Source: a virus. Taken from it: 42,689 nucleotides of DNA. A program made the position numbers and the translations under genes. Under the pieces are notes generated by a model. The model saw nothing but the letters and a program-made list of their open reading frames with translations. It had not been told where the DNA came from and made no database searches. Shown in pieces: positions 1-42,689 of the stretch. Each line of letters starts with the position of its first letter. Positions within the stretch are counted from its first letter, which is position 1. Where the stretch lies: IMG/VR virus record IMGVR_UViG_3300046010_006259, positions 1 to 42,689 of that record. One strand, 5' to 3'.

Positions 1-1
1 A

Positions 2-739
2 CATGATCTTGCGTTCCTGATACGGGACGACACCCACACCAAAATGGATCAGGTATTCCACCTGCCTACGCCCACCTTCACCCTGAGGTCAATGGAAGTC
101 ATAAAGGGCAAAGACAAGGCGAACCCGTCAAGCTGGGTTGGCCTAAAGATGGACAGGCCGTGGCAGAAGGCGCTATCCCACCAGTTCACAGGCGGGACGA
201 GAGCATATAAGCGCATGGAGAACGCTTTCAAAAATATAGGACTACTCGGCAGAAACGAGATTATGATACCCGCAGAAGGGTGTCCAATGGATATGTATGA
301 CAACCCTAAAAGAAGTTTCATAATACAACTATTAGCTTACTTTAATGCTTTTGGTGAACAAGGCTATAAAGCTAACATGACACCTAAAACAAAAAAAGCA
401 TTTGAAACAAGGCTAGGAAAAAAAGCAGCAGGTGCAGGGGTAGAGTTTTTTGTGTCCAAAGGTACAAAACAGTACATGGGCAAAGGTGAAGCCAAAGACG
501 CAAAGAGACAGCATCTACCGGCGGGGATCTGGCAAAGATTTAGATTTGCACAAGGCATTGCCGTAAAACCCATATTTATATTTGTTAAAAACGGAACATA
601 TAAACAAGCAATAGATTTACCGGCTATAGCTACTGAAGTTGTTAATAACGAAGGACAATACATATTCAACAAACAACTAGATAAAGCTATGGCTAACGAT
701 AGAATCTTTAAAGACCTAATACGAAAATCCTATGGCTGA
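2..739 (+). CDS. conserved phage structural-module protein, 5'-truncated by the window edge
   Basis: The reading frame is open to the left edge. Residues encoded before the ATG at 44 (HDLAFLIRDDTHTK, then MDQVF) look like part of the protein, so that ATG is probably internal and the gene begins outside the window. From memory of the family, such proteins carry a leader of this kind before a 'F-x-R/L-P-T-P-F-T-L' stretch; here it is HLPTPTFTLRS. Other visible blocks are SHQFTGGTR, AYFNAFGEQGYKANMT, LPAGIWQR and KPIFIFVKNGTY. I recognise it as a widespread phage protein of the neck or tail region with no function I can assign. It overlaps the next gene by 8 nt, suggesting co-translation. Confidence is high that it is coding, low on role. 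Confidence 0.75.
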   Translation, partial: HDLAFLIRDDTHTKMDQVFHLPTPTFTLRSMEVIKGKDKANPSSWVGLKMDRPWQKALSHQFTGGTRAYKRMENAFKNIGLLGRNEIMIPAEGCPMDMYDNPKRSFIIQLLAYFNAFGEQGYKANMTPKTKKAFETRLGKKAAGAGVEFFVSKGTKQYMGKGEAKDAKRQHLPAGIWQRFRFAQGIAVKPIFIFVKNGTYKQAIDLPAIATEVVNNEGQYIFNKQLDKAMANDRIFKDLIRKSYG

Positions 740-1013
740 TGCAATAGACGATCTTGAAAAGCGCATTGAAAAAGCTATGTGTTGCTTGGATGGCGACGAT
801 TTGATAGTGCGTATCCACAAGACTATAGATATCTGGCGGTATGACTGGGGCGGCAACAAAATATATGTTGCAAAACAGTCTAGGATTCGGCGCGATGAGG
901 CCATTGCCAAAATGTCGGCAGAAGGCGCAAGGCCGAGCGACATAGCGCAGGAGGTAGGAATATCAGATAGACAGGTCAGAAGATTGTTTTCAAAAAAATC
1001 TACCTATTTATGA
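732..1013 (+). CDS. small Mor-like helix-turn-helix protein
   Basis: This 93-residue protein has an N-terminal acidic helical part (ADAIDDLEKRIEKAM), a central DIWRYDWGGNKIYVAK block, then a helix-turn-helix: RRDEAIAKMSAEG, then RPSDIAQEVGISDRQVRRLF (about residues 56-86). The order 'W-x-x-x-GG-x-x-IY' followed by an HTH resembles the Mor/C transcription activator family of Mu-like phages, which activate middle or late promoters. It sits where a small terminase subunit would often be, and TerS proteins also carry HTH domains, so that is the main alternative. Its ATG overlaps the upstream stop region. Family placement is by eye only. Confidence 0.7.
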   Translation: MADAIDDLEKRIEKAMCCLDGDDLIVRIHKTIDIWRYDWGGNKIYVAKQSRIRRDEAIAKMSAEGARPSDIAQEVGISDRQVRRLFSKKSTYL

Positions 1014-1059
1014 CACAATGGGCCTTAACTTGTCCGAATAAGCGAGGCAGAATTACGAT

Positions 1060-1269
1060 ATGGCATTTACAACCACACAATTAGCGGCAGTTGAAACGGC
1101 GATAGCCACTGGCGCATTGCGAGTAGAGTTCGATGGTCGAGTCATTATCTATCAGAAAATGGCTGATCTTCTGAGCCTACGCGACCAAATGAAAGCCGAG
1201 TTAGGGGTGGAAGTACCACCACAAGCGCGGGGCCGAGCATGGAATCCTGTAACGGGGTCAGGGCTATGA
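1060..1269 (+). CDS. head-tail joining protein, gpW-like
   Basis: A 69-residue protein with the size and layout of lambda gpW: an N-terminal helix (FTTTQLAAVETAIATG), a short beta hairpin (LRVEFDGRVIIYQKM) and a second helix (ADLLSLRDQMKAELG). gpW-type proteins fill the portal opening after packaging and help join the tail. The position immediately before a lambda-type portal gene supports this. A GAGG sequence lies upstream of the ATG. The stop codon overlaps the portal start in an ATGA arrangement (1266-1269), so the two are likely translationally coupled. Confidence 0.85.
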   Translation: MAFTTTQLAAVETAIATGALRVEFDGRVIIYQKMADLLSLRDQMKAELGVEVPPQARGRAWNPVTGSGL

Positions 1270-2636
1270 GCAACATACGAAAATACGATGCTGGCTCCAA
1301 AGCAACAAGATTATCATCTTGGTTTGCACCGTCCTCTGATGCAACCACAGCGATTCAACAGCCCGGTACAATCCGCAACAGAGCGCGGGATCTTGTCAGA
1401 AATAACCCTTGGGCTAATAAAGGTCTAGCGACTATTGTTAACAACACGGTCGGCTATGGTATCAGAGCAAAGATAAACGCTAAATCGAAACTAAAGGCAA
1501 AACAAACACAGTTGAAATGGACTGAATGGGCCGAGACTACAGCCTGTGATGCCGACGGATTGAATAATTTTTATGGCTTGCAGCAGTTAGCATTTAGATC
1601 ATTGGTTGAGTCTGGCGAGTGTCTTATTCGATTAAGACCGCGTAGGCCAGAAGATAACCTACCTTTGCCTTTTCAGATTCAGGTTTTGGAACCTGATTTT
1701 ATTGCAGACGGCTCTATCATAAACCTTGCTGTCGGTACGCAAAACCAGATAGTACGCGGGATTGAGTACGATGCGTTAGGCAGACGAGTAGCGTATTACC
1801 TGTATAAAGTGCATCCGGGTTCAGAAATTATAAATCTGTCCCCAGAGCAGTTCACCAGAGTCGATGCCAGAGAAATTATCCACCTGTACCGCAAAGACAG
1901 GCCGGGGCAAGAGCGCGGGGTATCATGGTTCGCGCCGGTAGTCGTTGCGCTGCGAGAACTTGGTATCTATGAGGACGCCTACCTAAAAAGACAGCAGTTG
2001 GCTAACCTGTTTGCTGGCTTCATCACTACTGATGATCCTGCCGCGATGGATGAAGAACTGACTGACGAATTGCCAGACCTGCAACCGGGTACGATGTATA
2101 TGCTGAAGCCCGGTAGAAGTATCGAATTTTCAGCACCACCCCCAACGGGTGAAGATCCAGCTTACCGGGATAGTTGCTTGCGGCGAGTAGCGGCTGGCCT
2201 TGGGATCTCATACGAATCCCTAACGGGTAATCTGTCCGAAGTCAACTTTTCATCGGCTAGAATGGGCGCTCACGAAATGGGCAGGAACATTGACGCTTGG
2301 CAGTGGAATCTGTTTATTCCGCGATTCTGCGATGGCGTATTCCAATGGTTCAAAGACGCTTTGGCTATGCAGGGTATGGCTACGGATGGTATAACCGCAG
2401 AATGGACACCGCCTATTAGGACTGTAGTAGATCCTAGCAAGGAGAATAAGGCCATTCTGACAGCCGTCAGAGCGGGCTTTATGTCTTTGCCAGAAGCTAT
2501 TCGCCAAATGGGTTATGACCCTGATACTGTGCTAGAAGAACAGCAAGAGTATTTTGCTAAACTAGATGCAGCCGGGGTATTAGTGGACAGTGATGTTAGA
2601 AATGATATAAGCAATACCGGAGTTAGCAATGGATAA
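1266..2636 (+). CDS. portal protein, lambda gpB type
   Basis: A 456-residue portal protein of the lambda/Phage_portal_2 type. It forms the dodecameric ring at one capsid vertex through which DNA is packaged and to which the tail joins. Recognisable blocks: RARDLVRNNPWANKGLATIV near the N-terminus, RSLVESGECLIRLR, IIHLYRKDRPGQERGVSWF, LPDLQPGTMYML and VNFSSARMG (the conserved 'N-x-S-S-A-R' region). I chose the ATG at 1266 because it overlaps the gpW stop (ATGA); an in-frame ATG at 1239 would add nine residues lying inside the gpW gene. The gene overlaps the protease-capsid gene by 8 nt. Confidence 0.93.
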   Translation: MSNIRKYDAGSKATRLSSWFAPSSDATTAIQQPGTIRNRARDLVRNNPWANKGLATIVNNTVGYGIRAKINAKSKLKAKQTQLKWTEWAETTACDADGLNNFYGLQQLAFRSLVESGECLIRLRPRRPEDNLPLPFQIQVLEPDFIADGSIINLAVGTQNQIVRGIEYDALGRRVAYYLYKVHPGSEIINLSPEQFTRVDAREIIHLYRKDRPGQERGVSWFAPVVVALRELGIYEDAYLKRQQLANLFAGFITTDDPAAMDEELTDELPDLQPGTMYMLKPGRSIEFSAPPPTGEDPAYRDSCLRRVAAGLGISYESLTGNLSEVNFSSARMGAHEMGRNIDAWQWNLFIPRFCDGVFQWFKDALAMQGMATDGITAEWTPPIRTVVDPSKENKAILTAVRAGFMSLPEAIRQMGYDPDTVLEEQQEYFAKLDAAGVLVDSDVRNDISNTGVSNG

Positions 2637-4548
2637 GAAAGTGCAAATTCCGATTATGTCTGTTAGGGCCGCAATGCAGCCGTCCAGTTTCAACGAGGCT
2701 GACAGTTCCGTTGAAATTGTATGGTCTACCGGATCACAAGTGCGACGGTATGACTGGATGGAAGGGCCGTATATCGAAGAACTTTCGATGAACCCCTCAG
2801 ACGTAAATCTGGAACGCTTGAATCTTGGCGCACCATTACTTGCAAACCATCACGCAAGGATCGACTCCGTTGTTGGGGTGGTCGAGCGGGCATGGATTGA
2901 AAATGGCAAAGGCCATGCAAAAGTACGCTTTTCAGATAGGGAAGATGTTAAGCCTATTATTGGCGACGTGAAAAGTGGTATTCTTCGCAATATCTCAGTG
3001 GGCTATGAAGTTCATGAGTACGAAGTAACTAAACCGACTGACGGAACGCTGCCCACTTACCGGGCGGTTTCTTGGTCGCCGCTTGAAGTATCTCTGGTAG
3101 CAGTACCGGCAGATGCCCAAGCACAAGTTCGTAGTTCGGAAGAACTGCATCCTGTTTTAATAACATATAGGAATGAAGCTATGGCTGATCCAGAAAACCA
3201 AGTACCGGAAGAAGTTGAAGTTATTCCGGCTACTGAAACTGTTGTAGAAACGCCCAATGTCGAAGAAATTCGCAATGCGGTTGTTAAGGCTGAACGCGCA
3301 CGAATTGCGGGTATCCGTGAAACTGTTCGTATGGCTAAATTGGAAGATTCTGTAGCCGATAAGCTAATTGAGTCCGGTAAATCACTGGATGAAGCTAAGG
3401 CTGACGTATTAAGAGCATGGAGTACAAAAGTGGACGCTAGTGCAACTACTTCGCATATCTCAATGGGCGAAACTGGCTCTGAAAAGGCGCTTCGCGGTGC
3501 TGAAGAAGCCCTTCTCGCTCGTGCTGGCCTTATCAAACACGCCGACATCGCTGGAAACGAGTTCCGTGGGATGCGTTTGAGCGATATGGCTCGGATGTCC
3601 CTTGAACGGGCCGGTGAGAACACCCGTGGGATGAGTTACGACGGTATGGCTACTGTCGCACTGCGTCAAGGCCAAACCACCTCTGATTTCCCGGTGTTGC
3701 TCGAAAACACCATGCACAAAATCATCCTGAACGCTTATGGTACTGCGCCCGACACTTGGCGTCAGATCTGTAGGGTTGGTTCAGTGAGTGATTTCCGCGC
3801 TTGGAAGCGTCTACGCACCGGCACTCTGGCTAACCTCTCGGCAGTCAGTGAGGCTGGCGAATTGACCAACCTGCCGATCAGCGATGCGACGGCAGAAAGC
3901 GTACAGGCCAGCCGTTACGGAAACATTATTTCGATCACGCCCGAAGTGATTGTGAACGATGATTTCGATTGGATTGCATCTCAGAGTGCGGCTCTGGGAC
4001 GTGCAGCGGCTCGCACCGTTGAGGCCGCCGTGTACACCAAGCTGCTTGCGAATCCGACTATGAGCGACGGTAACGCACTGCTTTCGGCTGCTCACGGCAA
4101 CATCCAGACCTCCGGCGCTGCAATCAGCGTAGCCACCGTAGACGCTGGTCGGGTTGCAATGGCCCAGCAAATGGACATTAGCAGCAATGACTATCTGAAT
4201 ATCAGACCGTCTATCCTGCTCTGCCCTGTCTCTATGGGTGGCCTTGCCCGCGTGACCGCTGGCGCACAGTACGACCCGGATGCAGCCGCCCGTTTGCTGG
4301 TTCCCAACAAAGTCGCGGGTCTTATCAGCACTGTTGTTGACACCCCGCGTCTCACCACCGGCTGGTACTTGCTTGCAAGTCCGACCGATGCGCCTGTTCT
4401 GGAAGTTGTATTCCTTGACGGCAATGAGTCTCCGCGCATCATGCAGGAAGAATCTTTCCGCACGAAGGGTATCAACTGGTCTGTCGAACTGCCGTTCGGT
4501 GTTGGCGTAATCGACTACAAGGGTATCTACTGGAACGATGGAGCCTGA
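2629..4548 (+). CDS. fused prohead protease and major capsid protein
   Basis: This 639-residue protein joins two functions. Residues about 1-185 are a prohead protease of the HK97/S78-U35 type: LLANHHARIDSVVG contains the likely catalytic His (74 or 75), GILRNISVGYEV the likely Ser123, and SPLEVSLVAVPAD is the usual end of the domain. Residues about 205-265 are highly charged and helical and could act as a scaffolding (delta) segment. From about 300 the sequence is an HK97-fold-type major capsid protein (LLENTMHKIILNAY; IISITPEVIVNDDFDWI; GINWSVELPFGVGVIDYKG). Protease, scaffold and capsid as one polyprotein implies self-cleavage during head maturation. It follows the portal gene and precedes a cement-protein gene. 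Confidence 0.92.
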   Translation: MDKKVQIPIMSVRAAMQPSSFNEADSSVEIVWSTGSQVRRYDWMEGPYIEELSMNPSDVNLERLNLGAPLLANHHARIDSVVGVVERAWIENGKGHAKVRFSDREDVKPIIGDVKSGILRNISVGYEVHEYEVTKPTDGTLPTYRAVSWSPLEVSLVAVPADAQAQVRSSEELHPVLITYRNEAMADPENQVPEEVEVIPATETVVETPNVEEIRNAVVKAERARIAGIRETVRMAKLEDSVADKLIESGKSLDEAKADVLRAWSTKVDASATTSHISMGETGSEKALRGAEEALLARAGLIKHADIAGNEFRGMRLSDMARMSLERAGENTRGMSYDGMATVALRQGQTTSDFPVLLENTMHKIILNAYGTAPDTWRQICRVGSVSDFRAWKRLRTGTLANLSAVSEAGELTNLPISDATAESVQASRYGNIISITPEVIVNDDFDWIASQSAALGRAAARTVEAAVYTKLLANPTMSDGNALLSAAHGNIQTSGAAISVATVDAGRVAMAQQMDISSNDYLNIRPSILLCPVSMGGLARVTAGAQYDPDAAARLLVPNKVAGLISTVVDTPRLTTGWYLLASPTDAPVLEVVFLDGNESPRIMQEESFRTKGINWSVELPFGVGVIDYKGIYWNDGA

Positions 4549-4564
4549 TAGGTAGCCATCTTAC

Positions 4565-4587
4565 GGGGCGTTAAGCATTAGCGCCCC
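4565..4587 (+). other. strong hairpin after the capsid gene
   Basis: Arms GGGGCG (4565-4570) and CGCCCC (4582-4587) pair, and the inner bases TTAA/TTAG continue the stem through one T-G wobble, leaving loop GCA. There is no T run after it, so it is not a classic terminator. In the gap between the capsid and cement genes it may act as a 3' stabiliser or partial attenuator setting relative protein amounts. Confidence 0.6.
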
Positions 4588-4616
4588 AAACCCTAATCTA
4601 ATTTGAGGATTGAAAA

Positions 4617-4982
4617 ATGGCTAATAATTTTGTTGCAGAAGGTGATGTAATTACTTGGACTAACAGCACTGGCAGTGCTGTAGTGTCAGGTCAAGTAGTT
4701 AAAGTCGGTCAGACTCTCGGTATCGCCGCCGTCGCTATTGCTAACGGCGCTTCAGGTTCCGTGTATTTGGAAGGTGTTTTTACCGTACCCAAAGTAACTG
4801 CCGCTGTAATCGCGCAAGGCGACCCCGTAATCTGGGACGTATCGGTTGGCAAGTTCGACGTTAAGACTGCCACCCCAGCGACCGGCGACGTTTCCAACGC
4901 TGCTATCGCTTTCGAGGCTGCTGGTAGTTCGGCTACTACTATCAAGGTTCATTTGGATCACCGTATCGGTACGGTAGCGTAA
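4617..4982 (+). CDS. capsid decoration (cement) protein, DUF2190 family
   Basis: A 121-residue, small-residue-rich, beta-type protein: FVAEGDVITWTNSTGSAV, then SGQVVKVGQTLGIAA, LEGVFTVPK and QGDPVIWD. These are hallmarks of DUF2190 proteins, which follow the capsid gene in many siphophages and decorate or stabilise the head shell. Position and length agree. GAGGA upstream of the ATG is a good ribosome site. Function is inferred from family and position. Confidence 0.85.
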   Translation: MANNFVAEGDVITWTNSTGSAVVSGQVVKVGQTLGIAAVAIANGASGSVYLEGVFTVPKVTAAVIAQGDPVIWDVSVGKFDVKTATPATGDVSNAAIAFEAAGSSATTIKVHLDHRIGTVA

Positions 4983-4986
4983 TAAC

Positions 4987-5283
4987 ATGAGCGTCTTTGA
5001 TTCTGCCGTTATTGTAGCAACTGAAGTAGAGTTTTCGGTGTTTGCCGATGCTATAACAGTAAATGGGGTATCAGGCAGGGGAATAATAACGCCGAACACC
5101 GATTTGTCGTTGGGCGGCGGGGTTAATCTTTACAATGGCGCTCGGTTATGCGTTCTGAATGTTGAATTTCCGACAATAGCGGTTAATGCTAACGTCATTC
5201 ATGGAAGTAATAGCTACATTATTGCTGAACTGGATGACGTTGACCCCTTCGGCTGGCGTCGGGCATTGATAGTCAGGAGTTGA
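4987..5283 (+). CDS. head-tail joining protein, gpFII-like
   Basis: A 98-residue protein lying between the cement protein and the tail terminator, the usual place for the lambda gpFII-type adaptor that attaches the tail to the head. Visible elements are an N-terminal FDSAVIVATEVEFSVFADAI stretch, a middle region with ITPNTDL, and a C-terminal beta-rich IIAELDDVDPFGWRRALIV. Sequence similarity to gpFII is weak by eye, so the call rests on size, beta content and gene order. Confidence 0.65.
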   Translation: MSVFDSAVIVATEVEFSVFADAITVNGVSGRGIITPNTDLSLGGGVNLYNGARLCVLNVEFPTIAVNANVIHGSNSYIIAELDDVDPFGWRRALIVRS

Positions 5284-5285
5284 GG

Positions 5286-5594
5286 ATGCCAGACAAAGAC
5301 CCGTTGGCGTATGACATTTTGACATGGGGCTGGGTTGTCTTTCTGGCTGTATGGGGTGGGATTGTTAACTTCTTGCGTAAAGTAAGGAACGGAGAAAGCA
5401 GAAAATTTAATTTTACCGAGTTGATCGGTGAAATATGCACTTCTGGTTTTGTCGGTGTAATGACATTCCTACTTTGTGAAGCGGCTGCAACCGATCAGCT
5501 ATTAACGGCAGTTTTAGTTGGTATCAGTGGACACATGGGCGCAAAAGCCATTAGGTTTTTAGAAATGGTTTTTGAAAAAAGGATTGGGCAATGA
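5286..5594 (+). CDS. holin, LydA/superfamily III type
   Basis: A 102-residue membrane protein with about three hydrophobic segments: WGWVVFLAVWGGIVNFL (about 12-30), ICTSGFVGVMTFLLCEAA (about 48-66) and LLTAVLVGISGHMGAKAI (about 70-88). The FVGVMTFLLCEAA and GISGHMGAKAI blocks match LydA-type holins (P1 LydA relatives). A holin forms inner-membrane holes that time lysis. Start: ATG at 5286 has AGGAG 6 nt upstream; a TTG at 5280 would put the start too close to that site. It is inserted between head-tail connector genes, far from the endolysin at 7.3 kb. Confidence 0.85.
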   Translation: MPDKDPLAYDILTWGWVVFLAVWGGIVNFLRKVRNGESRKFNFTELIGEICTSGFVGVMTFLLCEAAATDQLLTAVLVGISGHMGAKAIRFLEMVFEKRIGQ

Positions 5595-5977
5595 TAATCC
5601 ATGAAGTTATAGCTAAATTGGAAACTATTCCGGCGCTAGTTGGAAAAGTCTATTTAGGTGTTCCCGCACAGATGGAGTCTTTGAGCCAAGCGCCCTATGT
5701 CTGGATCACTTCCATTGCCGAGGCTGGTGGTGGAAGCCCCATTGCAGGGCCGGTACGTCAAAGAATCGAATATCGGTTTGAACTGACTACTGGTGCAAGA
5801 AACGCCGATGACATGGAAACGATACGCTATGCCGTCATGGGAGCCATGCTGAATTTCCAGCCCAATGCAGGATGCGACCCTATCATTTTTAGGGCAGGAA
5901 GAATGGAATTTGGAGATCCGGGCTGGTTTTTGTGGCGCGATGAGTTCCGCACATCCTATTATGAAGATACACGTTGA
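5591..5977 (+). CDS. tail terminator protein
   Basis: A 128-residue protein starting in an ATGA overlap with the holin gene. The N-terminus (MIIHEVIAKLETIPALVGKVYLG) is followed by YVWITSIAE, a YRFELTTGARNADDMETIRY block and WFLWRDEFRTSYYED. This alpha/beta layout is that of the tail terminators (gpU/gp37-like) that cap the growing tail tube and bind the head connector. It directly precedes the tail tube gene, as expected. Confidence 0.75.
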   Translation: MIIHEVIAKLETIPALVGKVYLGVPAQMESLSQAPYVWITSIAEAGGGSPIAGPVRQRIEYRFELTTGARNADDMETIRYAVMGAMLNFQPNAGCDPIIFRAGRMEFGDPGWFLWRDEFRTSYYEDTR

Positions 5978-5985
5978 GGTGAAAA

Positions 5986-6159
5986 ATGGCTGATTTATTT
6001 GAAGGCATGGGCGGGAGTTACGCCCTAGACAAAGACGGGAACCGAGTCAGAGTTGAATATACTATCGACAAATTAGATGCGCCTGTTGCATCTGAAGAAG
6101 TAGTACCACCTCTGGTAGAAGTAGTAGCGCCTAAAATCGTTAATTCTAAAGAGGTATAA
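5986..6159 (+). CDS. small acidic protein between tail terminator and tail tube
   Basis: A 57-residue frame starts at ATG 5986 with GAGGTG about 5 nt upstream and stops 3 nt before the tail tube start. It reads MADLFEGMGGSYALDKDGNR, continues RVEYTIDKLDAPVASEEVV and ends in a Val/Pro/Glu-rich tail. Good ribosome site, snug fit between neighbours and charged composition support a real gene. Similar tiny genes occur at this spot in related phages, but I cannot give a function. Confidence 0.7.
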   Translation: MADLFEGMGGSYALDKDGNRVRVEYTIDKLDAPVASEEVVPPLVEVVAPKIVNSKEV

Positions 6160-6162
6160 CAA

Positions 6163-7323
6163 ATGGCAACTAGACTTTATACCCGCAATGCCGTATTGCT
6201 GGCTAAAATTGAAACAACTGAAGGTACTGATCCTTCCCCTACTGGCGCAGCTAACGCTATTCTTTGTAGTGAACTTTCAGTATCCCCGCTGGAAGGCTCT
6301 ACCGTTGATTTAGCATACATCCGACCCTACTTTGGCAAGTCACCTTCCCTACGGGTAGAGGACTTTGTAACCATTTCGCTGACTTGCGATCTGGCTGGTA
6401 CTGCATCTGCTGGTACTGCTGCTCCTTGGGGGCCGCTGATTCGCGCTTGCGGTATGGCTGAAACACTGCTTGCTTCCGGCAACACTGGTACAGCCACAGC
6501 GTCAACCACTACGTCAATAACTTTGGCCGCTGGCGCGTCTGCCACCGATGGTGTCTATGTCGGTGCGTCAATTACGATGGCTGGGCAGACCCGTACCATC
6601 AGCGCGTACAACGGTACTACCAAAATAGCTACTGTCAGTAAGGCTTATGTTTCAGCACCGACGGCTGGCGCATATACTATCTCACTCAATGCGACGTACT
6701 CCCCAGTATCCACTGCGTTTGAGTCGATTACCCTGTACTTTAACCAGAATGGTGTAAGACACAAAGCGACTGGTTGCCGGGGCAATGTCTCTTTCGACCT
6801 TACCTCAAACCAGAGGCCCACCCTGAAGTTTACCTTTACTGGTAACTACAGCGCAGTGGCAGATGCGTCTGAAACTGGCGTCGTATTCTCAAACTGGCAA
6901 GTTCCGGTAGCCGTCAACTCCATCAATTCGTCTGCTCTGATTCAGGGCAAACAAGCCGATGGCAGCGCGACTGGTGTACAGCTTATGTCCTTCACTATGG
7001 ACATGGGCAATGCAGTAACCCACCGGATGCTGGTTGGCAGTGAAAACGTCGTTCTGACTGACCGTCAGGCACAGGGCAGCGTGTCTATCGAAGCCACTAC
7101 GGTCGCTTTCAATGACTGGTGGTCGCAGGTAAGGGCTTCTACCAAGTCGCCTTTCCTGATCGAGAATGGCACTGCGGCTGGCAACACCTGTGCAATTTTC
7201 TTGCCGAACGCACAGTTGACCGACCCGAAGTACAGCGATTCCGATGGTATCGTCATGCTGGATCAATCCATCTTGGCATTGCCGGTACTCGGAAACGACG
7301 AACTAAGGCTTGTGGTGAAATAA
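6163..7323 (+). CDS. major tail tube protein
   Basis: A 386-residue protein that should polymerise into the tail tube. The N-terminal LYTRNAVLLAKIETTEGTD and the SPLEGSTVDLAYIRPYFG block are typical of siphophage tube proteins, as is the C-terminal LRLVVK. Residues about 108-170 (TATASTTTSITLAAGASA, then GQTRTISAYNGTTKIATV) look like a separate beta-sandwich insertion of a kind seen in many phage virion proteins and probably displayed on the tail surface. It follows the tail terminator and precedes endolysin and tail chaperone. Confidence 0.85.
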   Translation: MATRLYTRNAVLLAKIETTEGTDPSPTGAANAILCSELSVSPLEGSTVDLAYIRPYFGKSPSLRVEDFVTISLTCDLAGTASAGTAAPWGPLIRACGMAETLLASGNTGTATASTTTSITLAAGASATDGVYVGASITMAGQTRTISAYNGTTKIATVSKAYVSAPTAGAYTISLNATYSPVSTAFESITLYFNQNGVRHKATGCRGNVSFDLTSNQRPTLKFTFTGNYSAVADASETGVVFSNWQVPVAVNSINSSALIQGKQADGSATGVQLMSFTMDMGNAVTHRMLVGSENVVLTDRQAQGSVSIEATTVAFNDWWSQVRASTKSPFLIENGTAAGNTCAIFLPNAQLTDPKYSDSDGIVMLDQSILALPVLGNDELRLVVK

Positions 7324-7324
7324 A

Positions 7325-7747
7325 ATGGGCGGCTTTGTCCTCGGACAAAAAAGCCTTGAACGGCTCAATGGCGTGGATCAAGACTTAGCAAAAGTCGTAA
7401 AACGCGCCATAGAGTTGTCTGAGGTGGACTTTCGAGTTATCGAAGGTTTGCGAACCCGCGAAAGACAGCAATATCTGGTGTCGAAAGGCGCTAGTAAGAC
7501 CATGAACAGTAAGCACCTTACAGGTCATGCCGTAGATTTAGCGGCAGTGGTTAAAGGTGAGGTCACTTGGGATTGGGCGCATTACCATAGGATTGCGGCT
7601 GCAATGAAAAAAGCAGCCGAGGAATTGGGTATTGAAATTGTCTGGGGTGGGGCATGGACGAAACTATCAGGTATGTCTATGACAAACGGACGATTCAAGT
7701 TATCATCGACGTTTCCTGACGGGCCTCATTTTGAAATAGCGCGTTAG
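7325..7747 (+). CDS. endolysin, M15 L-alanyl-D-glutamate peptidase type
   Basis: A 140-residue zinc peptidase of the VanY/T5-lysin family that cuts the peptide stems of peptidoglycan. The zinc motif SKHLTGHAVDLA gives H64 and D71, and PDGPHFEI gives D132 and H135 (third ligand and likely catalytic acid). FRVIEGLRTRERQ is the usual substrate-binding entry. There is no signal peptide, so it needs the holin. It begins 2 nt after the tail tube stop, in the middle of tail genes, which is an unusual place. No spanin gene was recognised. Confidence 0.93.
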   Translation: MGGFVLGQKSLERLNGVDQDLAKVVKRAIELSEVDFRVIEGLRTRERQQYLVSKGASKTMNSKHLTGHAVDLAAVVKGEVTWDWAHYHRIAAAMKKAAEELGIEIVWGGAWTKLSGMSMTNGRFKLSSTFPDGPHFEIAR

Positions 7748-7750
7748 GCC

Positions 7751-7829
7751 AGACAGCCACCATCTAATCGCGACCCGATTTGCTCCGGGCTGTCTACCAC
7801 TCCCCTGCCAGTGGGCGATGAAGGCAGGG
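7751..7829 (+). other. two hairpins in the gap between endolysin and tail chaperone
   Basis: The 117-bp gap holds two perfect inverted repeats. AGACAGCC (7751-7758) pairs with GGCTGTCT (7788-7795), and CCCTGCC (7803-7809) pairs with GGCAGGG (7823-7829). The second is followed by a weak T stretch (ACTTATTTTC). They could be a leaky terminator or a translation-tuning leader for the chaperone gene. Confidence 0.5.
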
Positions 7830-7864
7830 ACTTATTTTCAACAACAGACAGATAGGTGTATCAA

Positions 7865-8248
7865 ATGGCATTTATTCTAAAGCCCAAAGCTGAAAGTTTC
7901 TTCTACAGCATTTCACTTCCGATTGTAACTGAGAGCGGCACTAGCCAAATTCAGAAGTTTGAATTTAGGTTCAAGCGCATTTCCAGATCTAAAATTAACG
8001 AATTGCAAAAGGAACAAGACAATGCAGCCAATAGCGATTTTGAAGTCGATAGCCTTGAGCGTGATGTTGATTACGTTATGGAAATTGCAGATGGATGGCG
8101 CTATGTTCAGGATGAGACTGGAAAAGATCTACCGTTTACCCGTGAAAACGTCCATGCTTTGCTAGACGCATACCCCAATGCCGCCGGTGAGATCGTTAAG
8201 ACGTTCTTCGAGTGTACGCTGGGCGGCGGTGCTAAGAGAAAAAACTAG
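7865..8248 (+). CDS. tail assembly chaperone, short form (lambda gpG analogue)
   Basis: A 127-residue protein starting at ATG 7865, with GATAGGTG just upstream; a GTG at 7856 would lie in that ribosome site. The sequence MAFILKPKAESFFYSISLP, then FEFRFKRISRSKINELQKEQ and FTRENVHALLDAYPNAA is typical of the small chaperones that coat the tape measure protein before tube assembly. The gene ends in the slippery sequence A AAA AAC followed directly by the TAG stop, which implies a second, longer product (separate entry). Confidence 0.85.
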   Translation: MAFILKPKAESFFYSISLPIVTESGTSQIQKFEFRFKRISRSKINELQKEQDNAANSDFEVDSLERDVDYVMEIADGWRYVQDETGKDLPFTRENVHALLDAYPNAAGEIVKTFFECTLGGGAKRKN

Positions 8249-8610
8249 CAGACGCGGCAGAGCATTGGTGCGGTTCTGGATCAACCGACACCAAGGCTCT
8301 AGCCGATGATCTCGCGGCCTTTGGCCTACCTGAAGATGCTTTTGGCCCTGTAGAGGAACTGGACACCAATTTTGAAGTATTCGAGGAAAACTGGGACACA
8401 GTTCAGGTGTTTATCGCCTGCCACACCCAATGGCGTAGAGAAGTACCGGGTATGGGCAGCGATTGGGTATGGTACGGATTGCGGTATCCAGACTGCGAAT
8501 GTGTAATTCGTAATTACGGACACAAAGGCGCAAAGGCCAAAGAGATATTCTTGGGATTGCAGGTAATGGAAAGGGCTGCATTGCCCATTCTCAACAAACC
8601 TAAAAAATGA
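7865..8610 (+). CDS. tail assembly chaperone, -1 frameshift fusion (gpGT analogue)
   Basis: A -1 slip at 8239-8245 joins residues 1-127 of the short form to 121 residues read from 8245 to the TGA at 8608-8610 (248 residues in all). The extension reads LADAAEHWCGSGSTDTKALA and contains FGLPEDAFGPVEEL, then FIACHTQWRREVPG; the TQWR block resembles DUF1799 proteins that follow tail chaperones. The extension frame has no plausible start near its beginning, so frameshifting is the simplest way to express it. In lambda the fusion binds the tape measure and recruits tube protein. Confidence 0.85.
8239..8294 (+). promoter_or_regulatory. programmed -1 frameshift signal
   Basis: The heptamer A-AAA-AAC (8239-8245) is in the zero frame and abuts the TAG stop. 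A stem-loop follows: 8265-8275 pairs with 8283-8294 (11 bp, one bulged A at 8288, 7-nt loop CTGGATC). The spacer is about 19 nt, longer than the usual 5-9, so the stem may help only modestly. Confidence 0.85.
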
Positions 8611-8620
8611 GGCGACCAAA

Positions 8621-9007
8621 ATGCAAGCTGGTGTATACGACATTCATATAGATCAAGGCGCGAACTGGTCGCTGAGTTTGACTTGGAAGGACGACACGGG
8701 AACCCCAGTCAATCTGACTGGGTATACCGCAAGGATGCAGATCAGGAAGGCTTACAACGATTCGACTGTCAAATTGAGCCTCACATCTTCCAGCGGGATT
8801 GTCTTGGGTGGGGCTGCTGGGACAGTGGTTATTTCTGCCACCAAAACACAGACTGCTGGCATATCCGTCGATTATCTTTCACTGTTCTACCACGATAACA
8901 AACCCTCACAGAAGATGGTTTATGATCTCGAACTCGAAACGTCTGGCGGTGTCGTGACTAGACTTTTACAAGGTGTAGCGTTCATTTATCCAGAGGTTAC
9001 GCAATGA
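8621..9007 (+). CDS. beta-rich phage protein upstream of tape measure
   Basis: A 128-residue protein: GVYDIHIDQGANWSLSLTWK, DDTGTPVNLTGYTARMQIRK, VVISATKTQTAGIS and YDLELETSGGVVTRLLQG. Alternating hydrophobic strands suggest an immunoglobulin-like or baseplate-type beta sandwich, as in the N-terminal domain of some upper baseplate proteins. It lies between the tail chaperone and a collagen-like gene and overlaps the latter by 4 nt (ATGA). I recognise the family as common in phages but cannot name a specific role; a tail-tip or fibre-attachment part is likely. Confidence 0.75.
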   Translation: MQAGVYDIHIDQGANWSLSLTWKDDTGTPVNLTGYTARMQIRKAYNDSTVKLSLTSSSGIVLGGAAGTVVISATKTQTAGISVDYLSLFYHDNKPSQKMVYDLELETSGGVVTRLLQGVAFIYPEVTQ

Positions 9008-9660
9008 CCAGTTATGTCGAAGTCATTGAAGGCTCGACAGCCTCAGTAACCATCGTAGAAGCCCCCACACCCACCGTAATAGTCACAGCCGCAGCAGAGG
9101 CTAATGTCGTAGAACTTCCCGGCTCTACTGGCCCAATAGGGCCACAAGGCCCACAAGGGCCGCAAGGTATTCAGGGCATTGCAGGATCTCCCGGTTACTA
9201 CGGCGCATTTCAGGACGTAACGACACAGACCGTAACCGATCCGACAATAGCATATGCTATGCAGATAGGCATAACGGACGAAAACAATGGTGTTAGCATC
9301 ATTGATGGCAGCAAAATAAAGTTTAACTACGCAGGTGTTTATAACATTCAATTTAGCGCACAGATAGTAAATCCAGAGACAGCTATTCATAATATATTTA
9401 TCTGGTTTAGAAAAAACGGCATAGATATAGTGGATAGTTGTAGTGATCTGTCAGTTACCGCAAAACATGGCGGTAAAAATGGTGCGTTGGTTGCTGCATG
9501 GAATTATGTAACCTCAGTAAATGCAAACGACTATGTGCAAATAATGTGGGGCGCAGATCATGAGAATCTTGCGCTTGCCGCTATTCCAGCAGGAACCTCC
9601 CCTGTTCGGCCTAAATGCCCTTCCATAATTGTCACCGCCACCCAAGTTGCTCCCGGCTGA
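9004..9660 (+). CDS. collagen-like protein with C1q/TNF-like C-terminal domain
   Basis: A 218-residue protein in three parts: a Val/Thr/Ala-rich N-terminus, eight Gly-X-Y triplets at residues 40-64 (GPIGPQGPQGPQGIQGIAG), and a C-terminal beta domain (YNIQFSAQIV, IFIWFRKNGI, VNANDYVQIMW) resembling the jelly-roll C1q fold. Collagen stalks with a globular trimer head are receptor-binding or decorating fibres on virions. Its placement before the tape measure gene, away from the other fibres at 17.9-21.8 kb, is notable. It probably trimerises. Confidence 0.85.
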   Translation: MTSYVEVIEGSTASVTIVEAPTPTVIVTAAAEANVVELPGSTGPIGPQGPQGPQGIQGIAGSPGYYGAFQDVTTQTVTDPTIAYAMQIGITDENNGVSIIDGSKIKFNYAGVYNIQFSAQIVNPETAIHNIFIWFRKNGIDIVDSCSDLSVTAKHGGKNGALVAAWNYVTSVNANDYVQIMWGADHENLALAAIPAGTSPVRPKCPSIIVTATQVAPG

Positions 9661-9670
9661 CTTTTTACCC

Positions 9671-9697
9671 TTGACCACCTGCCATTTTTGGTATACT
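9671..9697 (+). promoter_or_regulatory. sigma70-like promoter before the tape measure gene
   Basis: TTGACC (9671-9676) and TATACT (9692-9697) are separated by 15 bp, with TGG just before the -10 forming an extended -10 element. It lies in the 68-bp gap between the collagen-like gene and the tape measure gene. The spacer is short, so the extended -10 would matter most. CGGTG and CACCG repeats lie just downstream. Confidence 0.5.
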
Positions 9698-9728
9698 GCG
9701 GTGAACACCAAACACCGTAGGCCCAAAA

Positions 9729-12700
9729 ATGTCAGATATGATCCAAACTGGTATTCGTGTATCCGTTGACCTCGGTACTTCGATAGGCAATGCCCAGAAT
9801 TTTGCCAAGGTAGTATCACAGGTAGGCAATAGTGCTACCAAAGCCAGCGCAGAATTTAAGAAATCTGCACAGGAAATATCTGCCAATGCCAGAAGCATTG
9901 GTGCAGCAATGGGCATGACAAAGGCTTCTGATTTAGCCAAAAGCGCACTGGAAGCCACCAAGTCGCTAGGTATGCTCGGCGCAAGCGCCAGAAATACCAA
10001 AGTCCAGATTCAAGAACTGACCTACGCCACTGAAAAGTATGTGTCTGTATCATCCAAATTGGGGATGCAGACAAAGACTGTCATCGACCATGTAGAAGCA
10101 TGGAATAAACTATCAGAAGTCGGCATGAAACGCTTTGCCGGATCTGAATGGGCTGCAAAGTTATCTACCGCCGTTCCCAGCGCCAGCACAGCCGCTACGG
10201 TTCCGGTGATCTCCAAAGCCGAAGGCGAGAATCAAATCTCAGTCCTGAACAGACTCAAATCTGGGTGGATGGGCCTCACTGCGGCTTTTCTATCTGCAAA
10301 GGCAGCCGTTACCGCGGTAGGGGAGTTCACCAAATTAGCAGATGAGTATTCCGGTTTGTTGGCTCGAACCAAATTAGTCTCGGGTACGCAAGCTGAATTA
10401 GCTACTGCTATGAAGGCAACTTATGACATTGCATTAAATACCAGAGCGCCGTTAAAAGAAGTAACGCAGCTTTACTATAGAATGTCTGTAGCTATGGCAG
10501 GAGTTGGTAAGAGTCAACAAGATGCCTTAGCCCTTACTGATCTAGTAACAAAATCGTTAAAAATATCAGGATCTTCTTCTACCGAGACAGCAGCAGCATT
10601 GCAACAGTTCAGCCAAGCAATGCAAGCTGGGGTATTGAATGGTGATGAATTTAGATCAGTCATGGAAAATATGCCTAGACTGGTTACTGCTCTAACAACA
10701 TCGCTAGGCGTTAACGTTGCTACGCTTAGAGAATGGTCGTCGCAAGGTAAATTAACTTTCAAAGTTATAACGGACGCCCTTGCTACGCAGAGCGCAGCTA
10801 TAGATGCAGATTTCAAGAAAATCCCTATAACAGTAGGAGGGGCGCTAACCAACCTTCAAACAGCGGTTACGAGATGGCTAGGCAATGCCGATCAATCCGA
10901 ACAAGGTACTAGACGATTGGCTGAAGCGATAGATTATTTTGCTAAAAATCTTGATAATGTTGCAAATTCTATTTCAAATGTTGTTGTACCTGCCGTAACG
11001 CATGTAGTAGGGTTTTTTAAGTTTTACTCTGATGCAGTAGCCGACTTAAACAAAAACCTTCGTGAAATGGTCGGCCTGCAAAGCGCAGGATCACAGATAG
11101 ATCCAGAGATCCAAAAGCTAATGGCAATGGGCCGGGGAGAATGGCGTCCACCCGAACCTACGGCGCAAACTCCGTACTTCACCGGGCAAACAAAAGCAGC
11201 GCCTAACGCCCCAGATCCTAAGGAGATTATCAAGGCCCAAGAGCAAGCCCAGAAGGTCTTGGAAGCCACGATCAAGCAGAGGATAGAGACAGAGCGCCAA
11301 GCGGCTGAACTATTCAAGGCTCAGGCCGAGACGCGCTTGAAGGCGCTGGAAGCCGAACGTAATCAGATGGAGTTCAATTTCAAACTGCAATTAGATGGGG
11401 CCACTTCAGTACAGCAGAAAGAAAGCGTAAACACTAATCTGATAAAGGCGCGACAAGATAGCCTACGCAAAGAATTTGGAATCCAACAAGACATACTTGC
11501 TGTGCAAGGCGATGTGTTAAAAACAACCTACGACGGGTATACAGAAGAATTAAACAGGGCTTCTGAGTTAGGATTAAAAGAAGAAGAAATAATCTCACTC
11601 AAGACTGCTAGGCTAGGTGTAGAAAATGAAGTAAAGATTCTCAATGAGCAATCTGCACAACAACAAATAGATCTGAACGCACAGATATTAAATGCTTCAA
11701 AAGAAGCAATAAAAAATAAAGAATCTGAAAAGAAAGCAATGGCAGACCTTACAAATGAATTTGTAAAGCAGTCTGCTATCCTTGACAAACTGCAAAAAGC
11801 CAAGGCAGCAGGAGCAACACCTGAACAATTAAAAAGCCTTAACGAAACACTTCAGTCAATGCCGACTGTTGAGATTTTTTCGGACGATCAAATCTCAAAA
11901 GCTATAGAACTACACGATCAAACGGCTAGGGTAAAAGAAGGAATTGATAAGCTAACTGATTCCGAAAAAGCAGTTCGTGAGGAAGCACTCCGCACGATGG
12001 CAGTAGTCAATTCAAACCTTGAATACACGAAAGAGTTAGCAAAAGGACTCACAGAGGCTTTCGATTCCGTAGGCGCAGCGGTTGGTGGAATGGCTGTAGC
12101 AATGGCTGAATACAGCAAGCAACAAGCTACTATTGCTATCCAGAAGCAAGAAGAAATAGCCAAGGCAGCAGGAAACCCAGAAAAGATAGCCAAGGCCGAA
12201 ACGGATGCTTCTGAAAAATCAGCTAAAGCACAAGTAAAGAATTACGGCGATATAACTAAAGCTGCACAGGGGTTCTTTAAGAAAGGAACTACTGGCTATC
12301 AGGCGATGGGTACGGCTGTCAAAGTCTTTAGGGCTTTTGAAATGGCGCAGTCCGTCATGTCTGCCGTTAAGCAGATTGAACAGATGGGTGGGTTGCTCAC
12401 GGCTTTCACCGAATCGCTCACCACTATGGGCATTTTGTCGGATGCCAACACAGCCAAGGAACTCGTTAATGCTCAAAAAGGAGCGGTAGCAAAAGGTACA
12501 GAAGGCGCAGCCAATCAGGGATCGTCTGGTGATCCATATTCAGCTTTCGCTCGTGTAGCGGCTTGGGTGGCTTTGATGGCTGGACTTGGTATTGTTATTG
12601 GTGGTGGGGCCAGTGCAGCGCCTACAATGACAGGCAAGGACTATGCAAAGCAACAGCAAGAGGCTTTCTCTGCCACCCTCGGATCGACAGTGCTGGGAGG

Positions 12701-15290
12701 CGCAGAGGCTTCTAACTCTATCCAAAACTCTCTCGACATAATCGCAGAGAACAGCACTGCCGACCTCGACTATAGTCAGGGTTTGCTAAAGGCTTTTGAA
12801 GAACTATCGGCGGCAATGACTGGCCTCGCGGCAGCGGTAGCAGTGTCGTTCAAGGTCGATACTAGCGGGCTAAATCTTGGCAAGACAGGATCTAGCATCC
12901 TTGCTTTTGGTGCTGGTAACACAAAAAGAGAATTGGCAGGGCAAGGACTTACGTTCACACCTACCAGACTCGGCAAACTGCTCGATTCTGAAAGCATACA
13001 AGGTCAACAATATGTAGATGTGTTGGTGACAAAGACCAAAGGCTACTTCTTTGGACTTATATCAAAAACTAAACAATCAATAGAGACAACTTTTAGCAAT
13101 CTTCCGAAGCCAATCAGCGATCAGGTAGTAAACGTATTTGATAAGTTAAGGACAACTTTCATAAAGTCAGCCGACTTAGTTGGTATGGGCGGCGCAGAGT
13201 TTATGAGCAAACTCGATAAACTCAAGATAAACTTGGGCAAGATTCCATTCACCGATGATGCAAAGAAGAATGGCGAATTGTTAAACGCGGCTATAAACAA
13301 ACAAGCTGATCTTTTGGCTAAAAAGCTACTCCCAGCCTATAGAGATTCTCAAATTGTAGGGGAAGGGTATTTCCAAACATTTAACCGTGTTGCTAACGCA
13401 CTAACCAACGGCAAAGCAAAACTTGCACAATTCAACATCGAAGCTATTTCTTACGCTCAGATAATGAATAAGAAAGGCGATATTGAAAAGCAAGTGGTCG
13501 TACAATCCATATTAGCTTCCAATGCCACCTCAGATCTTAAAGATGTGATGGCAGGGCTTCCGGGGACGGCTGACGATGCTATCGAAGCGTTCAGCAATCT
13601 GGTACAGATCAAGTCGCTATTTGCTTCTGTGGGTCAGGCAAGCGTCAACTTGTCAACTGTATTGATTACAGCGTCAGGCGGCATAGATAAACTCAAAACA
13701 AATCTTCAGACCTATTTCGATAGGTATTTTACTGATACTCAGAAGCTAGGTGCAAATACACAGACGCTCTCAAACAAGTTCAGCGCCCTTGGGCTAACCA
13801 TGCCTAGCCTCAGTGCTACGGTAGATAAAACCACTGGGGTAGTGACTGATGCCAAGGGAAGCTATGTAAAATTCCTTGATGCTTTGAGCAAGGACACTTC
13901 TGCCGCTGGTCAGGCCACCTACGCCAAGGCTCTTGCATTGGCAGGTGAATTTGCAGACGCAGCGGAATTGAGCGCCAGTATCACAGAACAGGCTAACCAA
14001 ACCATACGAGACTCATATACTAAAACAGTAAACCAACAAATAGCAGTCTACAAACTGTTAGCCAAACAAGATCCAGCCGCAGCGGAGAAAGCACTCAGGT
14101 TAGAAAGAGATCTGGCTATGGTGGGCATGGATGCCTTGACCAAACAATATACAGAAAATGTGAACGCTCTTACCGATGCGTCAGAAGCACTAACGACTTC
14201 GCAAGGATCATTGAAAACGGCATACGATAATTTGCTGAAGTTGCGAGACAACTTTGTGGGTCTGGTGAAAGGTATCCAGACGTACTACAACGAACTGACA
14301 GGCCCGAAGTCGCCTAACATATCGCCCCAAGATGCTTACAAGCTGGCTAAAGACCTCTTTACGTCTACAGCGGCGGGTGCTGCACAGGGCAATGCCCAAG
14401 CGTTAGCAGACCTACCAGACGTTTCAAAGCAGTTCTTGGAAGCATCCCAAAAGATGTTTGCATCTGGCCCCGGATACCAAACAGATTTTCAAGCCGTCTT
14501 GGATGGACTAGAAGCTGGTATGGAGGGTGGAAACAAACAGATAGATCTGATGACCGCGCAATTATTAGTGGCTGAAGAAGCTAATAAAAATCTTATTACG
14601 CTTGATACCACAATGGGTACTGTAAAAGGTGCAGTAGTTGCTTTGAATACATCGTTAGCTGACTATAACACTAAGTTAGCTACATATCTTGAAGCCGTAG
14701 CTAAAGCAAAACCGGGTGAAGCACCGACTCCGCCCACGTTTGTAGCACCTACTGTTACGACTCCTGCTACGCCCACTACACCGACCACACCGACCACACC
14801 AATAGAAGATCCTAAGATCCAAGCAGCTAAAGATTATAGTTTAGCTATTGCTACCTACATTAGAACTAGGAATTATACAAGTGCAGATACAATAATAAAG
14901 AGAGCAACGGACAATGGACATACTGTTGTTCAAACAGCCGGTACTAAAACCCCAGTAAAAAGGAATGATGATACATATACTGTAGACGGTTACGCCAAAG
15001 GCGGCTATGCCACCCCCGGCATGGCTTTGGTGGGTGAGCAAGGGCCAGAACTGATTAACTTTGCACAGCCGGGACAGGTCTACACGGCAGGGCAGACGCA
15101 AAGCATTTTGGCTTCTAACGGTGAAAACCAGAAGGAGCAAACCGAGGTTATGAAGGCTCAAGTGATGGAATTGAAAGCATTGGTAAAAGTCCAGCAAACT
15201 GCTAATATCGAATTGATAAAAGAACTTAAAGGTTTGAAAGCAGAGATGGCGGTACTTGCCAAGAAAGCTAAATTGGAGGCTTCAGCGTGA
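9729..15290 (+). CDS. tail tape measure protein
   Basis: An 1853-residue protein, the longest in the window. It sets tail length and passes into the cell during infection. The region about 185-340 (KATYDIALNTRAPLKEVTQL; EFRSVMENMPRLVTALTTS) is the conserved tape-measure N-terminal domain. Residues about 510-700 are charged coiled coil. Residues about 938-965 are hydrophobic (WVALMAGLGIVIGGGASAA), a likely membrane-inserting segment. A Pro/Thr-rich linker sits near 1660-1690, and the C-terminus has the usual GGYATPGMALVGEQGPELI motif. At about 1.5 angstrom per residue it predicts a tail near 280 nm. It follows the tail chaperone as expected. Confidence 0.95.
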   Translation: MSDMIQTGIRVSVDLGTSIGNAQNFAKVVSQVGNSATKASAEFKKSAQEISANARSIGAAMGMTKASDLAKSALEATKSLGMLGASARNTKVQIQELTYATEKYVSVSSKLGMQTKTVIDHVEAWNKLSEVGMKRFAGSEWAAKLSTAVPSASTAATVPVISKAEGENQISVLNRLKSGWMGLTAAFLSAKAAVTAVGEFTKLADEYSGLLARTKLVSGTQAELATAMKATYDIALNTRAPLKEVTQLYYRMSVAMAGVGKSQQDALALTDLVTKSLKISGSSSTETAAALQQFSQAMQAGVLNGDEFRSVMENMPRLVTALTTSLGVNVATLREWSSQGKLTFKVITDALATQSAAIDADFKKIPITVGGALTNLQTAVTRWLGNADQSEQGTRRLAEAIDYFAKNLDNVANSISNVVVPAVTHVVGFFKFYSDAVADLNKNLREMVGLQSAGSQIDPEIQKLMAMGRGEWRPPEPTAQTPYFTGQTKAAPNAPDPKEIIKAQEQAQKVLEATIKQRIETERQAAELFKAQAETRLKALEAERNQMEFNFKLQLDGATSVQQKESVNTNLIKARQDSLRKEFGIQQDILAVQGDVLKTTYDGYTEELNRASELGLKEEEIISLKTARLGVENEVKILNEQSAQQQIDLNAQILNASKEAIKNKESEKKAMADLTNEFVKQSAILDKLQKAKAAGATPEQLKSLNETLQSMPTVEIFSDDQISKAIELHDQTARVKEGIDKLTDSEKAVREEALRTMAVVNSNLEYTKELAKGLTEAFDSVGAAVGGMAVAMAEYSKQQATIAIQKQEEIAKAAGNPEKIAKAETDASEKSAKAQVKNYGDITKAAQGFFKKGTTGYQAMGTAVKVFRAFEMAQSVMSAVKQIEQMGGLLTAFTESLTTMGILSDANTAKELVNAQKGAVAKGTEGAANQGSSGDPYSAFARVAAWVALMAGLGIVIGGGASAAPTMTGKDYAKQQQEAFSATLGSTVLGGAEASNSIQNSLDIIAENSTADLDYSQGLLKAFEELSAAMTGLAAAVAVSFKVDTSGLNLGKTGSSILAFGAGNTKRELAGQGLTFTPTRLGKLLDSESIQGQQYVDVLVTKTKGYFFGLISKTKQSIETTFSNLPKPISDQVVNVFDKLRTTFIKSADLVGMGGAEFMSKLDKLKINLGKIPFTDDAKKNGELLNAAINKQADLLAKKLLPAYRDSQIVGEGYFQTFNRVANALTNGKAKLAQFNIEAISYAQIMNKKGDIEKQVVVQSILASNATSDLKDVMAGLPGTADDAIEAFSNLVQIKSLFASVGQASVNLSTVLITASGGIDKLKTNLQTYFDRYFTDTQKLGANTQTLSNKFSALGLTMPSLSATVDKTTGVVTDAKGSYVKFLDALSKDTSAAGQATYAKALALAGEFADAAELSASITEQANQTIRDSYTKTVNQQIAVYKLLAKQDPAAAEKALRLERDLAMVGMDALTKQYTENVNALTDASEALTTSQGSLKTAYDNLLKLRDNFVGLVKGIQTYYNELTGPKSPNISPQDAYKLAKDLFTSTAAGAAQGNAQALADLPDVSKQFLEASQKMFASGPGYQTDFQAVLDGLEAGMEGGNKQIDLMTAQLLVAEEANKNLITLDTTMGTVKGAVVALNTSLADYNTKLATYLEAVAKAKPGEAPTPPTFVAPTVTTPATPTTPTTPTTPIEDPKIQAAKDYSLAIATYIRTRNYTSADTIIKRATDNGHTVVQTAGTKTPVKRNDDTYTVDGYAKGGYATPGMALVGEQGPELINFAQPGQVYTAGQTQSILASNGENQKEQTEVMKAQVMELKALVKVQQTANIELIKELKGLKAEMAVLAKKAKLEASA

Positions 15291-17026
15291 GAAATTATGG
15301 TATCCAGTTTGACGGAACTACACTAGACGGCATAACAACTACATCGTTCTATTTTTCGATATATGGTTTTAGCCTATATGATAATTTTTATGAACCAAGG
15401 ATAACTACACCTACTACGGTTACATCTTCGATGTTTTCAGACAGAACAACATCGGGAGCCAATGCCAAAACTTACGGTTATCTGGAACTTGAAAACTCCG
15501 ATGGCGCTCTCGATTACATGGCTGATTACGCATTTGAGGGTAAACAAGCTATTGTTTCTTTTTACCTAGACGACGGGACTGGCGTAGGTTACATAACCAC
15601 TGTTATAGATTCCATTGAGTTATCTATAACTAAAGTCGTAATAAATTTAAGAGACATAATTGCAGATTTAGATAAACCTTTGCTGACTTCGGTTTACGGC
15701 GGCACTAACATCTTACCAAATGGAATAGATGGAACTGATGACATAAAAGGACAAACGATACCGAGGCTTTTGGGTTTTGTTAAGAGCATAGAACCTGTTC
15801 AAGTCAACACGGCTGTATGGATATACCAAATATCCGATAGCACAGGGACGATACAGAACGTGTATGACAAGGGCGTAGTGCTTCCACCTCAGTCTCCCCC
15901 GTTTTCATCGGTAGCGGCTATGGTGGCTGGCTCTGTTACGCCCGGCTCTTACCGCGTTTACCGTGGCCCCGAAGGGTTGTTTTTCAAACTTGGTGTTGCA
16001 CCCAACGGCATCGTTACTTGTGATGTTACTGGATACGTTTATGTAGATCCAGTTTTAATAAACGTGGTTTTGTTTACATATCAGATATATACATACAATG
16101 GGACTGTAAAAAATGTTTATGACAACGGGGTAGAATTAACTTTACAAACACCGGCTTTTTCATCAGTAACAGATCTGAATACCGGATCGGTTACGGCTGG
16201 AAATTATCGAGTGTATGACGGCCCTGAAGGACTTTATTTTAGGTTAGGTAGCGCACCTACTGGCAGTGTGATATGTAACGTAGGTGGCTCTGGTACGGTC
16301 GGTGAGGCCATAAACAACATTTTAACCTACGGGTCTTTTACTGAAACTTTTACGGGAACTTTGCCAGCCTATGAAGCTGGGGTGTACATAAAAGATTCTT
16401 CAAGCTATATGTCTTTGGTAACCGATTTAGCTGGATCAGTCGGATCTTGGTTCGGGAGTAGTGATTGGTCAGCAACGAGCATAGATGGTGGTGTGTTTAA
16501 CGGAACCACAGGGGTGCTTGTCGGTATTCTTGATTCAAACAACATAATTGATATTGAAAGGGTTAGGACAAGAGATACAGGTAATGGAGTTCCTATATGG
16601 AAGATAAATCTTAATTATCAAAAAATAGATAGAGTTTTAACTGCTACCGACTTAGCTTCTGCTGTATCAAGTGCAGATAAAAATTATTTATCTAAAGAAT
16701 ATAGGACTACGTTCTCCGAAGATCCTTCTATAAAAACCATATACCCAAATTCAGAAGAATTAACTATAAACACTTTGTTGAATGATTCTGCTGACGCTGC
16801 TTTAGAAACAGCTAGACTGTTAACGCTCTATGGTCAGAAAAGAGTAGTTTATGTCGTGACTGTTCGTGAAATATCTAACAGCGAAATTCTTCTTTATTAT
16901 AGGATAGGCAATGTCGTCACGCTACAACTAGATAGATTTGGTCTAAATGCTGGCAAGGATTTTAGCATAATTGGTGTAGAGACAGACTACTATTCTAGAG
17001 TAGCTAAATTAACTTTATGGGGTTGA
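15287..17026 (+). CDS. tail-tip/baseplate protein with an internal tandem duplication
   Basis: A 579-residue protein starting at GTG 15287 in a GTGA overlap with the tape measure stop. The N-terminal half has INLRDIIADLDKPLLTSVYG and IPRLLGFVKSIEPV, a pattern common in phage tail-tip proteins encoded after the tape measure. Residues about 179-247 and 265-332 are repeats of one module: NVYDKGVVLP versus NVYDNGVELT, SYRVYRGPEGLFFKLG versus NYRVYDGPEGLYFRLG. The C-terminus (IIGVETDYYSRVAKLTLWG) resembles hub-type beta domains. Exact role not assigned. Confidence 0.8.
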   Translation: MRNYGIQFDGTTLDGITTTSFYFSIYGFSLYDNFYEPRITTPTTVTSSMFSDRTTSGANAKTYGYLELENSDGALDYMADYAFEGKQAIVSFYLDDGTGVGYITTVIDSIELSITKVVINLRDIIADLDKPLLTSVYGGTNILPNGIDGTDDIKGQTIPRLLGFVKSIEPVQVNTAVWIYQISDSTGTIQNVYDKGVVLPPQSPPFSSVAAMVAGSVTPGSYRVYRGPEGLFFKLGVAPNGIVTCDVTGYVYVDPVLINVVLFTYQIYTYNGTVKNVYDNGVELTLQTPAFSSVTDLNTGSVTAGNYRVYDGPEGLYFRLGSAPTGSVICNVGGSGTVGEAINNILTYGSFTETFTGTLPAYEAGVYIKDSSSYMSLVTDLAGSVGSWFGSSDWSATSIDGGVFNGTTGVLVGILDSNNIIDIERVRTRDTGNGVPIWKINLNYQKIDRVLTATDLASAVSSADKNYLSKEYRTTFSEDPSIKTIYPNSEELTINTLLNDSADAALETARLLTLYGQKRVVYVVTVREISNSEILLYYRIGNVVTLQLDRFGLNAGKDFSIIGVETDYYSRVAKLTLWG

Positions 17027-17029
17027 TAA

Positions 17030-17887
17030 ATGTCAAACTGTATTATCGGTTTTAAGAACAGGATAGATGAAAGTTCAATAGACGACCTCTATGGTAATTG
17101 GAATAGTAGCTATCCTATATCAAACATTAAAAATGGCATTATTTCAATACAAGCAAGATCTGTAGATACATATAACACAAGCACAAGATTCAGGTTCGCT
17201 ACTGCTCAAGCCCGTTTGACTGGTGCTATTGCAATCGTCAATCATAATCTAACCGCAACGGCTACATGGCGCTATAACATCTTTTCAGATGCAGCATACA
17301 GCACACTCGTATACGATTCTGGGACTATAAACGTATGGCCTGATATGCCATACGGCTATTATGAATGGGAAGATGACGATTTTTGGGATCTCACAATGTC
17401 ACCCGACCAGATCACTGCTGACAGGCACACCCTGATCCACGCACAAACAGACTTGGTGAACGCGCAGTATTATCAGGTCGAGTTTTTCGATGCAGATAAC
17501 CCGGCGGGCTATGTGTCGCTTGGCAGAGTCTTTCTGGGCCAGACCTATCAACCTGAGAATAACATGAGTCTGGGCGCTGCAATTAGCATAGAGTCCGATA
17601 CGACCGTTGATAAGACCATTGGTGGGGTGGAATACTTCCAGAACAAGTTGAAGTACAGAGTAGTCAGGATGAATCTGGCGTATCTGGATGAAGCGACAGC
17701 CATTTTGAATCAGGATATAATGCAGCAATCCGACATAAGTGCTGAAGTTTTATTTATATGGAATCCGGCATCTAGCATCTTGAATAACAAAAATAGTTTT
17801 ATGGGCAGACTACGCAGTTTGAACGCTGTAGAAAATCCATACAATACTATCTATCAAACGTCTTATGAAATAAAGGAGCTTCTGTAA
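17030..17887 (+). CDS. tail protein of unknown role
   Basis: A 285-residue protein between the tail-tip gene and the first fibre gene. It begins MSNCIIGFKNRIDESSIDDL and contains TAQARLTGAIAIVNHNLTAT, YGYYEWEDDDFWDLTM and AGYVSLGRVFLGQTYQPENN; the VSLGRVFLGQ block is typical of proteins bridging tail tip and fibres. The predicted fold is mostly beta. Its stop overlaps the next start (TAATG at 17885-17889). Likely a baseplate or fibre-adaptor protein. Confidence 0.75.
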   Translation: MSNCIIGFKNRIDESSIDDLYGNWNSSYPISNIKNGIISIQARSVDTYNTSTRFRFATAQARLTGAIAIVNHNLTATATWRYNIFSDAAYSTLVYDSGTINVWPDMPYGYYEWEDDDFWDLTMSPDQITADRHTLIHAQTDLVNAQYYQVEFFDADNPAGYVSLGRVFLGQTYQPENNMSLGAAISIESDTTVDKTIGGVEYFQNKLKYRVVRMNLAYLDEATAILNQDIMQQSDISAEVLFIWNPASSILNNKNSFMGRLRSLNAVENPYNTIYQTSYEIKELL

Positions 17888-20061
17888 TGGCATCAGTAAC
17901 TTTTCCCACCGGGCTAGGCGGCGACGGCTCAACCGTTACGGACGATGACAACCCCACTACAGGTCTTAGGGAAGGTGGGTGGCGCACTCGCTTTGTGCCT
18001 TGCCTATCGAACACTGTTGCGATTGCCGACCAGATAACATCACGGACTATCTTTGGATCTGATACAAGCGCCACATCCACCCTCGTAGTCGCCGGAACCA
18101 AGACCTTTACGACAGCGGGGCTTCTGGTATGGGCGCCGGGAATGTTCGTCACCATAGCGCGTACCTCGGCTGCTGTGGCAACCAATATGTATGGACAGGT
18201 CACGGCGTACAACCCAACAACGAAACAACTCACAGTCAATGTGACAAGCATTGTCGGCAGCGGCACATATACCGACTGGACGATAGCCATAGCGCCTCCC
18301 GGCCTTGCGGCTTTCTCTTTCACAGGCGCAACTACTATAGCGGTTAGTTCGGCTTCTGACGCGCTCAGAGTCACTCAGTCGGGCGCGGGGAACGCTTTGG
18401 TGGTTGAGGACAGCGCGAATCCTGATGCTACGCCTTTTGTAATTGACACCGATGGTAATGTAGGAATAGGTGCAGTACCATTATACAAGTTATACGTTAA
18501 AAATGGGTATACGGTTATAGGGGCGCACAACACTACGACAATACCAGATTCCAATACCAGTGGCGGTGTGGGTGTTTATTGGAATAGATCTTCTGGATCT
18601 GCCGAGACTAATCTTGTAAACCTGTATGATAACGCGGGAGTCTCGTTTGAATTTGCTCAAAAAACGGGAGCCGCTACGCAGAATTTACTTTTGCGAATGT
18701 CGTCATCAGACTTTCAAGTATACACTAATAACACAGAACGGATGCGGATTCGTAGCGATGGCAACATCGGGATAGGTTTTGGTGGATCTGGATCGGCTAA
18801 CATATATTTAGCTAAAAGCATAACAGGTGCTACGACAGCATACGGTTTCTTGTTCACAGGGCAAATTCAAACAGATGTTACCGCAGGTGCTAACTACATA
18901 TTTACTCAAGCAAACGTAGCATCGGGGTTTGCATCAGCACTTCCTAATATCCGACATTTCTACGCCACACAAGGCACTTTGTCGAGCGCCGTAACCAGTC
19001 AATTTGGCTTTACTGCTGATTCTTCTTTGGTAACTGCCGCCAATAATTACGGTTTCTATTCGTCAATTCCATATTCAGGCACTACCTTAAATTACAATTT
19101 CTACGCTGCAGGAAACGCACCTAACTTTTTCAATGGCGCTATCGGGATAGGAACCGTACCAACGCCCGGAACGCATGGCCTGTTTTCTGTTATAAGTTTG
19201 TCAAGTGCTACTTGCCAGAACATTACGAGTCAGCCTACTTTCCAGAATACAGTTACCGATGGAAGGTGTTTTACATCATTCCCTATCGTGCCAACTGGAA
19301 CGGCTTTAACAAATCTTTACCATTACAGGGCCAATCAACAAACGCTAGTAGGAACCGTAGCGAATGTCTACGGATTCAATGTCGAGGCAACTGTGATTGG
19401 TGGATCAACCGCCACCTATGGGTTCCATGCCAACATACCCGCTGCTGCTAGTAGGTTCAATTTCTACGCTGCAAGTACCGCTAACAACTACTTTGCTGGC
19501 CCTACTGGTGTTGGTATAACTCCTTCAGGTCTACAGTTTCAAGTACAAGCTGCAAGCAATACTACCGTAGCGGCTTTTGGCAATGCTGGCGGTACTAGCG
19601 CATTCGTCATGCTTAGAAATTCTGTAGCTACAGCCAATGAAATTAGACTTGGTGCAGAAAGTGGGGATTTCACTTTTTATACCGCTACTGTTGAAAGATT
19701 GCGTATATCAAGTGCAGGTGCAGCGACTTTTACTGGCGCTATCAAGGGCAATACTACCATAGCTGGCGGCTATACTGCCCATGCAGCCGGTACTACCGCT
19801 ATGGCTCTGGGATCTAACAATGTGGTCAAGGTAACGCCCAATGCAACTGCCACCTACACAACTTCAGTGGCCCCCGCAGGTGCAGAGTCGTCTGTTATTA
19901 TTGTGACAAGTGGCACTACGTCCTACACCATCACTTTTGGCACAGGGTTCTTATCGGCTGGTACTTTGGCTACTGGTGCTGTAACCGCAAAAACATTCGT
20001 CCTAAATTTCGTTTCGGATGGTACAACCATGATCGAAACCTCACGCACTGCCGCACTATAA
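17887..20061 (+). CDS. tail fibre protein 1
   Basis: A 724-residue fibre. Residues 1 to about 190 (TFPTGLGGDGSTVTDDDNPT; GGWRTRFVPCLSNTVAIADQ) are shared with the next gene and probably form the virion-attachment domain. The rest is Gly/Ser/Thr/Ala-rich with repeated fibre-type elements such as ERMRIRSDGNIGIGF and YGFYSSIPYSG. The C-terminus (VKVTPNATATYTTSVAP; TSYTITFGTGFLS) is a beta domain found at the ends of many phage fibres. I see no S74 chaperone signature. It should bind the cell surface and set host range, possibly together with fibre 2. Confidence 0.85.
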   Translation: MASVTFPTGLGGDGSTVTDDDNPTTGLREGGWRTRFVPCLSNTVAIADQITSRTIFGSDTSATSTLVVAGTKTFTTAGLLVWAPGMFVTIARTSAAVATNMYGQVTAYNPTTKQLTVNVTSIVGSGTYTDWTIAIAPPGLAAFSFTGATTIAVSSASDALRVTQSGAGNALVVEDSANPDATPFVIDTDGNVGIGAVPLYKLYVKNGYTVIGAHNTTTIPDSNTSGGVGVYWNRSSGSAETNLVNLYDNAGVSFEFAQKTGAATQNLLLRMSSSDFQVYTNNTERMRIRSDGNIGIGFGGSGSANIYLAKSITGATTAYGFLFTGQIQTDVTAGANYIFTQANVASGFASALPNIRHFYATQGTLSSAVTSQFGFTADSSLVTAANNYGFYSSIPYSGTTLNYNFYAAGNAPNFFNGAIGIGTVPTPGTHGLFSVISLSSATCQNITSQPTFQNTVTDGRCFTSFPIVPTGTALTNLYHYRANQQTLVGTVANVYGFNVEATVIGGSTATYGFHANIPAAASRFNFYAASTANNYFAGPTGVGITPSGLQFQVQAASNTTVAAFGNAGGTSAFVMLRNSVATANEIRLGAESGDFTFYTATVERLRISSAGAATFTGAIKGNTTIAGGYTAHAAGTTAMALGSNNVVKVTPNATATYTTSVAPAGAESSVIIVTSGTTSYTITFGTGFLSAGTLATGAVTAKTFVLNFVSDGTTMIETSRTAAL

Positions 20062-20080
20062 TTCAGAAGGAGTTTTCAAG

Positions 20081-21796
20081 ATGGCATCAGTTACTTTTCC
20101 AGTTGAATTGGGCGGCGACGGATCTACCGTCACGGATGATGCAAGCCCCACTACCGGACTGAGGAATGGTGGGTGGCGCACCCGTTTTGTGCCTTGCCTT
20201 ACGAACACAGTAGCTATCGCCAATGAGGTAGCAACACGGACTATCTTTGGCTCTGATACAAGCGTCACTTCCAACTCCATAGGCGTCGGTAGCAAGGTTT
20301 TTGCTACCGCTGGGCTACTGAGGTGGGCTGCTGGAATGTATGTCACTGTGGCCCGCACATCGGCTCCTACAGCCAGCAATATGTACGGTCAAGTCACGGC
20401 TTACAATGCTTTTACTTCACAGGTAACGATCAACATAACCAATGTGGTCGGCAGTGGCACGTTTACCGACTGGACGATAGCCATTGCACCTCCCGGCCTT
20501 GCAGCGTTCTCTTTCACGGGCGCGACTACCATTGCGGTCAATTCAACTTCAGATGCTCTGCGAGTCACGCAAACTGGCACAGGCAATGCGTTGGTAGTTG
20601 AGGACAGTGCGAATCCTGATGGTTTTCCTTTTGTTATTGATGCCAGCGGTAATGTCAATATTGGTGTAGTAGCAAGTTACACCAATGCAAAATTAAACGT
20701 TGTGTCAGTCGGCTCAGAAGGGCCGGTAATGTTAACAAGAGCAAGTGCGGATGTAGTTGGTGCTGAATTATATTTAAGAAAAATTAGACAGTCAAATCCT
20801 TATGTTAATACTATAGTTCAATCTGGAGATGGGTTGGGTTCTGTAGTATTTTTAGGAAATGACGGCGCAAATCAAATACGGGCAGCGCAAATTTCTTCAT
20901 TTGTAGATGGCACCCCCGGCACCAATGACATGCCCGGAAGGTTGGTGTTCAGCACAACGGCTGATGGGGCGTCTATCCCGACTGAAAGAATGCGGATTGA
21001 TAACGCAGGTAGGATAGGTATAGCTAGAACACCGGCAGATAACGGAACTTTACTTGTATCAGGTTCCCCGGTTAACAACTTCAGCTATAACGTACAGAGT
21101 ACACCTACGTACGGCAACACCGTCATGGCTGAAGGTGTAGGATACATAGCTACTGTAAACACCGCAGCAGCAGCATTTACGCTTAACGCGGTTCAAAACT
21201 TCCGTGTGGCACAAGGCACAAAAGGTGCTGGGTCTATCATAACGAATCTTTTCGGGTTTCATTGCGATAACTTAACAAATGGTGGAAGTAACTTTGGCTT
21301 CTATTCTACAGTTGCAGCCGCCGCTGGTAGATATAATTTTTACGCTGCTGGCACTGCTGCTAACTTTTTTCAAGGTACAGTGGCTACCGGCACTTCTTTG
21401 AGCGTCGGAACAAGCACCCAAAACTGGGTGCATACCGTTTATGAAAACGGTAATGCTTTTACGCAATACATAAATTCGGTATCCGGTACTGCTAATACTG
21501 ATGGTTTGTTAGTTGGTCTAACCAGTTCAGATGCTGTCGTTAGGAATAGAGAAAGCGGAAATGTGTTTTTATACACCGCCGATACCATACGGTTCACTGT
21601 TACTAGCACTGGCAATCTACACGGTACTTCTGGTACAACTGCTATGACCGATGGGTTCTTTTACATACCCTCCGCTGCTGGCGCTCCGTCTGGTGTACCC
21701 ACTGCCATCACGGGTCGAGTGCCAATGTACTATGACACGACTAACAACAACTTTTACATCTATAATGGGGCTTGGAAGAAAGTTCTGTTGGCTTAA
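20081..21796 (+). CDS. tail fibre protein 2, paralogue of fibre 1
   Basis: A 571-residue fibre with AGGAG before its ATG. Its first about 190 residues closely match those of the upstream fibre (GGDGSTVTDDASPTTGLRNG; GGWRTRFVPCLTNTVAIA; GSGTFTDWTIAIAPPGLAA), then the two diverge. The C-terminus ends in VPMYYDTTNNNFYIYNGAWK, a tip motif common in phage fibres and different from the end of fibre 1. One attachment domain on two distinct tips suggests two receptor-binding proteins, or a duplication that allows swapping. Confidence 0.85.
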   Translation: MASVTFPVELGGDGSTVTDDASPTTGLRNGGWRTRFVPCLTNTVAIANEVATRTIFGSDTSVTSNSIGVGSKVFATAGLLRWAAGMYVTVARTSAPTASNMYGQVTAYNAFTSQVTINITNVVGSGTFTDWTIAIAPPGLAAFSFTGATTIAVNSTSDALRVTQTGTGNALVVEDSANPDGFPFVIDASGNVNIGVVASYTNAKLNVVSVGSEGPVMLTRASADVVGAELYLRKIRQSNPYVNTIVQSGDGLGSVVFLGNDGANQIRAAQISSFVDGTPGTNDMPGRLVFSTTADGASIPTERMRIDNAGRIGIARTPADNGTLLVSGSPVNNFSYNVQSTPTYGNTVMAEGVGYIATVNTAAAAFTLNAVQNFRVAQGTKGAGSIITNLFGFHCDNLTNGGSNFGFYSTVAAAAGRYNFYAAGTAANFFQGTVATGTSLSVGTSTQNWVHTVYENGNAFTQYINSVSGTANTDGLLVGLTSSDAVVRNRESGNVFLYTADTIRFTVTSTGNLHGTSGTTAMTDGFFYIPSAAGAPSGVPTAITGRVPMYYDTTNNNFYIYNGAWKKVLLA

Positions 21797-21816
21797 TCAT
21801 CTTAGAGGAAAAACAA

Positions 21817-22152
21817 ATGGCAATATCAATCGAATGGGACATAACGCACGTTTCAGTAGTAGACGTAGATAACCTTAAAAACGTGGCAGTTCAAGTATGC
21901 TTCGACGTTAAAGGTTCGGATGGCAAGTTGCAAGGCTTCACGCAAAGCGACGTAATGCTCGGTGAAACCGATCCTGCCAAGTTCACCGCTATCGAGAAAG
22001 TGACTAAAGAGCAGATGGTAGCTTGGACAAAGGCCGCTTTAGGTGGTAGAGTTAAAGAGTTCGAGGACAGAGTTATCGAACAGATCGAAAGACAGCGAAT
22101 CCCGCAACCTAGACCTTTTATACCGACATGGGCAAAGAAAAATGAGCAATGA
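21817..22152 (+). CDS. small protein after the tail fibres
   Basis: A 111-residue protein starting at ATG 21817 with AGAGGAA upstream; an earlier in-frame ATG at 21772 lies inside the fibre gene. It reads MAISIEWDITHVSVVDVDNL, KNVAVQVCFDVKGSDGKLQG and ends with a charged helix (RVKEFEDRVIEQIERQRI) and a Pro-rich tail. Proteins of this shape often follow the last fibre gene and may be fibre-assembly factors, but I know of no confirmed function. Its last 11 nt overlap the next gene. Confidence 0.75.
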   Translation: MAISIEWDITHVSVVDVDNLKNVAVQVCFDVKGSDGKLQGFTQSDVMLGETDPAKFTAIEKVTKEQMVAWTKAALGGRVKEFEDRVIEQIERQRIPQPRPFIPTWAKKNEQ

Positions 22153-22297
22153 TATTCAGCTATACCTAACCGCAGAAGAAGTAAACGGCATTTTGAATAT
22201 GTTGGCTGAAATGCCAACAAAAACTAATGCTTGGCCTGTAATGCAAAAGATTCAGCAGCAGGTCAAGGATCAGACTTATAAACCTGAAGCCGAGTAG
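22142..22297 (+). CDS. 51-residue protein, last gene of the rightward virion block
   Basis: Starts at ATG 22142 inside the end of the preceding gene and reads MSNDIQLYLTAEEVNGILNM then LAEMPTKTNAWPVMQKIQQQ. The pattern 'L-T-x-E-E-V-N-x-I-L-x-x-L-x-x-x-P' is typical of small phage proteins encoded beside the fibre cluster. Function unknown. Its 3' end overlaps the convergent minus-strand gene by 35 nt. Confidence 0.65.
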   Translation: MSNDIQLYLTAEEVNGILNMLAEMPTKTNAWPVMQKIQQQVKDQTYKPEAE

Positions 22298-22511
22298 GAT
22301 CTAAGCCAGCAGCGACGGTAGCATCAAGTCTCCGTCGCTGTTCTGGGCTATATTTGGGCAACGGCATCCACGCCACAAAGCCACCTTCCTCATACCAGTC
22401 CCCTATAATCGCCCCGCCGTTCAAAGTCCTAAGTAGCAACTTCGTTGCCTTGGGTGGAAGTTCATCTATCACAAGTCGCCATTGCGGGTCGCGTTCAGCC
22501 AAATACCTCAC
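22263..22511 (-). CDS. small protein at the end of the leftward replication operon
   Basis: An 82-residue protein whose ATG overlaps the helicase stop. It reads MRYLAERDPQWRLVIDELPP, includes TLNGGAIIGDWYEEGGFVAW and ends with SPEQRRRLDATVAAGLDP. A basic/aromatic alpha-beta composition and the tight coupling to the helicase gene suggest a real gene, perhaps a helicase accessory. I do not recognise a family. Confidence 0.65.
   Translation of the reverse strand: MRYLAERDPQWRLVIDELPPKATKLLLRTLNGGAIIGDWYEEGGFVAWMPLPKYSPEQRRRLDATVAAGLDPTRLQVYKSDP
22310..22340 (+). terminator. possible hairpin terminator for the late operon
   Basis: CAGCGACGG (22310-22318) pairs with CCGTCGCTG (22332-22340) 12 nt after the last rightward stop. 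Only a short T-containing stretch follows (TTCTGG), so it is a weak intrinsic terminator at best. It lies inside the convergent minus-strand coding sequence. Confidence 0.4.
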
Positions 22512-23863
22512 TTCAGCGCCTCCATAAGTGCTTCTAGAATCGTTTTCTTGTTGTCCACTCGTTCCATAACCACCTTGTCTATCGTGCCTTTGGCAAGGAT
22601 ATAGTAAATGAACACTGGCCTGTTGAGTCCAGCCTGTGCCTGTCGCACTGGCCCGATGCGCTCGATAACCTGCAACCGTTCTTCCAGATTCCAGTCAATC
22701 CCGTAAAAGCACAGGATGTTGCTCCCGTACTGTAGGTTCAGGCCATGTCCTGCACTTTTTGGATGCACGAACATGATTGGGATCTTGCCAGCGTTCCAAT
22801 CGTCAATCGTCTTTGGGTCTTTGCCAATAGCCTTACCTTTTGGGAATCGCTTGAGCAGCCTTTCAAGATCCGCTTTGAAATTATAAGCGACCAGTACAGG
22901 CATACCATTGGCTTCCTCAATCACAGATTCAAGCGCGTCTAGCTTTGCATCATGCAAGACCTCATAACCTTCTTCCGTGTAAATAAAACCAGATGCAATT
23001 TGTAAGCATTTCTGAGTCTTACTTGCCGCGTTTACAGCCTCAATTTCTTCACCTGAAGTCAGTTCAAGAAACATCTTTTCTTGCATATCAAGGTAGACAT
23101 TCATTGCGGCTTTAGGCAGATTGACTTCAATGACTCCGACAATTGGCTTTGCAATGTCGAAATGGTCAGCCACATCTAGCGCGTAAACCACATCCTTGAT
23201 GCGGCTTTCGATTTCATCTTGTGACCAAGCATAAGGCTCTAGGCGCGTAGCAAACTCGCTGTCACCTACCCTTACGCTTCGGAACCATCTTTCTGTAAAG
23301 GCTGTGTATGAGTCTCCCAGACGCTTTCCTCTGTCAACAAACCACAACTGGCCCCAGAGATCCTGCAGTCCATTGGGCGCAATAGTCCCAGTCAGGCCGA
23401 TGAACCGAGAAGAACGGTGAGCATACACGCCAAGTGCTTTGGCTCTTACGCTACCTTGCCGCGTCCTGAAGCCTTTTAGCTTTGTGCTTTCGTCTGAGAT
23501 TATGATCTTAAAAGGCCAGCGTTTGTTCAGCGTCTTTCTAAGCCAAGGCAGATTTTCATAGTTCGTAACGTATATGTCGGCGTTCGACTCCAAAGCCTTC
23601 TTTCTTGCATCTGGTTTCCCAGTGATGACCGATATTCTCAAGTGCTTTAAGTGAGGCCACTTTATCACCTCACCGGGCCATGTCGATTCGGCTACCCGCA
23701 AAGGGGCCAATACCAAAGCTGGAAATATGTCCTCGCTTAAGGCCAGATTGTCAAGTGTCGTCAAAGTAGTGAGTGATTTGCCCATGCCCATTGGCATACA
23801 TAAAATTGAGCGTTTTGTCTTTGACAAAAAATCAGCAGCGTCTTTTTGATACGGTCTTAGCAT
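22508..23863 (-). CDS. SNF2-like superfamily 2 DNA helicase
   Basis: A 451-residue helicase. Walker A is MPMGMGKS (G26-S30), motif Ia LAPLRVAESTW, Walker B SDEST (D124-E125), motif III GLTGTIAPN, and the second domain has FVHPKSAGHGLNL and QVIERIGPVRQAQ (motif VI with conserved Arg). This is the compact phage version of SNF2 translocases, in many phages encoded beside a VRR-NUC nuclease and a family A polymerase, as here. It probably remodels or unwinds DNA during phage replication or recombination. It overlaps both neighbouring genes by a few bases. Confidence 0.92.
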   Translation of the reverse strand: MLRPYQKDAADFLSKTKRSILCMPMGMGKSLTTLTTLDNLALSEDIFPALVLAPLRVAESTWPGEVIKWPHLKHLRISVITGKPDARKKALESNADIYVTNYENLPWLRKTLNKRWPFKIIISDESTKLKGFRTRQGSVRAKALGVYAHRSSRFIGLTGTIAPNGLQDLWGQLWFVDRGKRLGDSYTAFTERWFRSVRVGDSEFATRLEPYAWSQDEIESRIKDVVYALDVADHFDIAKPIVGVIEVNLPKAAMNVYLDMQEKMFLELTSGEEIEAVNAASKTQKCLQIASGFIYTEEGYEVLHDAKLDALESVIEEANGMPVLVAYNFKADLERLLKRFPKGKAIGKDPKTIDDWNAGKIPIMFVHPKSAGHGLNLQYGSNILCFYGIDWNLEERLQVIERIGPVRQAQAGLNRPVFIYYILAKGTIDKVVMERVDNKKTILEALMEALK

Positions 23864-24126
23864 ATTATTTTATCGACTAATTCTTTGCTATCTATAACTT
23901 CTACATGGACACCTGCATCGCGCAAACGCTTTATCTCACGTTCCTGATGCGGCTCCGGCACTTTGCCGGGTGCTTTGAGTTCGATCAGCATGACAGGTTT
24001 ATCGGGCAGTTTGACGAACCGATCTGGCGCACCTCGTCGGCCAATCCATTTGAGTTTTCTGACAAGGCCACCCAAGGCCGAGACTCTCTCGACAAGGTAT
24101 TTTTCGATCTCAGATTCGCGCATCAA
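23857..24126 (-). CDS. VRR-NUC domain nuclease
   Basis: An 89-residue single-domain nuclease of the VRR-NUC (PD-(D/E)XK) superfamily. The fold markers are ESEIEKYLVERV at the start, then RRGAPDRFVKL with catalytic D35, LIELKAPG with E49 and K51, and the following Q61. Stand-alone phage VRR-NUC proteins cut branched DNA such as flaps or junctions. It lies between polymerase and helicase with 4- to 7-nt overlaps, so the three are likely made together. It starts with two Met codons; the first is used here. Confidence 0.92.
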   Translation of the reverse strand: MMRESEIEKYLVERVSALGGLVRKLKWIGRRGAPDRFVKLPDKPVMLIELKAPGKVPEPHQEREIKRLRDAGVHVEVIDSKELVDKIIC

Positions 24127-26450
24127 TCCTTCCTATATCGGTATGTCTCGAAGCCAGCAGCAGCGAGTGGCAACCCTTCGACCCATTCATGAGTGGTGGA
24201 CATGATCTCAGCCAGAGTCTCAGAATTGTAGTCATCGGTATCTGGGGTTTCCGATATGACTTCATCGTGGACGGTCAAACAAATGTCGTAACCGGCTTTT
24301 TCTATATGCGGCATACTGTAAGCTAGAACATCACGCGCTACGGCTTGCGTGATATTTTCAACGATCTTGCCGCCGTAGGTATCCTGTCTACGCCACTTCT
24401 TCGTGAACTGGTCTACTCCAAAATAGGTTATCTTGCCTTCTTCATCGACTTTGATAGTTGGGTAGCACAAATACCTGCCACTCGGTAGTCGAACGCGAAG
24501 CCATGAACCTTCGTTGGATATGGCTATCGTCGGGCCTTGACGCTTGCTGATAACCTTCACACCCAGTTTGGTTTCCTCGCCTGTCTCGTCCACCCAGCAG
24601 GGGCTTACCCAGACCTGTTGCCCACTTTGGATGCGCCTGAAGTGTCCTCGCCTATAATGCCCGACGCGCCCATTAAACTCGCGGCGTACTTTGGCGGCTG
24701 CAATCTGTTCAACCAGATCGTAGTCGCCACCTACGCAAATGACATGACTGGGACAGCTTACAGCGGCCTGAATCGCCTTTTCTACGTCCCTCCAGTATGA
24801 CGAAACGGCTGGGTGGGCTTGGCGCCATGCGGCCTTGAAAACATCGCAGACGATCCATGCCGTTTCGGACAGGTCGAAGGTACTCATTCCCTTTTCTTTC
24901 GCCCATTGGTACATCCCCTTAGATGAATCCCAAGCCTCTTTCGATATTGCGGATAGAGCCGACTCTGCCATCTTCTCAAGGTCGATACCATAAGCAGCAG
25001 CAAAGGTTACAAACGCGCCTACTGAACCCTGATAGCCCAAAGCTAACTCCATCACCTTGCCGACCTGCCTCTGGTCTTTGGATACGTCTTTTGCTTCTAT
25101 ACCAAAAGATTTAGCATAGGCCAGCTTGTAAAGATCATGACCGCACCGCTCCCAAGGGTCGTCATGCTTGCCTGTCGGAATGAGGTCGCCGTTGGCGTCC
25201 AGCTTCAGCGTGTCGTACAGCTTGAAAGCGTCAATCTTCCACGTTTCACCCGCCAGCCATGCCAAGACACGACCTTCGATGTTGCTGAGATCCGCTATTA
25301 CCAACTTCCGGCCCTCTGGGGCCACGATGCAACCACGTACGGCGCTTGACAAGAGTTCCATGACGTTATCCGAAACCAGATCCTCTATTCCGGCTTTAAT
25401 CGCCGCAATGCCGGTATCTATTGCGGCGTTTTTCAGAGTCGGTCTGCCAAGGTTCTGTGGCTGGAATGTGCGTCCTGCCCAACGGCCTGTCCGACTGGCC
25501 CCGCAGAATTGCAAAGTGCCTTTCAGCCGGTCGTCATGTGTCACGGCCCGAATTAAAGTGTCGTATTTGGCGGTACTGGTACTGGCAGATTGCATCCTGA
25601 TCGTTAGAAGTTCGCGGGCTTCTTGGGGCAGGTCGCCAAAGGCCAGATAATCGCGCACAGTGGCCTTTTGCAAGTCAGGCAGGTTCACACCACAGTCGCG
25701 CAAATAGTCGAGCGTAGCATCGCGCTGAGTGGCTGATGACACCATGCCAAGTGTCATTATTCGAGTCTGGTAGGACAATCGCTGTTGCTCCTGATCCGTA
25801 GCCCGGACAGCCGCCTTCGCCAGCGCAACGTCGATTGCGACACCCCGGTCGTTGATCTTCTGGTCGAGCCGCCAGAGATCCACCTCGGCTTGGGTAGAAT
25901 TCCATTTCGGCATCCGTTTATAGCACTCGCGCATAGCCAAAATGTCAGATCCCGCATAAGAGACAAACCGCGCCCAATCGTCGGGATGCGACTCGCGGGT
26001 TGCTCGACGCAATTTGCGGTTCTTCCCAAGCGGCTTGCAGAATTGCAGAATCAACCGGCGACCTTCCTTATCTTTTGCCAAGTCCGTTGGGATCTTCAGC
26101 ACATCGCAGAGTGAGCCAAGCGATGCAGGTAAAGAGTGTGCCAGCGCCATCACCATCGTGTCGCGCCAGCGTTCGATTCTGGGACAAAGATCAGGGTAGA
26201 CTGCCCTAAGTACGGTGCGGTCAAAATTGCTGTTGTGGGCTATCACAGTGCGCTCCGAATCGCGCAATGCTTCCACCAAAGGGGTCGGCATTGTGGGATC
26301 TAAAGTTGCATCCCACACTGCGACTGGGCCATCATCCAGAGCGTAGGCCGCTATCATAATCTCGACCTTCTGGGCGTATGCGTAGACGCCATCTTTGATA
26401 GGCGTCTCGCAGTACGTTTCAAAATCCAACCATAGAATCTTGTCTACCAT
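24123..26450 (-). CDS. family A DNA polymerase with 3'-5' exonuclease domain
   Basis: A 775-residue replicative polymerase. The N-terminal proofreading domain starts at once with ILWLDFET (Exo I, D9 and E11) and continues with TVIAHNSNFDRTVL (Exo II). Polymerase motif A is DLSNIEGRVLAWLAGE (D387), motif B RQVGKVMELALGYQG (R461, K465, Y473), and motif C TVHDEV (H728-D729-E730). There is no 5'-3' exonuclease domain. All catalytic residues look intact. It overlaps nrdB and the nuclease gene by a few bases, and with the primase/helicase at 34.3 kb it gives the phage most of a replisome. Confidence 0.95.
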   Translation of the reverse strand: MVDKILWLDFETYCETPIKDGVYAYAQKVEIMIAAYALDDGPVAVWDATLDPTMPTPLVEALRDSERTVIAHNSNFDRTVLRAVYPDLCPRIERWRDTMVMALAHSLPASLGSLCDVLKIPTDLAKDKEGRRLILQFCKPLGKNRKLRRATRESHPDDWARFVSYAGSDILAMRECYKRMPKWNSTQAEVDLWRLDQKINDRGVAIDVALAKAAVRATDQEQQRLSYQTRIMTLGMVSSATQRDATLDYLRDCGVNLPDLQKATVRDYLAFGDLPQEARELLTIRMQSASTSTAKYDTLIRAVTHDDRLKGTLQFCGASRTGRWAGRTFQPQNLGRPTLKNAAIDTGIAAIKAGIEDLVSDNVMELLSSAVRGCIVAPEGRKLVIADLSNIEGRVLAWLAGETWKIDAFKLYDTLKLDANGDLIPTGKHDDPWERCGHDLYKLAYAKSFGIEAKDVSKDQRQVGKVMELALGYQGSVGAFVTFAAAYGIDLEKMAESALSAISKEAWDSSKGMYQWAKEKGMSTFDLSETAWIVCDVFKAAWRQAHPAVSSYWRDVEKAIQAAVSCPSHVICVGGDYDLVEQIAAAKVRREFNGRVGHYRRGHFRRIQSGQQVWVSPCWVDETGEETKLGVKVISKRQGPTIAISNEGSWLRVRLPSGRYLCYPTIKVDEEGKITYFGVDQFTKKWRRQDTYGGKIVENITQAVARDVLAYSMPHIEKAGYDICLTVHDEVISETPDTDDYNSETLAEIMSTTHEWVEGLPLAAAGFETYRYRKD

Positions 26451-27382
26451 GTCCCCTCTAGCGATGATGAACTTTGGTACTCCGTTACCCGAGTCTCAAA
26501 GAAGTTCTTTTCTTTCTTGATACTCGCCTGTTCATCGAGCCAAGGTAGTGCTTCTTTAGCACCAAAAACAGGGTCGTATCCTAGCCGTTTCAATCGCTTA
26601 TCTGCTAAGAACTTAGCATGAGCGATATGGAGTTCAGCATTATACCCTACAATGCTTTTTATACAATGGTTAGCCCAAATTTCAATTTTCTTCATAGATG
26701 CTTTGAAAAGGTCATGAACTTCGCTTTGATCGGGTCTGGAATTTTGCTCTAACATTATTGATTTAATAAGTTTAGTACCAAAACCAATGTGCATTGTCTC
26801 ATCACGATGAATGTACTGAATCTGTTCACCAGTACCCGTCATCAGGCCGCGTCTTTGTAACGAATAGATCGCGGCAAAGGCTGTTGGAAAGAATACGCCC
26901 TCGAAAATCGAATAGTAAAAAATAAGCGGCAATAGTATGTCTTGAGGATCATTTTGCATTTTCGACCAAGAAAACCATTGCGATATTTCAGGCGTTCTTT
27001 GATAGAGACTATACACTTCCGTCTGTGGTAGCCCAAGTGTCTCGATAACGTGCTGGTACGAAGCACTGTGAATACCTTCCTCTGCAATCTGTCTTGCGAT
27101 ATAAAGTTTAATCTCAGCGGCTTTGATGATTCCATAAACTCGCTCTGTCAGATTTCCTTGAATAGCTAGGTCGGCTGTCGTCAGGGTGGCAAAGACATGG
27201 TAGAACATCCACCTCTCATCTGCGGTCAGTTCCCGTTCATAGCAAGCCTTATCGCGGCCCATGCTGACCTCCTGCGGTGTCCAGTGATTAGCTAGACTGT
27301 GCTGGGCCATTGTCCACGCCCACTCGAACTCGAACGGGGCCAGATTGTAGGTTTCTTCGCCAAATAGAATGTGTTTTTTCAT
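26444..27382 (-). CDS. nrdB: class I ribonucleotide reductase beta subunit
   Basis: A 312-residue R2 protein that carries the diiron-tyrosyl radical needed to make deoxyribonucleotides. All metal ligands are visible: D71 (ADLAIQGN), E102 and H105 (EEGIHSASY), E161 (FEGVFFP), E195 and H198 (HRDETMH). The radical Tyr is Y109. The C-terminus has the usual FFETRVTEY block that precedes the tail binding the alpha subunit. No alpha-subunit (nrdA) gene is seen, so it must use the host alpha subunit or one encoded outside the window. It sits just upstream of the polymerase in the same operon. Confidence 0.95.
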   Translation of the reverse strand: MKKHILFGEETYNLAPFEFEWAWTMAQHSLANHWTPQEVSMGRDKACYERELTADERWMFYHVFATLTTADLAIQGNLTERVYGIIKAAEIKLYIARQIAEEGIHSASYQHVIETLGLPQTEVYSLYQRTPEISQWFSWSKMQNDPQDILLPLIFYYSIFEGVFFPTAFAAIYSLQRRGLMTGTGEQIQYIHRDETMHIGFGTKLIKSIMLEQNSRPDQSEVHDLFKASMKKIEIWANHCIKSIVGYNAELHIAHAKFLADKRLKRLGYDPVFGAKEALPWLDEQASIKKEKNFFETRVTEYQSSSSLEGTW

Positions 27383-27384
27383 AG

Positions 27385-27726
27385 CTATTCCTCAATTTCT
27401 ATTTCGTGAAAACTTTTGGCAGAAATGGTTGAACATATACATTCTCTCATCGTTTTGTAACATTTTGAATGACTACCATCATCATACCTAGCTACATACA
27501 TTGTTTTTCTAGTTGTAGCCATGAAAAGGTCTAAATGGTGATAATCTTCATCTGTGTATTTACCATTCTCAAACCACGCTGTTATTGAACCTTTATAAAC
27601 CCCAAATAGAGGTGGCCTAATTTTGCTATCTATATTGAATAATATAAGCTGCGTTACTTCTTCTCCGTCGCGTGTTACTACTTTAGCGCCTCCTAATGCC
27701 GCTTCCAGATCAAATGTCTTTTTCAT
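27385..27726 (-). CDS. conserved phage protein with an N-terminal DLEAAL-GAKVVTRDG motif
   Basis: A 113-residue protein. I start at ATG 27726, which has AGGAGG 8 nt upstream, instead of the earlier in-frame ATG at 27753. It begins MKKTFDLEAALGGAKVVTRD and continues GEEVTQLILF. This opening is a common phage motif ('FDLEAAL-x-G-x-x-V-x-T-R-D-G') often fused to varied C-termini; function unknown. The C-terminal part is acidic (FHEIEIEE). It lies 2 nt upstream of nrdB. Confidence 0.8.
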   Translation of the reverse strand: MKKTFDLEAALGGAKVVTRDGEEVTQLILFNIDSKIRPPLFGVYKGSITAWFENGKYTDEDYHHLDLFMATTRKTMYVARYDDGSHSKCYKTMRECICSTISAKSFHEIEIEE

Positions 27727-27905
27727 TTCAAGATCCTCCTGTACTCCAAGCATTGTGTCTCAATGCCTATGGTTCCGGCTTTGGTACATTCCCAATCCAC
27801 CTCAGACAAGTGCTTGCGATTGGGCAGGGTCGATATGCTGTAGGCCAGATAACCTGCGACTAAAATGACACCGATAAGAAATTTGTTTCTCACAATCAAC
27901 CCCAT
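27723..27905 (-). CDS. small membrane-anchored protein
   Basis: A 60-residue protein starting at ATG 27905 with GGAG 7 nt upstream. One N-terminal membrane helix (KFLIGVILVAGYLAYSI) is followed by a short polar domain with two Cys (DWECTKAGTIGIETQCLEYR), a pattern seen in small phage proteins facing the periplasm. A longer frame reaching back to 28001 would overlap the upstream gene and is less likely. Function unknown; superinfection exclusion or envelope modulation is possible. It overlaps the next gene by 4 nt. Confidence 0.7.
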   Translation of the reverse strand: MGLIVRNKFLIGVILVAGYLAYSISTLPNRKHLSEVDWECTKAGTIGIETQCLEYRRILK

Positions 27906-27963
27906 GACCATTCTCCAAAAAAAGATAAGATAAAACATATAACCATTACCAATAAAATTAAAT

Positions 27964-28134
27964 CTACGAATCTGCTTTTTGAATACATGATTGTAACACA
28001 TCTGTTTGTATTTTATTTAACGCTTCAGCAAGTCTATTATGCAAATAGCTTGGGAATGGACGGTCTGTAGCGAACCCCCACGATTCTAATGCTGATAGCA
28101 ACATCAACAATTCTAGTTTGTCTTGTCTTGTCAT
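27964..28134 (-). CDS. 56-residue hypothetical protein
   Basis: A short frame with AGGAG 7 nt before its ATG and an exact ATGA overlap with the upstream stop (28131-28134). It reads MTRQDKLELLMLLSALESWG, FATDRPFPSYLHNRLAEALN and ends KADS. The predicted structure is two amphipathic helices joined by a Pro-containing turn. The coupling and ribosome site make it a convincing gene. No family recognised. Confidence 0.7.
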   Translation of the reverse strand: MTRQDKLELLMLLSALESWGFATDRPFPSYLHNRLAEALNKIQTDVLQSCIQKADS

Positions 28135-28559
28135 TGTTCATCTCCTATCTTGTGATGTTTTTCTGCAAAACGGACGCCAAGAATAAAAAGCCCGCATCCG
28201 CTGATGCGGTGATCGTCCTCTATTGCTTTTATGTAAACCCTCCACATATCATCATCAGTCAACGGCTTTCTTGTTGGCTTGGATATTGTGTATAGGGGTA
28301 TATCCACGTTTTCATTAACTGACGCCCACATAGACATTGGGTTATTTCTGTATCTGGGGTTTTTCAAGTAGTTGAGTTGCGCTTCGTTTGTGTAAGCCAC
28401 AGGCTCCGCTTCTGGCTCGGCGTCGAGGTAATCGTAGATTGCTTTGATTATTGGTGGGCTACGCCAAGGCTGCATACCGCAAAACTCGGCGCATATTGTT
28501 TCGTCTTGGTCAATCAACTCAGCAAGCGCCCGCCTCAGCAGTTCGGTTGCGTTACTCAT
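28131..28559 (-). CDS. small accessory protein with an EPVAY-type linker
   Basis: A 142-residue protein. The N-terminal helices (MSNATELLRRALAELIDQDE) are followed by DYLDAEPEAEPVAYTNEAQL, then VNENVDIPLYTISKP and a C-terminal helical part ending in HHKIGDEQ. The modular 'EPVA(Y/W)...PLYT' segment is common in small proteins of enterobacterial and related phages, where it joins different ends. I know of no activity. It overlaps both neighbours by 4 nt. Confidence 0.75.
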   Translation of the reverse strand: MSNATELLRRALAELIDQDETICAEFCGMQPWRSPPIIKAIYDYLDAEPEAEPVAYTNEAQLNYLKNPRYRNNPMSMWASVNENVDIPLYTISKPTRKPLTDDDMWRVYIKAIEDDHRISGCGLFILGVRFAEKHHKIGDEQ

Positions 28560-28744
28560 TCTCTTCCCCTCAATAATTCCCCGCGTTGCTTTGACCTAAT
28601 CAGCGTTATGTACAAAACGTCAGCAAGACACTCCACGTTATCCACAAGTTCTGCTGATACGCTTGTGTCGTCTTGTGTGTGGTACGTTTTGGTCATAGGG
28701 TTGTAACGAATCAATTGATTATTTGTTTGTTTTTGTTTACTCAT
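28556..28744 (-). CDS. 62-residue hypothetical protein
   Basis: Starts at ATG 28744 in an ATGA overlap with the upstream gene, with GGAGG nearby; an earlier frame start at 28759 is less likely. It reads MSKQKQTNNQLIRYNPMTKT, YHTQDDTSVSAELVDNVECL and ends in a basic helix (LRGRE). No family recognised; the reading is supported by operon fit. Confidence 0.65.
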   Translation of the reverse strand: MSKQKQTNNQLIRYNPMTKTYHTQDDTSVSAELVDNVECLADVLYITLIRSKQRGELLRGRE

Positions 28745-29040
28745 TCTTCTTCCTCCCATTCGATACGGACACAGGCTATTCGCTTTGTAGAATTTTCATC
28801 GTTTCTTATATCAGCTTCTTTTCTTGAATTCCAAACACTGTTGTATGAGTAACCGTATCCGTAGACATTCACCCACCCCTCCCTTTTTACAATCTTGGGT
28901 TTAATGCGATATCGACAATCTTCATAATACGGGGGTACAAGCGGTGGCAACGGATACCAGCCGCCTTCTTCTAGATATTCTATTTCTTCACCCGCCGCCC
29001 ACGCGACGATATAATCATACTGTTTGTGCTTAGTTCCCAT
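28741..29040 (-). CDS. conserved small phage protein (VAWAAGEEIEYL type)
   Basis: A 99-residue protein with GGAGG before its ATG. The opening KHKQYDYIVAWAAGEEIEYL and the following RYRIKPK are a pattern I recognise from many proteobacterial phage accessory proteins (a 'W...P...F...YRIKP' domain). The C-terminus is acidic (IEWEEEE). Function unknown. It overlaps the genes on both sides. Confidence 0.8.
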   Translation of the reverse strand: MGTKHKQYDYIVAWAAGEEIEYLEEGGWYPLPPLVPPYYEDCRYRIKPKIVKREGWVNVYGYGYSYNSVWNSRKEADIRNDENSTKRIACVRIEWEEEE

Positions 29041-29257
29041 TTTCTTCCTCCATTGCGTTCAGTGCAGCGTCGATGCGATTTTCATAATCTTCCCAATCCT
29101 TATCATTTTCTTCGGTGTCGCTCCACTCTTTTAGTAGGCTAATTATTTCATCCACTAAGTCTGCTCGAATGTACGGCACATCGTCGTTGTCCACACCGCT
29201 TATAATCATCTTATGGTATTCAAAGTTATACCAAATCTTATTTGGTGCTTTGTTCAC
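29030..29257 (-). CDS. small accessory protein with a PYIRADL motif
   Basis: A 75-residue acidic protein starting at GTG 29257 with GGAGG 7 nt upstream, in a GTGA overlap with the preceding gene. DDVPYIRADLVDEI is a motif widely repeated in small phage accessory proteins. The remainder is an acidic helix (EENDKDWEDYENRIDAALNA). No activity is known to me. Confidence 0.75.
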   Translation of the reverse strand: MNKAPNKIWYNFEYHKMIISGVDNDDVPYIRADLVDEIISLLKEWSDTEENDKDWEDYENRIDAALNAMEEENGN

Positions 29258-29625
29258 ATCAATTCCTCCGGTACGTCTACCTCGTTACCCAGCTTGCTTG
29301 CCACATAGCAGCGCATGGCTGCGATCAGGGGCGTGGGGCCGGTTTGCTGGCATCCTGTTGTTTTAGCCCAGCAGATCATCGTCCCGCTCTCACGACAAAG
29401 TCGTGCGTAGTACCGCCCATGTGCTTTGGATTTTTCGTTGTGATACTTGCGAAAGGATATGTCCTCCCGCTCAATGATCGGCCCACCTTGCTCCCGTTTG
29501 GTGGAAGGGCTATAGAACCCATGTTGTACGCCATGTACGGCTATTTTCCCAAGCATTAGGCCCTCACACTTTGCCACTGCCCAATCAAGGGCTGCTTCGG
29601 TCAGTTCACTTGTTTTGATTTTCAT
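29254..29625 (-). CDS. phage protein, DUF2591 family
   Basis: A 123-residue protein. The start at ATG 29625 (MKIKTSELTEAALDWAVAKC) matches the conserved N-terminus of DUF2591 proteins; upstream in-frame sequence belongs to the neighbouring gene. Other family blocks are YSPSTKREQGGPIIERE and TGPTPLIAAMRCYVASKLG. These are frequent in phages of Enterobacteria and related hosts, without known function. It overlaps the next gene by 4 nt. Confidence 0.85.
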   Translation of the reverse strand: MKIKTSELTEAALDWAVAKCEGLMLGKIAVHGVQHGFYSPSTKREQGGPIIEREDISFRKYHNEKSKAHGRYYARLCRESGTMICWAKTTGCQQTGPTPLIAAMRCYVASKLGNEVDVPEELM

Positions 29626-29969
29626 TTCATCTCCCTCCCAATTTGAGCAGCGGCTTTGACGATGGCTCGACAAGTTGCGGCGTGGGGGTTTATGTCTAGC
29701 AATTCTTCAAATGGATACCAGCAATCATCGCTGTTGTCCCAATACTTACCGGCATGAACAACTGGGCGTTCGTGCTTCATATAGGGGGGAAAAGATATGT
29801 TTATCCCCAGATTAACCGCAAGGCGCAAAGCATCGCCAGTATCTATATTTAGGGGGTTCCAGTCCCATTTATCCGCTGTACAACCCTCGTAGTCATCAAA
29901 AATGTGTTGCCATCCGTAATCAATCTCTGCAGCTTTCGCCGCCAGTTCTAATAATTGCCTGTCGTTCAT
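29622..29969 (-). CDS. small accessory phage protein
   Basis: A 115-residue protein: MNDRQLLELAAKAAEIDYGW, then KWDWNPLNIDTGDALRLAVN and HAATCRAIVKAAAQIGREM. The block 'WNPL-x-x-x-G-D-A-L-R-L-A' followed by a conserved C-terminal helix is common among small phage proteins of unknown role. It is the first gene after a 93-bp gap that holds a promoter-like element. Confidence 0.8.
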   Translation of the reverse strand: MNDRQLLELAAKAAEIDYGWQHIFDDYEGCTADKWDWNPLNIDTGDALRLAVNLGINISFPPYMKHERPVVHAGKYWDNSDDCWYPFEELLDINPHAATCRAIVKAAAQIGREMK

Positions 29970-29982
29970 TTCTACCTACCTC

Positions 29983-30011
29983 ATTATAGTGCCAGCACTA
30001 ACGCGGCTGGC
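29983..30011 (-). promoter_or_regulatory. possible regulated promoter before the 29.97-kb gene
   Basis: On the minus strand a perfect TATAAT (29988-29983) lies 14 bp before the gene start. Instead of a -35 box there is an inverted repeat, GCCAGC (30011-30006) and GCTGGC (29996-29991), just upstream. This could be an activator or repressor site at an internal operon promoter. An A+T palindrome (CCAATT/AATTGG) follows the upstream gene. Confidence 0.4.
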
Positions 30012-30062
30012 TTACGATTTACCCGCTTAGTGGTTCCAATACTCCCAATTAAAAAAATTGGA

Positions 30063-30350
30063 TTAAGCGGGGTCAATTCTTTTCATCTTGATCTCGCCAA
30101 CTGCAACGGCGAAATCAAACAGTGTGTCGCTTACCATCTTGCGAAATGAAAAATGCTCTACCGTACTGGGGGTGGAACTGCGATCCTCATCCCAGAGTTG
30201 CTTTGCCGTTTTTACTCGCTCTGCGCTGTATTTTCTGACGCAGACGGAAAACTCATTTGCCGTAACGTAAAACGCATCATTTACGTTTTTTACAGTTGCG
30301 TAGGGGATCTTGCCCAATGCTACTTCCAGACCTACATTGTTTTTTCTCAT
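30063..30350 (-). CDS. 95-residue hypothetical protein
   Basis: Starts at ATG 30350 with GGAG 6-7 nt upstream (the earlier start at 30362 is less likely). It reads MRKNNVGLEVALGKIPYATV, KNVNDAFYVTANEFSVCVRK, then a basic helical C-terminus with SFRKMVSDTLFDFAVAVGEI. No family recognised. It is preceded by a 25-residue frame with which it shares an ATGA junction. Confidence 0.7.
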   Translation of the reverse strand: MRKNNVGLEVALGKIPYATVKNVNDAFYVTANEFSVCVRKYSAERVKTAKQLWDEDRSSTPSTVEHFSFRKMVSDTLFDFAVAVGEIKMKRIDPA

Positions 30351-30424
30351 AGATAACTCCAATCGTCGAAATCAATTTTGTTTTTAGGTTCTATCACTAC
30401 TCCAATGAAGAACCTGCCTAGCAT
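30347..30424 (-). CDS. 25-residue peptide
   Basis: An ATG at 30424, 10 nt after the upstream stop and with AGG 9 nt before it, opens a frame reading MLGRFFIGVVIEPKNKIDFD then DWSYL. Its TGA overlaps the ATG of the following gene (ATGA, 30350-30347), the junction style used throughout this operon. Size is the main doubt: it may be a coupling leader or may not be made. Confidence 0.45.
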   Translation of the reverse strand: MLGRFFIGVVIEPKNKIDFDDWSYL

Positions 30425-30450
30425 TATACCGTACCTATTTTTCTTTACAA
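30423..30450 (-). promoter_or_regulatory. possible internal leftward promoter
   Basis: TTGTAA (30450-30445) and TATAAT (30428-30423) are 16 bp apart on the minus strand, at the end of the 57-residue gene. It would serve the genes from 30.4 kb leftward. The TATAAT overlaps the ATG of the 25-residue frame, so the two readings partly compete. Confidence 0.4.
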
Positions 30451-30608
30451 CAATTATTTTCATCTTTTTCTCTCAGTGCTTTCTTAAGATCTTTCACTTC
30501 TCTGCTCCTAGCAAGCCACGCCATCATCGCGCTTGCGTAGGACAGCTTCAGGCGCATTTCTGGTGGTAAGGTCTGCCACCATTGGTCGAAGTCGTTTAGG
30601 TCGCTCAT
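30435..30608 (-). CDS. 57-residue hypothetical protein downstream of thyX
   Basis: Starts at ATG 30608 in an exact ATGA overlap with the thyX stop. It reads MSDLNDFDQWWQTLPPEMRL, KLSYASAMMAWLARSREVKD and ends in a Lys/Glu/Asn-rich tail with two adjacent Cys. The FDxWW opening is common in small phage proteins. Function unknown. Confidence 0.7.
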   Translation of the reverse strand: MSDLNDFDQWWQTLPPEMRLKLSYASAMMAWLARSREVKDLKKALREKDENNCCKEK

Positions 30609-31273
30609 AGCGGTTTGCCCATGAGTGCTGCCCATGCCACGGGGAATAATGGCTCAATCAGCTTGTCGATTTCCTCTGCCACCAACCTAGTTTCCTTTTG
30701 TGCATGTGGATCAAGCCTCAAGTTGCACACCCTTGCAAAGAACGCCAAGCTGCCAGACCAGATCCATGTCGTCTCACAACAAATCGGCAGTACAGCCCTT
30801 GCTTGCTCAGGGCATACACCAATGGAAATCAAATAGTCGTATAAGTTTAAGCAAGCCTCCATTTCTCGATTTACAAGGTGCTGGTTTACTACTATCAATT
30901 CTTCTGATGATCCTTGCTTTACGTTTTCCGCTGTTTTACGCCATTTGGTAGGTACGTCTAAGACAGGCGTAAAAGATACATACCGCCGAGACACTTCATT
31001 GACTACACCGCCGACTTGATGTTTAGCAAGTTGTCTAGCGACATATATCGGTATCGTCACTCTAAACTTTATGAATTGATGTGCAAACGGAGTCCAGTGT
31101 TTATGCTCTGACAAGTAATCTATTAACTTGGTATCTTTTTCAGATAATTTGTCATAAAAAAAGCCTTCGTCATCTTGCAATTCTTCCCACTCAGATTCCT
31201 TATCGAAACTAACTCTTGCCGCGTTAACTACGGCTAGATCGTGGCCCATGAAATCAAGAAGTTCTACTTTCAT
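30605..31273 (-). CDS. thyX: flavin-dependent thymidylate synthase
   Basis: A 222-residue ThyX that converts dUMP to dTMP using FAD and methylene-tetrahydrofolate. The hallmark motif region reads ARQLAKHQVGGVVNEVSRRY: N92, E93, S95, R97 and Y98 match, but the canonical R-H-R-x-x-S is K84-H85-Q86-V-G-G with one extra residue. This variant occurs in phage ThyX proteins as I recall. The C-terminal region (CPEQARAVLP, then RLDPHAQKE) holds the expected substrate-binding pattern. With NrdB and two nucleotide diphosphohydrolase-like proteins it indicates active dNTP-pool control. It follows an intrinsic terminator, so it probably has its own promoter. Confidence 0.92.
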   Translation of the reverse strand: MKVELLDFMGHDLAVVNAARVSFDKESEWEELQDDEGFFYDKLSEKDTKLIDYLSEHKHWTPFAHQFIKFRVTIPIYVARQLAKHQVGGVVNEVSRRYVSFTPVLDVPTKWRKTAENVKQGSSEELIVVNQHLVNREMEACLNLYDYLISIGVCPEQARAVLPICCETTWIWSGSLAFFARVCNLRLDPHAQKETRLVAEEIDKLIEPLFPVAWAALMGKPL

Positions 31274-31301
31274 TTATTCACCAATGAATACTCTAATGTT
31301 C

Positions 31302-31327
31302 AAAAAAACCCCGGCGCGATGCCGGGG
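31302..31327 (-). terminator. intrinsic terminator (leftward)
   Basis: Read on the minus strand, CCCCGGC (31327-31321), loop ATCGC and GCCGGGG (31315-31309) form a perfect 7-bp GC stem followed by seven T (31308-31302). It ends the transcript of the DUF2815/DUF2800 group before thyX. Confidence 0.9.
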
Positions 31328-31354
31328 TAAGTGGTAGGTCTGACGAGAGAGAAA

Positions 31355-31606
31355 CTATTTGACTCTCCACACGGTAACAGTACCAGTACCGTCCGTCAAT
31401 ACTTTGAAACGGTGTTCAGGGACTCCCTGAGCCTTGCGGTAGCTGGCGGCCGCCGCCCGAACACTGGTAGCACCTTTGCTTGGGATGGTGTCACCAGTCA
31501 CAGTGAAAGCCTCACCAACGGCCAAACTTGAGAAGGGATACTTGCTCTCGCGGGGCGGTCTTTTCTGTTTAGGGATTGCCGCTACGCCGATCATCTGAAT
31601 TGCCAT
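31355..31606 (-). CDS. small phage protein, DUF7303-like
   Basis: An 83-residue protein: PPRESKYPFSSLAVGEAFTV, TSVRAAAASYRKAQGVPEHR, then a C-terminal strand ending TVTVWRVK. The pattern 'R-E-S-K-Y-P-F-x-x-L-x-V-G-E-A-F...V-W-R-V' is familiar from small proteins next to phage ssDNA-binding and recombination genes. I link it to DUF7303 with moderate certainty. It is the last gene before the terminator at 31.3 kb. Confidence 0.75.
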   Translation of the reverse strand: MAIQMIGVAAIPKQKRPPRESKYPFSSLAVGEAFTVTGDTIPSKGATSVRAAAASYRKAQGVPEHRFKVLTDGTGTVTVWRVK

Positions 31607-31618
31607 GTTATTGCCTCA

Positions 31619-32167
31619 TTATAAAAAGTCATCTGCATCCGAACCTTCGGATACGTCGTCGAAGTCGTCGATACTTGCGGAGCGTCCACCTCCAAAAGCA
31701 TCACCGTCGCGTAGAAACTGAACCCCGCCCAAACTGGCATTGATTCTCTGACCGTACTTGTTAGCTTGCGCCCACAACTCTATCGTTGCATTGACGTAGC
31801 ATCCGGCATACGGGATTCCATCGCTGGCGGCTAGTATACGCTTTTGCTGGTCAACAACAAGGGGTCGTGTTGCACTTCGTGTGTTAACGAACAGATTGCC
31901 CTCATACCCGGCATACTGGCTTTTCATGTCACCATCTTGCAGGCAGACCCTATTGTTAGCCCTCATCTGCTTCAAAACAGTCTGCGCTTTCTCACCCCAC
32001 TTATCTTTTGCAAGAGTCTCAATGCCTGCCTCAATAGCGGCCACAGCAGGGTGGTCGGGAGCAAATAGAAATGCCGCACTAAATGATGGGGTGTCTCCGT
32101 CTTGTACTGCTCTTGCTTCCCACAAAACCGGAAACGCCAGACGAACATTGTTAAGTCTAATTTTCAT
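31619..32167 (-). CDS. ssDNA-binding protein, DUF2815 family
   Basis: A 182-residue protein with an N-terminal LNNVRLAFPVLWEA, internal AGYEGNLFVNTRSATRP and GCYVNATIELWAQANKYGQR followed by INASLGGVQFLRDGDAF, the signature of DUF2815 phage ssDNA-binding proteins. The acidic C-terminal tail (DDFDDVSEGSDADDFL) resembles SSB tails that recruit partner proteins. It would coat single strands for the polymerase and for recombination. Its ATG overlaps the DUF2800 stop by 4 nt. Confidence 0.9.
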   Translation of the reverse strand: MKIRLNNVRLAFPVLWEARAVQDGDTPSFSAAFLFAPDHPAVAAIEAGIETLAKDKWGEKAQTVLKQMRANNRVCLQDGDMKSQYAGYEGNLFVNTRSATRPLVVDQQKRILAASDGIPYAGCYVNATIELWAQANKYGQRINASLGGVQFLRDGDAFGGGRSASIDDFDDVSEGSDADDFL

Positions 32168-33306
32168 GCTATTACCTCAAAATCATCTAAGTTTGATAAA
32201 GCCGGTCGTTTATCTGAAATGTGCGCGACCGATGGTTTGCCTTTCGGCTGATAAATATGTTCCTGCAATGCAGTCCATATATCATTCTTTTTGAATAGTT
32301 TTTCTGCCTTTGTAGGGCTTATAACCACTCGTTCATATAGCGATTCTAAATGCGGAAGTTGCGATTCGTCCTTCCATTTCCTGATTCCTTTCTTTCCTTG
32401 CACAATTTTGTACCGCGGGACTTCTTCTCCTGCAAACAACTTCTTTTCTACCCTTCCTCTAATACCTTTGCAAAAGTCCTCGATAGCTGGCACTGCGTCC
32501 ATCAGGTTTGCTAACGATTCGTTGTCTATCTCACGATCAGCATTGATGTTGATCGGCTTTGTAAGGTCTACAAAATCATCTGCTATGGTTGATAAAAGAT
32601 GGTCTGCCATTGGTTTACACTTCCCATTTGCCGGACAATACTGACAGGCTTTTTTGCTAGGTCTGAAATCATCATCTTCCAGCTTAACGCCGTAGGGCTT
32701 TATCAGTGCTGCCCTAAGTTGGACGTACTCGCCAAAGGCCGTTAGTTGAGCGACTGAAACTTCCCATGTGTCGATGAAGTCAATGCGCGGCATGATGATG
32801 TGAAGCCGAACGGTGTCTATGCCACCCAAGACCGAACCGTATAACTCCATAGCGCCAAGCGCGTAGAGCATTAACTGTTCGTTGTCAGCCGCGTAGACCT
32901 TGTTCTGGCCCGACTTCAGGTCGCATACGTCCATCGAGGTTGGGTGGATGCAAATAGCGTCTCCTGTGCCTTTTGCGCCGTCCTCTAGGGTTATATGCCC
33001 TATGGGTAGCTTCTGTTCGTAAAGCTGGATTCCACCAAGCGACACGACGTATTCAACATAGGACTGGGCTATGTCTGCCATTTCCTGATCGACAATGAAA
33101 TCGAATCCGTCATGGCTAAACTTGCGTCCTATGTATTCATCGGCAGACTGGTCAGATTGCAAACAGATCTCAGCAATATGATGAATTACGCTTCCGTTCG
33201 CAGCGTACTCATTCGGTGGGCTTTCCAGCCCTTCCGACATTGGGATAGATGCAAGGCAATTTATCCATCTATACGCAGAGGATGGCGCTCTTTTGGCGTG
33301 TGCCAT
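32164..33306 (-). CDS. Cas4/RecB-like nuclease, DUF2800 family
   Basis: A 380-residue nuclease. PD-(D/E)XK elements are visible: H43 in the VIHHIAE block, D116 in KGTGDAIC, D129 and K131 in VCDLKSGQNKV, and Q144 in NEQLMLYALGA. C17 together with C221, C224 and C230 (CQYCPANGKC) could bind a Cas4-type 4Fe-4S cluster. DUF2800 genes regularly lie beside DUF2815 ssDNA-binding genes in phage recombination modules, as here. A role in end processing is inferred. The start forms a TAATG junction with the upstream gene. Confidence 0.88.
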   Translation of the reverse strand: MAHAKRAPSSAYRWINCLASIPMSEGLESPPNEYAANGSVIHHIAEICLQSDQSADEYIGRKFSHDGFDFIVDQEMADIAQSYVEYVVSLGGIQLYEQKLPIGHITLEDGAKGTGDAICIHPTSMDVCDLKSGQNKVYAADNEQLMLYALGAMELYGSVLGGIDTVRLHIIMPRIDFIDTWEVSVAQLTAFGEYVQLRAALIKPYGVKLEDDDFRPSKKACQYCPANGKCKPMADHLLSTIADDFVDLTKPININADREIDNESLANLMDAVPAIEDFCKGIRGRVEKKLFAGEEVPRYKIVQGKKGIRKWKDESQLPHLESLYERVVISPTKAEKLFKKNDIWTALQEHIYQPKGKPSVAHISDKRPALSNLDDFEVIA

Positions 33307-33662
33307 TAGAGTGCTTCCAGTATGGCTTTGTAATTACATTTTTCGGCTTCGCTTAACTTTTTTATGCCAAACATCCCAAGTCTCTCTAATGCAGCATCCC
33401 TGCCATTTGCATTGGCGTATTCGGTCAATGCTCTTGCAACTTGGTCGTAGGTAACGTCCTCCTGAGCCGGTTGAACCGGCTCTGGAGCAACGGCGGGGTC
33501 TGGACGCTGGATAGTGCCATGTTTCACTGGGGCGTCGTCCTCGCTGCCGCTGTTTTGTGCCACCTGCGGCTGGGCTTCAAACTTGTTTGTCAGATCGTAG
33601 ATCGCGCTCGTTAACTCGCGCAAAGCTAATGTGTTTTGCTCAATTAGTTTCTCTATGCTCAT
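33306..33662 (-). CDS. coiled-coil/linker protein of the recombination module
   Basis: A 118-residue protein: an N-terminal helix (SIEKLIEQNTLALRELTSAI), a Pro/Ala/Gln-rich linker (RPDPAVAPEPVQPAQED) and a C-terminal helical domain (YDQVARALTEYANANGRDAA; LERLGMFGIKKLSE). The C-terminal domain resembles one encoded next to ssDNA-binding proteins in other phages, suggesting an adaptor, but I know of no tested function. Confidence 0.75.
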   Translation of the reverse strand: MSIEKLIEQNTLALRELTSAIYDLTNKFEAQPQVAQNSGSEDDAPVKHGTIQRPDPAVAPEPVQPAQEDVTYDQVARALTEYANANGRDAALERLGMFGIKKLSEAEKCNYKAILEAL

Positions 33663-33671
33663 CGCCGTCTC

Positions 33672-33983
33672 CTAATGATATAAATGTAGTGCCTTAGCAT
33701 AAAACTGCGGTTTTTCGCCTTCTGGGGCGCGATTGCCGTTTTCAAACACGCCAACGATGAAGTGGTCATGCAAGCGTAAAGCAGCAGCAGGATGCACGAC
33801 TATGACGCCATTGAGTTCTCCTGCAAACTCATCTATATCCCATGCAATACGTTCAATATCATCTGGTGAAACACTAAATGCGTCAAAGTCTCCAACATGA
33901 ATAAGGTTTATACCTTGAATCCTAGCCAGATCAATTTGCTCTTGCGTCGGTGTATGGCGGCTTATAAATGCAAAATTCTTCAT
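33672..33983 (-). CDS. conserved phage protein, first gene of the leftward operon
   Basis: A 103-residue protein starting at ATG 33983 (MKNFAFISRHTPTQEQIDLA). Conserved-looking blocks are LIHVGDFDAF, GVIVVHPAAALRLHDHF and VGVFENGNRAPEGEKPQFYA. I recognise this as a family found widely in phages of proteobacteria, with an alpha-beta fold and no established role; the opening 'FISRHTPT' and late 'VFENxNR' are diagnostic. It is the first gene behind the leftward promoter at 34.03 kb, so it is probably expressed early. Confidence 0.8.
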   Translation of the reverse strand: MKNFAFISRHTPTQEQIDLARIQGINLIHVGDFDAFSVSPDDIERIAWDIDEFAGELNGVIVVHPAAALRLHDHFIVGVFENGNRAPEGEKPQFYAKALHLYH

Positions 33984-34017
33984 GGTTTCTCTCGTTTGTT
34001 GTTGGTCTCGGAGCAGC

Positions 34018-34045
34018 ATCATACAGCAGTGAATCATGCTGTCAA
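34018..34045 (-). promoter_or_regulatory. strong leftward early promoter
   Basis: Read on the minus strand: TTGACA (34045-34040), a 16-bp spacer, TATGAT (34023-34018). The -35 is consensus and the -10 matches at 5 of 6 bases. It lies 35 bp upstream of the first gene of the leftward operon. Confidence 0.8.
34023..34042. promoter_or_regulatory. operator-like palindrome inside the leftward promoter
   Basis: ACAGCA (34023-34028) and TGCTGT (34037-34042) are perfect inverted arms with an 8-bp centre, lying between and touching the -35 and -10 boxes. The half-site region GAATCATGCTGT recurs as GTATCATGCTAT at 34076-34087 (10 of 12 matches) in the opposite promoter area. The likely binder is the HTH protein encoded at 34119. 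Confidence 0.6.
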
Positions 34046-34075
34046 TACAGGAACGCATATTTTTTATTCGCTGGT

Positions 34076-34090
34076 GTATCATGCTATGCT
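34076..34090 (+). promoter_or_regulatory. possible rightward promoter/operator before the Cro-like gene
   Basis: TATGCT (34085-34090) is preceded by TGC, an extended -10 form; the -35 region (TTTTAT near 34062) is weak. It overlaps the second copy of the operator-like half-site, so the same protein could control both directions. Confidence 0.45.
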
Positions 34091-34118
34091 CCACACCCTT
34101 CAAAACATGGAGACATAA

Positions 34119-34310
34119 ATGAGAACACCCACTGAAATAGTTGAGGGCTTGATTGCTCTCGGCTGGACACAACGGCAGATTGCGGAGGCCAGCGGTACGT
34201 CGCAACCAACAATACACCGGATATTGCATGGGGCAAGCGTGACGCACAAATACCAACTCGTTGATGCACTTAGGAAACTAGAACACGAACTGATTGACTT
34301 GGGAGGTTGA
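34119..34310 (+). CDS. Cro/repressor-like HTH protein
   Basis: A 63-residue protein with GGAGA before its ATG. It is almost entirely a helix-turn-helix: IVEGLIALGWTQRQIAEASG then TSQPTIHRILHGASV, followed by a C-terminal helix (YQLVDALRKLEHELIDLG) suited to dimer formation. It is divergent from the leftward operon, with operator-like repeats in the 135-bp gap, so it probably regulates the early switch. No larger CI-like repressor or integrase is visible, so lysogeny is not shown by this window. Confidence 0.85.
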   Translation: MRTPTEIVEGLIALGWTQRQIAEASGTSQPTIHRILHGASVTHKYQLVDALRKLEHELIDLGG

Positions 34311-34311
34311 G

Positions 34312-36372
34312 ATGGACATTCCAGAGTTGCTGAAAGCGATACCGCAATGGGGGCCGTGGTCTTTGAAAAAGCGCGGTGAAAGGCTGGATAAAGTCCCCGT
34401 TTTCTCTACCAATAGACCTGAGCAATGGCTTCCTTTCGACGAAGCACTGGCAATGCTCAAGCCGGGTCAACAGATGGGTCTGTGTGTCACTGGGCTGACA
34501 GATCTAATTGCCCTAGACCTTGATAAGTGTCTCGATGAAAAGGGCCGTCCTGCGCCTTGGGCTGCGTCAATCATCACGCAAATGGGCAGTTACACTGAAG
34601 TCTCGCCTTCCGGCAGGGGTATTCGGATCTTTGTTCAGGGGAGGTTCGATTCTGACTGGCAAGTAAAGGATGGCGACGTAGCGATGGAAGTCTATAGCGG
34701 TCATGCTGGGCGCTATTTGACCGTGACGGGTGACATTTGGCCAGGTGCGCCTATGGCTGTCCTACTTCCACCTGACGGGGTACTCAAAGCATTTGAGCAG
34801 ACCTACCGGCCAGAGCAGGGCGCAAAGTCGAAGGGCATTGCGTTGGTGGATATACCTGAGTTGCTAAGGGAAGTCCCAATTCCCGATGGCATAGGCCCGG
34901 AGGCTGATAGATTCTTGAAAACCGGCGAGTGTACGGGCGACCGTTCGCAAGCTGTCCATTGGGCGGCCCGCTGTTTGAGGGAGGTTGGTTGCACAGAGCA
35001 GGAGGTCATTTCGATCCTCGTCGAGAACCCATTTTCGCTTGAGATTGCTCTTGATCATCGGCGGCAGGACTTCGACAAGGCCGTTTTGTACCTTTGGAAA
35101 CACCACGTTCTAGCGACAGCCGACAAAGCGCGGGGCATAACCACCCTAGCCGACTTCGATGTGGAGGCAGAACCCACTGCGCCCCTGCCCCGATTTCAGC
35201 GTGACAAGGCTGGGATGATCGACGCGACGGTTGATAATGTGGTCACGGCTGTCCGGTCAATTCCCATGATCGGCATGGATATTCGCCATGATGATTTTCG
35301 CGATGAAATTGTGTTGCAAACCGGCGACGGGCAGTGGCGACCCTTTCAAGATCCCGATTACACCCGGTTAAGAATCATCCTCGAACGGCAGCAGTTCAAA
35401 AGCGTAGGCCGCGAACTCATACGCGATGCGGTGGCACTGGTCGCCGTCGAAAATAGGTTCGACACAGCTATTCACTGGTTGCGGTCATTGGCTCCGTGGG
35501 ACGGTGTGCCGCGCATATCGACCTTTTACAGCCGGTACTTTGGCACTGACGATACCCCATACAGCCGGGCTGTAGCGGAATACACATGGAGTGCGCTGGC
35601 GGCTCGTGTACTTGTGCCGGGTATCAAGGCTGACATGGTTCCGGTATGGATTGGTGAGCAGGGTGTCCGTAAGACTACGGCTATATCCTGCATGGTTCCA
35701 TCACCGGATCTCGCTACGGAAATCGACATTGACGAAAGGCGTGAAGAAGATAACGCCAGAAAGATACGCGGTGTTCTTATAGCTGAACTAGCGGAATTGA
35801 AAGGTCTGAAAACACGCGATTCGGAATACGTTAAGGCTTTCATCACAAGGACGCATGAACGCTGGATTCAGAAGTACCGAGAGTTTGCAACTACATTTGC
35901 AAGACGACTTATTTATATCGGAACTACCAATGAACCTGAGTTCCTTGCTGATGAAACCGGCAATCGCAGATGGCTACCACTTATGGTCAATGGTGTCGAT
36001 ACCGACGGCATTATTAGCGATAGGGGTCAGCTATGGGCGGAGGCCGTAGTCTATTTTGAAAAGCATGGAATCGCATTTAAGAACGCTGAAATTTTGGCTA
36101 AAGATGTGCATAGCGCACACATGCTAAGTGATTCATGGGCAGAAGATATTCAAATTTGGCTATCGACTCCGCATGATCTGACCGGTGAGATTCCGGGCGA
36201 TAGCGATTTTATTGCTGCTACAGATATAGCAAAGTACGCACTCAAAATTGAGGTTTCAAGGAAAGATGCTAGGGCTAATGCGCGTATTATTAGGGCTATG
36301 CGGGATTGCGGCTGGGCATCCACCCGCCGCCGGGTAGACGGGAACTACCCACGCGGCTTTACAAAAGTTTGA
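34312..36372 (+). CDS. primase-like/VirE-type helicase replication protein
   Basis: A 686-residue protein starting at ATG 34312 with GGAGG upstream. Residues 1 to about 170 resemble the archaeo-eukaryotic primase-polymerase domain (LIALDLDKCLD; YTEVSPSGRGIRIFVQG). Residues about 300-686 are a VirE/SF3-type helicase (HWLRSLAPWDGVPRI; LIAELAELKGL; FLADETGNRRWLPL). The P-loop at 448-455 reads GEQGVRKT: the Gly usually before the Lys is Arg. It should load and move at the origin, and an iteron-like cluster follows directly. It lies 1 nt after the Cro-like stop. Confidence 0.9.
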   Translation: MDIPELLKAIPQWGPWSLKKRGERLDKVPVFSTNRPEQWLPFDEALAMLKPGQQMGLCVTGLTDLIALDLDKCLDEKGRPAPWAASIITQMGSYTEVSPSGRGIRIFVQGRFDSDWQVKDGDVAMEVYSGHAGRYLTVTGDIWPGAPMAVLLPPDGVLKAFEQTYRPEQGAKSKGIALVDIPELLREVPIPDGIGPEADRFLKTGECTGDRSQAVHWAARCLREVGCTEQEVISILVENPFSLEIALDHRRQDFDKAVLYLWKHHVLATADKARGITTLADFDVEAEPTAPLPRFQRDKAGMIDATVDNVVTAVRSIPMIGMDIRHDDFRDEIVLQTGDGQWRPFQDPDYTRLRIILERQQFKSVGRELIRDAVALVAVENRFDTAIHWLRSLAPWDGVPRISTFYSRYFGTDDTPYSRAVAEYTWSALAARVLVPGIKADMVPVWIGEQGVRKTTAISCMVPSPDLATEIDIDERREEDNARKIRGVLIAELAELKGLKTRDSEYVKAFITRTHERWIQKYREFATTFARRLIYIGTTNEPEFLADETGNRRWLPLMVNGVDTDGIISDRGQLWAEAVVYFEKHGIAFKNAEILAKDVHSAHMLSDSWAEDIQIWLSTPHDLTGEIPGDSDFIAATDIAKYALKIEVSRKDARANARIIRAMRDCGWASTRRRVDGNYPRGFTKV

Positions 36373-36380
36373 CGAATTTA

Positions 36381-36690
36381 CATGGTTCACATGGTTCACC
36401 CTTCGTTTTTGAACCGTGTGAACCATGATTGAACCATGTGAAAAAAATAACATGGTTCAAAAAATTTCTTTTAATTTCATCCTCTTATCTACTATTGAAC
36501 CATGAACCATGTTATTTTAGTAAAAGAGTATAGAGAGAGAGAAAGGGGAGGTAGAGAGGGGGTAGAATAGGCTCAGGGGATAACAATAGGCTTTTTTCAT
36601 GGTTCACATGGTTCAAACGCTGTAGACTTTTGATTTTGAAAAGGAAATAGCGCACCATGTATTTTTTTTAATCACGGTCAACACGGTTCT
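36381..36690. repeat. iteron-like cluster of CATGGTTCA repeats, candidate replication origin
   Basis: The 339-bp gap after the primase/helicase gene has nine exact copies of CATGGTTCA or its complement. Forward: 36381, 36390, 36451, 36598, 36607. Reverse: 36419, 36430, 36496, 36503. A one-mismatch copy starts at 36410, and weaker CACGGTTC-type copies lie at 36673-36690. Two pairs are direct head-to-tail repeats. The middle has a polypurine tract (about 36532-36566) and A+T-rich stretches. The layout fits an origin bound by the adjacent replication protein; a multi-operator control region is the alternative. Confidence 0.7.
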
Positions 36691-36711
36691 AAATCGGGTC
36701 TTGGAGGAAAA

Positions 36712-37074
36712 ATGGGCGATTGGTCAAAAAATCAGGCGGATTTTATGCAGGCGGGAGGTCAAGCCCTTGGGGAGGTGGATTTGAACCAAGCACAACGCTA
36801 TTTACAGCACATGCAGGAGGAGGTTTTAGAAACCAATATCGCTTTTGGCGAAATGGATTTCTTAAAGATGGTTGATGGTGCTATAGACACTATTGTTGTT
36901 GCGATAGGCTTTTTGCATAGCATAAACGTAGATCCTAATCTTGCATGGGATGCTGTGCATAGTGCCAACATGCGTAAGGTCATAAACGGAAAAGTTTATA
37001 GACGTCCTGATGGACAGATTGGCAAACCGCCGGGTTGGTATGGGCCGGATGACGACTTGAGGAAGTTGCTATGA
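36712..37074 (+). CDS. MazG-like nucleotide pyrophosphohydrolase
   Basis: A 120-residue all-helical protein. The MazG/dCTPase metal motif is visible: QEEVLE (E36, E37, E40) and MVDGAIDT (D55, D59), with IVVAIGFLHSI between helices and a C-terminal NMRKVINGKVYRRPDGQIGK then PPGWYGPDD typical of single-domain phage members. Such enzymes hydrolyse (d)NTPs to monophosphates and may adjust nucleotide pools or lower ppGpp; the substrate cannot be told from sequence. It has GGAGG before ATG 36712 and overlaps the zinc-ribbon gene (ATGA). Confidence 0.85.
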   Translation: MGDWSKNQADFMQAGGQALGEVDLNQAQRYLQHMQEEVLETNIAFGEMDFLKMVDGAIDTIVVAIGFLHSINVDPNLAWDAVHSANMRKVINGKVYRRPDGQIGKPPGWYGPDDDLRKLL

Positions 37075-37157
37075 GGTTTTGTTCTAAATGCAGGTTATGG
37101 AAGCCTATGAGGAGGTCGGATAAAATCTGTGTTGATTGCAAATTCGTTAAGCGTTGA
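37071..37157 (+). CDS. 28-residue zinc-ribbon peptide
   Basis: The ATG at 37071 overlaps the MazG-like stop (ATGA). The frame reads MRFCSKCRLWKPMRRSDKIC then VDCKFVKR: two CxxC pairs (C4/C7 and C20/C23) 12 residues apart, a complete zinc-ribbon knuckle, with many basic residues. Such tiny zinc ribbons are found in phages and may bind nucleic acid or RNA polymerase. The exact spacing of the Cys pairs makes chance unlikely despite the small size. Confidence 0.75.
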   Translation: MRFCSKCRLWKPMRRSDKICVDCKFVKR

Positions 37158-37185
37158 CGCCAACTAGAATTTAAGCTAACTTTTG

Positions 37186-37285
37186 CTCTGTCGGCGTGGA
37201 AACTGACAGAGGCCCATGAAATTGCCGTCCCGCCTTCTAGCAATAGAAGGTTTCCACCGGGACGGCAACTTGATGGGCTTTTTTT
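37186..37285 (+). terminator. structured leader and intrinsic terminator before the rha-type gene
   Basis: First hairpin: CTCTGTC (37186-37192) with GACAGAG (37205-37211). Then a long compound stem: GCCCAT (37212-37217) with ATGGGC (37273-37278), TTGCCGTCCCG (37222-37232) with CGGGACGGCAA (37258-37268), and an inner CCTTCT/AGAAGG hairpin (37233-37250). Seven T follow (37279-37285). It is a very stable terminator 20 bp before the next start; an attenuation or riboregulator role is possible. Confidence 0.85.
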
Positions 37286-37304
37286 ATGCCCGGAGGAAAG
37301 TAGG

Positions 37305-38003
37305 ATGAACGCATTAGCACAAACAACTGAACTCACAATGTCAAGCAAAGAAATTGCTGATGTGACCAAATCTCGCCACGATAAGGTGAAACAATCAATG
37401 GAGCGTTTGCAGGAAAAAGGTGTAATCAGTTTTACCCCAATGGGGGAAAACCCCACCCAGCAGGGAGGTAGACCCGGCATTGTCTATCATGTCAACCAAC
37501 GCGATAGCTACATTGTAGTGGCTCAGATTGACGCCAAATTTACAGCCGCGTTAGTAGATCGCTGGATGGAACTTGAAGGTATCACTAAGCAAAAACCGCT
37601 TTCTGTGGATGCGCCTTTCAAACTGGGCAAGACGGCTTTCGGTTTTTACAAGATGATCGGACTAGATAAGAACGCGGCTGCACTAGCTGCAAACAATGCC
37701 GTCGTTAGCATGACTGGGACTAATCTTTTGGCAGCGGGAGGTACGCTGCATTTAGAATCCGAAAGCCAAGAGCATTGGTATAATGCAACTGAACTGGGTA
37801 GCATGGTTGGCTTAACGCCCAATGCAATGAATTTGCATCTTCAAGATGCTGGATTGCAATTCAAAATTGCAGGTAAATGGACAGCTACGGAGGCTGGATC
37901 TCAATACTCTAGAATTTTCGATGTGTCAAAGAGTCATAACACCGGAATTCCAGTAACTCAGCTTAGATGGTCTAAAAACGTTTTGGAGGTTGTCCATGTC
38001 TGA
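37305..38003 (+). CDS. Rha-family phage regulatory protein
   Basis: A 232-residue protein. The N-terminal domain (LTMSSKEIADVTKSRHDKVK; GRPGIVYHVNQRDSYIVVAQ; ALVDRWMELEG) is the Rha type, a winged-helix-like DNA-binding domain of phage regulators and antirepressors. The C-terminal domain (WYNATELGSMVGLTPNAMNL; LQFKIAGKWTATEAG) resembles another module of phage antirepressors. In phage P22-related systems Rha interferes with growth in IHF-deficient hosts; here regulation of early genes is inferred. GGAGG precedes the ATG, just after the terminator. Confidence 0.88.
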   Translation: MNALAQTTELTMSSKEIADVTKSRHDKVKQSMERLQEKGVISFTPMGENPTQQGGRPGIVYHVNQRDSYIVVAQIDAKFTAALVDRWMELEGITKQKPLSVDAPFKLGKTAFGFYKMIGLDKNAAALAANNAVVSMTGTNLLAAGGTLHLESESQEHWYNATELGSMVGLTPNAMNLHLQDAGLQFKIAGKWTATEAGSQYSRIFDVSKSHNTGIPVTQLRWSKNVLEVVHV

Positions 38004-38328
38004 CTTGCACCGAAAAGGCGTTAAGGACGACTCAGGCAAGATCTTGGCGGGAGTGCTGGCTGATTTTGCGAAAGCCCTTGAGAGCGTCGCTACGGTCGGC
38101 ACATACGGCGCGGCTAAGTACACGAGGGGAGGGTGGATCTCTGTCCCTGACGGGCAGCAGAGGTACACGGACGCACTATGGCGGCATCTACTGGCGTCCA
38201 GCTACGAGGAGGTTGACCCTGAAAGCGGCATACCTCACCTGCATCACGCGCTTTGGAACCTGATAGCTGTAGTCGAACTCAAGAGCAAGACAGCTTCGAG
38301 ACTTTGGCAGGAGGACTGCAAGGACTGA
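37996..38328 (+). CDS. dATP/dGTP diphosphohydrolase-like protein (DUF5664 type)
   Basis: A 110-residue protein starting at ATG 37996 with GGAGG 6 nt upstream, overlapping the rha-type gene by 8 nt. Blocks KGVKDDSGKILAGVLADFAK, VGTYGAAKYTRGGWISV, RYTDALWRHLLAS and SGIPHLHHALWNLIAVVEL match the phage family annotated as dATP/dGTP diphosphohydrolase N-terminal domain, which includes helices of MazG-like topology. It probably trims the purine dNTP pool. No PurZ-like gene is present, so diaminopurine DNA is not implied. The reading direction ends here at a non-coding repeat region. Confidence 0.8.
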   Translation: MSDLHRKGVKDDSGKILAGVLADFAKALESVATVGTYGAAKYTRGGWISVPDGQQRYTDALWRHLLASSYEEVDPESGIPHLHHALWNLIAVVELKSKTASRLWQEDCKD

Positions 38329-38360
38329 GGGGAGGTCAAGGGGAGGTCAAGGGGAGGTCG
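38328..38360 (+). repeat. three tandem 11-bp repeats
   Basis: AGGGGAGGTCA occurs at 38328-38338 and 38339-38349, and AGGGGAGGTCG at 38350-38360. The first overlaps the last base of the coding sequence before. The period is one helical turn, so GGGG tracts sit on one DNA face. Confidence 0.85.
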
Positions 38361-38400
38361 AGATTTTCTCAGAGCAGAGGAAATATCGACCTTTTCTGAT

Positions 38401-38451
38401 AGCCAAAAATCGCCAAAAATCGCCAAAAATCGGCAAAAATCGGCAAAAAAA
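38401..38451 (+). repeat. five A-tracts phased at 10 bp (predicted curved DNA)
   Basis: Five near-identical 10-mers (SGCCAAAAAT/CGGCAAAAAT type) place A5 tracts at 38405, 38415, 38425, 38435 and 38445 (the last has seven A). Exact 10-bp phasing of A-tracts gives intrinsic DNA curvature, common at origins and regulatory sites. Confidence 0.85.
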
Positions 38452-38529
38452 CATAAGGAAATGCTAATATAGATATTTCCTTATAAATCAATAACTTGTA
38501 AATAGTCAATAAAATCAATGGGTTATGCC

Positions 38530-39000
38530 CTCAGGCCCTCAGGCCATGCTCTCAGGCCCTCAGGCCATGCTCTCAGGCCCTCAGGCCATGCTCTCAGGCC
38601 ATGCTCTCAGGCCCTCAGGCCATGCTCTCAGGCCCTCAGGCCATGCTCTCAGGCCATGCTCTCAGGCCCTCAGGCCCTCAGGCCCTCAGGCCCTCAGGCC
38701 CTCAGGCCCTCAGGCCCTGTCCTGTCCTCAGGCCCTGTCCTGTCCTCAGGCCCTCAGGCCCTCAGGCCATGCTCTCAGGCCCTCAGGCCCTCAGGCCCTC
38801 AGGCCCTCAGGCCCTCAGGCCCTGTCCTGTCCTCAGGCCCTCAGGCCCTCAGGCCCTCAGGCCCTCAGGCCCTCAGGCCCTCAGGCCCTCAGGCCCTGTC
38901 CTGTCCTCAGGCCCTCAGGCCCTCAGGCCCTCAGGCCCTCAGGCCATGCTCTCAGGCCCTCAGGCCCTCAGGCCATGCTCTCAGGCCCTCAGGCCATGCT
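38530..39000. repeat. 471-bp array of 47 CTCAGGCC octamers with two spacer types
   Basis: The array parses completely into 47 copies of CTCAGGCC, 11 copies of the spacer ATGCT and 4 of CTGTCCTGTC (two CTGTC pentamers), totalling 376+55+40 = 471 bp with no mismatch. Octamer runs of 7, 6, 8 and 5 occur. The bottom strand reads GGGCCTGA repeated, i.e. G3 tracts with 5-nt loops. All three forward frames are open only because the units contain no stop; no ribosome site precedes the ATG at 38518. The sequence from 38361 to 38529 around it is A+T-rich and non-coding. Confidence 0.95.
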
Positions 39001-39035
39001 ACATTAGAATATAACTATATGCTAATACACTAAGC

Positions 39036-39069
39036 AAAAAAAAAACCCGGCGATATCGCCGGGTTTTTT
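39036..39069. terminator. bidirectional intrinsic terminator
   Basis: CCCGGCGAT and ATCGCCGGG (39046-39063) form a perfect 18-bp palindrome flanked by ten A (39036-39045) and six T (39064-39069). It works in both directions and separates the rightward early genes and arrays from the leftward cluster. Confidence 0.93.
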
Positions 39070-39085
39070 GTAATGTGTAAAATAT

Positions 39086-39256
39086 CTATAGCTTTAAGTA
39101 TTCTTTTAGTTCAATGCAACATATACAATTGCCACACTTACAAATTCTACCTATTTCCACACGTTCTGACCGTAGGTATTCTTCTCTTGATACATACTGT
39201 TCATTGTTTTCACGAAAAACAACATTTATATTGGCCCAAGTATAATATGAATTCAT
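39086..39256 (-). CDS. 56-residue Cys-rich protein
   Basis: The ATG at 39256 overlaps the upstream stop (ATGA). The frame reads MNSYYTWANINVVFRENNEQ, then YVSREEYLRSERVEIGRICK and a C-terminal Cys cluster (CKCGNCICC: Cys 39, 41, 44, 46, 47) followed by IELKEYLKL. The dense Cys motif could bind a metal. It is the last gene of the leftward cluster, 16 bp from the bidirectional terminator. Family unknown. Confidence 0.65.
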   Translation of the reverse strand: MNSYYTWANINVVFRENNEQYVSREEYLRSERVEIGRICKCGNCICCIELKEYLKL

Positions 39257-39345
39257 TTATGCGACCTCGACAATTCAACCAAAACCCATAAGATAAAGAC
39301 AACAAAAGCCACTATGCAACCAACAATATATCCTACTTGTTTCAT
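39253..39345 (-). CDS. 30-residue single-pass membrane peptide
   Basis: Starts at ATG 39345, 1 nt after the upstream stop, with AGGG about 8 nt before it. It reads MKQVGYIVGCIVAFVVFILW then VLVELSRSHK: one membrane helix with a basic C-terminal end. Its stop overlaps the next start. Tiny phage membrane peptides often target host membrane or exclusion functions, but nothing specific can be claimed. Confidence 0.6.
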   Translation of the reverse strand: MKQVGYIVGCIVAFVVFILWVLVELSRSHK

Positions 39346-39346
39346 G

Positions 39347-39601
39347 TTATCGCCCTAATAGTAAATCCCGAATTGTGCGTATTTCATCAGGATACGACTG
39401 TCCAGCGCAGTATTCGACATCAGGTCGAATCCATACGCGATCATAAATTGCAAAACACTCTTGGTTATATTTTATAGCATAGAATAGTCGGTTTTTTGTC
39501 TTGTTATGGCAGCGAGCGCCCAATAAACTAACAAGCGCATTTAATTCATCTTCTGTTAAATCTCGGTTTTGTGTTGCATCATTTAGAGTATATGGTTTCA
39601 T
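39347..39601 (-). CDS. 84-residue hypothetical protein
   Basis: Starts at ATG 39601 (MKPYTLNDATQNRDLTEDEL), just after the clamp-like gene stops; an in-frame ATG at 39616 lies inside that gene. It includes NALVSLLGARCHNKTKNRLF, YAIKYNQECFAIYDRVWIRP and ends RTIRDLLLGR. Small alpha-beta protein, no family recognised. It begins a run of very small coupled genes. Confidence 0.7.
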   Translation of the reverse strand: MKPYTLNDATQNRDLTEDELNALVSLLGARCHNKTKNRLFYAIKYNQECFAIYDRVWIRPDVEYCAGQSYPDEIRTIRDLLLGR

Positions 39602-39602
39602 G

Positions 39603-40154
39603 TTATATTGCCTCATAATCTGGAATAGACGGCTTGCCTGAAACCCGCATTGCCATAATCAAGCCGTGGACCTCACCGGCTGAGAATACAAGCCTGTCGC
39701 TTGTATGCCACACACTAAAGTCAGACTTCTGGAATTTGGCGCAATCACCGATCCTACTATACAATTCCGGGTTTATCTTCAAGCCCGTAGACTCTTGTAC
39801 GTTTTCCATTTTCCATACCCTTTTCACGTCTGGAAAACGTCCATCCTCGCTTTTATAGGATAGCATCGAATCCCTATACCCAATGTTATCGCTTGAAATA
39901 CCTAATAATTCTATCTTGTTTTTTGGCTTTAATTTAAGCGCAGAATTGACTGTTATTGCTGGGATTATAACTTCGAAGGGCTGACAATCGACCGCTATAC
40001 CTGAAGCAAAAGCCAAACATGCACCATCGGAAGATTCTATTATGAAACGTGATCCATCAGTTTTTAAATGGATACCTGATAAATAATAACGTACATCCTT
40101 TTTTGCCATAAAAAGGCTAATAGACTGAAAAACTGATTTTTGAATATATAACAT
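39603..40154 (-). CDS. sliding-clamp (DNA polymerase III beta)-like protein
   Basis: A 183-residue protein. The block DVRYYLSGIHLK, TDGSRFIIESSDGACLAFAS matches the conserved 'D-x-R-Y-Y-L-x-G-V...T-D-G-x-x-L' repeat of bacterial beta clamps, and EVIIPAITVNSALKLK fits the next strand and helix. It is half the usual DnaN length, so it may hold one or two clamp domains, or be a clamp mimic. It could help the phage polymerase or interfere with the host clamp. It is far from the other replication genes. Start: ATG 40154 with AAGGGA upstream; ATG 40109 is possible. Confidence 0.7.
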   Translation of the reverse strand: MLYIQKSVFQSISLFMAKKDVRYYLSGIHLKTDGSRFIIESSDGACLAFASGIAVDCQPFEVIIPAITVNSALKLKPKNKIELLGISSDNIGYRDSMLSYKSEDGRFPDVKRVWKMENVQESTGLKINPELYSRIGDCAKFQKSDFSVWHTSDRLVFSAGEVHGLIMAMRVSGKPSIPDYEAI

Positions 40155-40165
40155 GGTATTTTCCC

Positions 40166-40471
40166 TTAAAAAGAATGAAAAACTACAGAATTATCGGTAT
40201 GACCGACTAGGATAGAATGGTACTCAATATAATCTAATGCTGACTGTTTTTTATCATCGTCTAATATATCCACGGGATAATAGTTACAGAATTCATCGAA
40301 TGACATTTGAGAGTAGTTGCAGCATATTCCAACGGGATCAATAATGTGATCCTCGTTCATTTCCTCAAAATAATCATATAAAATCTGCAATCCATCGTAA
40401 TCAAATGAAGTCCCACTATATGTTCTGTTCATTATTTTCTGGAACTCATGAAAGTTGATTCTGGCTAGCAT
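40166..40471 (-). CDS. conserved phage protein (RINFHEF / ICCNYS type)
   Basis: A 101-residue protein starting at ATG 40471 (MLARINFHEFQKIMNRTYSG). I recognise the pattern 'R-I-x-F-x-x-F...S-Y/D-x-x-G-L-x-x-L-x-D-Y-x-E-E...I-C-C-x-Y-S' from small phage proteins: FDYDGLQILYDYFEEM and PVGICCNYSQMSFDEFCNYY. Function unknown. It overlaps the upstream gene by 7 nt, and similar genes in other phages also neighbour the 'LLLSDARGIYIPRDF' family encoded there. Confidence 0.8.
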   Translation of the reverse strand: MLARINFHEFQKIMNRTYSGTSFDYDGLQILYDYFEEMNEDHIIDPVGICCNYSQMSFDEFCNYYPVDILDDDKKQSALDYIEYHSILVGHTDNSVVFHSF

Positions 40472-40743
40472 ATAAAAGCCTCCCATTGTTCATCGGATAT
40501 ATCATCGCAGATCGCAAACAAATCACCTTCCTGATACAGGCGCCACGTACGGTCCTTATCGTCTACAAAATATGCAAAACTTAGGACGTGATCCCATACG
40601 TCCCAGTAATAGTGGGAATCTGGGCTTTTCAACAGAGCCCTAATATCCTCCGATTTTAGGTGCCATGCTTTGCTATCAAAACATTGCACGAAGTCGCGCG
40701 GGATATAGATCCCACGCGCGTCTGACAGTAATAACTCAATCAT
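40465..40743 (-). CDS. conserved phage protein (LLLSDARGIYIPRDF type)
   Basis: A 92-residue protein: MIELLLSDARGIYIPRDFVQ, YYWDVWDHVLSFAYFVDDKD and TWRLYQEGDLFAICDDISDE. This is a widespread phage family with the 'SDARGIYIP' opening and a 'YWDxWDxVL' centre, encoded in accessory regions and of unknown role. The pairing with the downstream ICCNYS-type gene is a recurring neighbourhood as far as I recall. Confidence 0.82.
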   Translation of the reverse strand: MIELLLSDARGIYIPRDFVQCFDSKAWHLKSEDIRALLKSPDSHYYWDVWDHVLSFAYFVDDKDRTWRLYQEGDLFAICDDISDEQWEAFIC

Positions 40744-40975
40744 ATATGCTCACCTCGTCTATACCAAAACTGCTCACGGTAAATTCTACCGGAATCCCTG
40801 ATATTGACATGGCGCGATTAACTTCTATTGTCGGGGGATTGCCTTGCGCCATCTGTTCGTTCGCCGAATCGCACCACGCTTCAATGTTATCATCTACCAT
40901 AAAAGCAAACCGTTTATGGTTTTTACTAAGGAATAAGAAAATCTCACAAAATCCAATATCGTTTACCCTGTACAT
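40736..40975 (-). CDS. 79-residue hypothetical protein
   Basis: The ATG at 40975 shares a TAATG junction with the tiny gene upstream. It reads MYRVNDIGFCEIFLFLSKNH, then KRFAFMVDDNIEAWCDSANE and PVEFTVSSFGIDEVSIYD. A mixed alpha-beta protein with no recognised family. It overlaps the next gene by 8 nt, supporting co-translation. Confidence 0.68.
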   Translation of the reverse strand: MYRVNDIGFCEIFLFLSKNHKRFAFMVDDNIEAWCDSANEQMAQGNPPTIEVNRAMSISGIPVEFTVSSFGIDEVSIYD

Positions 40976-41055
40976 TAAAAGCCACCTATCAGATCATAGA
41001 AAATGACGCCAACTATGAGAATATCAATTATGATGATTAGAATTAAATCGCGCAT
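40975..41055 (-). CDS. 26-residue hydrophobic peptide
   Basis: A frame from ATG 41055 reads MRDLILIIIIDILIVGVIFY then DLIGGF, essentially one membrane helix. Its stop overlaps the next start (TAATG) and its start lies inside the end of the preceding gene, the coupling seen across this cluster. Low-complexity A+T codons make chance possible. Confidence 0.5.
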   Translation of the reverse strand: MRDLILIIIIDILIVGVIFYDLIGGF

Positions 41056-41261
41056 TTTGTCTTACCCCTTGCAAAAATAAAAGCCTTAAAAAACGTCGTA
41101 AACGTCATGAAATCAGATGGAATCTGCAATAGTGGCAGATCAAAATTAAATTCATCACGCTCGAATATATAAGCGCGATATTCCATCCTTTTTATTTTGT
41201 TGACGCGAACTACATAGTTCGCGCCCTTAAATAAGTAAACGTCTTTTTTAAGCGTTAACAC
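41043..41261 (-). CDS. 72-residue hypothetical protein
   Basis: I choose GTG 41261 as start: AGGA lies 8 nt upstream, while an earlier TTG would overlap the terminator. The protein reads MLTLKKDVYLFKGANYVVRV, NKIKRMEYRAYIFERDEFNF and has a hydrophobic C-terminus (FMTFTTFFKAFIFARG). Family unknown. It is the first gene after the terminator at 41.3 kb, so it needs read-through or its own promoter. Confidence 0.6.
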   Translation of the reverse strand: MLTLKKDVYLFKGANYVVRVNKIKRMEYRAYIFERDEFNFDLPLLQIPSDFMTFTTFFKAFIFARGKTKCAI

Positions 41262-41286
41262 GGTTTTAATCCTGAAAAAAAGATAC

Positions 41287-41317
41287 AAAAAAAACTCGCC
41301 ACTATAAAATAGTGGCG
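41287..41317 (-). terminator. intrinsic terminator (leftward)
   Basis: Read on the minus strand, CGCCACTAT (41317-41309), loop TTT and ATAGTGGCG (41305-41297) form a 9-bp stem, followed after two bases by eight T (41294-41287). It lies just after the 62-residue gene. Confidence 0.85.
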
Positions 41318-41324
41318 CGTTATG

Positions 41325-41513
41325 TTATTGCATGGCGCACGCTCTAGCGTACGCCATATTGTCGATTTTATGGATCATAGTATACGATCCACCTTCGTCA
41401 AGATATTCACAAACAAGTCTATACAATGTGGTTCCATAGCCACTATATACAGTACCGGAGCCGATGCGGTCGCAGTACATGTCAGTAAGTTCGATCAGTA
41501 ATTGGTTTAACAT
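41325..41513 (-). CDS. 62-residue hypothetical protein
   Basis: Starts at ATG 41513 and reads MLNQLLIELTDMYCDRIGSG, TVYSGYGTTLYRLVCEYLDE, ending HKIDNMAYARACAMQ. Mostly helical with three Cys. The ribosome site is weak (AAAG). It stops 8 bp before the terminator, which supports a transcribed gene. No family recognised. Confidence 0.62.
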   Translation of the reverse strand: MLNQLLIELTDMYCDRIGSGTVYSGYGTTLYRLVCEYLDEGGSYTMIHKIDNMAYARACAMQ

Positions 41514-41544
41514 GGCTTTAACCTATAATAAAAGATACAAAAAA

Positions 41545-41778
41545 TTATTGATTATATAGGGGTATATCGTATTGTCCTACGACTACCCACCTTTTTTTGA
41601 TTTTCTTACAGATCAAGACGCAAGCGCCTTGATCTGAAGAACCGAAGTTTACTATCCGATTAACAATACCGTTTAAGTCTCTTCTTTTTTTGAAACTTCC
41701 CTCACATAGCGAAACCCTGTTAAAAGTATCGCCAATTTGGTTAAAACCCCCAAGATAATCAACAGTGAACTTAAACAT
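41545..41778 (-). CDS. 77-residue hypothetical protein
   Basis: I prefer ATG 41778 (MFKFTVDYLGGFNQIGDTFN), which has AAAGGG upstream. An in-frame ATG at 41811 would add 11 residues (MAQQSKKGKKV) but lies inside a perfect hairpin and lacks a ribosome site. The protein continues with RVSLCEGSFKKRRDLNGIVN and VLICKKIKKRWVVVGQYDI: basic and beta-rich, possibly nucleic-acid binding. Family unknown. Confidence 0.62.
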   Translation of the reverse strand: MFKFTVDYLGGFNQIGDTFNRVSLCEGSFKKRRDLNGIVNRIVNFGSSDQGACVLICKKIKKRWVVVGQYDIPLYNQ

Positions 41779-41804
41779 GACTTTTTTACCCTTTTTTGAT
41801 TGTT

Positions 41805-41828
41805 GCGCCATTATGGATATAATGGCGC
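41805..41828. repeat. perfect 10-bp inverted repeat
   Basis: GCGCCATTAT (41805-41814) and ATAATGGCGC (41819-41828) with loop GGAT. It has no T run and lies between two leftward genes. On the transcript it would enclose the upstream candidate ATG (41811) of the next gene, so it may control start choice or act as an operator. Confidence 0.75.
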
Positions 41829-41836
41829 TATTGGAA

Positions 41837-42070
41837 CTAGTATTTTTTTAGGTCGCCTATATACGCCACGCCATCTCTTAACGCGATAGCCGCTATCTTA
41901 GGCGGTATAATCAAACTTTCACGCCCAATGGCGTGTTCGTTCATCAAGATTTTAAAAATTGGAGTTTCAACACCATCTGTGGTTATGACATCACCTGTTA
42001 AGATTGCGTCAAACTGAAACTCAGTTCGTACCCCACGGTATACGTCAAAACCTTCAACTGTGATTTGCAT
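41837..42070 (-). CDS. 77-residue hypothetical protein
   Basis: Starts at ATG 42070 in a TAATG junction with the upstream gene; the longer frame to 42232 would run through that gene. It reads MQITVEGFDVYRGVRTEFQF, DAILTGDVITTDGVETPIFK and ends VAYIGDLKKY. Beta-rich small protein, perhaps an SH3- or OB-like barrel by its strand pattern. No family recognised. Confidence 0.65.
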   Translation of the reverse strand: MQITVEGFDVYRGVRTEFQFDAILTGDVITTDGVETPIFKILMNEHAIGRESLIIPPKIAAIALRDGVAYIGDLKKY

Positions 42071-42270
42071 TAGATTCGTCCTCTTGTTACCCAATTGATG
42101 CCGCACGCTGCGGCATCGCTTTTTGATAAAAACTCTATTTTCTCTTCCGATCGAGTACCCCAAAAGTAAATGGTCCAGTTTCTCGTTCCGACACGAACTA
42201 GTCGTGCGTGTCCATACTGCCCGGTAAACCAAAGGTCTCCGAACAATTCTTTTACTTTATAGTTTTTCAT
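42070..42270 (-). CDS. small basic protein, paralogue of its upstream neighbour
   Basis: A 66-residue protein starting at ATG 42270 in a TAATG junction. MKNYKVKELFGDLWFTGQYG then HARLVRVGTRNWTIYFWGT and RSEEKIEF align along the whole length with the neighbouring 69-residue protein, sharing FGD-W, YG-AR-VRV, YFW, EEKIE and WVTRG. The two arose by tandem duplication. Function unknown; the conserved aromatic and basic residues could bind nucleic acid. Confidence 0.72.
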   Translation of the reverse strand: MKNYKVKELFGDLWFTGQYGHARLVRVGTRNWTIYFWGTRSEEKIEFLSKSDAAACGINWVTRGRI

Positions 42271-42479
42271 TAGAAATATCCTCTTGTCACCCATTCAATA
42301 CTATACAGTATCGCTTTTTTTTTGGTTTTATATTCTATTTTTTCCTCCGCTCTAGTAGCGTCTATCTCCCAAAAGTAAACGTACCATTTTTTTTGGCTTA
42401 CGCGCACTATACGCGCGTTACCGTATTTTCCACTATACCAGTCATCCCCAAAAGAGTTTTTTACAGCGTATTCTTTCAT
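42270..42479 (-). CDS. small basic protein, first gene of the leftward cluster
   Basis: A 69-residue protein with AGGG before ATG 42479. It reads MKEYAVKNSFGDDWYSGKYG, NARIVRVSQKKWYVYFWEID and ends SIEWVTRGYF. It is the paralogue of the next gene and has a four-residue insertion (about DATR) before the shared EEKIE. It lies directly behind a promoter-like sequence, so it is probably the first expressed gene of the cluster. Family unknown. Confidence 0.72.
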   Translation of the reverse strand: MKEYAVKNSFGDDWYSGKYGNARIVRVSQKKWYVYFWEIDATRAEEKIEYKTKKKAILYSIEWVTRGYF

Positions 42480-42509
42480 CTTTTTGCCCTTGTTTGTTTC
42501 GATGGGTTT

Positions 42510-42537
42510 ATTCTACACGTTTTGAGATATAACACAA
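42510..42537 (-). promoter_or_regulatory. possible promoter of the leftward cluster
   Basis: On the minus strand TTGTGT (42537-42532) and TAGAAT (42515-42510) are 16 bp apart, 31 bp before the first gene's ATG. The flanking DNA up to 42590 is A/T-tract rich, which can aid promoter opening. No gene is seen from 42480 to the window end. Confidence 0.5.
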
Positions 42538-42590
42538 GTCTATAACGTGAAAAATATCACTTTTTTTTTTGATATTTTTTGATTGATTGC

Positions 42591-42689
42591 GACCCAGTGA
42601 CCCAGTGACCCAGTGACCCAGTGACCCAGTGACCCAGTGACCCAGTGACCCAGTGACCCAGTGACCCAGTGACCCAGTGACCCAGTGAC
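42591..42689. repeat. terminal array of the octamer GACCCAGT
   Basis: Twelve perfect tandem copies of GACCCAGT plus three bases run to the last base of the window. The bottom strand reads GGGTCACT repeated: G3 tracts with 5-nt loops, the same geometry as the 38.5-kb array. The array may continue beyond the edge or mark where assembly failed. Confidence 0.95.

Follow-up and report, generated by a model that had tools for sequence, protein, structure and literature searches.

Phage T7 carries the SRL and SRR elements, terminal heptamer arrays of about 12 short imperfect repeats that lie at both ends of the genome beside the terminal repeat, and replication origins of the P4-alpha type have iterons. 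At a more general level, De Melo et al. (2020; cited in PMC8002715) report that 85% of phage genomes contain tandem repeats. In corynephage CL31, a 42-bp repeat is present in 4, 6 or 8 copies between plaques, and the region resisted assembly; the repeat belongs to a tail gene and encodes 14 aa per unit (PMC8002715). In phage PhiTE, expanded pseudo-ToxI repeats block a host toxin, and the expansion is attributed by the authors to strand slippage (PMC3475682).

The window analysed here is an entire virus record of 42,689 bases (IMG/VR IMGVR_UViG_3300046010_006259), which has lambda-type portal, capsid and tape-measure genes. At positions 38530–39000 it contains an array of 471 bp. Exact tokenisation resolves this array, with zero residue, into 47 copies of CTCAGGCC, 11 of ATGCT and 4 of CTGTCCTGTC, which confirms the mismatch-free decomposition given in the original prediction. 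With CTCAGGCC, ATGCT and CTGTCCTGTC written as A, B and C, the unit order is AABAABAABABAABAABABAAAAAAACACAAABAAAAAACAAAAAAAACAAAAABAAABAAB. The sequence CTGTCCTGTC is better read as two copies of CTGTC; the array is then composed of one octamer and two pentamers, and every spacer has a length divisible by 5. On the left, the array can be extended to 38525, as ATGCC at 38525–38529 is a single change from ATGCT. Identity at a lag of 8 is 0.72 in the array versus 0.26 ± 0.05 for 400-bp tiles over the whole window, and outside the array CTCAGGCC is seen once in the window (about 0.5 expected). The head-to-tail arrangement of the 8 bp units, all in a single orientation, is confirmed to be far beyond chance. 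The array had also been termed perfect; the octamers are indeed all identical, but their periodicity is interrupted by two types of spacer. At its full length the array is the longest of all those met in the analysis.

Like T7 SRL and SRR, this is an array of short repeats in a phage genome, but the T7 elements are terminal and imperfect, whereas the window array is interior and perfect. The head-to-tail copies resemble those of the phage minisatellites of CL31 and, as cited in PMC8002715, of Brevibacterium aurantiacum phages (De Melo et al., 2020). In contrast to the coding repeat of CL31, the window array is intergenic and has 8 bp units, 47 copies and two spacer types. With the PhiTE pseudo-ToxI repeats it shares the property of a non-coding phage tandem repeat. 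The PhiTE unit, however, is about the size of the 36-nt RNA pseudoknot, is present in few copies and has a known toxin target, and nothing similar is seen in the window.

The array sits in a non-coding gap of ~1 kb, with a pyrophosphohydrolase-like gene on the plus strand at one side and convergent minus-strand genes at the other (Table 1). The gap also contains an 11-bp repeat, a 10-bp repeat, an AT-rich stretch and a terminator-like hairpin. The 10-bp repeat adjoins the array and has five A5 tracts phased at exactly 10 bp, which would be expected to give intrinsically bent DNA. The terminator scan yields a count no higher than that in shuffled sequences, and the hairpin is thus sequence-level evidence only. 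The first convergent open reading frame has no Pfam or PHROG match.

Table 1. Features of the octamer array region (positions in the window)
Feature	Position	Strand	Basis
Upstream flanking gene, dATP/dGTP pyrophosphohydrolase N-terminal-like (PF18909)	37990..38328	+	Pfam E 2.1e-21
11-bp tandem repeat AGGGGAGGTCA x2.9, begins where the upstream gene ends	38328..38359	+	TRF
10-bp tandem repeat GCCAAAAATC x4.8	38402..38449	+	TRF, A-tract positions
Octamer array including variant first pentamer	38525..39000	+	Exact tokenisation, TRF
Near-palindromic terminator-like hairpin, GC stem CCCGGCGA-TATC..., A/T runs on both sides	39040..39069	.	Terminator scan, 13-bp stem
First convergent ORF downstream, 89 aa, no family	39347..39616	-	ORF list

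The replication module of the source phage comprises PolA, an Enc34-type ssDNA-binding protein, DUF2800, an SNF2-like helicase and a VapE primase. The nearest relatives among annotated phages are Acinetobacter phage 4316, Bordetella phage BPP-1, APSE phages and Yersinia phages, with about 45–57% identity of PolA and primase over the aligned part. In a comparison of the portal protein with 369 genomes of one class, the best match reached 43% identity and did not single out a host; a terminase gene was not recognised on the contig. At 42591–42689 the contig end cuts through another perfect octamer array, 12.4 copies of GACCCAGT. Four copies of GACCCAGT also adjoin a VapE homologue in another viral locus (L018, 3660–3692), and because of this the GACCCAGT array may be an origin-type repeat.

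The pair CTCAGGCCCTCAGGCC is present in eight IMG/VR stretches, and true arrays are found in only two of these, L011 and L014. The two represent one phage, unrelated to the source phage, and are 99.3% identical although they come from two metagenomes. Their array shares CTCAGGCC with the window array, is also intergenic, and adjoins a terminator-like hairpin and a convergent gene in the same relative orientation; it reaches a contig end. Unlike the window array, it has five octamer types in a strict 8-bp register without pentamer spacers (L014 13122–13495, L011 1–200): 14 copies of CTTACACC, followed by CTCAGGCC, TGCACGCC, ATGAGGCC and CTGAGGCC, with the order kept over the shared part. Among the relatives that share the replication module, none has an array of this kind at the same place. 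A blastn search of the array against annotated phages gave no match, but the low-complexity filter probably masks the query and absence is not implied.

Control scans place this recurrence in context. A scan for any of 16 sister octamers (CWSAGSCY) in four tandem copies matched 20 IMG/VR contigs from about 12 lineages, the lineages being our own grouping by shared flanks. As 16 sister octamers gave about 12 lineages, the one other lineage for CTCAGGCC is ordinary. Pattern scans at periods 7 and 9 matched 15 and 16 contigs, similar yields, and period 8 is thus not clearly privileged; the scan patterns share a core and represent a sample of GC-rich units, not a census. Perfect 7-, 8- and 9-bp arrays with many unrelated units were found across IMG/VR phages, and the unit sequence differs between phages. 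A conserved cross-phage motif was accordingly rejected for CTCAGGCC. Among related viral loci totalling 1.37 Mb, perfect arrays of period 5–20 reach no more than 57 bp, and the sole one of period 8 is 22 bp. Long perfect arrays had been held to be very rare in compact phage genomes; that view is wrong, as they are individually uncommon yet widespread in the IMG/VR scans. A host array was considered as a source and rejected. At least 119 bacterial stretches have three nearby copies of CTCAGGCC, but in those examined the octamer mostly belongs to some other short repeat and period-8 runs do not exceed about 5 copies; three such bacterial genomes have no perfect CTCAGGCC pair.

The window array is probably an intergenic, non-coding minisatellite in a tailed-phage genome, grown by slippage or recombination with the help of hairpins. 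In comparable arrays of other phages, close relatives differ in copy number by whole units. There are 12 versus 11 copies of CTCAGCCT in one pair of loci with flanks 96.5% identical (L243 and L251), 11 versus 16 copies of CACAGGCC in a second (L246 and L249) and an array of about 250 bp versus 85 bp in a third (L248 and L256), flank identity being about 90% in the latter two. In the relatives of the L014 phage, the region upstream of the terminase is occupied by unrelated repeats whose units measure 7, 16 and 19 bp. GGCC-CTCA-GGCC hairpins form when the window array is folded as single-stranded DNA (z = -2.1). Hairpin-capable units and whole-unit changes in comparable arrays both support the slippage locus and the recent expansion that were originally proposed. 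Two further tandem repeats share the same gap and there is no coding match, and these observations also support a minisatellite.

In such a model, a duplication of CTCAGGCC would grow via replication slippage and/or recombination between copies, and hairpins formed in single-stranded DNA would favour slippage. Turnover would homogenise the copies faster than point mutations build up, with the pentamers ATGCT and CTGTC perhaps being variants carried along. The array may be tolerated because it is placed between gene ends beside a terminator-like hairpin. The slippage model draws on other phages and on the array sequence, not on observation in the source phage; copy-number change is known only from other phages because no close relative of the source phage was found. 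Counting against a minisatellite, the array is longer than any other met, and block duplication within the unit order, which would be expected from multi-unit slippage, is not significant. That the genome contains two octamer arrays could also point to a cause specific to this phage. The comparisons across viruses suggest that the array is an unusually long example of common, fast-changing repeat DNA and not a dedicated device.

The octamers might instead bind a phage or host protein and concentrate or sequester it, the array then being a secondary origin or a site for packaging, partition or titration. This is unlikely. Many origins carry A-tracts or AT-rich stretches, and both phased A-tracts and an AT-rich stretch are present just upstream of the array; in addition, the same octamer is arrayed in an unrelated phage with matching orientation to the hairpin and convergent gene. 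However, CTCAGGCC arrays are no commoner than sister-octamer arrays and nothing sets CTCAGGCC apart, relatives with the same replication module lack the array, and the nonamers that follow VapE already provide an origin-type cluster. A more specific version, in which the array is a selected, copy-number-dependent platform for a DNA-binding protein, the octamer arose twice via the same protein and the pentamers set the spacing, is very doubtful.

The nonamers, ten copies of ACATGGTTC, are at 36380–36690, directly downstream of the VapE primase. At least five copies of some nonamer follow VapE in 67 of 68 distinct related loci (L144–L223), versus 1 of 120 control stretches, as counted on either strand, one mismatch allowed, over the 300 bp that follow the matched region. 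There are 5–11 copies per locus in both orientations; the sequence is phage-specific and the position is kept. The pattern looks like a replication origin of the P4-alpha type, and no description of it was found in the literature searched. The window array resembles these nonamers and the P4-alpha iterons in that all consist of short direct repeats placed between phage genes. The VapE-linked repeats differ in that they are 9 bp in length, number about 8 copies and are found in both orientations directly after the primase, whereas the array has 8-bp units in one orientation and is 2.2 kb from VapE, beyond the ~300-bp downstream zone that the nonamers occupy. Since origin-type repeats linked to the primase, the likely origin of the source phage, sit elsewhere, the proposed role of the array as a replication element is disfavoured. 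In our view, the nonamer pattern downstream of VapE is of more interest than the octamer array. Another nonamer array was encountered in Acidovorax phage ACF1 (MZ547449; L141, 1–175), whose annotated linear genome begins within repeats of GTGCAGGTG, about 14 copies and then about 5; this start reflects either the real end of the genome or a break in the assembly.

It is highly improbable that assembly created the array and that the real genome has none or a much shorter one. The contig terminates inside the GACCCAGT array, which is perfect over 99 bp, and within the main array no exact internal repeat exceeds 98 bp. Both lengths are near the usual k-mer limits of assemblers (perhaps k was 99, which is a guess), and the figure of 47 denotes copies as assembled. 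No second contig of the source phage was found for comparison in an IMG/VR search, which may omit very near records. On the other hand, shuffled unit orders have a mean longest repeat of 91–92 bp; a 98-bp repeat is ordinary and therefore not a sign of collapse. Short-read assemblers usually shorten such arrays and do not lengthen them, and the CTCAGGCC array of the other phage was recovered from two independent metagenomes with equal unit order over the shared part. The array likely exists in the real genome.

A transcribed repeat RNA that acts as an antitoxin mimic or decoy is extremely unlikely. A functional repeat expansion is known in PhiTE (PMC3475682), and in the window a terminator-like hairpin follows the array. 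There is, however, no promoter-like site before the array, RNA folding is no better than in shuffles (z = -1.0), and no toxin-like gene was recognised adjoining it. The octamers also fall far short of the 36 nt of the ToxI pseudoknot unit, and type III antitoxin repeats of the ToxI type were rejected on these properties. Equally slight is the chance that the array encodes a disordered LRPSGPQA-repeat protein. All three plus-strand frames are open (ORFs of 171, 160 and 137 aa), but this is because the unit is stop-free and its length is not a multiple of 3; moreover, the spacers shift the frame, the first ATG has no evident ribosome site and there is no PHROG match. The restriction decoy put forward in the original prediction is disfavoured and was rejected because outside the array GGCC is frequent, if mildly under-represented (119 seen, 166 expected), and neither CCTNAGG (2 seen, about 5 expected) nor CTCAGGCC is clearly avoided. 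As a group, functional readings of the array are not supported.

The window array, taken as a minisatellite, is a striking example of an already known type of feature. Environmental phages do contain long, perfect arrays of short units, and these are found more widely than one genome would suggest; their units are not conserved and whole-unit copy number changes quickly. Contigs often end where such arrays lie, short-read assemblies probably undercount them, and they may serve as strain markers. By themselves, short-unit arrays are no evidence of a new mechanism. Should protein binding to the array prove true, the question of function would reopen.

Outside the array, the window has a further peculiarity of site composition. 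The sequence AGGCCT (StuI site) is entirely absent there, where an order-2 Markov model gives about 8.8 expected copies, and this absence is a possible sign of restriction pressure.
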